Source of the DNA: Halanaerobiales bacterium
GTDB taxonomy: Bacteria; Bacillota; Halanaerobiia; Halanaerobiales; DTU029
Assembly: GCA_029981855.1 (NCBI GenBank)
Contig: JARRCS010000019.1
Span: forward strand, 1 to 43,316
Direction of reading: 5' to 3'
Length of the DNA: 43,316 nt
Within the stretch, counting starts at the first letter, position 1; every line of letters starts with the position of its first letter. Positions 1 through 43,316 of the stretch are shown piece after piece. The position numbers were made by a program, and so were the translations under genes. The notes beneath the pieces are model-generated. The model saw only the letters and a list, made by a program, of their open reading frames with translations. It was not told the DNA's origin and did no database searches.

Positions 1-228
1 ATCTTCCTTTGTCTATACTACACCTATTTGCCCAAACTTTCTTATTCCCAGTTTGTTAGTGTTATCAAAAAGCTAAATCCTGATAGTCTGTTTACTCCTA
101 CTCATATTTCCAATTACAAAAGAAGGATAGAAGCCATCTCTCCACAATTAAATTTATTTTTCGCTAATTTTGATGAGTTTTATTATGATATGGATAAAAA
201 TCTTTATTTTTTAAACATCGAAACGTGA
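1..228 (+). CDS. 3' end of an unidentified gene, cut by the window edge
   Basis: The frame beginning at base 1 is open for 75 codons up to TGA at 226-228. There is no convincing start inside the window: a TTG at 28 lacks a ribosome binding site and residues continue upstream of it. The visible C-terminus is rich in Phe, Tyr, Asn and Lys (for example NPDSLFTPTHISNYKRR) and has no motif I recognise. It is AT-rich, unlike the metabolic genes that follow. It converges on the repressor gene, with a shared hairpin between them. It is probably a real gene tail, but its function is unknown. Confidence 0.4.
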   Translation: MFLCLYYTYLPKLSYSQFVSVIKKLNPDSLFTPTHISNYKRRIEAISPQLNLFFANFDEFYYDMDKNLYFLNIET

Positions 229-279
229 GATATAAAAATTGCTCTTATTAAAAAATAAAATAGTGATCATTAAATGATT

Positions 280-303
280 AAAAGGCGGAAACACCCACCT
301 TTT
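280..303. terminator. Probable bidirectional terminator between convergent genes
   Basis: AAAAGG (280-285) can pair with CCTTTT (298-303), with further G-C pairing inside. A-rich and T-rich tracts on either side give a U-run in both directions. It lies between the ends of the plus-strand gene (228) and the minus-strand repressor (327). Confidence 0.5.
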
Positions 304-326
304 TTGAATACTATGTAAAATATTCT

Positions 327-980
327 CTAAAGGTCAAACTCAACCCTGACTACCTTACCAATTATCTTTATATCCTTCTTATCCACAACAAGTGGCTCAT
401 AATCACCGTTGTCGGGCTGTAGAATTACCTGATTATCCCGGTAATATAACCTCCTGATCAGCTCCCGATTATCCCCTACCAGGCTAACAAGGGCTACAGT
501 ACCGTTTTCCACCTCTTTATCTTCCTTAACCAGGACCAGGTCACCACTACATATCCTGCTGCCTTTCATACTATCATCCTTTACTTTTAAATAGAAGTAG
601 GTGCCATCATCAAGACTATCCCTGTTCATTATCCGGTATCGGCCAGAACCCTCTTCTGATACTTCCATTTTGCGGTTATTAATACTATACAAAACCGGTA
701 CCTCCATCAAATCTCCGTCAAGCTGAATAAACCCCGAAGAAGAATTACTACTCTTCGCAGTATTTTGATAATCCCTGATTTCTGTTTTCCCCAGCAGAAA
801 ATCAGTAGAAACACCAAAAAATTCGGCCAGGAGAAGCAACTTATCTACAGGTGGTGTCCTTTCACCCCTCTCATACATGGCCAGGATAGAAAAGGACATA
901 TTTAATGCTTCTCCCATTTCCCGAAGTGTATAGTTTTTCACTCGTCTTAGCTTCCTCAGCTTTTTGCCCAATTCCTCCAT
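327..980 (-). CDS. XRE/Cro-CI-type repressor with S24 (LexA-like) C-terminal domain, probably not self-cleaving
   Basis: DNA-binding transcriptional repressor of 217 residues. Residues 1-66 form a Cro/CI helix-turn-helix (LREMGEALNMSFSILAMYER) and residues about 93-215 form an S24 peptidase fold. The start is placed at ATG 980 because AGGGGTG stands seven bases before it; an upstream GTG at 1001 has no such site. The nucleophile Ser137 (DDSMKG) is present. The position of the LexA catalytic Lys appears to be Arg176 (ELIRRL) and the usual Ala-Gly cleavage bond appears as Asn-Asn (SINNRK, 99-104). This suggests control by a ligand or partner protein rather than RecA-triggered cleavage. GTGCA repeats in the upstream region are likely operators for itself and for the divergent Spo0E-like gene. 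Confidence 0.88.
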   Translation of the reverse strand: MEELGKKLRKLRRVKNYTLREMGEALNMSFSILAMYERGERTPPVDKLLLLAEFFGVSTDFLLGKTEIRDYQNTAKSSNSSSGFIQLDGDLMEVPVLYSINNRKMEVSEEGSGRYRIMNRDSLDDGTYFYLKVKDDSMKGSRICSGDLVLVKEDKEVENGTVALVSLVGDNRELIRRLYYRDNQVILQPDNGDYEPLVVDKKDIKIIGKVVRVEFDL

Positions 981-994
981 CTTGACACCCCTAG

Positions 995-1141
995 TTTGCA
1001 CTATAGGTTAATTGTAGCATATTAAGGTCAGCAGTCGTGTATCCAAATAGTGCAAAAATGAGGGTGTGCTATTTTCAGGAAGAATATGGGGAATAATTTA
1101 AGGAGATCAAAAATAATATTTGTGTGCACTTATTGTGCAAT
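995..1141. promoter_or_regulatory. Candidate operator array (repeated GTGCA/TGCAC sites) between repressor and Spo0E-like gene
   Basis: TTTGCACTA at 995-1003 is the exact reverse complement of TAGTGCAAA at 1048-1056. Further GTGCA/TGCAC cores occur in the stretch 1121-1141 (TGTGTGCACT and ATTGTGCAATT). The spacing and inverted arrangement suit a dimeric Cro/CI-type repressor. The site at 995-1003 lies just upstream of the repressor start, and the one at about 1133-1138 overlaps the -35 box of the divergent promoter. Confidence 0.55.
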
Positions 1142-1161
1142 TCTACAAATTAATATATAAT
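1133..1161 (+). promoter_or_regulatory. Sigma-A-type promoter for the Spo0E-like gene
   Basis: TTGTGC at 1133-1138 and a perfect TATAAT at 1156-1161 are separated by 17 bases. The -35 element is embedded in a GTGCA operator-like site, so repressor binding would block polymerase. Confidence 0.6.
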
Positions 1162-1201
1162 ATTACTTATAATACAATAATTTATAGAATAGGGTGGCAA
1201 A

Positions 1202-1357
1202 ATGAAAGAAAATCACAAAAACAATTTACTTAAAACAATTGAAAAACTTCGTTATGAACTAAATAATCTGGGGAAAACAAAGAAATTAACTGAAAGGCAG
1301 CTGGTGCAAAAGAGTCAGCAACTGGATACATTATTAAATATGTATTATAGTTCTTAA
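1202..1357 (+). CDS. Spo0E-like aspartyl phosphatase (sporulation regulator), 51 residues
   Basis: Very small protein with the Spo0E family layout: a first helix (LLKTIEKLRYELNNL), a turn, and a second helix ending in KSQQLDTLLNMYY, which matches the family signature S-x-x-LD-x-LI. Family members dephosphorylate Spo0A~P and so delay sporulation. The start is well supported, with AGGGTGG at 1191-1197 five bases before ATG. It is transcribed divergently from the S24-type repressor behind a strong promoter with operator-like sites, which suggests the repressor controls it. It converges on the aldolase gene. The match rests on length and motif only; I could not run a profile search. Confidence 0.75.
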   Translation: MKENHKNNLLKTIEKLRYELNNLGKTKKLTERQLVQKSQQLDTLLNMYYSS

Positions 1358-1417
1358 ATTTATAGGTGTCCAGGTCGAAAAATGTCCCAAAATTAATTTG
1401 GCTCCTTATCATGGAGC

Positions 1418-2326
1418 TCATGAGAGAACCTTTTCCCTAATCCCCGCTATATTATAATAATCTTTGATTAACCCGGTAACACTATCATAGGTTGCCTCCT
1501 GAGCAGCGGATACTTTATCGGTATCTTTCAGGGCTTTTTCGTAGGCCTGTCTTATTTCCGTACCTACATTCACCTTAGCAATTCCATTTTTAATAGCCTC
1601 AAGCACATATTCCCTCTGCACTCCAGAGCCTCCATGTAATACCAGGGGTATCTGCGTTGCTTCACTTAACTTTCTCAGGTGTTCAATATTTAATCTGGCA
1701 GCGGGTTTTTTCTGATTCCTCAGAGCATCGGAGACAGCGCCGTGGATATTACCTATCGCTACAGATAACCAGTCACAGCCGGTCTCCCGGACAAAACGCT
1801 CTGCTTCATCGACATTGGTAAAGCCTTTACCGGTCTTAAAAATCTCCTCATAGGGTGGTAGTGGACCGGGTTCATGCCCCAGAACGGCCCCCAGTTCGGC
1901 CTCACAGGCAATACCTGCCTCATGGGCAAGCTCGGTAACCTGCCGGGTCGTTTCGATATTTTCATCCAGACTCAGACGGGAACCGTCCACCATAACCGAC
2001 TGATAACCGAGCTTAATTGCTTCCTTTATTATTGTAAGAAAATCAACCCGCTTCTGTTCTTCATCGATGACCGGCACATGATCAAGATGAAGTCTGACAT
2101 GGTCGGGGTTTTCCCATTTTACAAACTCCTCATAAACATCTTTTGGTCCTTTAGACTCAAACTTCTTCCATTCGATCTGGGCGGTTTCAATCAGGGCAAA
2201 GGAATCCTGATCGGCAACTGCCTGAATAACCGGTTCCATCATCGGAAGATAGGGGATATTAAAGGCAGGAATTACAACCCCCTCTTCTTTTGCCTTTTTG
2301 ATTATCTCTGCTGTTTTTTTCATCAT
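1418..2326 (-). CDS. Class II (zinc) aldolase, FbaA/GatY/KbaY-like
   Basis: Class II sugar-phosphate aldolase of 302 residues, a TIM barrel that splits or joins DHAP with an aldehyde. Metal-site motifs are visible: LHLDHV near residue 80, AIGNIHG near 190 and VLHGGSG near 228, together with the family start VIPAFNI. It could act on fructose-, tagatose- or another ketose-bisphosphate; the sequence alone does not fix the substrate. GGAGGT precedes two adjacent ATG codons (2326 and 2323), and either could be used. The next gene upstream is a ribulose-phosphate-type 3-epimerase, but 289 bases with an inverted-repeat element lie between them, so co-transcription is uncertain. Confidence 0.85.
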   Translation of the reverse strand: MMKKTAEIIKKAKEEGVVIPAFNIPYLPMMEPVIQAVADQDSFALIETAQIEWKKFESKGPKDVYEEFVKWENPDHVRLHLDHVPVIDEEQKRVDFLTIIKEAIKLGYQSVMVDGSRLSLDENIETTRQVTELAHEAGIACEAELGAVLGHEPGPLPPYEEIFKTGKGFTNVDEAERFVRETGCDWLSVAIGNIHGAVSDALRNQKKPAARLNIEHLRKLSEATQIPLVLHGGSGVQREYVLEAIKNGIAKVNVGTEIRQAYEKALKDTDKVSAAQEATYDSVTGLIKDYYNIAGIREKVLS

Positions 2327-2425
2327 AAATACCTCCAGTTTATAAACATTTACCGTTCACTATATTCTCCGAAAAAAGCTATTTTCCTCTTAAAAAATTT
2401 ATATGATTATAAAGTTAACTCAGCA

Positions 2426-2548
2426 CAGCAATGATTTTCCTTCTACTTGTTATTCGCTACGATCCTGCTTCACTCACTGTTAGAAACAGTCTTCCGCCGT
2501 CCATAGCTTCAGTCTGTTTCAAAAGTCGCTACAGAAAAATCATTGCTG
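2426..2548. repeat. Intergenic inverted-repeat element with 13-bp arms
   Basis: CAGCAATGATTTT at 2426-2438 and its exact reverse complement at 2536-2548 enclose about 97 bases. These contain a second perfect hairpin, ACTGTT/AACAGT, at 2476-2490. No gene is seen in 2327-2615. It may be a small palindromic mobile element or a structured leader of the aldolase mRNA. Confidence 0.55.
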
Positions 2549-2615
2549 ACCTAATATAGCTGTTTAAACTTTATAATCAGAAAAATTAATATTTTAGACA
2601 AAAACTAAGAACTGT

Positions 2616-3284
2616 TTAAACTTCCGCCAGCAGTTCCCTTAACTTTCTGGTCGCTTCAACAATTGATAAATCTTTATGAAATATACTTGAAGTCCCGGCG
2701 ACAAAGACATTGGCCCCCCTCTTTTTCATCTCGACGGCATTTTCAAAACTGACATTACCGTCAACCTCTATATCAATCTCTAAACCCTTTTTCTCGACCA
2801 TTTCCCTGACCTCTTCTATTTTATCAAGGGTAGCCGGTATCATCTTCTGGCCGGCATAGCCCGGATTAACGGTCATTACGAGTACCAGATCCAGATCACC
2901 AATAACATGGTTCAGACTGCAGACCGGTGTTGCCGGATTTATAGCTACACCTACCTTGAGGCCCTTAGCCTTGATCTGCTGAACCACCCGGTGAAGGTGT
3001 ATTGTTGCCTCAGCATGGACAACCATCAGGTCCGTACCTGCCTCCGCAAATTTATCAATATACCTGGCCGGGTCGGTAATCATCAGGTGTGTATCAAATT
3101 TTAAATCCGTTATCTCCCGGGCAACCTTCATAAAGTCCTGATTCATTGAATAGTTGGGAACAAAGACCCCATCCATGATATCCCAGTGAATATAATCAAC
3201 TCCCGCCTTCTTAAGTTCCTTGATATCATCTCCCAAATTCAATAAATCAGCACACATGATTGAGGCTGAAATTTTATCCTGCAT
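2616..3284 (-). CDS. rpe: Ribulose-phosphate 3-epimerase family protein (Rpe/AlsE-like)
   Basis: TIM-barrel epimerase of 222 residues that interconverts a ketose phosphate at C3, typically ribulose-5-P and xylulose-5-P. Family motifs appear in order: SASIMCADL at the N-terminus, YIHWDIMDGVFVPN with metal/catalytic His and Asp, THLMI, VHAEA, VMTVNPGYAGQ and the second catalytic Asp in IEVDGN. ATG 3284 is chosen because AAAGGGGAG lies just upstream; an in-frame extension to 3326 has no ribosome binding site. An allulose-6-phosphate 3-epimerase role is possible, since it stands alone beside an unspecific class II aldolase rather than with transketolase or phosphopentose genes. Confidence 0.85.
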   Translation of the reverse strand: MQDKISASIMCADLLNLGDDIKELKKAGVDYIHWDIMDGVFVPNYSMNQDFMKVAREITDLKFDTHLMITDPARYIDKFAEAGTDLMVVHAEATIHLHRVVQQIKAKGLKVGVAINPATPVCSLNHVIGDLDLVLVMTVNPGYAGQKMIPATLDKIEEVREMVEKKGLEIDIEVDGNVSFENAVEMKKRGANVFVAGTSSIFHKDLSIVEATRKLRELLAEV

Positions 3285-3575
3285 TTTATCTCCCCTTTCC
3301 TGGTTACATCTTTTAGCAGGCTTCATAGTCCACCTTTAGCCTTATTATCTCTATTTACCCCAAAAAAGATAGAATAGATTTCCTCCTCAAGCCTTGCAGA
3401 TCCCGGCAGATCTTATTCTAAGAGTTCGAATTTATACATTTACTTCGTTATTAACATACAAAATTCTTTTTATCAGGCAGTTTCTTCTGTTTTTTATATA
3501 ACCTCAGATAAAATTTTTAAAAAATATTTCGAGAAAAAAGGAATATTTTTGTTTTTGTCGAAGTATATTAATAAC

Positions 3576-3669
3576 ACCTACCGCTGAACTCGAGGGAAAG
3601 AACAGACTTCAGGGGATGAAAGGTCTGTCACGCACCCGATCAGACGTTCCCCGGTGAGTAGCGGTAGGT
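3576..3669. ncRNA. Unassigned structured RNA candidate (three-part fold with pseudoknot)
   Basis: ACCTACCGCT (3576-3585) pairs perfectly with AGCGGTAGGT (3660-3669), and the helix continues as ACTC (3588-3591)/GAGT (3656-3659) after a two-base bulge. Inside is a hairpin ACAGAC-TTCA (3602-3611)/TGAA (3617-3620)-GTCTGT (3623-3628) with loop GGGGA. That loop can pair with TCCCC at 3648-3652, forming a pseudoknot. It lies in the 415-base gap between larA and the epimerase gene. The strand is not decided; on the minus strand it would be a leader of the epimerase. I do not recognise the class, and no SRP-type GGAAGGAAGCAG core is present. Confidence 0.55.
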
Positions 3670-3699
3670 TTTATCATTTGAGAGAAAAAAAAAGAGCTG

Positions 3700-4968
3700 C
3701 TAATGGTGCTGTACTAAAGGCACTGTTAAAGCCCCCTCCGGCATAATTACCGTAAAACAGTCCTCAAAGCAATCCTGCCCTTTCTTAGCCGCAATATACT
3801 TAAGTCCTTCCTCCAGAGAATCCGCTTTCTTGAAAAAGAGACTCTCCGTAGTCTTTTGGTCCAGATCCGATATAAGGATAACCTCCTTATCCTCAACTAC
3901 CCTGGCAATGGCAAAAGCCTTATGGCCGCCGAGAACAAACTCCTCTGTAATCCGATCTATAATATCCCGGGGCTCCCCAGCCTCCTCCATCCATTCAGCA
4001 AAGGTGGGCTCGCCTAACCCCATACTGCACTCAGCCAGAAAAAGGATTACTCCTCCGTCTCTGGTTACCTTATTAGCATTATCAAGGGCCTTCTGGGCCT
4101 GATACATATTAATATCCTTGGGAAAACCACCGGCACTAACTATAGTTACATCCGACTTCCGCTCAACAGGAACCCGGTACATTCCGGCCGATATTTCTAC
4201 CCCCTGCTGCCAGGCCTTAACCAGCTCACCTGCTACAACCTCAACAATCTCCTTCCTGCTGTTGGTAACTACATTCAAGATAAAGTTAACATTAACCCTG
4301 CGGGCGGCATCGATCATATCGAGATTAATCGGGTTATCAGCAAGAGGCAGATCCCGATCAAAGAGGTCAACCATCAGGGAGTGGTTTTCCTGGATCGTCT
4401 TCCGGCCGCAGACCCCGGGCAGAATCGATTTTCTCCCTCCGGAATAGGTGGCAAAATAATGCGGTGTTATAAGTCCGGTAGTGATTACGAAATCGGCTTC
4501 GGCTACATTTTTATTTACCAGCAATGAATTCCCGGAGGGTAGGGTCCCCAGATCGACCAGGTTATCATCCGGGTCATGAGAAATAAAACGGTAATCATTA
4601 ACTATATCCCTGCCAAAAATCTGCACATTCTGCTCTTCTGTATGAGGTTCATGGATACCGGTCGCAATAATAAAGGTAATCTGCTCCTTCTTTACCCCTG
4701 CATTATGCAGTTGATCGAGAAGAGGAGGCAGGATATATTCATATGGTGTTGGCCGGGTAATATCATTGACAACAATAACAATCTTCTCCGGCTTTTTATT
4801 CTCCAGCATTTTTCTTAAAGGAGGAGTACCGATAGGGGATTGGAGACTTGCTTCTACCCCCTTAAACGGTTCTTCTAACCCCTCTTTCTCATCCGGTAAT
4901 AATATCTTTAATGACTTAAAGCCATTAATATCGAGATTAACCTTCCTCTTTCCATATTTCAATTCCAT
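3700..4968 (-). CDS. larA: LarA-family nickel-pincer lactate racemase (or related 2-hydroxyacid racemase)
   Basis: Cytoplasmic racemase/epimerase of 422 residues. LarA enzymes use a nickel-pincer nucleotide cofactor attached to a lysine. Visible signatures: NDITRPTP (68-75), ATGIHEPH with His106, PHYFATYSGGRK with His170 and Lys180, and His196. The spacing of His170, Lys180 and His196 equals that of His174, Lys184 and His200 in the Lactobacillus enzyme, so the cofactor site looks intact. The cofactor-making larB/C/E genes are not in this window. GAGGGAT precedes ATG. Malic enzyme lies 87 bases upstream on the same strand, suggesting a shared role in lactate/malate/pyruvate metabolism. Many LarA paralogues act on other 2-hydroxyacids, so the substrate is open. 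Confidence 0.85.
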   Translation of the reverse strand: MELKYGKRKVNLDINGFKSLKILLPDEKEGLEEPFKGVEASLQSPIGTPPLRKMLENKKPEKIVIVVNDITRPTPYEYILPPLLDQLHNAGVKKEQITFIIATGIHEPHTEEQNVQIFGRDIVNDYRFISHDPDDNLVDLGTLPSGNSLLVNKNVAEADFVITTGLITPHYFATYSGGRKSILPGVCGRKTIQENHSLMVDLFDRDLPLADNPINLDMIDAARRVNVNFILNVVTNSRKEIVEVVAGELVKAWQQGVEISAGMYRVPVERKSDVTIVSAGGFPKDINMYQAQKALDNANKVTRDGGVILFLAECSMGLGEPTFAEWMEEAGEPRDIIDRITEEFVLGGHKAFAIARVVEDKEVILISDLDQKTTESLFFKKADSLEEGLKYIAAKKGQDCFEDCFTVIMPEGALTVPLVQHH

Positions 4969-5055
4969 ATTACTATCCCTCGATTCTGCAGTGACATCTC
5001 ATAAATTTCCGGTTTATCTTTAACTTAACAGGAACTTTATCTTTAAAACTCTATC

Positions 5056-6288
5056 TTAATAATCATCTTTAACCATCATTTTTCTCGCATTCTCCAGTTC
5101 TGTTTCATAATCTATCTTGATTCTGGCAGCCCCGGTCTCGATTGCCGCCCGGGCCACCGCTGCGGCAACCGCAGGACCTACCCTCTTATCAAAGGGTTTG
5201 GGAATTACATAACCAGGAGCTAATTCTTCCGGAGAAACCAGCTTAGCCAGAGCATATGCCGCTGCCTTCTTCATCTCTTCATTTATCTCCCTGGCCCTGA
5301 CATCTAGAGCGCCGCGGAAAATACCGGGAAAGGCCAGGACATTATTAACCTGGTTGGGATAATCGGAACGGCCGGTACCAACTACCTTAGCCCCGGCAGC
5401 AAGGGCATCCTCCGGCCTGATCTCCGGGTCGGGATTGGCCATAGCAAAGATAACGGGATCCGGGGCCATGGATTTTACCATTTCCGGCAAAAGGACACCG
5501 GCAACAGAGACCCCGATAAAGACATCAGCTCCCTTTATCACATCCCCCAGGTTACCGCTTTTACTCTCCCTGTTGGTTATTCTAGCCAGTTCCTGTTTGC
5601 TCTCATTTAAATTTTCGCGGCCTTCATAGATAGCTCCCTTACTATCCAGAACAATGATATCCTTAACTCCCTCTGACAGGAGTAATTTGGTGATGCTCAC
5701 TCCGGCTGCCCCGGCCCCATTTACGACGACCCTGATCCCGGCCATTTCTTTCTTGACTATCTTTAATGAATTTATTAGTCCGGCCAGGGTAATAATTGCC
5801 GTTCCGTGTTGGTCATCGTGGAAGACCGGGATGTCCAGTTCCTCTTTCAGCCGCTCCTCGATATAAAAGCACTCGGGTGCCTTAATATCCTCCAGGTTAA
5901 TCCCGCCGAATACCGGAGCCATTCTTTTAACCGTCTCAATTAACAAATCGGGATCAGGCTCATCCAGGCAGATGGGAAAGGCATCAACCCCCCCGAACTC
6001 CTTGAACAAAACCGCCTTTCCCTCCATAACGGGCATACTCGCCTTGGCCCCTATATTACCGAGGCCCAGGACCGCGGTCCCATTACTGACCACCGCGACA
6101 AAGTTGGACTTATTGGTATAATCAAAGATCTTTTCCTCATCTTTATAAATCTCCCGGCAGGGCTCGGCCACCCCCGGTGAATAGGCTAGAGAAAGGTCGT
6201 GTTCATTCTCCACCCCTACCTTGGTCTTTACCATCAACTTACCCCTGTTTTTCTTATGTAGCTCTAATGCTTCCTCTTTTAGATTCAT
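5056..6288 (-). CDS. Malic enzyme (oxaloacetate-decarboxylating malate dehydrogenase)
   Basis: Converts malate to pyruvate and CO2 with NAD(P)+. It has 410 residues, typical of the short bacterial form without a phosphotransacetylase tail. Motifs: the N-terminal SLAYSPGVAEPC, VVSNGTAVLGLGNIG, FGGINLEDI, VFHDDQHGTAI with metal ligands, a Rossmann loop VVNGAGAAGVS, and IFAMANPDPEI. GGAGGAT precedes ATG 6288. It is upstream of larA on the same strand and downstream of the molybdenum/tungsten locus, from which it is separated by 74 bases, so run-on transcription is possible. Confidence 0.93.
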   Translation of the reverse strand: MNLKEEALELHKKNRGKLMVKTKVGVENEHDLSLAYSPGVAEPCREIYKDEEKIFDYTNKSNFVAVVSNGTAVLGLGNIGAKASMPVMEGKAVLFKEFGGVDAFPICLDEPDPDLLIETVKRMAPVFGGINLEDIKAPECFYIEERLKEELDIPVFHDDQHGTAIITLAGLINSLKIVKKEMAGIRVVVNGAGAAGVSITKLLLSEGVKDIIVLDSKGAIYEGRENLNESKQELARITNRESKSGNLGDVIKGADVFIGVSVAGVLLPEMVKSMAPDPVIFAMANPDPEIRPEDALAAGAKVVGTGRSDYPNQVNNVLAFPGIFRGALDVRAREINEEMKKAAAYALAKLVSPEELAPGYVIPKPFDKRVGPAVAAAVARAAIETGAARIKIDYETELENARKMMVKDDY

Positions 6289-6362
6289 TGGACTTATCCT
6301 CCTAACATTTTATATAGCATAATGTTCTCTAGAGACTACTAATTTCTCCTTCCGACATCCCG

Positions 6363-6845
6363 CTAGTGCTCGGTTACATCTCCCCTGAGAATTTCGATAC
6401 CATGCAGAATTACCGGTATGATTGCCTTCAAGCACTCTTTGACAGCTTTAGGCTTGCCGGGGAGGTTAATAATTAAGGTGGATTTCCTAATCCCCGCCCT
6501 GGCTCTTGACAAATAGGCATTGGGAGTTATCTTGGCCGTCTCCCACCTCATCATTTCGGTTATACCGGGGACCTCCTTTTCTACAACTGTCATGGTTGCC
6601 TCAGGGGTAACATCCCTCCGGGCAAATCCCGTGCCACCGGTAGTTAAAATAAGATCGGCTAATCCCCTCTCACTGATATTAAATAACTCCTCTTTAATCC
6701 GTCCAAACTCATCAGGAACAATGTTATAATATACCTTTTCCCCGTCAAACTCCTTAATCATCTCTTCGATGACCTTGCCGCTGAGATCCTCCCGCTTACC
6801 TGCAGACCCCCTGTCGCTGACAGTTAAAATAGCCACCCTGATCAT
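6363..6845 (-). CDS. mogA: MogA/MoaB-type molybdopterin adenylyltransferase
   Basis: Adenylates molybdopterin, the step before metal insertion by MoeA. It has 160 residues with the MoCF-binding fold: TVSDRGSAGKREDLSG near the N-terminus, TTGGTGFARRDVTPEAT in the middle and INLPGKPKAV towards the end. The start is ATG 6845 because AAAGGGG precedes it; an in-frame extension to 6884 lacks a site. It is the last gene of the minus-strand Mo/W locus and follows the MOSC gene after about 150 AT-rich bases. Confidence 0.88.
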   Translation of the reverse strand: MIRVAILTVSDRGSAGKREDLSGKVIEEMIKEFDGEKVYYNIVPDEFGRIKEELFNISERGLADLILTTGGTGFARRDVTPEATMTVVEKEVPGITEMMRWETAKITPNAYLSRARAGIRKSTLIINLPGKPKAVKECLKAIIPVILHGIEILRGDVTEH

Positions 6846-6994
6846 TTGGAACCCCTTTCTGCTTTTTAATTTACAAGCAGTCAATTAATATTATTATTGT
6901 ATAAAGTTATTTCTCCATTGTTTTAATTCACTATTAAATAAAAAATCCCTTCTTTTTAAGAAAGAAAAAAAGTATATTTTAAAGGTTATATTAA

Positions 6995-7504
6995 TCAGGA
7001 ATAATCAGGAAATAAAACAGAAATCCTATCTCCGGCCTTTACCGGGCCCCCCTTGATTACCCGGGCAAAGATTCCCTCCCTGGGCATAATACAGGTGCCA
7101 ATCTTTTTAAAGATCTCACAACCGTGATGACACTCCTTGCCGATCTGGGTCACCTCCAGTACTGCCTCTTTACCGATCTTAAGTTTCGTTCCTACCGGTA
7201 GTTCATAGAGGACCAACCCCTCTGTGGTTATATTTTCGGCAAAATCCCCGTAGTTTATCTTGAGGCCCTTACCCCGCATCTTAGCGATACTCTCCTCACC
7301 TAAGAGGCTAACCTGACGGTGCCAGTTACCACCATGGGCATCACCTTCCAGGCCGTACCCCTCTATAAGCCTGCCTTCTCCAATATCCTTTTTCACGGTA
7401 CCCTTCTCCTCACTGCGGCAGACAGCCAGCACCCTTCCTATTCTTTCCTTGTTTTCAGAGAAAACCTTCTTCTCTTCCGTAATCTTCTTATCCTTACCCA
7501 TCAT
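6995..7504 (-). CDS. MOSC-domain protein
   Basis: Single MOSC domain of 169 residues (MOSC: C-terminal domain of molybdenum cofactor sulfurases; it binds Moco or acts as a carrier). Visible family features: GDAHGGNWHRQVSLL around residues 54-68, the conserved FAENITTEGL, and a Cys-containing loop IGKECHHGCEIFKKIGTCIM, with the first of these cysteines a candidate Moco-sulfur or metal ligand. It overlaps the end of moaC by one base (TAATG), so the two are translationally coupled. Stand-alone MOSC proteins in such operons may handle sulfuration or transfer of the cofactor; the exact role is unknown. Confidence 0.85.
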   Translation of the reverse strand: MMGKDKKITEEKKVFSENKERIGRVLAVCRSEEKGTVKKDIGEGRLIEGYGLEGDAHGGNWHRQVSLLGEESIAKMRGKGLKINYGDFAENITTEGLVLYELPVGTKLKIGKEAVLEVTQIGKECHHGCEIFKKIGTCIMPREGIFARVIKGGPVKAGDRISVLFPDYS

Positions 7505-7983
7505 TATCCTTCCTCCCTGATATAGGTTCCGCTCTTACCTCCAGTTTTCCTTAATAGCTTAATCTCCCCGATTACCATCTCTTTATCGACCGCCTTGCAC
7601 ATATCATAAATCGTTAAAGCAGTGATAGATACACCGGTTAGGGCCTCCATCTCCACCCCGGTTTTCCCGGTTGTCCGGGCTGTTACCTTGATCCCGATGG
7701 TTTCATCATCCTCAAATTGGAAATCAATATTTATAGCGCTGATCATCAGCTGGTGGCACATGGGTATCAGATTCGGGGTATTTTTAACCCCCATTATTCC
7801 TGCCACCCGGGCCGTCTCCAGTACCGCCCCCTTTTCTATCTTCCCTTCCCTGATTAATTTCAGGGTCCCGGGGTTCATTCTTATACATCCGTAGGCAACG
7901 GCTTCCCTGATAGTAATATTTTTTTCGGTCACATCAACCATCCTGGCCTTACCCTTACTGTCAACATGACTAAGCTCGGACAT
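7504..7983 (-). CDS. moaC: MoaC, cyclic pyranopterin monophosphate synthase
   Basis: Second enzyme of molybdopterin synthesis, converting the MoaA product to cyclic pyranopterin monophosphate. It has 159 residues, the normal size. Signatures: SHVDSKGKARMVDV at the start, GIMGVKNTPNLIPMCHQL with the catalytic Lys67 region, and VEMEALTGVSITALTIYDMC. It lies two bases after moaA on the minus strand and overlaps the MOSC gene, so it sits in the middle of the operon. Confidence 0.95.
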   Translation of the reverse strand: MSELSHVDSKGKARMVDVTEKNITIREAVAYGCIRMNPGTLKLIREGKIEKGAVLETARVAGIMGVKNTPNLIPMCHQLMISAINIDFQFEDDETIGIKVTARTTGKTGVEMEALTGVSITALTIYDMCKAVDKEMVIGEIKLLRKTGGKSGTYIREEG

Positions 7984-7985
7984 CT

Positions 7986-9038
7986 TTAACCCCCTATCTG
8001 AAACATATTTCTCTCTGAAAAGATATCCTCCTGAAAAAAATTATGACTACCCGGTTTAAGTAAAATAGCCTCTTTAAATTTTCTCCTGATATCTTCTGAG
8101 TCTTCCACCCTGCCTTCCCCGTCATGCAGGTCAACCTCTATATTATCGGCCAGACAGGGCCTGAGTCTCCCGTCAGCAGTCAGCCTTAGGCGATTACATC
8201 TGGTACAGAAACTGTGACTAACCGGGGTAATAAAGCCAATGGTGCCCCGGGCAGCAGGTACTTTAAAATATTCGGCCGGACCGCTTCCTTTAACTTTACT
8301 GGGGATTAATTCCATTCTCCCTCCAATCCGCCTTTTGATCTCCTCCAGTGAAATATAGCTATTTAACTGAGACTGCACAGTCCGCCCCAGTGGCATATAC
8401 TCAATAAACCTAACATGGAGAGGGTAATCAAGGGTCAGGTCTACCAGATCCGGAATCTCATCATCATTGATACCTCTCATAACAACTACATTAAGCTTAA
8501 CCGGTGATAACCCTACCCTGAGGGCGCTTTTAATCCCCGCCAGGGCCTGGTCTAAACTATCCCTGCCGGTTATCTCTCTGTACCTATCCCTTCTCAGGGA
8601 ATCAAGACTGATATTAACCCTCCTTAAGCCCGCCCTTTTAAGCCCGGCGGCCTTACCGGCAAGCAGGGTAGCATTGGTCGTCATACTGATATCTTCAAGC
8701 CCTTCAAGACCGGCCAGCTCTTTAATAAAACCTACAATTCCCTGCCTGACCAGGGGTTCTCCCCCGGTAATTCTAACCCTTTTAATCCCCAGCTCAATAC
8801 CAACCCTGACGATCCTGATTATCTCTTCATATCTTAAGATACTCTCATGGGGTTTATACTCAACACCTTCGGGGGGCATACAGTAACGGCAGCGGAGGTT
8901 ACATCTATCAGTTATTGAAATCCGGAGATATTCAATTTTTCGCCCAAATTTATCTCTGGAAACGGCCAATTTCTTCACTTCTCCTTTCAGTTTCGCTGCT
9001 CTCCCGGTCTTATTTTCGTTTGCTTTTCTGTATTTCAT
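7986..9038 (-). CDS. moaA: MoaA, GTP 3',8-cyclase (radical SAM)
   Basis: Radical SAM enzyme that starts molybdopterin synthesis from GTP. The SAM cluster motif is CNLRCRYC (Cys46, 50, 53) and the second cluster is in CTRCNRLRLT with a later Cys in LRPCL. The C-terminal Gly-Gly tail typical of MoaA is present (QIGG). The start is uncertain: ATG 9038 has only a distant AAAGGAG, and the first ~23 residues are basic and outside the family core. A GTG at 8978 or TTG at 8969, preceded by AAAGGAG within the frame, would give the usual N-terminus. It is followed directly by moaC. Confidence 0.94.
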   Translation of the reverse strand: MKYRKANENKTGRAAKLKGEVKKLAVSRDKFGRKIEYLRISITDRCNLRCRYCMPPEGVEYKPHESILRYEEIIRIVRVGIELGIKRVRITGGEPLVRQGIVGFIKELAGLEGLEDISMTTNATLLAGKAAGLKRAGLRRVNISLDSLRRDRYREITGRDSLDQALAGIKSALRVGLSPVKLNVVVMRGINDDEIPDLVDLTLDYPLHVRFIEYMPLGRTVQSQLNSYISLEEIKRRIGGRMELIPSKVKGSGPAEYFKVPAARGTIGFITPVSHSFCTRCNRLRLTADGRLRPCLADNIEVDLHDGEGRVEDSEDIRRKFKEAILLKPGSHNFFQEDIFSERNMFQIGG

Positions 9039-9111
9039 AAAAGGTCCAGCGCTGATTATTTAATTCTCCTTTAAGTTTCCCTTTGGTTCTCTTTTCGTTT
9101 CTCAATATGGC

Positions 9112-11034
9112 TTAACCCAGCTCACCGCCCTGATTCATGATTTCACCGCTCCGGTCCAAACGGTAACCGCCGAGGTCCCCGGCCTCCTGTCTAAAGTCAG
9201 CTGACTTTATAAGTTCGATCAGATATTCAAACCTCCAGTCGTTAAGTAGTTCCTCAGGTATAACCAGGTCATACCTCTCTTCTACCAGGGGAATGAAATC
9301 CAGGTCCATGGCCCGGGCTGCAGCCATAATCCCCAGGGCTGCATCCGCAGACCCGCCAGCCACAGCAGCTGCAGCACTGATATGGGTATATTCCTCCCGC
9401 CCGTAACCTTTAATATCCCCGGGTAAGATGCCTTCCTTCTTCAGCCAGTAATCAAGCAGGACCCTGGTACCTGCCCCCCGCTGCCGGTTAATATAGATCA
9501 CATCCTCCCGGATTAAATCCTTGATACCCTTGATATTTTTGGGGTTACCCTTTTTTATCATTAATCCCTGCTGACGGTAGACCAGATTAACCAGAGCTAA
9601 CTTTCTGTCAGGTAGGATTCTTTTTAGAAAGGGGTAATTATATTCGCCAGAGTTTTCATCAAGGAGATGGGCCCCTGCTAGATGGCACTCACCTCTTTTT
9701 AAGGCCATTATCCCGGCCATACTGCCGGCAGATTGAATATTCAGAGCAAAGCCGGCTCTTCTCTCCCGGAGCTTATTTACCAGAATATCTAATGTAAGGT
9801 CGTGGCTACCCACCAGCAGCAGGTTTCTTTTGATCTCCCGGTTAGACTTTAAAAGATGGACCGGTACCCTGCTTCCCGGACTTAAACCCTCCTGCTGTTC
9901 GGGAATTGGCATCACCCCATCTGCCCTGAGAAGTGATTCCATAGCTGCCGAACCCCTCTTCCTGGGGACTGCTATAAGTTCATTATCCAGCTCGGCCAGG
10001 TTTACCCGTAGGAATTCCCTTAGTCCTATCTGGGAGGGCACCTTCCTCCTGACCACTGCCTCCACTACCGGTGTTTCGGGCACTTCAAGCCCGGATAATA
10101 AGTAGATTAAAGCCCTGACGAAGATGTAATAATTGAGGAGGGCAGCCAGGGGATATCCAGGAATCCCTATAACCGGCTTTTCATCAACCACAGCAAGGAC
10201 TACCGGTTTACCAGGCATGATATTGACCCCGTGGACTACAACCCGCCCCAGCTCCTGGAGAATTCTAACAGTGTAATCCTCTTCCCCGGCAGATGAACCG
10301 GCAATAATTACGGTAAGATCATTTTCCCGGTGCACCGAGATGATCTTTTCCTTAATCTCCTGATAATCATCCTTAATAATTTCACTGACACTGGGGATAC
10401 CGCCCCATTCTTCGGTATAAGCCTTAAGCATAGCAGAATTAAACTCGGTTAACTGACCCTTAAGCGGCTTCTCCTCCGGGGGAACCAGCTCCGTACCCGT
10501 CGGGATAATACCGACTTCCGGTCTCTTTCTGACCGTAATTTCAGTAACACCCGCCTCTAAGAGGGCACCGATATCATAGGGAGTTAACTGATGGTTAACC
10601 GGCAAAACCAGCTGGCCTTTGATTACACTCTCCCCGATCCCCCTGACATTCTCCCAGGGGGTAACCCCCCTCTCTATTTCTAAAATATTACTCTCCTTCT
10701 CATTAACCTCTTCTATCTTAATCACGGCATTAAAACCCTCAGGCACGGGATCGCCGGTATCAACCCAATGGGCCTCTTTACCCTCCCTGAGACTGATAGG
10801 ACTCCTTTCACTGGCCCCGACAGTATCTTCCGCCCTGACGGCAATCCCGTCCATGGCCGAAGCGTAAAAGTTGGGGGCAGTCCTTAAGGCATAGACCGGT
10901 TCCGCCGTTACCCTTCCCCGGGCCTCACTGACCCTGATTCTTTCTCCGGGAAGGGTCTTCTCTTTAAAAAGCCCCAGGTATTTTTCCAGGGCCGCCTCCA
11001 GGGAGACCTTATTTAAATAGATCTTTCTTTCCAT
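9112..11034 (-). CDS. MoeA-like molybdopterin molybdotransferase fused to a periplasmic-binding-like (PBP) domain
   Basis: 640 residues in two parts. Residues 1 to about 400 are MoeA: SAMDGIAVRAEDT, VDTGDPVPEGFNAV, IIPTGTELVPPEEK, the MPT-binding loop IIAGSSAGEEDYT and GIPGYPLAALLN. Residues about 415-625 form a PBP domain of the molybdate/LysR effector type (LLLVGSHDLTLDIL, RQRGAGTRVLLDYWL, ADAALGIMAAARAM). MoeA inserts molybdate or tungstate into adenylated molybdopterin. The PBP part may sense or deliver the oxyanion, or recognise a cofactor. ATG 11034 is chosen for its AAGGTGG site. It is the second MoeA of the operon; a single-domain MoeA lies upstream, with repeat copy R1 between them. 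Confidence 0.9.
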   Translation of the reverse strand: MERKIYLNKVSLEAALEKYLGLFKEKTLPGERIRVSEARGRVTAEPVYALRTAPNFYASAMDGIAVRAEDTVGASERSPISLREGKEAHWVDTGDPVPEGFNAVIKIEEVNEKESNILEIERGVTPWENVRGIGESVIKGQLVLPVNHQLTPYDIGALLEAGVTEITVRKRPEVGIIPTGTELVPPEEKPLKGQLTEFNSAMLKAYTEEWGGIPSVSEIIKDDYQEIKEKIISVHRENDLTVIIAGSSAGEEDYTVRILQELGRVVVHGVNIMPGKPVVLAVVDEKPVIGIPGYPLAALLNYYIFVRALIYLLSGLEVPETPVVEAVVRRKVPSQIGLREFLRVNLAELDNELIAVPRKRGSAAMESLLRADGVMPIPEQQEGLSPGSRVPVHLLKSNREIKRNLLLVGSHDLTLDILVNKLRERRAGFALNIQSAGSMAGIMALKRGECHLAGAHLLDENSGEYNYPFLKRILPDRKLALVNLVYRQQGLMIKKGNPKNIKGIKDLIREDVIYINRQRGAGTRVLLDYWLKKEGILPGDIKGYGREEYTHISAAAAVAGGSADAALGIMAAARAMDLDFIPLVEERYDLVIPEELLNDWRFEYLIELIKSADFRQEAGDLGGYRLDRSGEIMNQGGELG

Positions 11035-11125
11035 TAAAACCACCTTTTCTTCTATATCCTGTATTTTCCCGATTAATAGCACTCATTTTAATTAATACCT
11101 CAATTTATTCAGCAATTTATAAATA

Positions 11126-11170
11126 ACTGCAAATAGATGTTGGAGAGAATGGAAAACATCTATTTGTAGT
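11126..11170. repeat. Palindromic intergenic repeat, copy R1 (45 bp)
   Basis: ACTGCAAATAGATGTT and AACATCTATTTGTAGT form near-perfect inverted arms around GGAGAGAATGGAA. It lies between moeA and the moeA-PBP gene. It is a short copy of the family also found at 15242, 19797, 21603, 31545 and (half copy) 33918. Confidence 0.85.
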
Positions 11171-11182
11171 CAACTATGGTAT

Positions 11183-12454
11183 CTAATTTCGGAATAAGTG
11201 AACTATTACCTTCTCCCCCTTACTTACCCCCTCCTGATAGGTATCGATCCTGATAAATCCATCTGCCTGAACCAGGGTTGTGATCAGGCTTGACTTGCCC
11301 GTAACCGGTTCAGCTATATACCTGAATCCCCCGGCAGATTCTCCTTCTACCCTTACTCTGACAGGAACATATTCCTCCCTTCCCTTATCCGAAACAAGAT
11401 TACGGTTTAAAATGGCCTCCACTCCGGGAAAGACAGCTGTTTTGTAATCTTTAGTAAGGGCTTTTTCTCCTCTCAGGCTCAGTACAAGAGGTTTGACCAG
11501 GACACTGGTAATCGTCCAGGCAGAGGCCGGGTGACCCGGCAGACCGATTACCGGGAGCCTATTTATAACTGCTAAAATTGTTGGTTTGCCGGGCTTAACC
11601 GAGACACCGTGCAGTAATACACCAGGTTCTCCGAGAGAATTAAGCAGATCCACGGTCATATCCTTGACCCCCACCGAACTACCGCCGGAGATGAGAATTA
11701 AATCACAGTCCAGATTGTCTTTTATCGCCTTTCTTAGCCTGTTAAAGGAATCTTCAACAATCCCTACCAGCCTGACCCTGCAGCCGAGGTCTTCCAGTAC
11801 CGCCCCGATAGCATAAGTATTTATATCCCTGATTTCACCCGGTCCCGGCTGAGCAGCGGGGGGGACAAGCTCATCCCCAGTTGAGATAACGGCAACCTCG
11901 GGTCTGGCAAATACCTCTATCTCGGTAATTCCCAAACCAGCCAGAGCGCCGATATCCTGTGGTCGGATAAGATGGCCTTTCTCCAGAAGAAGCTCACCCT
12001 CGCTGATATCTTCACCCTTCCGTACTACATTCTCACCGGCCGCCACCGAAGAGGTGAACTCAATCGTCCTTTCGTCCAGATATTCGGTATTCTCCACCAT
12101 TAATACCGCATCCGCCCCGGCAGGAACCATACCGCCTGTTGATATCCTGACCGCCTCTCCGGGCCCCAACTTAAGCCCGGTAGATTCCCCCATAAGTACC
12201 TCTCCCTTAACAGTCAGGTAAAGGGGTAATGATTCCGATGCCCCGGCAGTATCCCGTGACCTGACGGCAAAACCATCAACAGTTGAACGGTCAAAGGGAG
12301 GGAGACTTAAGGGAGCCCTCACCTCCTGAGCCAGTACCCGGTTCAGGCCCTCCGTAAAGGGAATCCTCTCCTTTTTCCTGGGGGTGATTACGGCCTTTTC
12401 CTGTAAAGTCTTCCAGAACTCCTCCGGTGAATTTAATTTCAAAAACTCGGTCAT
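11183..12454 (-). CDS. moeA: MoeA, molybdopterin molybdotransferase
   Basis: 423 residues, the full MoeA four-domain length. It inserts the metal oxyanion into adenylated molybdopterin. Motifs: FDRSTVDGFAVRSRDT, ISTGGMVPAGADAVLMVE, VISTGDELVPPAAQPGPGEI, the MogA-like loop LISGGSSVGVKDMT and GLPGHPASAWTI. ATG 12454 is chosen because AAAGGGGAT lies before it; an ATG at 12475 has no site. It follows the MobB-like gene closely. Having two MoeA versions next to a tungstate-type transporter may reflect separate handling of Mo and W. Confidence 0.94.
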   Translation of the reverse strand: MTEFLKLNSPEEFWKTLQEKAVITPRKKERIPFTEGLNRVLAQEVRAPLSLPPFDRSTVDGFAVRSRDTAGASESLPLYLTVKGEVLMGESTGLKLGPGEAVRISTGGMVPAGADAVLMVENTEYLDERTIEFTSSVAAGENVVRKGEDISEGELLLEKGHLIRPQDIGALAGLGITEIEVFARPEVAVISTGDELVPPAAQPGPGEIRDINTYAIGAVLEDLGCRVRLVGIVEDSFNRLRKAIKDNLDCDLILISGGSSVGVKDMTVDLLNSLGEPGVLLHGVSVKPGKPTILAVINRLPVIGLPGHPASAWTITSVLVKPLVLSLRGEKALTKDYKTAVFPGVEAILNRNLVSDKGREEYVPVRVRVEGESAGGFRYIAEPVTGKSSLITTLVQADGFIRIDTYQEGVSKGEKVIVHLFRN

Positions 12455-12488
12455 AGAGCGGTATCCCCTTTCCATGTAAAATGACTAT

Positions 12489-13124
12489 TTAAAAGAGTCC
12501 TAGCTGACAGTTCCTGATCCTGATACCCGCCTCATCAAGCCTTCTACCAATTACCGCAGGTTTATATCCCAGTACTCTGGCAATTAGATGGGCCTTATGA
12601 CAGGAGATATGGTCAGCATTAAAGCTAAGGCCTTCCTGCAAAAATAATTTATCTGGCAGATCTCCCTGGGCAACTTCATTATCTTCCAAAATATGATTAC
12701 TATTATCGATAATAATATCCGCTCTGGTTTCGGCCTTAACCGCTGAAGGCTTGGCTTCAAGCCCCTTGCTTGTAAGATAGATAATTAAATCGGGATTAAG
12801 GTAATCCAGAATGCTGTTTCCTTCAATTAGCAGATAATCTACACCCTTGATCAGTTCCCTGGCCCTTTCAAGGCTTTCCTTTAAATGATGATAGTCACTC
12901 TTAAGGAAGACAACCCTGTCTGCTCCCGCCTCCTTAAAGATTGCAGTATCCGAACTTTTGTTTAGGATTACCTCTTCACTATCAGTAACTATTACCTCCT
13001 TCAGGTTTGTCTGCAGTGAGGTCTTAATTACCCCTGTCCGGCAGCCCAAATTTTTAATTATTCTGCCGATCAGGGTTGTTTTACCCACCCCGCTGGCCTT
13101 TCCCGAGACTACAATTGTATCCAT
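12489..13124 (-). CDS. mobB: MobB-like P-loop GTPase of molybdopterin metabolism
   Basis: 211 residues with a Walker A loop at the N-terminus (GKASGVGKTT, 8-17) and the MobB-like pattern of a nucleotide fold with YLLIEGNS in the middle. MobB supports formation of the guanine dinucleotide form of the cofactor. The family is loosely conserved, and the C-terminal third (ISCHKAHLIARVLGYKP) matches nothing I can name, so a different P-loop metal-cofactor protein is possible. GGGAGG precedes ATG. It is placed between the transporter ATPase and moeA; no MobA is in the window. Confidence 0.65.
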   Translation of the reverse strand: MDTIVVSGKASGVGKTTLIGRIIKNLGCRTGVIKTSLQTNLKEVIVTDSEEVILNKSSDTAIFKEAGADRVVFLKSDYHHLKESLERARELIKGVDYLLIEGNSILDYLNPDLIIYLTSKGLEAKPSAVKAETRADIIIDNSNHILEDNEVAQGDLPDKLFLQEGLSFNADHISCHKAHLIARVLGYKPAVIGRRLDEAGIRIRNCQLGLF

Positions 13125-13290
13125 TTATCAATCCTCCCTGCTGAAATCCTTCCGAACTCTGATATCATACCTGATGTAATCACAATCTTCCTCTCCAGCT
13201 TTCTCCCTAAATCTTTTCCCGGTTAATTGGAATACTATAAGAATATCCTTTTTGCAAATAGAAATTTTTGATTCGCCTAAGTTCATCTTA

Positions 13291-14337
13291 TCAAAAAACG
13301 TGAACTGCTGAGGCTTTAAAGGTAACGAAGACTCTTTTTCCCCTTGTAATTCCCATCTCCTTCAGAGAATGCCCGGTAATATAGACAATCAGTTCAACCC
13401 CGATATCAACGGTTAATTCCACCATTGATAACCTGTTCCGGATATTGACGACCTCTCCGGAAAAGCAATTACGGGCGCTAGAAAGAAATGGTTCATAGGA
13501 TATAAAAATATCCTCGGGCCTGACTATCAGATTAACCCATCCCTCCCGGTCGGTGATTACAGCTATCTTCAGCCCATTATTAAGTTCGACATACTTATCC
13601 TCTCCCTCAACCAGGACCCGGCCGCGAAAGATATTTTTAACTCCGACAAACTCAGCCACAAAACTGGAGTTCGGCTGTTTGAAGATCCCCTCAGGCTTAC
13701 CGGTCTGAACAATTTTACCGTTATGCATGATAGCTATCCGGTCAGCCAAGGCCAGCGCCTCATTAAAGTCATGGGTAATATGGATAGTGGTGGTCTCCAG
13801 CCTCTCATGCAGCTCCTTTAAATTTTCCTGGAGCTGCTCCTTTGTCCCCGGGTCAAGGGCACTCAGGGGTTCATCTAAAAGTAAGATCCGGGGGGCTGTA
13901 ATCAGGGCCCGGGCCAGGGCCACCCTCTGCTGTTCTCCCCCGCTTAAATTCTTCACATCCCTGGTTAAAAGATGCTCTATCCTAAAAAGCCGGACAATCT
14001 TTTTCAGGGCCCTCTCCCTCTCCTCCCGCTTAACCCCCCTGACCTTTAAGCCGAAGGTAATATTCTCCTTCACATTGAGATGCGGAAATAACATATAATC
14101 CTGATAGACCATCCCGATATTCCTCTCCTCCGGAGGGAGTTCGGTGAGCTCCTCCCCGTTAAAAAAAATATTACCCCGGTCAGGACACACCAGCCCAGCA
14201 ATTAATTCCAGCAAAACGGTCTTACCGGTTCCTGTGGGGCCGAGAATAACGAAATACTCCTTCTCCTTGATATCCAGATCAATATCCTCAATATTGAAAT
14301 CCTTTAATCGCTTGGTAAGGCCGTGGATTTTAATCAT
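13291..14337 (-). CDS. wtpC: Tungstate/molybdate ABC transporter ATP-binding protein (WtpC/ModC type)
   Basis: 348 residues. The ATPase domain has Walker A GPTGTGKT (33-40), signature LSGGEQQ (131-137), Walker B LLLDEP ending near 157 and a His switch in IHITHD. The C-terminal ~110 residues are a TOBE-type oxyanion-sensing region (LIVRPEDIFIS and onward). It overlaps the permease gene by eight bases, so the two are coupled. It energises import of molybdate or tungstate through WtpB. Confidence 0.9.
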   Translation of the reverse strand: MIKIHGLTKRLKDFNIEDIDLDIKEKEYFVILGPTGTGKTVLLELIAGLVCPDRGNIFFNGEELTELPPEERNIGMVYQDYMLFPHLNVKENITFGLKVRGVKREERERALKKIVRLFRIEHLLTRDVKNLSGGEQQRVALARALITAPRILLLDEPLSALDPGTKEQLQENLKELHERLETTTIHITHDFNEALALADRIAIMHNGKIVQTGKPEGIFKQPNSSFVAEFVGVKNIFRGRVLVEGEDKYVELNNGLKIAVITDREGWVNLIVRPEDIFISYEPFLSSARNCFSGEVVNIRNRLSMVELTVDIGVELIVYITGHSLKEMGITRGKRVFVTFKASAVHVF

Positions 14338-15121
14338 CCTTGATCCCCTTCTCTTTTCCGTTAAATAACCTCAGGGCAATAAAAACCAGTAAACTGGTCA
14401 AAACCATAATTGCTGCTACCGGAGATGAATATTTGAGGCCGAAGGAAGTAAACCTTTCAAAGATAAGTACCGGGGCCGTCATCGGATGATAGGCCATGAT
14501 AACCACCGCTCCAAACTCGGAAAGTCCCCTGGCCCACATCATCAATGAGCCCGAGAGAATATGTTCCTTATTCAGGGGTAAAGCCACTCTAAAGAAAGCC
14601 TGGGCCGGGGAAGCCCCCAGAGACCGGGCCACCCTCTCCAGTTTAATGTCAATTCCCCTGAAACCCTCCTTAACTTCATTAACGAGAAAGGGCAGGCTGA
14701 CAAACATCATGGCGAGTACAATCCCGTTAAATTCCCCGATAAAATCTACTCCCAGATAGCTAAAAATTCTACCTGCCCAGAAACGCCTGCCGAAAACCAT
14801 GAGCAGGGCAATTCCGACGGCCGTATGGGGGATGATAACCGGCAGATCGATAACCCCCTCAATCAAGACCTTTCCCGGGAAGTCAACCCTTGCCAGGAGA
14901 TAGGCCAGGGGGATCCCCAGCAAGAGGGATATGAGAGTGGCTACTAAAGAGGCTTTGAAAGTAAGCAGAATAGAGCTATATACCTCCTTCTCCTTGACCG
15001 TACTGATAATTACCTCCGGGCTTGAACCGGTTACCAGTCTAATAATCGGAGCTGCTATAAAAATAAGCATCAGTACTGCCAGCAGGCTAAAAATAAATTG
15101 AAACCAGGCCCTCTTGATCAT
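14330..15121 (-). CDS. wtpB: Tungstate/molybdate ABC transporter permease (WtpB/ModB type)
   Basis: 263 residues with about six membrane helices, the first at residues 8-28. The cytoplasmic coupling loop has the permease pattern EGFRGIDIKLERVARSLGAS followed by ALPLNKEHI-like residues. Family members pass the oxyanion from the binding protein across the membrane. It lies between wtpA (188 bases upstream, with repeat R2) and wtpC (8-base overlap). Confidence 0.9.
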   Translation of the reverse strand: MIKRAWFQFIFSLLAVLMLIFIAAPIIRLVTGSSPEVIISTVKEKEVYSSILLTFKASLVATLISLLLGIPLAYLLARVDFPGKVLIEGVIDLPVIIPHTAVGIALLMVFGRRFWAGRIFSYLGVDFIGEFNGIVLAMMFVSLPFLVNEVKEGFRGIDIKLERVARSLGASPAQAFFRVALPLNKEHILSGSLMMWARGLSEFGAVVIMAYHPMTAPVLIFERFTSFGLKYSSPVAAIMVLTSLLVFIALRLFNGKEKGIKDD

Positions 15122-15241
15122 CTAGGCAACCTTTCCCCTCCTTCTCCTGAAACTTAGTAAATGCAGGTAATTATAATTTAACAAACATTAGTTTAAATTA
15201 ACGCTTTGCTTCCTTCGGTAACTTGCATTTACCTTCAAACA

Positions 15242-15294
15242 ACTGTAAATAGATGTTGGAGAGATGTTTGGAATCGGAAACATCTATTTGTAGT
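15242..15294. repeat. Palindromic intergenic repeat, copy R2 (53 bp)
   Basis: Arms ACTGTAAATAGATGTT and AACATCTATTTGTAGT surround GGAGAGATGTTTGGAATCGGA. The copy sits between wtpA and wtpB. It differs from R3 by only a few bases. It could act as a processing or stabilising hairpin in the transporter mRNA. Confidence 0.85.
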
Positions 15295-15309
15295 GCAAAA
15301 AGCAAATTT

Positions 15310-16308
15310 CTATGGTATTGAATTTATACCGACTACAAACGGTCTTAATTCGGGCGGAACCCTCTCGGGGTCATTCGTTTCTGCCGGAACTATCGGGGGC
15401 TGTCCGTTTTTCCTCATAATCCTCTGCCCTTCCGGACCTATCAGGAACTTCACAAATTCAACCGCCCCTTCTTTGTTCTGTGCAACATTGGGGATGGTTA
15501 TCCCGTAGACCATCGGTTTCCCGGTCTGGGTAATCATCTCACCCGGTTTTTTCCCGGTAACCTCAAAACTCACTGTGGCATAGAAATCACTATATTTATC
15601 CGTCTTTAAATTTATCTTCTCCGGTAATTCTACAAAGGGAAGCCCGTGCTGTCGGGCTACTGACCGGTAGATAAAGATATAATCCAGCTCTCCTGCCTCC
15701 AAGAGGGCAATCAGATCGGTCTCCTTAGGGCGAACATTCCTGTCAGGACAGCCCTCAACCAGTTTAGAGTATAACCCCGGCTCCTGGTAATACTTCTCCG
15801 CCAGCTTCCATACTAACTGGCTCCGGTATCCGCAGGGGTCGGCATTGGGGTCTGAATGGCCGTACTCTACACCAGGCCTGAGCAGGATTTTATACCAGTT
15901 ATCGGCATTAATCTCCCCGGCATATCTGGAATGAGGAGTATACATAATGACCATTTCATTGGTAGCAAAGTTAATATACCAGTCCGTAAACTCGGGTATC
16001 ATCAGATTCTTGATCACGGTATAATCGGCAGAGGCTACTATATCGGCCCTTCTCCCTAGATCCGTCACCTTTCTGGCCGTTGTCCTGCTCCCGGCCGCCT
16101 CTCTAATAACATCGGTCCCGGAGTATTTGGCCTCAAAGGCCTTCTCTAAATCGGCAAAGGGAATACTGAGCGAGCCGGCATGAAAGATGATAATCTCACC
16201 GGAAATACCCTTATCAGCAAAGATTGTCCCATTAAAACCCGACATAACAAATACCAGCACCAGTAACAATCCAGTAGCTCTAACTATAATATTAGTCCTC
16301 CTTCTCAT
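15310..16308 (-). CDS. wtpA: Tungstate/molybdate-binding protein (WtpA type), exported
   Basis: 332 residues. An N-terminal signal sequence (basic RRR then a hydrophobic run to about residue 28) is followed by the family start GEIIIFHAGSLSIPF. Other signatures: EAAGSRTTARKVTDLGRRAD, ADYTVIKNLM, FATNEMVIMYTP, HSDPNADPCGYRSQ and ITIPNVAQN. These match the WtpA/ModA group that captures tungstate or molybdate outside the membrane. ATG 16308 is chosen for the GGAGTGG before it; the longer frame to 16452 is leader RNA. Expression is probably set by the terminator/antiterminator leader at 16484-16625. Confidence 0.92.
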   Translation of the reverse strand: MRRRTNIIVRATGLLLVLVFVMSGFNGTIFADKGISGEIIIFHAGSLSIPFADLEKAFEAKYSGTDVIREAAGSRTTARKVTDLGRRADIVASADYTVIKNLMIPEFTDWYINFATNEMVIMYTPHSRYAGEINADNWYKILLRPGVEYGHSDPNADPCGYRSQLVWKLAEKYYQEPGLYSKLVEGCPDRNVRPKETDLIALLEAGELDYIFIYRSVARQHGLPFVELPEKINLKTDKYSDFYATVSFEVTGKKPGEMITQTGKPMVYGITIPNVAQNKEGAVEFVKFLIGPEGQRIMRKNGQPPIVPAETNDPERVPPELRPFVVGINSIP

Positions 16309-16483
16309 CTTTCCACTCCTTTTTATGTATTTTTTCCTTATGGCAGAATGCCTCAGAAACTGATTAATACCGGAAAGGAGCAGAATATAGGGGCTAAAAA
16401 ATAATATTTCAAATGATAAAACTCTTAATTTTAACATTCCCAAGGAGGTCACCTATCCGGCAAAACCCAACAGCACCATGAAA

Positions 16484-16625
16484 AAAGCCGGCATCAAGGA
16501 GACACCGGCTTTATTTTCTCTGTCTCCTTTCCAATTACGGGAGGCCTAAAGGTTTCCCTTTAAACCCTGCCGGCTAAATTACCATAGACCTCAGTCCACA
16601 GGTAAGATAGCTCGAAGACATTCCT
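16484..16625 (-). ncRNA. Leader RNA of the wtp operon: candidate Moco/tungsten-cofactor-type riboswitch with terminator
   Basis: Read on the minus strand, an aptamer-like region (hairpin TTACC...GGTAA around GAC/GUC at about 16579-16605, then a C- and G-rich section) is followed by an intrinsic terminator, AAAGCCGG/CCGGCTTTTTT at 16484-16513. An alternative 9-bp helix, AAGGAGACA with TGTCTCCTT (plus-strand 16521-16529 and 16496-16504), would break the terminator. This is the layout of a transcriptional riboswitch. The Moco family is inferred mainly from its place upstream of the metal transporter and cofactor genes; I did not verify the aptamer consensus. Confidence 0.6.
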
Positions 16626-16673
16626 TTTTATTAAAATTTCCTGGACTTTAAACTTTCTAACTTCTCTAACTTA

Positions 16674-16702
16674 ATTATATCAACCCTTTCGCGAAAAAAC
16701 AA
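16674..16702 (-). promoter_or_regulatory. Promoter for the wtp leader RNA
   Basis: On the minus strand TTGTTT (plus 16697-16702) and TATAAT (plus 16674-16679) stand 17 bases apart. Transcription would begin near 16667, about 360 bases before the wtpA start, leaving room for the leader RNA. Confidence 0.55.
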
Positions 16703-16703
16703 G

Positions 16704-16730
16704 GAAAAAAAGTCGGCCAGTACCGGCTAA
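16704..16730 (-). terminator. Terminator after the RACo-like gene
   Basis: On the minus strand AGCCGG and CCGACT pair with one mismatch around TACTGG, followed by a run of seven T. It separates the RACo-like transcript from the wtp promoter. Confidence 0.5.
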
Positions 16731-16827
16731 TAGAACATTAATCCTCTTTAACCACTGTTATCCTGACATCCTTCGGCAGGGCCAGGCCGGCGGCAACCAC
16801 TCCTTTAATAATTTTTGACCAGATAGA

Positions 16828-18660
16828 TTACAGTTCCGGGATATTGAAGAACATTGAATTCATAAACTCCGTTTGAAAATCGGCCCTGCTTGATAACTCG
16901 ATATATTTAACCCTGTCCCTGATCTTTTCTGTATAATCCTTTAAATTTCTATCTAAGAGATACATCTTCGCCCCCATACCGGCACCATTGCCGATCCGGA
17001 CGATTTTCTCCTCCAGTTCAGCAGGAATTAAACCAATATAACAGGCATTGTGAGGATTAATATAGTTTCCGAAACCACCGGCCAGATAGACCTTATCTAT
17101 CTGTCCGTAGTCTATCCCGGCCTCCTTTAACAGAATCTGAATCCCGGCCGAAATAGCCCCCCGGGCCAGTTGAAATTCCCTGATATCCTTTTGCGTGAGA
17201 ACGATATCTTCCTCAAGAGCAGTCTCTTCAGCGGTCAGGACCCTATAGGCCTTAACTCCGTTATAATCAGTCAGATATCCACCTTCTTCCACTGAAAGAT
17301 TATCCTCAGCAGTAAAAGCCCCGGTTGACTCCAGAAAGCCCCTCCTAAGCAGCTCTGCTACAATATCCACCAGACCGGAACCGCAGATGCCCCGGGCCTT
17401 CTTGCCGCCAATAGTTTTATGCTCTACTTCTCCTTTTCCATTAAACCTGTACTCGGAAATAGCACCCGGAACACCGGCCATACCGAAGGTGATCCTGGCC
17501 CCTTCAAAGGCGGGTCCGGCAGCAGCAGAACAGGCAAAGAGTTTCTCCTTATTACCTAAAACGATCTCTCCGTTTGTACCGATATCGATTAATAAATTCC
17601 ACTTTTCTGACTCAAAATCGGCTACAAGCATATCACCGATAATATCGGCCCCGACATAACCGGATACCGAAGGGAGCAGTTTAATTATTCCCTCATCATT
17701 GATCTCCAGACCGATTTCAGCCGGGCTCAACTCCAGGGTACTGGTGAAGACTGGGATATAGGGAGATTTAGCAATAGTTTCAGCACTGATGCCGAGCAGG
17801 GTATGGAGCATAATGGTATTACCGACAATGGCCATCTGGATAATATCATCTCTTTCAAGGTTGTTTCTCCTGGTAAGCTGTTTAATACCGGCATTTAAGC
17901 CCCTGACCAGGACCTCCTGTAGCTCTTCTACCCCCTCAGCATTTTTCAAGGTGTAATTGATCCGGGAGATAACATCCGCCCCGAACCTCTTCTGGGGGTT
18001 ATGCAGGGAGTAGACATCAAGTTCCTCACCGGAGACCAGATTCATTAAGTATAAAGCAATGGTGGTTGTCCCTATATCTATAGCAATTCCATAACTATTA
18101 AGGGATTTATCCCCCTCTTCCAGCTGAAGGATCTCATTATTCTTTAGTGTTACCGTAATAAGCTCCTCCTTATTTAAGGAGTCCAGTTTCCTTAAAGTTG
18201 CCAGGGATAAAGCCAGCTGATCCCTTTTCCCGCTATTTAAACTATCCAGAATTCGTTGCAGGTAATCCCGCTGGTCTTCTAAAGTAGGCTGGTCCAGTCT
18301 AAAGGAGATCTTTTTAATCTCCGGATCTATCTTAAGAGTTGAGGGAACCCCCTCTGTTAAGACCTCAATCTCCTCCTCCCTCTCAAGCTCAATCTTCAGG
18401 TTGTTTTCCACCTGAATTCTGCAGGCAAGCCGAATACCATTATCGATCTCCTTTGGCGTCAATAGCTCCTTTTCTTTTACGGTTAATTCAGGCGCTCCCT
18501 CTAAAATCTTTACCTTACACTTACCACAGGTCCCCTCTCCCCCGCAGGGCGAAGTGATATCATATTCATTTTGCTGTAACAAATCCAGCAGATTAGCCCC
18601 TGAATCACCTAAAATAGTTTCTTCCGTATTATTCTGATAGATTTTTATTTTATATTGCAC
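16828..18660 (-). CDS. RACo-like reductive activator of corrinoid proteins (2Fe-2S ferredoxin plus ASKHA ATPase)
   Basis: 610 residues. Residues 1-95 form a plant-type ferredoxin with Cys39, 45, 48 and 80 (CGGEGTCGKC). A linker leads to an actin-like ATPase from about 190: GIAIDIGTTTIALY, IVGNTIMLHTLLG, LIDIGTNGEIVLG, CGSGLVDIVAELL and YLAGGFGNYI. Such proteins use ATP to drive an electron uphill and return inactive Co(II) corrinoid to Co(I). The partner is likely the corrinoid protein at 33943-34578. The start is GTG 18660 with AAGGGGGG upstream. The same frame stays open for 29 codons after the TAA stop. Confidence 0.88.
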   Translation of the reverse strand: MQYKIKIYQNNTEETILGDSGANLLDLLQQNEYDITSPCGGEGTCGKCKVKILEGAPELTVKEKELLTPKEIDNGIRLACRIQVENNLKIELEREEEIEVLTEGVPSTLKIDPEIKKISFRLDQPTLEDQRDYLQRILDSLNSGKRDQLALSLATLRKLDSLNKEELITVTLKNNEILQLEEGDKSLNSYGIAIDIGTTTIALYLMNLVSGEELDVYSLHNPQKRFGADVISRINYTLKNAEGVEELQEVLVRGLNAGIKQLTRRNNLERDDIIQMAIVGNTIMLHTLLGISAETIAKSPYIPVFTSTLELSPAEIGLEINDEGIIKLLPSVSGYVGADIIGDMLVADFESEKWNLLIDIGTNGEIVLGNKEKLFACSAAAGPAFEGARITFGMAGVPGAISEYRFNGKGEVEHKTIGGKKARGICGSGLVDIVAELLRRGFLESTGAFTAEDNLSVEEGGYLTDYNGVKAYRVLTAEETALEEDIVLTQKDIREFQLARGAISAGIQILLKEAGIDYGQIDKVYLAGGFGNYINPHNACYIGLIPAELEEKIVRIGNGAGMGAKMYLLDRNLKDYTEKIRDRVKYIELSSRADFQTEFMNSMFFNIPEL

Positions 18661-18931
18661 TATGAATCCCCCTTAATAAACATTCCATCATATCACAATC
18701 TGCACAATTGTGACTTTACTGGCTTGTTCAATATTCTTCCCGTAGCCCATAATTACCATCAGCAATTTTGTCGGGTTAATTAAATAAAAATCTCTTAGAA
18801 CAGGTATTACTAATCCTCCTTACACCAGGAGTACACTCGAAAACCATTGGCTCCGGGTTTTTGGGCTAACTTTAATAAAGTATAAAGTATAATGTCAGAA
18901 TATAATAAAATCCTAGTATTTTACAGGTAAT
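18661..18931. other. Intergenic stretch upstream of the RACo-like gene, with a small palindrome
   Basis: No ORF of note. CACAATTGTG near 18703-18713 is palindromic and belongs to a longer TCACAAT...ATTGTGA arrangement that ends close to a TATGAT sequence on the minus strand, so it may be an operator over the promoter of the downstream gene. Nothing else was recognised. Confidence 0.3.
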
Positions 18932-18975
18932 TTAAAAAAGGAGAATACCCTGGTTATTGCTAACCAGAGTATTCT
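18932..18975 (-). terminator. Terminator after folT
   Basis: A long stem AGAATAC-TGGTTA / TAACCA-GTATTCT (18942-18975) with a four-base loop is followed on the minus strand by CCTTTTTT. It starts 20 bases after the folT stop. Confidence 0.8.
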
Positions 18976-18994
18976 TTCGAAGTATTCTCTCCAA

Positions 18995-19534
18995 TCAGGT
19001 AGCCTTTATTTCTACTGCAGATTTAATAAAGCTGTAGTTGAGCAAGACCTTGATTAAATAGGCATAAACCGGTATATGGAGCGCTTGCCCGACTATCCTC
19101 GGTATCAGAGTGGCCTGGAGGGGAACCCCGAAGAGGCTCTGCAGAAAGACCGGAACCAGTATTACTGAAGTAATTGTCTGGCCAACAGCTATTGCCACCA
19201 GCATGGTCCAGAAACTTCTGTTACCCCTAAAGAGGTAATAGACTATAAATCCCGGGATAAACCCTGTCAAAAGAGAAGTCAGGGTAAAATGGGGCATATA
19301 GGCACCCATGGGATTAATCATATATCCCAGGACATCGGCTACAGCACCGACTATCCCTCCAGCCAGAGGGCCAAAGGCTATCCCGGCAAAAATTATCGGC
19401 AATCCCCCAAAACCTATCCTGATTCCTTCTACACCCCCGATAGCTATCCTCAAGCTTAATATCCGGGTTAAGATAATACTCAGGGCGATCAGAAAGGCCA
19501 TGTAGACCATTCTCCTGGTAGAAGACCTTACCAC
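18995..19534 (-). CDS. folT: FolT, folate-specific S component of an ECF transporter
   Basis: 179-residue membrane protein with five to six helices. It has the FolT family pattern in the first third (RIAIGGVEGIRIGFGGLPIIFAG split over two helices) and the Gly/Ala-rich GPLAGGIVGAVADVLGYM. The S component binds folate and works with a shared ECF energising module, which is not in this window. GTG 19534 is preceded by GGGAGGTG at a six-base spacing. A THF riboswitch directly upstream supports the substrate assignment. It lies downstream of fhs, a THF-dependent enzyme. Confidence 0.92.
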   Translation of the reverse strand: MVRSSTRRMVYMAFLIALSIILTRILSLRIAIGGVEGIRIGFGGLPIIFAGIAFGPLAGGIVGAVADVLGYMINPMGAYMPHFTLTSLLTGFIPGFIVYYLFRGNRSFWTMLVAIAVGQTITSVILVPVFLQSLFGVPLQATLIPRIVGQALHIPVYAYLIKVLLNYSFIKSAVEIKAT

Positions 19535-19540
19535 TATTTA

Positions 19541-19698
19541 CACCTCCCTTCTCTTTGGATATGGCAGAAGCCTGCACCAAAGAGAAGGACTCTTTGGTGA
19601 CAGCGGACGCGGTGACCATACCGCAGCTTGTTAAGCATTTCGTCTTAAGGCAACGTCCCATCCTTAAGCACTCTTACGCATGGCACCTACTCTGCCAC
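19541..19698 (-). promoter_or_regulatory. THF riboswitch with translational switch region, upstream of folT
   Basis: On the minus strand the aptamer runs from P1 GTGGCAG (plus 19692-19698) to its partner CTGTCAC (plus 19597-19603). It contains the family's landmarks: GAGTAG, GCGTAAG, GGATGGGACG, GACGAA and CGTCCGCT. Downstream, CACCAAAGAG/CTCTTTGGTG (19575-19599) forms one hairpin. The same bases can instead form a perfect 12-bp helix between 19577-19588 and 19547-19558, next to the Shine-Dalgarno GGGAGGTG (19541-19548). Ligand-dependent choice between these would open or hide the start of folT. Confidence 0.88.
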
Positions 19699-19715
19699 AT
19701 TTTTTCTGTAATTTA

Positions 19716-19744
19716 ATATTAATATATTTTGACTCCTCTAACAA
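19716..19744 (-). promoter_or_regulatory. Possible promoter for the THF riboswitch and folT
   Basis: On the minus strand TTGTTA (plus 19739-19744) and TAATAT (plus 19716-19721) stand 17 bases apart, just upstream of the aptamer. The match is moderate in an AT-rich stretch. Confidence 0.4.
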
Positions 19745-19796
19745 GTTCCTACTTTACAATTTTAAATTTTTACAATGGAAATAGTAAATTAATTAA

Positions 19797-19849
19797 ACTA
19801 CAAATAGATGTTGGAGAGATGTTTGCAATCGGAAACATCTATTTGTAGT
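19797..19849. repeat. Palindromic intergenic repeat, copy R3 (53 bp)
   Basis: Perfect arms ACTACAAATAGATGTT and AACATCTATTTGTAGT enclose GGAGAGATGTTTGCAATCGGA. It lies 36 bases after the fhs stop and upstream of the folT promoter. It may also serve as a 3' hairpin of the fhs mRNA. Confidence 0.88.
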
Positions 19850-19885
19850 TAACCATATATTATTTTAGGCAATAACGAGATTTCC

Positions 19886-21553
19886 TTAAAATAAACCAGA
19901 TATCCTGCCATCGGCATCTATATCTATACCTTCGGCTGCCGGTTTTTTAGGCAATCCGGGCATTGTTAAAACAGGCCCTGTCAATGGTACCAAAAACCCC
20001 GCACCGGCGGAAAGATTAATCTCCCTAACGGTAACACTGAAGTTACGGGGACGGCCCTTAAGGCTCGGATCATCAGAGATAGAACTCTGGGTTTTGGCCA
20101 TGCAGATAGGTAGCTGATCATAACCAAGTTCCTCAAACTGTTTAATCTGTTTCTCTGCCTTATCTGAATATTTAACACCGTCAGCACCGTATATCTCTTT
20201 GGCGATTGTCTCGATCTTCTCTTTAATCGGCTTTGTCTCATCATAGAGGAAATGGAAATTGGATTCCTTATCCAGGGCCTTTAATACCTCTTTGCCGAGT
20301 TCAATACCGCCCTCGCCACCTTTAGCCCAGACCTCGGAGAGGGCAACGGCTACACCGAGCTCTTCGCATTTCTTACGGGTTAATTCCAGTTCAGCCTCGG
20401 TATCATCAGGGAATCTATTGATGGCAACTACCAGAGGCAGGCCGTATTTCTGGATGTTCTCAATATGTTTCTCCAGATTTTCGATTCCCTTCTCCAGGGC
20501 CTCCAGATTCTCTTCAGTCAGTTTATCTCTGGCAACCCCGCCATGCATCTTCAGCGCCCTGATGGTGGCAACGATGACAACCGCATCAGGTTTAAGACCC
20601 GCCTGCCGGCATTTTATATCAAAAAACTTCTCCGCACCCAGGTCGGCACCGAATCCGGCCTCAGTTACCGTAATCTCGGATAGCTTCATAGCCATCTTAG
20701 TGGCCATAATACTGTTACAGCCGTGGGCGATATTGGCAAAGGGTCCACCGTGGATAAAGGCCGGTGTATTTTCCAGCGTCTGCACCAGATTAGGTTTAAT
20801 GGCATCCTTCAGGAGGGCTGTCATGGCACCCTCAACCTTCAGGTCCTTTGCTTTAACAGGCTCACCATCATAGGTATAGCCGATAACTATCTTGCCGATC
20901 TTCTCCTTTAATTCCATCAAATCATTGGCCAGACAAAGGATAGCCATAATCTCGGAGGCCACGGTGATCATAAAACTATCTTCCCTGGGAACCCCGTGGG
21001 CCCTGCCGCCTAGGCCAATAACAATATTCCTCAGGGCCCGGTCATTCATATCAACTACCCTGGGCCAGATTACCTCGGTGGGATCGATCCCCAGTTCATT
21101 GCCCTGTTTAATATGGTTATCGATGACAGCAGCCAGGAGATTATGGGCAACTCCGATTGCATGAATATCTCCGGTAAAATGAAGGTTGATATCCTCCATC
21201 GGTACAACCTGGGAATAACCGCCGCCGGCCGCACCACCCTTAACCCCCATGGTAGGCCCTAAAGATGGCTCCCTTAAGGCAACGATAGTCTTTTTCCCTA
21301 GCTTATTCAGGGCCTGACTCAAACCAACAGAAGTAGTGGTCTTTCCTTCACCGGCCGGGGTCGGGGTAATAGCAGTGACCAGCACCAGTTTGCTGTCTTC
21401 GCCATCTTTAAGTCTCTTCATTACATCCAGTTTGACCTTGGCCTTATACTTTCCATATAATTCAAGGTCATCCTCAGATAGCCCAAGCATCTCCGCAATC
21501 TCGGTTATTGGCTTCATTTCTGCCGCCTGGGCAATCTCAATATCACTCTTCAT
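19886..21553 (-). CDS. fhs: Formate-tetrahydrofolate ligase (formyl-THF synthetase)
   Basis: ATP-dependent addition of formate to THF, the first THF step of the Wood-Ljungdahl methyl branch. It has 555 residues, typical for the family. Motifs: the nucleotide loop [16 protein letters not shown] at about 63-78, [44 protein letters not shown] and [16 protein letters not shown] 21553 is chosen because AGGGGG precedes it; an in-frame ATG at 21589 lacks a site. Repeat copies flank it on both sides (R3 downstream, R4 upstream), which may uncouple it from the Hdr/Met operon. Confidence 0.97.
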
Positions 21554-21602
21554 TAAAAATCCCCCTTTTTTTATTTGCTTTACTTGCAATGATTATATCT
21601 AA

Positions 21603-21786
21603 AACTACAAATAGATAATTAAGAAATATAGGAAATTTTTTTAAAAATTTCCCTGCGACGCGCTCGATGCACTAGGCAGCAACCTTGCAGCAACCTTAAT
21701 GTAATCTAATGGTAATGCCACGTGGTAAAACCATCCATGCGTAAGTAAAAAGAAGGTTTCTGCAATCGGAAACATCTATTTGTAGT
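21603..21786. repeat. Palindromic intergenic repeat, enlarged copy R4 (184 bp)
   Basis: It has the same outer ends as the short copies (ACTACAAATAGAT on the left, ATCTATTTGTAGT on the right), but the centre carries extra modules. The last 48 bases are nearly identical to the end of R5. It fills the gap between the HydG-like gene and fhs. Confidence 0.8.
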
Positions 21787-21788
21787 AA

Positions 21789-22634
21789 TTAAAACTCATC
21801 GGGCATCTGATCCAGCTCTTCCAGGGTAAAGACCGGACCATCTTTACAGATATATTTATGACCGATATTACAGCGGCCGCATTTCCCCAGCCCGCAGGAC
21901 ATCTTCATCTCCAGGGTAGTAATTATATCAGCGGGGGCGATCCCCATTTTCCTCAACTCTTCGGTAACGAACTTGATCATAATTGGCGGGCCGCAAGTAA
22001 AAAACTTAGTACCGGGTAGCTCACACTCCAGTTCAGAGGCCAGCAGGGTATGGGGAAATCCCACCAGGTGTTCCCAGCCCTCGGCCGGGTTGTCGATGGT
22101 ATATTTAACGGTCGTATTGGGGGCACCTTCCCAGAAACTATAGTCATAGTTATAGAGGGTATCCTCGGGAGAACGAAAAGCATGGAGCATCTGCACCCTC
22201 CCAAACTCACCCCTATTTTGCTCATCGAGGACATAATTTATCAGGGAACGGAGGGGGGCCAGGCCGATACCTCCTCCGATAAAGACTATATTCTTTCCCC
22301 TGGCCTTCTCAACGGGAAAACCGTTACCGTAAGGACCCCTGATCCCGATCAGGTCGCCCTCCTTTAAATTATGGAGGGCCTCTGTAACCAGACCGGTCTC
22401 CTTAACGGAGAATTCAAAGAAGTCCTTCTCGGTAGGTGAAGAGGCAAAACCGAAGGGGGCCTCCCCTACCCCGAAAACCGTAGTCTCCATAAACTGACCC
22501 GGGAGAAAGCTGAAACTCTTCATGACCTCCTCATCAACAAATCTTACCCTGAAGGTCTTGATATTCAAATTGGAGCCGGTCTCCTGGGTTATCTTAAGGA
22601 TCTCAGCCTTATGCGGCAAAAAAGTTTCAGCCAC
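21789..22634 (-). CDS. FAD/NAD(P)H oxidoreductase subunit (HydG/AsrB/PyrK-like)
   Basis: 281 residues. It has a ferredoxin-NADP reductase-type flavin domain (FLPGQFMETT), a nucleotide-binding loop (FIGGGIGLAPLRSLI) and a C-terminal 2Fe-2S Cys set (CGLGKCGRCNIG and a later Cys in YICKDG). Relatives are the gamma subunit of sulfhydrogenase and AsrB of sulfite reductase, which pass electrons between NAD(P)H and an Fe-S partner. The start is GTG 22634, with GGGAGGGG six bases upstream. It overlaps the HydB-like gene by eight bases. Here it is the likely pyridine-nucleotide port of the MetVF/Hdr system. Confidence 0.85.
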   Translation of the reverse strand: MAETFLPHKAEILKITQETGSNLNIKTFRVRFVDEEVMKSFSFLPGQFMETTVFGVGEAPFGFASSPTEKDFFEFSVKETGLVTEALHNLKEGDLIGIRGPYGNGFPVEKARGKNIVFIGGGIGLAPLRSLINYVLDEQNRGEFGRVQMLHAFRSPEDTLYNYDYSFWEGAPNTTVKYTIDNPAEGWEHLVGFPHTLLASELECELPGTKFFTCGPPIMIKFVTEELRKMGIAPADIITTLEMKMSCGLGKCGRCNIGHKYICKDGPVFTLEELDQMPDEF

Positions 22635-23643
22635 TTTTAACCCCTCCCTTCTCCTGGAGATAGGATTCAACAGTCTTTAAGACACTTCTAATATCTAGAT
22701 TCACCGGACAGTTATCAAGACAGCGTCCGCAGCCCGTACAGGCAAGCCGGCCGTAGTTCTCCGGATGGTAGGAGTATTTATGCATAACCCGCTGGCGGTA
22801 CCGCTGATCCTGTGATCTCCGGGGATTATGTCCTGAAGCATGTTTGGTAAAGGAAGCGAACATACAAGAATCCCAGCATCTCGATTTCTCTCCCTGCTCC
22901 CAGAAGAAACCGAAACAGTAACAGGTGGGACAGTAGTAGGTACAGACCCCGCATCCCAGGCATTTTTCAGCAAGATCACCCCAGAAGGGGGCTGAAAAGG
23001 TAGTCTCCTCAGGTAGGGGAACGGGCAGATCAAGGGTGAAATTATTCTCGGCAAAGGAAGCAGCCCTCTCTTCTACTATTTCCGCCAGCTCCCCTTCATC
23101 CCCCTCCGGTAAGTCTTCCAGGAGATATGCATACTCTTCATCATATACTTTGAAGTAGTATCTATCTCCCCTCTGATAAAGAAAGATGGGAGCACTGTCA
23201 TTTTTAACGGGGTCAATCCCCAGAGTACCGCAGAAGCAGGACGGCTTACCTTCAGAACAGGAAAGACCGATAATAATTATATTCTCACGGTGCTGCTGGT
23301 AATAGGCATCAATGTAGTTATCATCCAGAAAAACATCATCCAGGACCTTAAGCGCCTCCAGGTCACAGGAGCGGACTCCGAAGAGAATGGTTTTCTGCTT
23401 ATCCTCCGTCCCGGGGGCTCCGGCAACCTCTACCTCCATCCTCTCATTCTGGGGCAGGAAAAATTTTTTCGGGGAGCTATCGGGCTGCCGCTCAAGGGTA
23501 ATCTCTCCGGGAGAATCGATATATTCATATTCTATCCTTTCCTTTCTGCCCTTTCTTTTGACAACTGGTGCTGCTATTTTATAATCCTGACTTAACCTGT
23601 TTAACAACTGCTCCAGCTCTTCACTGTTAGCAACTTTAATCAT
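22627..23643 (-). CDS. 4Fe-4S protein, HydB/AsrA-like (sulfhydrogenase beta type)
   Basis: 338 residues. The N-terminal two thirds have the AsrA/HydB pattern (FGVRSCDLEALKVLD, GLSCSEGKPSCFCGTLG). The C-terminal third holds two ferredoxin motifs, CLGCGVCTYYCPTCYC and CTGCGRCLDNCPV. In relatives it takes electrons from the FAD subunit encoded next to it. ATG 23643 is preferred: GAGGGGG lies nine bases before it, and the GTG at 23655 would be too close to that site. It overlaps the HydG-like gene by eight bases and follows the FrhB-like gene after 17 bases. Confidence 0.82.
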   Translation of the reverse strand: MIKVANSEELEQLLNRLSQDYKIAAPVVKRKGRKERIEYEYIDSPGEITLERQPDSSPKKFFLPQNERMEVEVAGAPGTEDKQKTILFGVRSCDLEALKVLDDVFLDDNYIDAYYQQHRENIIIIGLSCSEGKPSCFCGTLGIDPVKNDSAPIFLYQRGDRYYFKVYDEEYAYLLEDLPEGDEGELAEIVEERAASFAENNFTLDLPVPLPEETTFSAPFWGDLAEKCLGCGVCTYYCPTCYCFGFFWEQGEKSRCWDSCMFASFTKHASGHNPRRSQDQRYRQRVMHKYSYHPENYGRLACTGCGRCLDNCPVNLDIRSVLKTVESYLQEKGGVKSG

Positions 23644-23660
23644 ATCCCTCTTCACCCCCT

Positions 23661-24506
23661 CTAATCGAGAAACCCCGGTTGAGGATCATTAACATCATAA
23701 TCGGTCAACAGCGTTTTCTGCTCGGGGTCCATTCCTGCTTCATAATTATAGAGTTCTCTAGCTACCCGGGTTAATTTTGCTGGCAGGGCCCTGACATCTA
23801 TCCCCTCAGGACAGGCCATCTCACAGGCTCCGCAGTTAATACATCTGCCAGCCATATGCATCGAGCGCATCAGGTGAAAGGTAAAATTATCCTTCAGCTT
23901 GACACTTCCGCCCACCCAAAAGGGCTGATTGCTGTCGGTAAAACACTCCTCACAGTAACAGACATAACAGGCCTCACGGCAGGCATAGCAGCGGATACAG
24001 CGGGAAAACTCCTCCTGGAAATAGGCCAGTCTCTCCGCCGCCGTCATCTCCTCCAGTTCATTGGCCACCCTGGGAGATAGCTCCGCCTTATCAATAGCTT
24101 CACCGGCGGTAAAATCAAAGATAACGGGATTGCGAACCGTGCATTCAATACAGGCTGTATTACCTGTAATTCCCGGACAGCCGTTAATTCCGATAATGAC
24201 CAGGTTCTCCCTCTTGAGTAAATTTTCCGCTAAATAGGAGGCAATGGCCCTGGTATCACAAGGTTTTGCTACAATAGCCACTCTACTTTCGCGGTAATTG
24301 AGCAGGTATTTAGCCAGCAGCATACTGCACTCAGAGTTGAAAATCAATCGGTTACTTTCATCGGGAGCGGTAATAAAGAGAGGGGTTACCTCTCCTGAAT
24401 ATTCCTCTTTACCATAACCGATAACCCTATCTACCTTACCGTCCTTGAGAAGTTCAAAAGCAAACCCCCGGATCTCTTCCGTCAGCTTTTTATAGTTATT
24501 TTCCAC
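23661..24506 (-). CDS. FrhB/FdhB-like 4Fe-4S flavoprotein subunit
   Basis: 281 residues. The N-terminal half resembles the beta subunit of F420-hydrogenase or formate dehydrogenase (RVAIVAKPCDTRAIASYL, then VIIGINGCPG). The second half carries Cys-rich Fe-S binding sequences, FSRCIRCYACREACYVCYC and GRCINCGACEMACPEG. Such subunits exchange electrons between a flavin substrate or carrier and Fe-S clusters. The start is GTG 24506 and overlaps the mvhD stop by 11 bases. It may be an extra electron exit or entry of the complex; F420 use is not implied. Confidence 0.78.
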   Translation of the reverse strand: MENNYKKLTEEIRGFAFELLKDGKVDRVIGYGKEEYSGEVTPLFITAPDESNRLIFNSECSMLLAKYLLNYRESRVAIVAKPCDTRAIASYLAENLLKRENLVIIGINGCPGITGNTACIECTVRNPVIFDFTAGEAIDKAELSPRVANELEEMTAAERLAYFQEEFSRCIRCYACREACYVCYCEECFTDSNQPFWVGGSVKLKDNFTFHLMRSMHMAGRCINCGACEMACPEGIDVRALPAKLTRVARELYNYEAGMDPEQKTLLTDYDVNDPQPGFLD

Positions 24507-24984
24507 CGGCTAACTCACCCTCTCTCTCCAGGAAACCCTGACCGGCAGGACCGGCAAAGCCCTTCCAGGGACCGACCTTTTTTACTCTATCAACTACTTC
24601 CCTGACTATTCCGGCAAATCTCTTTCCTTCAGAGGCAGAACACCAGGTAAAATTCACCCTTTCCTCCTCCACACCCGCAAAGGTAAGCAGTTCCTTCAGC
24701 ATTACAAACCGGCGCCTGGCATACATATTCCCGTCGGTATAATGGCAGTCTCCCGGATGGCAGCCGGAGACCAGCACCCCATCTGCCCCTGAATTAAAGG
24801 CTTTGATAATCAGCAGGGGGTCAATCCTGCCAGAACAGGGCACCCGGATAACCCGTATATTGGGAGGGTACTGAATACGGCTGCTGCCGGCAAGATCCGC
24901 AGCTGCATAGCTGCACCAGTTACAGAGAAAGGCCAGGATCTTCGGTTCAAAGGTATCTATTTGCTTAGTATCTGCTTGATTCAT
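24496..24984 (-). CDS. mvhD: MvhD-like 2Fe-2S electron carrier subunit
   Basis: 162 residues matching the delta subunit of methyl-viologen hydrogenase: CNWCSYAAADLAG (Cys21, 24), RVPCSGRID (Cys50), SGCHPGDCHY (Cys75, 80) and FTWCSASEG near residue 114. MvhD links an electron donor to HdrA. It overlaps the HdrA fusion gene by 20 bases and the next gene by 11 bases, so the three are coupled. In Moorella-type acetogens it is found with MetVF and HdrABC. Confidence 0.92.
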   Translation of the reverse strand: MNQADTKQIDTFEPKILAFLCNWCSYAAADLAGSSRIQYPPNIRVIRVPCSGRIDPLLIIKAFNSGADGVLVSGCHPGDCHYTDGNMYARRRFVMLKELLTFAGVEEERVNFTWCSASEGKRFAGIVREVVDRVKKVGPWKGFAGPAGQGFLEREGELAGGK

Positions 24985-27900
24985 TAGCTACCCCCCTTAC
25001 TTCAGCTCCCTGTTCCTGGAAAAGTGCCTCTATTTCATCAACCAGCTGCCGGTTGCTGAAGCCCATGAGATCAATGGCATGGACCCGGCAGACCGCACTG
25101 CAGCTACCACAACCCTTACAGAGTACCGTATTCACCTCGGCCTTACCCGTCCCGGCATTAATACTAACTGCCTGATAGGAACAGACCCGTTCACAGGAAC
25201 CGCACCCCGAACAGAGGTTGGTGTTCACCTTTGAAACCATCGGCTCGGTCAGCAGATAATCCCGGGAAAGAACCATAGCCGCCCTGCTGGCTGCTGCCCT
25301 GCTCTGGGCTATCGATTCACCCAGGTTTTTCGGGCCGTGGGCCAGGCCGCAGACATAGATACCATCGGTAGCAAAATCCACGGGCCTCAACTTAATGTGG
25401 GCCTCCAGGAAGAACCCATCCTCATTTAAGGGAACCTTCAGCTGCTGGCTCAGGGTCTGATTACCCTCCTGAGGAATAATCGCCTTGGCCAAAACCAGCA
25501 GATCGATCTCTTCCTTAATTACCTTACCGGTAACCGGTTCCCGGTAAGATACCTTCAATCCTTTTTCTCCTGCTTTAACCTCAGGTTTAGCCTTAAGCTC
25601 ATACCTGATAAAATTGATCCCCAGTTTCCGGGCCTTACGGTAGTTATCTTCGTAAAATCCGTAAGTCCTCATCTCCCGGTAGAAGATGGTAATATCAATC
25701 TCCGGATTCCTTTCCTTGAGGAAGATGGCATTATTGACCGCCTGGGTACAGCATAGCCGGCTGCAGTACTCCCTTCCCTCTTCCCGGGAGCCTACACACT
25801 GAAACATGAATATCCGCCTGACCTCCGGACCCAGGGTATTATTCCGCAATCTCTCCTCCAGGTCAAGCTGGGAGATAACCCGGTGGTCCCGGGTGGCTAA
25901 ATACTCCTCCGTCACCAGCTCCTTCGCCCCGGTGGCAACAATAATTACCCCACCTACAACCTCGACATTACCTTTGCCCTTATCCAGCGAGGGTTCCAGG
26001 GTCAGGGTATAGTTGCCAATATAGCCATTAACCCGGCTTACCTGATAGCCCTTACAGACATCGATGGCAGGGTTATTTAGAACCGCCTCTTTTAAATCCT
26101 CAAGATAACCGGCCACAGGCCTGCCATCCATAGTCAGCATTAATCTGTTAGCATTACCGCCAAGTTCCTTTTCCTTCTCAATCAGGACTACCGGATAGCC
26201 CATCCCGGCCAGCTGGAGGGAGGCTGTCATACCGGCAACCCCACCACCGATGACAAAAGCCTTACTGAGCTTTTCAACCCTGATCCTTTCCAGGGAGCTG
26301 GCCTTTCTGGCTTTAGCCACCGCCCCTCTCACCAGGTCAAGGGCCTTGCGGGTCGCCTCTTCCTTCTCCTCCCGGTGGACCCAGGAATTCTGATCCCTGA
26401 TATTGGTCATCACCATCAGATAGGGGTTGAGTCCGGCCCGGGCCACGGCATCCCTGAAAAGGGGCTCATGGGTGCGGGGTGTACAGGAGGCAATTACCAC
26501 CCGGTTTAAGCCCTTTTCCTTGATGCGCCGGGCTATTAAATCCTGACTGTCGGTGGAACAGAGGTATTTTACATCCTCTGCATGCTCAACAAAGGGGAGC
26601 TTAGCGGCCTCCTCCTTAACCCACTCCACATCAACAACCCCCGCAATATTGCTACCGCAGTGGCAGACAAAGACCCCGGCCTTAACCCTCTCATTACCGG
26701 TAAACCTGTAGGGGCTCTTATCTTCTTCTGCTGAGTTATTAACTACATCTTCTTCCGGTAATTGATTAGCTAAATCTTTGTCTGGTGTATTCTGCACTAT
26801 CTCTGCCGCCAGGGCCGCTGCCCCGCTGGCCTGGATGACGGATTCAGGTATATCCTTCGGCCCGGTAACCACCCCGCAGGCAAAGATTCCCTCCCGGCTG
26901 GTGGAGAGCGGGTTAAATTCATCAACGGCGGCAAAACCGTACTTATTTACCCTGATCTTCAGCCTCTTCATCAGCTCGCTGATCTCTGCCGAGGGGCGCA
27001 AGCCTACCGCCAGCACCACCAGGTCATACTTTTCTTCCTTAAATTCTCCCTTTTCATCGATACCCTTAACAATAATATCATCACTCTGCTCATCCTTGAT
27101 TATCTCGGCTACCCGGCTTCTTTTAAAACTGATCCCCTCAGTAGCCTCTGCCGTATTATAATATCTCTCAAATCCCTTACCGAAGGCCCTGAGGTCCATA
27201 TAATAAATATCCAGGGTGGCAATTCCCTCAATATGCTCCCTGGTTATCAGGGATTGTTTAATCGAATACATACAGCAGACTGCAGAACAGTAACTCTTAT
27301 CTGTTCTCATATCCCTTGAGCCTGCACACTGGATAAAGGCGATCTTCTCCACCTTCTTGCCATCTGAAGGGCGTACTATCTGCCCCCCGGTCGGTCCGGA
27401 GGCACTTAAGATCCGCTCGTACTCCAGACTGGTTATGACATTGGGATAGCGCTTATAACCGTATTCGCCGACAATACCCCCCTGAAAGGCATCATAACCG
27501 GCGGCAAAGATAACTGCCCCGACATTAAGCTTAAAGATCTTTTCCTGCTGGGTATAATCAACGGCCTTTTTGTCACATACCTTTGAACATAAACCGCAGA
27601 CACCCTTATTCAGTTTGAGGCAGTGCTCCGGATCGATGGTCACGATATTGGGAACACCCTGGTCATAATACTTATAGATTGCCTTCCGCTGGGCCAGTCC
27701 CTGATTATAGGCATCCTCTACCTTGACCGGGCACTTCTCTATACATTCACCGCAACCGGTACAGGCATCTTCATCGATATAGCGCGGTTTCTTTCTGATC
27801 TTTACCTCGAAATCACCTTTCTGTCCCTGAAGATCAACCAGTTCACTGTAGGTATAGGTAGTAACCAGTTCATGGTTATAGCAGTCACTAACCTTGGGGG

Positions 27901-28075
27901 CCAGAATACAGGTTGAACAGTCATTGGTGGGAAAGGTTTTATCAAGCTGGGCCATTCTGCCGCCCAGGCTCGGTCTGTTCTCCAGGAGGTAGACCGGAAT
28001 TCCCATCTCGGCCAGATCATAAGCAGCCTGGATCCCGGCTATCCCTCCGCCGATTACCAGTACGGGTTTAGCCAT
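24965..28075 (-). CDS. hdrA: Tandem HdrA fusion: QmoA/HdrA-like flavoprotein joined to a second HdrA
   Basis: 1036 residues. The first half has an FAD loop VLVIGGGIAG (5-14), Cys53/56/65 (DCSTCILAP), a ferredoxin CTGCGECIEKCP (105-116) and CGLCSKVC. It ends near residue 455. After a linker, a canonical HdrA start follows (VFVCHCGSNIAG), then a second FAD loop FVIGGGVAGMTAS and two C-terminal ferredoxin motifs, CSGCGSCERVC and CKGCGSCSAVC. HdrA is the flavin site where electrons are split in bifurcation. ATG 28075 is used; it overlaps hdrC by eight bases. Single HdrAs are much shorter, so two flavins per chain are expected. Confidence 0.9.
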   Translation of the reverse strand: MAKPVLVIGGGIAGIQAAYDLAEMGIPVYLLENRPSLGGRMAQLDKTFPTNDCSTCILAPKVSDCYNHELVTTYTYSELVDLQGQKGDFEVKIRKKPRYIDEDACTGCGECIEKCPVKVEDAYNQGLAQRKAIYKYYDQGVPNIVTIDPEHCLKLNKGVCGLCSKVCDKKAVDYTQQEKIFKLNVGAVIFAAGYDAFQGGIVGEYGYKRYPNVITSLEYERILSASGPTGGQIVRPSDGKKVEKIAFIQCAGSRDMRTDKSYCSAVCCMYSIKQSLITREHIEGIATLDIYYMDLRAFGKGFERYYNTAEATEGISFKRSRVAEIIKDEQSDDIIVKGIDEKGEFKEEKYDLVVLAVGLRPSAEISELMKRLKIRVNKYGFAAVDEFNPLSTSREGIFACGVVTGPKDIPESVIQASGAAALAAEIVQNTPDKDLANQLPEEDVVNNSAEEDKSPYRFTGNERVKAGVFVCHCGSNIAGVVDVEWVKEEAAKLPFVEHAEDVKYLCSTDSQDLIARRIKEKGLNRVVIASCTPRTHEPLFRDAVARAGLNPYLMVMTNIRDQNSWVHREEKEEATRKALDLVRGAVAKARKASSLERIRVEKLSKAFVIGGGVAGMTASLQLAGMGYPVVLIEKEKELGGNANRLMLTMDGRPVAGYLEDLKEAVLNNPAIDVCKGYQVSRVNGYIGNYTLTLEPSLDKGKGNVEVVGGVIIVATGAKELVTEEYLATRDHRVISQLDLEERLRNNTLGPEVRRIFMFQCVGSREEGREYCSRLCCTQAVNNAIFLKERNPEIDITIFYREMRTYGFYEDNYRKARKLGINFIRYELKAKPEVKAGEKGLKVSYREPVTGKVIKEEIDLLVLAKAIIPQEGNQTLSQQLKVPLNEDGFFLEAHIKLRPVDFATDGIYVCGLAHGPKNLGESIAQSRAAASRAAMVLSRDYLLTEPMVSKVNTNLCSGCGSCERVCSYQAVSINAGTGKAEVNTVLCKGCGSCSAVCRVHAIDLMGFSNRQLVDEIEALFQEQGAEVRGVANESSRY

Positions 28076-28511
28076 CTTCTTCATCACCACCGGCAAGCCC
28101 GGTAATGGCCTGCTCAAGTCTCTTTCCCCCGTTTAAATGCTTTTTCACCAGATCCAACCTGTAGTTCCGTACGGACTTATCCAGCTCATTGATCTCCTGA
28201 AGCAGTGACTCCGGATAATAGCCTGCCTCACAGGACATCTCCCGTAATACCCGCATTATATCAGCAAACTTGACATTCTGGGGGCAGTGAGCAACACAGC
28301 GATGGCACTGGATACACTTCCATAGATCATCACTCTTGAGTACCTCTTCCTTCATCCCCAGTAAGACCTTCTTGATTATTAACCTCGGGTTATAGGACCG
28401 GTCAAGTTCGCTGATTGGGCAAGTCGCAGTACAGGTTCCGCAACTATAACAGTAGTTTATATTCTCGCCCCCGGGCCGGGCGCTGACTTCTTTTTTGAAA
28501 TTCTTATCCAT
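28068..28511 (-). CDS. hdrC: HdrC-like 4Fe-4S subunit
   Basis: 147 residues with two classical clusters, Cys21/24/27/31 (CYSCGTCTATCP) and Cys66/69/72/76 (CIQCHRCVAHCP), and a short helical tail. HdrC normally wires HdrA to HdrB, but no HdrB is encoded here, so its partner must differ. ATG 28511 is preceded by GGAGGTGG and stands one base after the metF stop. It overlaps the HdrA fusion gene by eight bases. Confidence 0.9.
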   Translation of the reverse strand: MDKNFKKEVSARPGGENINYCYSCGTCTATCPISELDRSYNPRLIIKKVLLGMKEEVLKSDDLWKCIQCHRCVAHCPQNVKFADIMRVLREMSCEAGYYPESLLQEINELDKSVRNYRLDLVKKHLNGGKRLEQAITGLAGGDEEDG

Positions 28512-28512
28512 C

Positions 28513-29436
28513 CTAATCCACCTCCGGTCTGGGATAAAGAGATGCCTTTTCAACGATGACAGGAGTAATCTTCTCCCACATAACGGGCATTAGATGTACT
28601 CCCCTGACACCCTCAATCTTCTTTACCCTCTCGATTGTCTCCACAGCCATTTCTACCCCTTCTGCCTCGGGGTCATCAGACTTCTCAAAGCGCTCAATTA
28701 CTGCATCAGGTATATCCATTCCTGCAACATGGTTCTTCATTATCTTTAAGGCCTTCACGGACCGGGTAGGTAGGATACCGGCCAAGATATAAACCCTTTC
28801 GTGAATGCCCAGTTTTCTGACCTCCTCCATCCAGTACTCAAATTTATCAAGGTTGTAGATGGCCTGAGTCTGAAAAAACTGGGCCCCGGCCTCCACCTTT
28901 TTCATCAGCTTGAGCATCTGCATCTCAAAGGGGTCAGCAAAGGGATTGGCGGCAGCCCCGATAAACATCTTCGGCGGGCTCTTCATCTCCTTCCCATTTA
29001 GGAGAACCCCCTTATGGACCATATCATGGACCGTCCTGACCAGCTGGACAGAGTCCAGGTCAAAGACATTCTTGGCTCCCTTATCCATCCCAAAACTCTG
29101 ATGGTCACCGCTCAAACATAATATATTACGTAAACCCAGGGCACTGGCGCCCAGGATATCACTCTGCAGGCCGATCCGGTTCCGGTCACGGCAGGTAGCC
29201 TGAATGATCATCTCCAGTCCTTCATCACTGGCTATTTTAGCTGCTGCAATACTCGACATCCTGACAATTGCCGTCTGGTTATCGGTGAGGTTAACCGCGT
29301 CAACATAACCCTTTAACATCCTGGCCTTATTGCGGATAAAATCCGGATCCGCACCTATCGGTGGTCCCATCTCGCTGCATACTACAAAATGACCTGCTTC
29401 TAATTTCTTCTGCAACCTAGAATAAATCTCAGCCAT
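28513..29436 (-). CDS. metF: MetF, methylene-THF reductase large subunit
   Basis: 307 residues, the TIM-barrel flavoprotein that reduces methylene-THF to methyl-THF. Signatures: VCSEMGPPIGADPD at the N-terminus, AVNLTDNQTAIVRMSS, ILCLSGDHQSFGM with the catalytic Asp region, and AQFFQTQAIYN. ATG 29436 is preceded by AAAGGGGT; the TTG at 29439 is less likely. It is translated between metV and hdrC with almost no gaps, which suggests a stoichiometric complex with these proteins. Confidence 0.95.
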   Translation of the reverse strand: MAEIYSRLQKKLEAGHFVVCSEMGPPIGADPDFIRNKARMLKGYVDAVNLTDNQTAIVRMSSIAAAKIASDEGLEMIIQATCRDRNRIGLQSDILGASALGLRNILCLSGDHQSFGMDKGAKNVFDLDSVQLVRTVHDMVHKGVLLNGKEMKSPPKMFIGAAANPFADPFEMQMLKLMKKVEAGAQFFQTQAIYNLDKFEYWMEEVRKLGIHERVYILAGILPTRSVKALKIMKNHVAGMDIPDAVIERFEKSDDPEAEGVEMAVETIERVKKIEGVRGVHLMPVMWEKITPVIVEKASLYPRPEVD

Positions 29437-29451
29437 CAATATACCCCTTTC

Positions 29452-30126
29452 TCAACCATCGAAATACTCCGTATTAACCAGTTTTCTGGGGCCACCATCT
29501 CTATATGTCTGCCAGTCCTTAGGGGGCTCATACCTGGCAAGTTCTTTCAATTTACCCAGCCTGACGGCCCTGTTATAGATCAGCTCCCAGCCGCAATCGA
29601 TCTCCGGGTTAACCTCACACTTGCCGTCCTGGGAACCTCCACAGGGGCCGTTGAGTAAACCCTTGGAACACCTGGCCACCGGACAAACTCCCATATATTT
29701 ATCGAGAACACAGTTACCACAGCCGATACACCTTTCGGACCATTCTCCCACACCTGTGGTTGCCCCGTAGAAGGAGGTATTTAAACCGGGTAGGATAACC
29801 CTATCGGGATACCTTTCTGCCAGATGCTGCACCCCGACTCCACAGCCCAAGGATAGAACCAGGTCGGTTCTCTCGACCTCTTCCTCTATTTCATCCAGAA
29901 ATTCAAAATCACACTGTCTTTTAACGGTAGCGGTCTCTATTTTAATATCCTTCTTTTGCTCACTGTAGTACAGCCTCAATAACTCGGCCAGGGCCTTAAC
30001 CTCTCTCCCCCCCCCGGCCATACTAACTGTAACACATGTGCCACAGCCTACTATAAACAGGGTCTCAAAGTCATCTCCCAGCATCTCGATGATTTCAGTG
30101 ATCTTCTTCTGTTCGGCTACTATCAT
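29452..30126 (-). CDS. metV: MetV, Fe-S/zinc small subunit of methylene-THF reductase
   Basis: 224 residues with the MTHFR C-terminal domain: FIVGCGTCVTVSMAGG, LSLGCGVGVQHLAE, ERCIGCGNCVLDKYMGVCPV, KGLLNGPCGGSQDGKCEV and PEIDCGWELIY. The many Cys suggest Fe-S clusters that bring electrons to MetF. It overlaps the preceding HdrA/MvhD hybrid gene by four bases (ATGA). Confidence 0.94.
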   Translation of the reverse strand: MIVAEQKKITEIIEMLGDDFETLFIVGCGTCVTVSMAGGGREVKALAELLRLYYSEQKKDIKIETATVKRQCDFEFLDEIEEEVERTDLVLSLGCGVGVQHLAERYPDRVILPGLNTSFYGATTGVGEWSERCIGCGNCVLDKYMGVCPVARCSKGLLNGPCGGSQDGKCEVNPEIDCGWELIYNRAVRLGKLKELARYEPPKDWQTYRDGGPRKLVNTEYFDG

Positions 30127-31478
30127 AAGTTACAATTACCCTCCTTCCACCGGGAAAGCAGACCGGCTAAGTCCTCTTCCATACGGGGAGCAAGCCGTTT
30201 AAAGATTACCCTGTTTTCTCCTAGATTAAGGACCTTTAACCTCTCATTAACCTCATTGACAATCCGGTAGGCCTTCCGGTCGCCGGAGAGGTGTTTGCAG
30301 GACTCCTCAAAACAGCCCAGTATCAGGAGCCTGTCAGCGGAATTACGTAGATAATGATAGATATCCTCCTTTTTGATACTACCGGCACAGGGGATTGTCT
30401 CTATCTTTAAATCACTAAATCTATCTTTCCCGGCCATCCTTTCCCAGGCCGTCCTGGCAGAGTTCTCACACATCAGCACCCTTAATCCCGTTTCTATTAG
30501 CTCATTATTATCCTCCACAATGGAAATGGCTGAAGCCGGACAGTGGGAGATACAGGCATTACAGCCCTGACAGGCCAGGTTTAGAACCTTCATGGCATCC
30601 AGTTCTTCATCCCGTTCGATAGCACCATGGGGGCAAATGCGGTAACAGGTATAACAGAGAATACACTTCTGGTCATCTACTTCCCTCCGGTCATTGACCA
30701 GGGGTTTAATATCCTGTAGCAGGAAACCGATCTCATTTAAGGTATATTCTGCTTCTTCAACCAGGTTCGAATAGGCCGTCGGTCCCCGGGATCCGCCGAG
30801 AATATAGACACCCCTTCGGCCCGACAGGGTGGACTGGAGGTAGACATTCTCCACCTGCAGAAAACCTGCCGGCCCCATCTCCAGATTAAGGATCCGGGCT
30901 ACCCTCTCTAAACCCTCTGCCGGTTTGATCTCCGGTGCCATCAAAATCTTTCCCTCCAGTCTCAGGGAGATATCTTCCCGGTTATAGCTAACCTCTCCGG
31001 CAGCGGAAATTACAAGATTCCCCTTTTCGTATTTTAAAAAAAGAATCCCCAGCCGGCGTGCCTCTTCAAAAAGCCTGTCATTATCCTTAATAAATCTCAT
31101 CGAGCGGTAGAAATAGTAAACCTGAATTTCTGGAAATTTTTTTGCTGCCGAGATCGCCATTTTTAATCCCCGGTTACTCATAATGGCAGGGGAGATGGTT
31201 TGATAATCCTGAATAAAGATAAGACAATCAACTTCTTTACCTTCAGGTAAATCATCTTCAAAGGACAAAACACCGGGAAGAGGTTTCTCCCTTTCAGCAG
31301 TAATATTTACAACTATGGTGCCGGTTTTAACCTCCCTGACCTTACCATCTCCATCCTTATAGGTTAGGTGGAAATCACCTATCTCTCCCCTGCACCTTAA
31401 CAGCAGCTCAGGGTCAACCTTTAGAGATTTCAAAGTAGGAGATTCAATTAAGTCACCGATAAAGACCACATCATACAT
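30123..31478 (-). CDS. HdrA-fragment/MvhD hybrid Fe-S protein
   Basis: 451 residues. The N-terminal ~260 residues resemble HdrA after its FAD loop (VYYFYRSMRFIKD, GVYILGGSRGPTAYSNLVEEAE) but lack the GxGxxG flavin motif. Two ferredoxin motifs follow, CILCYTCYRICP near 270 and CQGCNACISHCP near 300. The last ~110 residues look like MvhD (LMCENSARTAW, IPCAGSI, LILGCFEESCKH). It seems to be an HdrA C-terminal part fused to an electron-carrier domain. The missing FAD part may be supplied by the HdrA-like protein encoded just upstream. ATG 31478 follows AGGAGGAT. Confidence 0.78.
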   Translation of the reverse strand: MYDVVFIGDLIESPTLKSLKVDPELLLRCRGEIGDFHLTYKDGDGKVREVKTGTIVVNITAEREKPLPGVLSFEDDLPEGKEVDCLIFIQDYQTISPAIMSNRGLKMAISAAKKFPEIQVYYFYRSMRFIKDNDRLFEEARRLGILFLKYEKGNLVISAAGEVSYNREDISLRLEGKILMAPEIKPAEGLERVARILNLEMGPAGFLQVENVYLQSTLSGRRGVYILGGSRGPTAYSNLVEEAEYTLNEIGFLLQDIKPLVNDRREVDDQKCILCYTCYRICPHGAIERDEELDAMKVLNLACQGCNACISHCPASAISIVEDNNELIETGLRVLMCENSARTAWERMAGKDRFSDLKIETIPCAGSIKKEDIYHYLRNSADRLLILGCFEESCKHLSGDRKAYRIVNEVNERLKVLNLGENRVIFKRLAPRMEEDLAGLLSRWKEGNCNL

Positions 31479-31544
31479 CACATATCCTCCTGACGTTTAG
31501 TTCAATTAAGCCTCACTTCCATTCGAAATTTAATTTACCTTCAA

Positions 31545-31744
31545 ATTGCAAAAAGATGTTGGAGAGATCTGATGAACCCTAGAATCATCAAAAAATTTCG
31601 ACGCAACTCGATGTGCTAGTGTCTAAACCATCCTTGCGCAATTTAAAAGAAGGTTTAGACCGACGGCCTCGATGGTCTAGTGCAGAAACCATCCTTGCGT
31701 AACTAAAAAGAAGGTTTCTGCAATCGGAAACATCTATTTGCAGT
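31545..31744. repeat. Palindromic intergenic repeat, enlarged copy R5 (200 bp) with two internal hairpin modules
   Basis: Outer arms ATTGCAAAAAGATGTT and AACATCTATTTGCAGT. Inside are two tandem ~62-base modules. In the first, GTCTAAACC (31621-31629) pairs with GGTTTAGAC (31652-31660). In the second, GCAGAAACC (31682-31690) pairs with GGTTTCTGC (31713-31721). The lower stem bases differ between modules on both sides at once, so pairing is kept. The element sits inside the Hdr/Met operon. Confidence 0.85.
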
Positions 31745-31758
31745 TTTCATAAAGGAAA

Positions 31759-32805
31759 TTAACGGACAGCTGGCTGTAACTTCTGCTGGTTTATAATCTT
31801 ATAAGCGACATTCCTGCCATCACTGATAGTGGCCGCAATATCTTTAGGGCCTTTAATGGTTCCTGCCAGAAATATCCCTGTCTTAAGCTCATCTTCAATG
31901 GAAGAAAGGAAACCATGGTCATCTAATTGCAGATTAAAGAGCATAGACCAATGCTCATTATCCTGATTGGGATGAATCCCTTCTGATAAAACCAGCAATT
32001 GGGTTAAAAGCTCTTCTACCGCCCCTTTTCTCTGGTCCTCATAAATAATCCTTAAACCATCATCTTTTCCTTCCACTCTAACCGGTTTACAGTTAAGATA
32101 ATTAATTCCCGCCTCTTCCAGATTGGTAAAGCTTATATCCTGCAGGTAGCCACCCTCCTGCAGGTCCATAAAGAAGATCGTAATCTTGATTTCGGGAAAG
32201 AAATACTTCAGAACCCTGGCCATCCGGTAAGAATAACCACAGCAGACCCGGGAACAGTATCTGGCCTTTTCCTGAATACTCCGGGAACCATTACACTGGA
32301 TAAAGACAACCGATTCGGGTTTATATCCTAAAGCTAAAGGATCTTCCGTCTCCAGATGATCCTTCCTTTTTTTCATTAACCCTTCCAGCTCACTGGCCCA
32401 GATAATCCTCTTATCCTGACTGACCTCGGGTGTGCCTGTCTCCAGATCCGACCATCTGGTAAAGCCGGTAGCCAGGACAATGTAATCTAACCCGTCAATT
32501 CTCTGAAAACGACCTTCTCTTTCAATCCCCAGAGAGTAACTGCCGGGGTTTCTCTTAAAGTCATTAACCCTGGTCTGATATAAAATCTCTATCCCCGCGG
32601 ATTCTGTAGTTTCAGAGAAAAGATCATCAACCAGACAGAGATTGCATTTAGTGCAGACATCTACAGCCTTACACCCGTAATCCTTGAGATTGCCACCCAG
32701 TTTATTCTCTTTTTCGATAATGGTAACCTGATTACCGGCCCTGGCCAGTTCAACTGCAGCAGCTGAGCCGGCAATCCCTCCACCTATTACGGCTATTTTA
32801 CTCAT
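31759..32805 (-). CDS. HdrA-like FAD flavoprotein without ferredoxin domains
   Basis: 348 residues. The N-terminal FAD loop IAVIGGGIAGSAAA is followed by the HdrA-type Cys pattern VDVCTKCNLCLVDD, FIQCNGSRSIQEKARYCSRVCC and the terminal GIFLAGTIKGPKDIAATISDG. It corresponds to the flavin core of HdrA, with both ferredoxin insertions missing. AGAGGAGAG precedes ATG 32805. It follows acsE by 19 bases; the next gene encodes the complementary HdrA fragment plus MvhD, so the two may assemble into one functional HdrA-MvhD unit. Confidence 0.85.
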   Translation of the reverse strand: MSKIAVIGGGIAGSAAAVELARAGNQVTIIEKENKLGGNLKDYGCKAVDVCTKCNLCLVDDLFSETTESAGIEILYQTRVNDFKRNPGSYSLGIEREGRFQRIDGLDYIVLATGFTRWSDLETGTPEVSQDKRIIWASELEGLMKKRKDHLETEDPLALGYKPESVVFIQCNGSRSIQEKARYCSRVCCGYSYRMARVLKYFFPEIKITIFFMDLQEGGYLQDISFTNLEEAGINYLNCKPVRVEGKDDGLRIIYEDQRKGAVEELLTQLLVLSEGIHPNQDNEHWSMLFNLQLDDHGFLSSIEDELKTGIFLAGTIKGPKDIAATISDGRNVAYKIINQQKLQPAVR

Positions 32806-32824
32806 GAGTTCTCTCCTCTGTTCT

Positions 32825-33619
32825 TTAATCCAGTTCTCCTGCTCTGGCAGCCTTCAGGTATTTACTACCAAAGGGATCGAGATTTAACAGAACCTCGCTG
32901 GCCTTAACTAACTTCATTAAGTAATCATCCAGGGGATCGATTATTGCCGAATCAAGTCCCCTTCCCATAGCCAGTACCAGAAAGGCCTGGTTCAATAGTG
33001 CCCTTTTCGGCAGACCATAGGAGATATTACTTAAGCCACAGGTAATATGAACATCTGTGCCCCATTCGGTAATCCCGCTGATGGTATCGAGGACCTGAGG
33101 CCCGAATTCCCCGTTAACACTGATCGGCTTAATCAGGGGATCTAAAAAAACATTCTCCAGAGGTATGCCATCTTTATCCAGGTTATTGATCAATTTATCT
33201 GCCACCTTGAGCCTTTCCTCAGCAGTTTCGGGCATCCCCTCATCATCCATACAGAGGGCAATGACCCTGGCATTATATTCCTTAACCAGGGGTAGTATCT
33301 GCTGATATCTCTCCTTTTCGGCAGTAATTGAATTAATCATCGGTGTACCTTCATGAAACTCCAGGGCCTTCTTTAAAGCCTCCGGATTGGGGCTATCCAG
33401 GGCGAGGGGTTTATCGATAACCTCCTGGACTATCTTTACCAGCCATTCCAAATACTCAACCTCCTCATGAACAAAGGCCCCTGCATTAACATCAATAAAA
33501 TCCGCTCCCTTTTCCACCTGTTTTTGGGCAATATCTTGAATATACTCCTTATCCTTCTCTTCAATCGCCTTTTTAATCTCTTTCCTGGTTGAATTAATTA
33601 ATTCACCAATAATAATCAT
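32825..33619 (-). CDS. acsE: AcsE-like methyltetrahydrofolate:corrinoid methyltransferase
   Basis: 264-residue pterin-binding TIM barrel. Conserved motifs: IGELINSTRKEI, GADFIDVNAGA, PLALDSPNPEAL, INSITAEKERY, FLDPLIKPISVN and CGLSNISYGLP. These place it with the enzymes that move a methyl group between methyl-THF and a corrinoid protein. The corrinoid partner is probably encoded immediately upstream at 33943-34578. There is only a weak binding site before ATG 33619, but a 35-codon frame ends across this ATG, so translation may be coupled. Confidence 0.9.
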   Translation of the reverse strand: MIIIGELINSTRKEIKKAIEEKDKEYIQDIAQKQVEKGADFIDVNAGAFVHEEVEYLEWLVKIVQEVIDKPLALDSPNPEALKKALEFHEGTPMINSITAEKERYQQILPLVKEYNARVIALCMDDEGMPETAEERLKVADKLINNLDKDGIPLENVFLDPLIKPISVNGEFGPQVLDTISGITEWGTDVHITCGLSNISYGLPKRALLNQAFLVLAMGRGLDSAIIDPLDDYLMKLVKASEVLLNLDPFGSKYLKAARAGELD

Positions 33620-33723
33620 CTTCGTTTCTTACCGAAAAAAAGAACAATTGGCCTTCGGCCAATGCTCTCCGGTAAGTCCTTCACCTCCTTAGATAATTTA
33701 AAAACAAATTGCTCCTCGGCCAT
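33616..33723 (-). CDS. Possible 35-residue leader peptide before acsE
   Basis: ATG at 33723 opens a frame of 35 codons that ends in TGA overlapping the acsE ATG (ATGA). The peptide starts MAEEQFVFKLSKEVKD and ends GKKRR. It runs straight through the terminator hairpin at 33636-33663, so translating ribosomes would disturb that hairpin. No Shine-Dalgarno is seen before its ATG, which is the main weakness. Confidence 0.35.
   Translation of the reverse strand: MAEEQFVFKLSKEVKDLPESIGRRPIVLFFGKKRR
33636..33663 (-). terminator. Terminator-like hairpin directly before acsE
   Basis: On the minus strand ATTGGCC-GAA-GGCCAAT is followed by TGTTCTTTTTTT. Flanking CTTACCG/CGGTAAG (plus 33628-33634 and 33670-33676) can form an outer stem. 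It stands 17 bases before the acsE start, so it either ends the corrinoid-protein transcript or attenuates acsE and the operon behind it. Confidence 0.7.
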
Positions 33724-33862
33724 AATTATTTGCTAGATATTTAAAAATTCCGACGAAAAAAATATCCCATCATTCTCAAAAAAATTTTTTTGCATTATTC
33801 CTAATAGAAAAATAATACAGAGTTGAAGGAGCATAGGGATACTGCCGGAATATTAACCTTAA

Positions 33863-33942
33863 GGCCAGAAAGTAGCAGCTTTCTGGCCCTTACCCTCTAA
33901 ATTTCTGTTCGGTAATAACTATAAATAGATACTGGAGAAAAT
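33863..33942 (-). repeat. Hairpin after the corrinoid gene and half copy R6 of the palindromic repeat
   Basis: GGCCAGAAAG (33863-33872) pairs with CTTTCTGGCC (33879-33888), a probable 3' hairpin of the corrinoid-protein mRNA without a strong T-run. Bases 33918-33942 (ACTATAAATAGATACTGGAGA and on) match only the left arm of the R1-R5 repeat and abut the stop codon. Confidence 0.5.
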
Positions 33943-34578
33943 CTAACTTACAAACCTTTCTTTAGCGATTGTGGCTGCTGTAGCTGCATCCTTGGCATAA
34001 GCATCAGCACCGATCTCTTTAGCGTAATTATCGGTTACAGGTGCACCACCTACCATTACCTTAACTCTATCCCTGATACCTTCTTCTTTCAGGGCAGAGA
34101 TAACATTCTTCATCTGGGGCATGGTTGTGGTTAAAAGGGCGGATAAACCAACGATGTCTGGCTGTATCTCCTTAACTGCAGCTACAAAGTCCTCGGCAGA
34201 GACATCAGTTCCCAGGTCATGAACCTCAAACCCGGCACCTTCGAGCATCATCTTAACCAGGTTCTTCCCGATATCATGCAGATCTCCCTTAACAGTACCG
34301 ATAACTACCTTACCGATTGATTCTACTCCGGTTTCAATTAATTTGGGTTTTAAGAGCTCCATACCTGCATTCATGGCCCTGGCTGCAATCAGCACCTCGG
34401 GTACAAAAACCTCATTTTTCTTAAACTTTTCACCGATAATACTCATACCATCCATTAATCCATCATAGAGGATCTCTCTGGGAGTCAGACCTTCATCAAG
34501 AGCCTTGGTTATCCCCTCTTTTACGGCCTCAACATCCCCTGCCTGTAAATCTTCAGATAATTTTTTCAATAATTCCAT
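33943..34578 (-). CDS. Corrinoid (B12-binding) methyl carrier protein, MtbC/MttC type
   Basis: 211 residues. A helical cap domain (residues 1-85) precedes a B12-binding domain with the base-off motif GDLHDIG (His101 as cobalt ligand), GLSALLTTTM and VMVGGAPV. Such proteins carry a methyl group on cobalt between two methyltransferases. The AcsE-like protein encoded next door is a likely partner, and the RACo-like protein at 16828-18660 a likely reactivator. A first methyltransferase of the MttB type is not in the window, so the methyl donor is unknown. AGGGGAGGGG precedes ATG. Confidence 0.92.
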   Translation of the reverse strand: MELLKKLSEDLQAGDVEAVKEGITKALDEGLTPREILYDGLMDGMSIIGEKFKKNEVFVPEVLIAARAMNAGMELLKPKLIETGVESIGKVVIGTVKGDLHDIGKNLVKMMLEGAGFEVHDLGTDVSAEDFVAAVKEIQPDIVGLSALLTTTMPQMKNVISALKEEGIRDRVKVMVGGAPVTDNYAKEIGADAYAKDAATAATIAKERFVS

Positions 34579-34653
34579 AATAAACCCCTCCCCTTATTTT
34601 TTTGATTTTTTTGCTATAATATATTTCAAAATTCTTAGCCACTCCAGAACAAA

Positions 34654-34687
34654 TAAAAAAACCCCTGTTTTAATTATATAAAAACAG
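34654..34687 (-). terminator. Terminator between valS and the corrinoid gene
   Basis: On the minus strand CTGTTTT and AAAACAG (plus 34681-34687 and 34665-34671) pair, followed by GGG and a T-run over plus 34654-34660. Confidence 0.6.
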
Positions 34688-34801
34688 TACAGATATATTA
34701 TTGTAAAAATTTTTGATATCATTGTACTTTATTTTGTTTTATCTCAAAAATATTTTTCTTACAAAGCTCTCTATCATTGGGATTAAATTAAGGACGGAAG
34801 A

Positions 34802-34828
34802 GGGATATGCCTTGAGCAAGCATATCCC
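34802..34828 (-). terminator. Hairpin directly after valS
   Basis: GGGATATGC and GCATATCCC form a nine-pair stem starting a few bases after the valS stop; the following T-run is weak on the minus strand. It is probably a terminator acting with the hairpin at 34654-34687. Confidence 0.5.
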
Positions 34829-34833
34829 CGGTT

Positions 34834-37479
34834 TTATGCCAGTTCCTCTATTCTCTCCTTTAATTTTTCCTTTTTATTTTTATATTCCTTAAGTTTCTCC
34901 CGCTCCTTTTCTACCAGATGTTCGGGAGCCTTGTTTACAAACCCCTCATTGGCCAGCTTACCACGGGCGCGGTTAATCTCAAACTCAACCTCTTCAAGTT
35001 CCTTTTCTAACCTCTTTATCTCCTTATCGAGGTCAACCATACCTTCCAGGGGCAGAATAACCTCCACCCCGCCGACAATAGCTGTCGAGGATTTCTCCGG
35101 CTTTTCTGTCAGATCTACTGTTACGGTTAACTCCTTAATCCGGGCCAGGTCTTTAATATAGTTAAATCCTTCCTCCAGAATAGCGATCTTTTCTTCGGGA
35201 GAATTGAGAATACCCTTAATTCTCTTACCGGGATTAACCTTCATCTCATTCCTGATATTACGGACGGCCTTGATTACGTCCATAATCAGATTCATCTTGC
35301 CCTCTATTTCATCATCGATCACATCTTCATCTACCTCAGGCCAGGAGGTAGTCATGATGCTCTCACCACTACCGGGTAACTGCTGCCAGATCTCCTCCGT
35401 AATAAAGGGCATAACCGGATGTAGCAGTCGCAGGATCTTTTCCAGAACGGTAACCCCCACATATTGAGCAGTTTTCTTGGCCGTAAGGTCTTGATCCTGG
35501 TAGAGACGCGGTTTAATCAGTTCAATATACCAGTCACAGAACTCACTCCAGATGAAATCATAGAGGGCTTTACCGACCTCACCGAAGTTATAGCTGCTTA
35601 AAACCTTATCTACGGCCATGATCACTTTATTAAGCCGACTGATAATCCACCTGTCAGCCAGGGTAAACTCTAGCTCTTCTTCCTTGATAGCGGCAAAGTC
35701 TAGATCCTCAATATTCATCAGGATAAAACGGGAAGCATTCCAGATCTTGTTGGCAAAATTCCTGCTCGCTTCCAGTCGCTCCTCCCTGAAACGCATATCA
35801 TTACCAGGAGTATTACCGGTGATCAGGGTAAATCTTAGGGCATCGGCCCCGTATTCTTCAATTACCTCCAGCGGGTCAATACCATTACCCAGTGACTTGC
35901 TCATCTTCCGGCCTTCGGCATCCCTGATCAGACCGTGGATATAGACATCTCTAAAGGGAACCTCATCCATAAATTCCAGGGCCATAAAGATCATCCTGGC
36001 AACCCAGAAGAAGATAATATCCCGGCCGGTGACGAGGACATCCGTCGGATAGAAGAATTCCAGGTCCCTGGTCTCTTCGGGCCAGCCCATGGTAGAGAAA
36101 GGCCAGAGGCCCGAACTGAACCAGGTATCGAGCACATCCTCATCCTGCTTCAGGTCCTTACTATTACACTCGGGACAGGCCTCCACCTTCTCCTCTTTGC
36201 TCACAATTACCTTACCGCAGTCCTGGCAGTACCAGACAGGAATCCGGTGCCCCCACCACAGCTGGCGGGAGATACACCAGTCCTGGATATTCTCCATCCA
36301 GTTCAGGTAGACCTTACTGAAACGCTCCGGTACAAACCTGGTCCTGCCTTCCTTGACAGCTTTAATGGCCGGCTCGGCCAGGGGTTTCATCTTAACAAAC
36401 CACTGTTTGGAGACCAGGGGCTCTATAACCGTATCACAGCGGTAACACTGACCGACCGCATGTTCGTAATCCTCTATCTTTTCCAGCAGGCCCTCTTTCT
36501 GCAGATCCCTAATTACCTCTTCTCGGCACTCGTAGCGGTCCATACCGGCATATTTACCGGTAATCCCGGTCATCCTGGCATCCTCATCGATGACCTTGAT
36601 AATCTCCAGGTCATGCCGCCTGCCCATCTCAAAGTCATTGGGGTCATGGGCCGGGGTAACCTTGACCATACCCGTTCCGAACTCTTTATCAACATATTCA
36701 TCAGCTATAATGGGTATCTCCCGGTTCATTAAGGGCAGGATAGCCGTGGAGCCAACCAGGTCCCGGTACCTCTCATCATCGGGATTAACAGCTACCGCCG
36801 TATCTCCGAGCATCGTCTCAGGTCTGGTAGTGGCAACAACTATATAATCATCCCTCTCCTTCAGGGGGTATCTTAAATAATATATCTTGCTGGCATGTTC
36901 CTCATGCTCAACCTCAATATCGGAGAGGGTTGTATGACAGTCAGGACACCAGTTAACAATATAATCTCCCTGATAGATCAAACCCTTCTCGTAGAGCCTG
37001 ACGAAAACCTCCCGGACCGCCCGGGAACAACCTTCATCCATGGTAAACCTCTCCCGTGACCAGTCACAGGATGAGCCCATCTTTCTCAATTGTTCGGTAA
37101 TCCGGCCGCCATATTCCTGCTTCCATTCCCAGGCCCTCTCCAGAAAACCCTCCCGGCCCAGGTCATCCTTCTCCAGACCCTCCTCTCTGAGCTTTTCAAC
37201 GACTTTTACCTCGGTTGCAATACTGGCATGGTCGGTACCCGGTAACCAGAGGGTATTGTATCCCTGCATCCTCTTCCATCTGGTCAGAATATCCTGCAGA
37301 GTGTTATCCAGTGCATGGCCCAGATGAAGCTGACCGGTAATATTCGGAGGTGGCATGACAATACTGAAGGAATCCCTTTCAGGGTCCAACTCCGCTTCGA
37401 ATAGTCCCTTATCTTCCCAGTACTGGTACCATTTTTTCTCAGTCTTCTCAGGATCATATGTTTTCGGTAAGTTATTCAT
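34834..37479 (-). CDS. valS: Valyl-tRNA synthetase
   Basis: 881 residues, the normal bacterial size. It charges tRNA-Val with valine. Class I signatures are HLGH at 52-55 ([15 protein letters not shown]) and KMSKS in [11 protein letters not shown] near residue 525. The editing domain carries [17 protein letters not shown]. The C-terminal 70 residues form the tRNA-binding coiled coil ([17 protein letters not shown]). AAAGGAGGT precedes ATG 37479. A T-box leader with a GTC specifier controls it, in agreement with the product. Confidence 0.98.
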
Positions 37480-37563
37480 CTAAACAGACCTCCTTTATTG
37501 ATCAAATTCTCTTATAGATCAAATATCCGGGCATAAAAAGATAAAAATATCTTGACATTAAAA

Positions 37564-37833
37564 AATCCTCCCCCGTCTTTAAGGACGAAAGAGGACTTTT
37601 TCGCGGTACCACCTTAATTCTATCCCTGTTCAAGAAATATTTCTCAGGCTAAAACAGGAATAACACTTAATTTAAATAACGGTTTCCCGGCCCGATCTAC
37701 TAAAGTTCAATCAGGCAACTCCCGGGCGACCTTCATTCAGCATCCTCTAAAGGGTCTTCCAGCCGGCGAACCCTTCTCTCTATAGATTCCGTCTGAATTA
37801 CTCCTCCCGTTCAACGTTTTTAAATATTACTTT
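37564..37833 (-). promoter_or_regulatory. T-box leader of valS (specifier GTC, valine)
   Basis: The T-box GGTGGTACCGCG is at plus 37601-37613. It is followed on the minus strand by a terminator (AGTCCTC...GGGAGGAT and T-run, about 37560-37596). Upstream is a long stem I with AGAGAG and GCTGGAAGA landmarks, and a GTC codon at plus 37728-37730 in the specifier position. Uncharged tRNA-Val would stabilise the antiterminator and turn on valS. Confidence 0.92.
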
Positions 37834-37839
37834 TTCAAT

Positions 37840-37868
37840 ATAATATACTTTTATTTATAATTTGTCAA
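37840..37868 (-). promoter_or_regulatory. Promoter of the valS T-box transcript
   Basis: A perfect TTGACA (plus 37863-37868) and TATTAT (plus 37840-37845) stand 17 bases apart on the minus strand, placing the RNA start just before stem I. Confidence 0.8.
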
Positions 37869-38017
37869 GTTCTTATTCCGTATATTCCATAATTCAAGAG
37901 ATTTTATGGCAAAAAAACTATATATGCAGAAAATATCTCGAAAGTAACTCCATGCATAATCACCCTTAATAGAGGTAAAAATAATAATACCAGGTTGTAG
38001 AAGATATTAAAAAGGAG

Positions 38018-38458
38018 GTGGAGCTGATAGATTATCTAACTACCTGGAATCCATTTAAGGAGTTTAGGACTTTAAGGGAACAGATGAACCGTTTCTTTGA
38101 AAACATGCCATATGAAAATTTTATGGACTTCCGGCCATCCATTGACCTCTATGAAAAAGATGACGAAGTAGTGGTACAGGCCGATATCCCGGGGATTGAT
38201 CCGAAAAATATTGAGATCAGCGTCTCCGAAAACCATATCAATATCAGGGGCAAGATTGAGAGAAACAGAGAGGTCAATGAAGAAAACTACCACCGGGTTG
38301 AACGCAGATTTGGTAGTTTTAACCGTACCATAAGTTTGCCCGCTCGTGTCGATCACAAAAAGGCACAGGCCAATACCAAAAATGGTGTTCTGGAGATCAG
38401 GGTCCCCAAACTGGATAAGGAGATTGATAAAACCACTCACTTAAGGCTTGAAGAATAA
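38018..38458 (+). CDS. Small heat-shock protein, Hsp20/alpha-crystallin family
   Basis: About 146 residues. ATP-independent chaperone that holds unfolding proteins. The N-terminus has WNPFKEFRTLREQMNRFFE. The alpha-crystallin domain runs from about residue 40 (DFRPSIDLYEKDDEVVVQAD) to KNGVLEIRVPK near 130. The start codon is odd: GTG 38018 overlaps the strong AAAGGAGG site, and in-frame codons at a proper distance are CTG 38024 and ATA 38027, so a non-standard start is possible. It is a single-gene unit divergent from valS and ends in a terminator. Confidence 0.93.
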   Translation: MELIDYLTTWNPFKEFRTLREQMNRFFENMPYENFMDFRPSIDLYEKDDEVVVQADIPGIDPKNIEISVSENHINIRGKIERNREVNEENYHRVERRFGSFNRTISLPARVDHKKAQANTKNGVLEIRVPKLDKEIDKTTHLRLEE

Positions 38459-38479
38459 GAACTTGAGGAATTAAAATGT

Positions 38480-38525
38480 AAAACCGGGGCAGCGCACTAT
38501 ATACCGCCGCTCCGGTTTTGCTTTT
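38480..38525 (+). terminator. Terminator after the Hsp20 gene
   Basis: AAAACCGG (38480-38487) pairs with CCGGTTTT (38512-38519), with extra pairing inside (GCAGCG/CGCCGC region). A T-rich tail follows. Confidence 0.75.
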
Positions 38526-38788
38526 AAAGAAAGATATCTAACCTTACTTTGCCTTGTTGCTTTTATTTTCTTTGTTCAAAAACAGTTTCTATCCTCTATT
38601 TTAACTGTATTAAGCTAAACCTCTTTTTTATCCCTCAGCAGCTTGAATACCCCTATATTGTCTCCTTTTTAATATAACTTCAGCAAATATCATTACATTC
38701 CTGCAAAAAAGGATTCTTACATCTTTTATAGAATTATAAATTAACCAAATTTCAATTACACACTTCTCTTATCAACATCAGAAAAAGG
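38526..38788. other. AT-rich intergenic stretch, nothing recognised
   Basis: No ORF, hairpin or repeat that I can support. It probably holds the promoter of the GIY-YIG-like gene. Confidence 0.4.
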
Positions 38789-39142
38789 ATGATGGTTATG
38801 AGTATCACGATAGCAGGCTATAAATTTACCGGACCCTATACCTCCACTACCAAACTTAAAGATAAACAGGGTATTTATGCCATCCTCTGTTTAAGTGATG
38901 ATCAGTATAAGCTACTCGATATTGGAGAGTCTGCCAGGGTAAGGTCACGGGTCGAAAGCCATGAAAGGATGAAGTGCTGGCAGAGAAATTGCTCGGGTAC
39001 CTTTGCGGTCGCCGTCTATTATACACCCCACTGGACACAGATAGGCAGGGCGGAGCTGCAGCAAAAAATCAGAGAGCTGTATAATCCACCCTGCGGCAAA
39101 AAAATTGACGGCATCTTAAATTTTATATCGGATAAGAGTTAA
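38789..39142 (+). CDS. GIY-YIG-like nuclease-fold protein
   Basis: 117 residues. The sequence KQGIYAIL, then YKLLDIGES, resembles the GIY...YIG core strands (the second written as DIG). It is followed by the expected Arg region ARVRSRVESHE, and later RAELQQKIRELYNPPCG offers the Glu and Asn that complete the fold. GIY-YIG proteins are DNA-cleaving enzymes or stand-alone small proteins of unclear role. AAAGGA precedes the ATG cluster at 38789-38797. It is transcribed alone, followed by AT-rich DNA. The assignment rests on the motif pattern and is moderately sure. Confidence 0.6.
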   Translation: MMVMSITIAGYKFTGPYTSTTKLKDKQGIYAILCLSDDQYKLLDIGESARVRSRVESHERMKCWQRNCSGTFAVAVYYTPHWTQIGRAELQQKIRELYNPPCGKKIDGILNFISDKS

Positions 39143-39274
39143 ATTTTAACTAAAGAACCTCAAGATTTCTTGATTAAAATTTACCAATATATTTGTTTCA
39201 ATATCAGATAATAAGACGAAATATAATAATTTTTACCGAATAAGGAATAAAATTAAACAAAATTAAAATACTAC

Positions 39275-39303
39275 TTGCATTTTTAGTTATTATGTTGTAA
39301 AAT
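39275..39303 (+). promoter_or_regulatory. Promoter of the 49-residue ORF
   Basis: TTGCAT at 39275-39280 and TAAAAT at 39298-39303 are separated by 17 bases, about 60 bases before the ORF. Confidence 0.5.
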
Positions 39304-39366
39304 AAAATTAATTGAAAACTTAAAAACCTATAACATTTTTATAAGTTTATAAGAAAGGGTGATTAT

Positions 39367-39516
39367 ATGAGTTACTTAGAGGCCATTTCGATTCTTCTGG
39401 AACATGGCTCAGAGAACAAGGTAATGGATTACATTGCTGCTAAAATGAGAGTCAAGGAAGACTATTTTAAGAAATTTAATAAACAGCAGTTAATTAACGA
39501 CTTTTTAACCTCATAA
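39367..39516 (+). CDS. Small protein of 49 residues, unknown function
   Basis: MSYLEAISILLEHGSENKVM begins a mostly helical, charged peptide that ends in NDFLTS. AAAGGGTG lies eight bases before ATG, a promoter stands upstream and a strong terminator follows at 39557, so this is a complete small transcription unit. I recognise no family. The helical character and monocistronic layout could suit a regulator of a partner protein, but nothing in the sequence shows which. Confidence 0.6.
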   Translation: MSYLEAISILLEHGSENKVMDYIAAKMRVKEDYFKKFNKQQLINDFLTS

Positions 39517-39556
39517 GTACTATAACGGTACTACAAAATAAATACTATAAAAATGC

Positions 39557-39589
39557 AAATTCCCTAGCGGTTAAATGCTAGGGAATTTT
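39557..39589 (+). terminator. Strong hairpin terminator after the 49-residue ORF
   Basis: A perfect 12-base stem, AAATTCCCTAGC (39557-39568) with GCTAGGGAATTT (39577-39588), and a T-rich end. Confidence 0.8.
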
Positions 39590-39966
39590 CATCTCAAGCC
39601 AAAAGCAACCGATGACTAATACCAACAACAGTAACTTCTTCATTTAACCTACTTCCTTAGAATACCATGTTTTGTCAAGCCTATTTCCTTACAAGCATAC
39701 TTGATTTTGTGACATAGTTTTACAATTGATTTTTTATTGTCTATTACTTTTAGCAAAGTTAAGTAAATACAGCTATACTGTTTATTCCTGTTATTAGCCA
39801 TTTTGGGGAAACATCTCACTAATTAATTAACGAAGATTCCACCCTGGCTTTATTAAATTTTATTAAATGAAATTTGTTAAGATATTGAATTTTACCCTAA
39901 ATATTTATATAATTAAATTAGATGATTTTTAATAATATTCACTAAGTAGATGAGGAGGATTAACTA
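39590..39966. other. AT-rich intergenic stretch
   Basis: No supported gene. On the minus strand a 21-codon frame (39578-39643) starting MKKLLLLVLVIGC looks like a lipoprotein signal but stops after IP inside the hairpin, so it is probably chance or a remnant. GAGGAGG at 39951-39957 (ATGAGGAGGATT) is the binding site of the next gene. Confidence 0.35.
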
Positions 39967-40446
39967 ATGAGAAGATATCAGTGGAGTAGGAATCAGTTTA
40001 AATTAGACCGTTATGCAGAATATTTTGTGAAAATGGAATTCATCTTATCGGGTTTCGACGTCTATTCCAATGAAGTTGACAATCAGGGAATTGACTTTAT
40101 AGTTCGGGCAGGAACTAATAAATATTACGATATCCAGGTTAAATCTGTTCGTAATTATAATAATATCTACTTCCCCAAGGATAAATTCTCACCCCGGGAA
40201 AACCTGTATGCAGCAGTGGTACTCTTTATCGAGAGCGAACCCCCATTTTTGTACTTAATTCCATCATTAGTCTGGAATAATCCGGATGATATATTTATTA
40301 ACTTAGATTATGAAGGATTAAGCAACAAACCGGAATGGGGTATGAACCTATCAAGGGAAAAACTCCCCCTCTTAGAACAATATATATTTACTGAAATAGT
40401 TGAGGAACTCAAAAATAATGACCTATATACATTAGCAAATGAATAG
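39967..40446 (+). CDS. Small PD-(D/E)XK nuclease-like protein (DUF4365-like)
   Basis: 159 residues. An N-terminal helix (LDRYAEYFVKMEFILSG) is followed by NEVDNQGIDFIVRAG with Asp43, then YYDIQVKSV with Gln57 and Lys59. This gives the D...QxK spacing of the restriction-endonuclease-like fold. The remaining part (FLYLIPSLVWNN, WGMNLSREKLPLLEQY) is like that of DUF4365-type proteins. These are suspected nucleases, often of unknown target. GAGGAGG stands well before ATG. No methylase or toxin partner is adjacent, so it need not be a restriction enzyme. Confidence 0.65.
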   Translation: MRRYQWSRNQFKLDRYAEYFVKMEFILSGFDVYSNEVDNQGIDFIVRAGTNKYYDIQVKSVRNYNNIYFPKDKFSPRENLYAAVVLFIESEPPFLYLIPSLVWNNPDDIFINLDYEGLSNKPEWGMNLSREKLPLLEQYIFTEIVEELKNNDLYTLANE

Positions 40447-40615
40447 AATTTTAGTGATAACAAAATATCAGAGATTAAATATTAAGTTATTCATATAATA
40501 TAGTCTCCTAAACAAATAATCATCAGTTAATGCTAGCTTATTTAATTTCACAAATATTTGCTATGGCACATATAATATTAGTAAAATTCAATCATGAGGA
40601 GGGACATATATTATT

Positions 40616-40708
40616 ATGAGTTGGACCGATGACAATGCTTTTATCGTATTCTTAATTTTAATACTACTAATCTTAGGTCTTAATGGCGTTTGGGGCTGCA
40701 GTAAATAA
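40616..40708 (+). CDS. Tiny membrane protein of 30 residues (YjcZ-like)
   Basis: MSWTDDNAFIVFLILILLIL begins the peptide, and a Gly/Cys tail (GVWGCSK) follows the single membrane helix. This is the layout of the YjcZ/tiny-TM family of spore-former proteins. GAGGAGGG at 40596-40603 is a strong site, though 12 bases from ATG; an ATT at 40610 would be at the usual distance. A terminator-like hairpin follows at 40784. Confidence 0.5.
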   Translation: MSWTDDNAFIVFLILILLILGLNGVWGCSK

Positions 40709-40783
40709 AAACATAATTTTATATTAAAAATTTAGAAACTAAATAGGTATATTAATCGAAAAGCTATATAATAATATTATCGC

Positions 40784-40843
40784 GAAGTCAACAGTGATTT
40801 TTTGACTTACCCAGGTCAATTACTGTTGACTTCTTATTTTATA
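40784..40843. terminator. Large hairpin, probable terminator
   Basis: GAAGTCAACAGT (40784-40795) and ACTGTTGACTTC (40822-40833) form a perfect 12-bp stem, with a nested TTGAC/GTCAA stem inside and TTATTTTATA after it. It can work for the tiny membrane protein transcript. Confidence 0.65.
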
Positions 40844-40978
40844 AAAAGGGGGATTTAATGCGCTTATAATGAGTATTCATATAAATTATCTGGTTTTAGG
40901 TTTGAATTAGGTATTTCCTGCGCCTTCTAAATTGAACAAGAGTCACCATTACATCATCAACCTTATCACCTGTAAAAT

Positions 40979-41710
40979 CTACTGTAGATAATTTACCATT
41001 ATAATTAAAATAAGATTCAATTTCTTTTTAACTTCTTCTCCGCCCGGAACACACTTATTAATATTTTCTTTTTCGTTCACAATTGCTTTTGCGTAACTAT
41101 TGCAACTAATATAACCACAAGAACCGCAATTAAATCCTGGCAAACTTTTTTCTAGTCTTTTTATAATATCTTCTTTTTCATTATTCATATCTGCTTTTAA
41201 TAAAATCTCTTCTTTACTAATAAATTTCTCTGCTATAATCCCTATAAGTAGAATAGAAGGTATCGTAAACAAATATCTGGCAGCAGCAAATGATACTCCC
41301 AAAAATTTGATCTCAACAAGTAGCATTGGGATTTTAACCACTGCCCAAGCACTAATAATTATTATCACATTACTAATACTGGCTCCTTTAAACAAGAGTG
41401 ATTGAGCAATTGGAAAAGCTGCATAAATTGGCCCCGCAGATATTGAGCCAATGAAAAGCGAAAATAACTTTCCTTTTAAGCCTGATTTTTCCCCAAAATT
41501 TTCCATAATTATTTCGCTTGGAACCCAAGTATTAATTAATGCTGCAATAATAAAAATAGCCGGCATAATTTCAAGCATCTCTTTTAAATAAATTCCTGTA
41601 TTAATTATGCCTTTTATAAAAATTTTATCATTATATATCAAAACTGCCAGATATGCAAAAACAGTAAATATAATTAATTTATTGTTTAACACCATCTTCT
41701 TTATTTTCAT
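40979..41710 (-). CDS. Permease half B (DUF318/ArsP-like) with C-terminal Fe-S domain
   Basis: 243 residues. Five to six membrane helices include the Gly/Pro-rich LFSLFIGSISAGPIYAAFP, which matches the second half of the DUF318 permease family. After about residue 170 a soluble tail carries CGSCGYISCNSYAKAI and a later Cys in NKCVPGG, a four-Cys pattern like the 4Fe-4S domain of RnfB. Substrate unknown; some relatives export arsenicals or metal-related compounds. It overlaps half A by four bases (ATGA). It is markedly AT-rich. Confidence 0.75.
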   Translation of the reverse strand: MKIKKMVLNNKLIIFTVFAYLAVLIYNDKIFIKGIINTGIYLKEMLEIMPAIFIIAALINTWVPSEIIMENFGEKSGLKGKLFSLFIGSISAGPIYAAFPIAQSLLFKGASISNVIIIISAWAVVKIPMLLVEIKFLGVSFAAARYLFTIPSILLIGIIAEKFISKEEILLKADMNNEKEDIIKRLEKSLPGFNCGSCGYISCNSYAKAIVNEKENINKCVPGGEEVKKKLNLILIIMVNYLQ

Positions 41711-42183
41711 AAGATAATTACCATCCCTCCTGCAATTACTAAAGCGAATAAAAAACTTAAAACATTACGAACAAATGCAAATCTTTTTCCAAAATATTCA
41801 ATTTCAATTGGCAATGTAGCAAAACCAACCATTGTCAAAGTAGTAATAAATGCAGCTACTGCTACTAAATTTGCACCGCTTTCTACCAAAGTTTTTGACA
41901 GAGGAAATGCTATAAAAGCAGGAATAATTGTAATAGTCCCGATTATTGCACCGTACAATCCGCTTAAAAAATGATTAGAATTACCAAATAGTGTTTGTAT
42001 TAGACTTTCCGGCAACATAGCTAAAATCAATCCAATTAAAAATAATACTCCGATGATATCTTTCCCCGTTTTAAAAAACATTCCTTTAGCCATCTTCATA
42101 CTCCGTAAAGTTTTAGATCGGTCTTTAAAAAAAGAAAATGCCAAAGCTGATAGAGTAACAATTATTAATAGAATTGTACTCAC
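41707..42183 (-). CDS. Permease half A (DUF318/ArsP-like)
   Basis: 158 residues with four helices and the repeat of the same Gly/Pro-rich motif (LYGAIIGTITIIPAFIAFPL). Together with half B it should form one permease, encoded here as two coupled genes. The start is GTG 42183 with GAAGGAGTG upstream. A Crp/Fnr-type regulator is encoded upstream on the same strand and may control it. Confidence 0.75.
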   Translation of the reverse strand: MSTILLIIVTLSALAFSFFKDRSKTLRSMKMAKGMFFKTGKDIIGVLFLIGLILAMLPESLIQTLFGNSNHFLSGLYGAIIGTITIIPAFIAFPLSKTLVESGANLVAVAAFITTLTMVGFATLPIEIEYFGKRFAFVRNVLSFLFALVIAGGMVIIL

Positions 42184-42367
42184 AATTCCTTCACTCCTTC
42201 TTCATTGATTTTAGTCTCCCGACTCCCTGCCTGCCTTTTGACATCTTCCCTTTTTATCGGTTGTTTGTCATACTCCTATTTCAAAGAACAGTCAGGACCT
42301 CCCGGGTTGCTCCATAGTCACTGTATAACATGCCCTACTAAGCTATGCGCCATTTCCCAGCCGCACC

Positions 42368-42443
42368 GCCTAACGTTTTGCGTGTTTGCGAAGTGCTGAA
42401 GGCATTTGGATGAGCGTAGCTAGCCGCAAACACGCTGTTATTT
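42368..42443. repeat. Imperfect attC-like inverted repeat in a GC-richer patch
   Basis: GCCTAAC (42368-42374) is followed by GCGTGTTTGCG (42380-42390), and CGCAAACACGC (42425-42435) by TGTTA (42436-42440). The arms pair over 11 bases, and TAAC/GTTA extends the stem. This resembles integron recombination sites, but the right end does not match the consensus. The surrounding 42200-42440 is clearly richer in G and C than the adjacent genes and has no full ORF, so it may be the remains of a mobile element. Confidence 0.45.
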
Positions 42444-42483
42444 TATCCTTTCAATCTTGTTTCACTTCCTTTACTATTTTTTT

Positions 42484-42561
42484 AGAGTTTTGTAAAACTC
42501 TTATACTAATTTTAGTATAATTAAAAGGAATAGTAGCGTGACTGCAGTCACGCTACTATTC
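42484..42561. repeat. Three consecutive perfect palindromes behind the Crp/Fnr-type gene
   Basis: AGAGTTTTGTAAAACTCT (42484-42501, two central bases unpaired), TTATACTAA/TTAGTATAA (42501-42520) and a 34-base palindrome centred on CTGCAG (42528-42561). The last includes the stop of the regulator gene and is followed by CCTTTTAATT on the minus strand, so it should act as its terminator. The other two may be operators for the permease genes. Confidence 0.65.
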
Positions 42562-43191
42562 ATAAATTAGCTTTTCTAATTTTGCTATATCAGATATTTT
42601 AATTTTATTTTCTGAAACCTCCTCGATTATTTTATTTTCAATTAATTTTTTCATGTTTCTTGATACAACTTCCCGATGTGTCCCTAATTCTTTTGCAATT
42701 TCTGATTTTGACTTTATTTCAAATATATAGCTGTTTTTTTCAAAATATAATTCATAAAAATATTTTGCTAACCGTTTAATTATTTTGCTATAAGACAGAA
42801 TTTCAATAATATTTGATAGCTTTATTATTTTTTTGCTGATTTGTTCCATATAGTTTAATAAGAACTCTTCATCTTTCAATAATATAAGTAAATTTTCCTT
42901 ACTTATTTCTGCTATTTTGCTTTTTTCAATACTAATAATATTTATCGGGTATTCTTCGTTAGGAAATAGTAATGTTTCTCCAATAAATTCCCCCCTCTTG
43001 AAAGTTTTAATTTTTTGTTCTTTCCCATCAGACAATAATTTTATACCAGAAATTTTTCCTTCTAAAACCAGTGTTAAATTAGTACATTTATCTCCCTGTT
43101 TATAAATTATTTCATTCTTAGTGTATTCCTTTATTTTAGAATTTTCACAAATAATTTTTATATATTTTTTTGAGAGTATCTTTAAATTAAT
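42556..43191 (-). CDS. Crp/Fnr-family regulator, start unclear
   Basis: A cNMP-binding-type beta-barrel (EYTKNEIIYKQGDKCTNLTL, LEGKISGIKLLSDG, FKRGEFIGE) is followed by a dimer helix and a C-terminal helix-turn-helix (KSEIAKELGTHREVVSRNMK). The frame reaches back to a TGA at 43228-43230, but no ATG, GTG or TTG lies in the needed N-terminal part; the first standard start, TTG 43035, would cut off half the barrel. It therefore uses an unusual start (ATT 43191 is shown here as a guess) or carries an upstream error. Effector unknown. It is very AT-rich. Confidence 0.75.
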   Translation of the reverse strand: MNLKILSKKYIKIICENSKIKEYTKNEIIYKQGDKCTNLTLVLEGKISGIKLLSDGKEQKIKTFKRGEFIGETLLFPNEEYPINIISIEKSKIAEISKENLLILLKDEEFLLNYMEQISKKIIKLSNIIEILSYSKIIKRLAKYFYELYFEKNSYIFEIKSKSEIAKELGTHREVVSRNMKKLIENKIIEEVSENKIKISDIAKLEKLIYE

Positions 43192-43243
43192 AAATTCTAG
43201 ATTTTTACATTCTTTATTTGTGCTGTGTCAAGACCTTTTAGAG

Positions 43244-43316
43244 TTAAATTTCAATTAATTGCTTGACAAATCCAACACATGTATCCGGATCATTGATGAG
43301 ATAAGCTGGTACAATT
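43244..43316 (-). CDS. Possible C-terminal end of another gene at the window edge
   Basis: On the minus strand an open frame reads into the window and stops at 43244-43246. It ends VPAYLINDPDTCVGFVKQ and five more residues. It is protein-like but too short to identify. Confidence 0.3.
   Translation of the reverse strand, partial: IVPAYLINDPDTCVGFVKQLIEI

What the first reader, a model, noticed from the sequence alone, without database searches (positions are those of the whole stretch)
327..1357. Non-cleavable S24 repressor facing a Spo0E-like phosphatase: possible sporulation switch
The repressor keeps the Ser nucleophile but appears to have Arg for the catalytic Lys and Asn-Asn for the cleavage bond. 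The divergent promoter of the Spo0E-like gene has its -35 box inside one of several GTGCA operator-like sites. Inference: a repressor controlled by a ligand or anti-repressor sets Spo0E level and thereby Spo0A~P.
Basis: partly seen in the sequence, partly recalled or inferred. Interest (0 to 1): 0.6.

Follow-up and report, generated by a model that had tools for sequence, protein, structure and literature searches.

The report
Inactive LexA-like repressor guarding a Spo0E
A LexA-like repressor that appears to have lost its self-cutting machinery sits head-to-head with a small gene that probably removes phosphate from the sporulation master switch Spo0A, and the DNA sites through which it would control that gene are conserved in two related bacteria, one of which has a sensor kinase in place of the phosphatase.

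Summary
The gene at 327-980(-) encodes a Cro/CI-type HTH plus LexA/S24 protein whose catalytic Lys is Arg. The scissile Ala-Gly aligns with Asn-Arg, not Asn-Asn. The gene at 1202-1357(+) is a true SpoOE-like protein (48 bits, SxxxD intact). The operator idea is well supported. Orthologues exist in Halothermothrix orenii (divergent Spo0E again; Ser also lost, to Asp) and in another genus of the window's family (divergent orphan PAS histidine kinase instead). In otherwise diverged intergenic DNA all three share CAAATAGTGCA (2/2000 shuffles) 52-59 bp upstream of the repressor start. Each also has a second copy of the 15-bp motif TGCAC-N5-GTGCA over the promoter of the divergent gene. In H. orenii each of two motif searches hits the genome only here. 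More widely, 11 of about 105 Spo0E loci in the class have an XRE-type regulator head-to-head. Best reading: an autoregulated, non-cleavable repressor that occludes the spo0E promoter and so tunes a Spo0A~P input. DNA binding is strongly inferred, the phosphatase step is inferred by family, the inducing signal is unknown. AloR control of spo0E in Paenibacillus is the closest precedent: a new variant of a known kind.

The parts
327..980 (-). HTH(XRE)-S24 repressor, 217 aa; Ser137 kept, Lys to Arg176, scissile Ala-Gly replaced by Asn102-Arg103
   Evidence: Pfam; alignments with LexA and the other S24 frames
1202..1357 (+). Spo0E-like putative Spo0A~P phosphatase, 51 aa, motif SQQLD
   Evidence: PF09388 48.2 bits vs cut-off 23; SxxxD invariant in 101 distinct sequences
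1125..1139 (.). Operator O2, perfect dyad TGCAC-TTATT-GTGCA over the spo0E -35 box
   Evidence: only perfect match in the own genome; counterpart at the divergent promoter in H. orenii and G004
1040..1054 (.). Operator O1, TATCCAAATAGTGCA; 11-mer CAAATAGTGCA identical in three genera
   Evidence: 2 of 2000 shuffle sets share an 11-mer or longer
997..1011 (.). Weaker operator-like site O3, TGCACTATAGGTTAA, at the repressor leader
   Evidence: 11 of 15 to the consensus; not seen in the two relatives
1133..1161 (+). spo0E promoter: TTGTGC, 17 bp, TATAAT
   Evidence: sequence; the simple scanner does not list it because the -35 is weak

Best explanation
The pair is a small switch. The repressor, a CI/LexA-like protein (presumably a dimer) that probably cannot cut itself, binds TGCAC-N5-GTGCA dyads in the shared intergenic region. 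O2 covers the -35 box and would keep spo0E off; O1, 52-59 bp upstream of the repressor's start, would give autoregulation and perhaps cooperative or looped binding with O2 (85 bp apart). When a ligand, partner protein or proteolysis removes the repressor, Spo0E is made and drains phosphate from Spo0A~P, delaying entry into stationary-phase or sporulation programmes. Shown: gene identities, residue losses, conserved sites and geometry. Inferred: binding, direction of control, phosphatase activity. Unknown: the signal.
For: Divergent S24-Spo0E pair also in G012, whose 2,578,146-bp contig equals the published H. orenii chromosome (PMC2626281), a different family. The three orthologues share the HTH stretch SFS[IL]LAMYERGER, absent from every other frame in the loci checked. 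They share O1 CAAATAGTGCA 52-59 bp from the repressor start and O2 on the divergent promoter: in window and G004 a half-site is the -35 with a 17-bp spacer to TATAAT; in H. orenii O2 lies between TTGATA and TACAAT. In H. orenii each of the two motif searches gives one genomic site, both here. Autocleavage residues lost: S/R here, D/R in H. orenii; loss of Lys goes with loss of the scissile Gly in the set (3-4 of 13 keep Gly vs 21 of 23; Fisher 3e-4). Class-wide, 11 of about 105 Spo0E loci have a head-to-head XRE regulator and no HTH-XRE gene was found adjacent in another orientation, against 3 XRE hits in 400 kb of control DNA. One locus carries an XRE-Spo0E fusion (L155). Spo0A is present.
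Against: No binding or expression data. In G004 the divergent gene is a histidine kinase, so Spo0E is not a fixed target. Lys to Arg alone may leave slow cleavage at high pH (memory of LexA mutant work, not checked). Only three orthologous loci exist to compare. O1 in the window is only a partial dyad (7 of 10 half-site positions).
Confidence: 0.68

Rival explanations
1. The repressor is a local activator or dual regulator of spo0E, as AloR is in Paenibacillus polymyxa, binding upstream at O1 and recruiting polymerase.
For: AloR positively controls the adjacent spo0E-like gene and peptide addition shuts it off (PMC7425212). O1 lies upstream of the spo0E promoter.
Against: O2 overlaps the -35 (window, G004) or sits between -35 and -10 (H. 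orenii), positions typical of occlusion. AloR is an HTH-TPR protein without S24.
Confidence: 0.1
2. The two proteins also act on each other directly: the regulator binds Spo0E protein, as RstA binds Spo0E in C. difficile, so the locus is a protein-protein switch as well as a transcriptional one.
For: Spo0E-RstA interaction in C. difficile (PMC11115286); an XRE-Spo0E fusion in L155.
Against: RstA binding was modelled on its TPR domain, absent here. G004 keeps the repressor with no Spo0E beside it.
Confidence: 0.12
3. A decayed prophage or mobile-element immunity region: the S24 gene is a former CI repressor, and spo0E is a passenger with no selected regulatory link.
For: CI/LexA-like architecture; the more distant G196 locus has S24, a Cro-like HTH and Spo0E in an immunity-like order; the contig begins just beyond the repressor gene, so one side is unseen.
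Against: Repressor and operators are conserved across families while the intergenic DNA has diverged. Neighbours on the visible side are housekeeping genes. No Spo0E relative in 50,697 phage records and no Spo0E hit in 29 viral-contig loci.
Confidence: 0.1

Closest known systems
Alo13 locus of Paenibacillus polymyxa (AloR, AloP, Spo0E-like; PMC7425212)
   Same: A dedicated HTH regulator next to a spo0E-like gene directly controls its expression
   Different: AloR is an RRNPP HTH-TPR peptide receptor acting positively with spo0E downstream; here an S24 protein, divergent, no TPR, probably repressing
LexA / lambda CI / P22 C2 repressors (S24)
   Same: HTH plus S24 C-terminal domain; dyad operators in a divergent promoter region
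   Different: Catalytic Lys and scissile Ala-Gly missing, Ser also missing in H. orenii; target is a putative Spo0A-pathway gene, not SOS or lytic genes
Gifsy repressors GfoR/GtgR (PMC3121763)
   Same: Non-cleavable repressors of CI type, relieved by anti-repressor proteins
   Different: Gifsy repressors lack the C-terminal domain altogether; here the domain is kept but apparently inactive. No anti-repressor identified here
C. difficile Spo0E-RstA-Spo0A switch (PMC11115286)
   Same: Spo0E functionally tied to an HTH regulator
   Different: Protein-protein contact with a TPR regulator, not shown to be promoter control

Membership tests
S24 autocleaving repressor (LexA/CI) | HTH plus S24 domain by sequence | tested here: met
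   HTH_3 46.8 and Peptidase_S24 74.9 bits; LexA structures matched
S24 autocleaving repressor (LexA/CI) | Ser nucleophile | tested here: met
   Ser137 present, but Asp in the H. orenii orthologue
S24 autocleaving repressor (LexA/CI) | Catalytic Lys | tested here: not met
   Arg176 in the Lys column, Arg in both orthologues
S24 autocleaving repressor (LexA/CI) | Cleavable Ala/Cys-Gly bond | tested here: not met
   Asn-Arg here; no Gly at the aligned place in the two orthologues
Spo0E-like phosphatase (PF09388) | Family score over the curated cut-off | tested here: met
   48.2 vs 23 bits
Spo0E-like phosphatase (PF09388) | SxxxD motif | tested here: met
   SQQLD; S and D in all 101 distinct sequences of the set
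Spo0E-like phosphatase (PF09388) | Dephosphorylates Spo0A~P | not testable with these tools
   needs biochemistry; Spo0A is present in the genome
Alo/RRNPP control of spo0E | HTH-TPR receptor with a propeptide gene | tested here: not met
   C-terminal domain is S24, no TPR hit; no propeptide gene was looked for beyond the ORF list

The most novel reading that the evidence does not exclude
A lineage of catalytically dead LexA/CI-like repressors has become a dedicated controller of Spo0A phosphorylation inputs, keeping its operators while the controlled gene is exchanged between a Spo0E phosphatase and a sensor kinase; it is one case of a class-wide habit in Halanaerobiia in which Spo0E genes carry private head-to-head XRE sensors (S24, PAS-HD, or XRE-Spo0E fusions).
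Probability: 0.4. Interest if true: 0.65.

Novelty: new variant of a known kind. Interest (0 to 1): 0.55.

Why it matters
How anaerobic spore-formers without the Bacillus phosphorelay set Spo0A~P is poorly known, and Spo0E was studied in a clostridium only recently (PMC11115286). This locus gives a named repressor, a 15-bp operator and a short target gene, so transcriptional control of a Spo0E can be tested directly. The exchange of phosphatase for kinase behind the same operators suggests which kinases may feed the same pathway. It also shows a CI-like fold kept for regulation after losing self-cleavage.

Tried and rejected
Other motif matches in the own genome and G004 were looked at: an RsgA-like coding region (L222), a terminator-like hairpin in G004 (L214), coding regions (L221, L260, L261), and one upstream of a GntR-type gene that may be that gene's own operator (L259); so no convincing wider regulon. 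Phage, plasmid and viral-contig searches gave no S24-Spo0E pair. Spo0A presence does not track Spo0E presence (58 of 59 genomes have Spo0A, 31 have a Spo0E match), so co-occurrence gives no support. G196 first looked like a third direct pair, but a Cro-like gene lies between, so it is only an analogue.

Full report
Observation. The window is the whole of contig 15 of a 2.59 Mb genome of the order Halanaerobiales (order inferred from kinship with G012). The minus-strand gene starts at ATG 980, behind a GGGGTG ribosome site, and ends at 327. It is an XRE-type HTH followed by an S24 domain. The plus-strand gene at 1202-1357 encodes 51 residues over the SpoOE-like cut-off, with the SQQLD motif.

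Non-cleavability. Thirty-six HTH-S24 frames (the window's among them) plus one class LexA were aligned. The window keeps Ser137 but has Arg176 in the catalytic Lys column; the PDB alignment to M. tuberculosis LexA puts the same Arg on Lys. In the set 23 have Lys (counting LexA) and 11 have Arg. Of 23 Lys-bearing proteins 21 keep the scissile Gly; of 13 others 3-4 do (Fisher 3e-4 or less; counted by eye, relatedness not corrected). The orthologues go as far or further: G004 has S/R and H. orenii D/R. That features needed for cleavage decay together suggests that cleavage is not used.

Orthologues. Profile scores show a gap between the window (371 bits) and G012 (329), which are in the profile, and everything else (162 and lower) in a 398-genome sample; G004, 45% identical, was found earlier. 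G012 is a 2,578,146-bp single contig, the published size of Halothermothrix orenii (PMC2626281). There the repressor again faces a Spo0E gene. In G004 it faces a 399-residue PAS-HisKA-HATPase protein with no response regulator beside it in the 15 kb read.

Operators. The three intergenic regions (218, 231, 323 bp) share CAAATAGTGCA; 2 of 2000 dinucleotide-shuffled triples share a word of 11 or more. In addition the word lies 52-59 bp from the repressor start in each, and a second copy of the 15-bp dyad lies 84-108 bp further on, at the promoter of the divergent gene. In the window and G004 the half-site is the -35 box with a 17-bp spacer to TATAAT; in H. orenii the dyad sits between -35 and -10 (manual reading). 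The perfect dyad occurs once in the window's genome. In H. orenii the dyad search (one mismatch allowed) and the 11-mer search each give one site, both here. The conserved HTH stretch SFS[IL]LAMYERGER occurs only in these three repressors among the loci checked.

Wider pattern. Spo0E genes of the class (59 genomes, about 105 places) were collected with flanks. Eleven have an XRE-type regulator head-to-head; no HTH-XRE gene was found adjacent in another orientation, though one LexA lies convergent to a Spo0E and one XRE gene lies 3.6 kb away. Twenty control stretches (400 kb) hold 3 XRE hits. Assuming about one gene per kb (0.75% of genes), 11 of 105 has a binomial probability near 6e-10; with a 2% background and relatives collapsed to 8 it is still about 1e-3. 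The regulators differ: S24, short C-termini, a PAS-HD protein (L134), and one locus (L155) in which an XRE domain is fused to a borderline Spo0E domain (22.9 bits). This suggests recurrent recruitment of local one-component regulators to Spo0E genes.

Mechanism. The simplest model is promoter occlusion at O2 plus autoregulation through O1. Derepression would raise Spo0E and lower Spo0A~P. In G004 derepression would raise a kinase instead, so the physiological sign may differ between species, or the kinase may act as a phosphatase; this is open. The genome has Spo0A and a full-length SpoIVA, but a SpoIIID model found nothing, so spore formation is likely but not certain; H. orenii has spo0A but sporulation has not been observed (PMC2626281).

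Comparison. Direct control of a spo0E-like gene by a neighbouring HTH regulator is known for AloR13 (PMC7425212), and adjacency of RRNPP systems to spo0E in phages has been noted (PMC10075063). Repressors relieved without cleavage are known from Gifsy prophages (PMC3121763). No paper found in the held library describes an S24 repressor paired with Spo0E; most subscription papers are not in that library. Hence a new variant of a known kind.

Noticed in passing
L097 1761-1843; L077 1756-1838 and 2346-2428; L100 1379-1463; L133 1697-1779: c-di-GMP-I riboswitches lie about 110-140 bp upstream of four of the eight Spo0E genes in one related genome (G038), and a c-di-GMP-II riboswitch upstream of a Spo0E in another (G052): a possible direct c-di-GMP input to Spo0A~P. 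No paper on this was found.
   Followed up: partly
L155 1561-1956(-) and 2145-2555(+): Two divergent XRE proteins, one with a borderline C-terminal Spo0E domain (motif SKELD, 22.9 bits vs cut-off 23), the other with a similar SNQLD tail not recognised by Pfam.
   Followed up: partly
L134 1962-3113(+): An XRE-PAS-HD_5 protein faces a Spo0E gene in G001, a possible cyclic-nucleotide-related sensor of Spo0E.
   Followed up: partly
L263 6452-7767: In G196 an S24 repressor with Ala for Ser and Arg for Lys faces a Cro-like HTH gene followed by a SpoOE-like gene (28.9 bits), an immunity-region-like order.
   Followed up: partly
1-228: The contig begins inside an ORF without a Pfam match; its first 96 bases also occur at the end of another contig (C5), so the true left neighbour is unresolved.
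   Followed up: no
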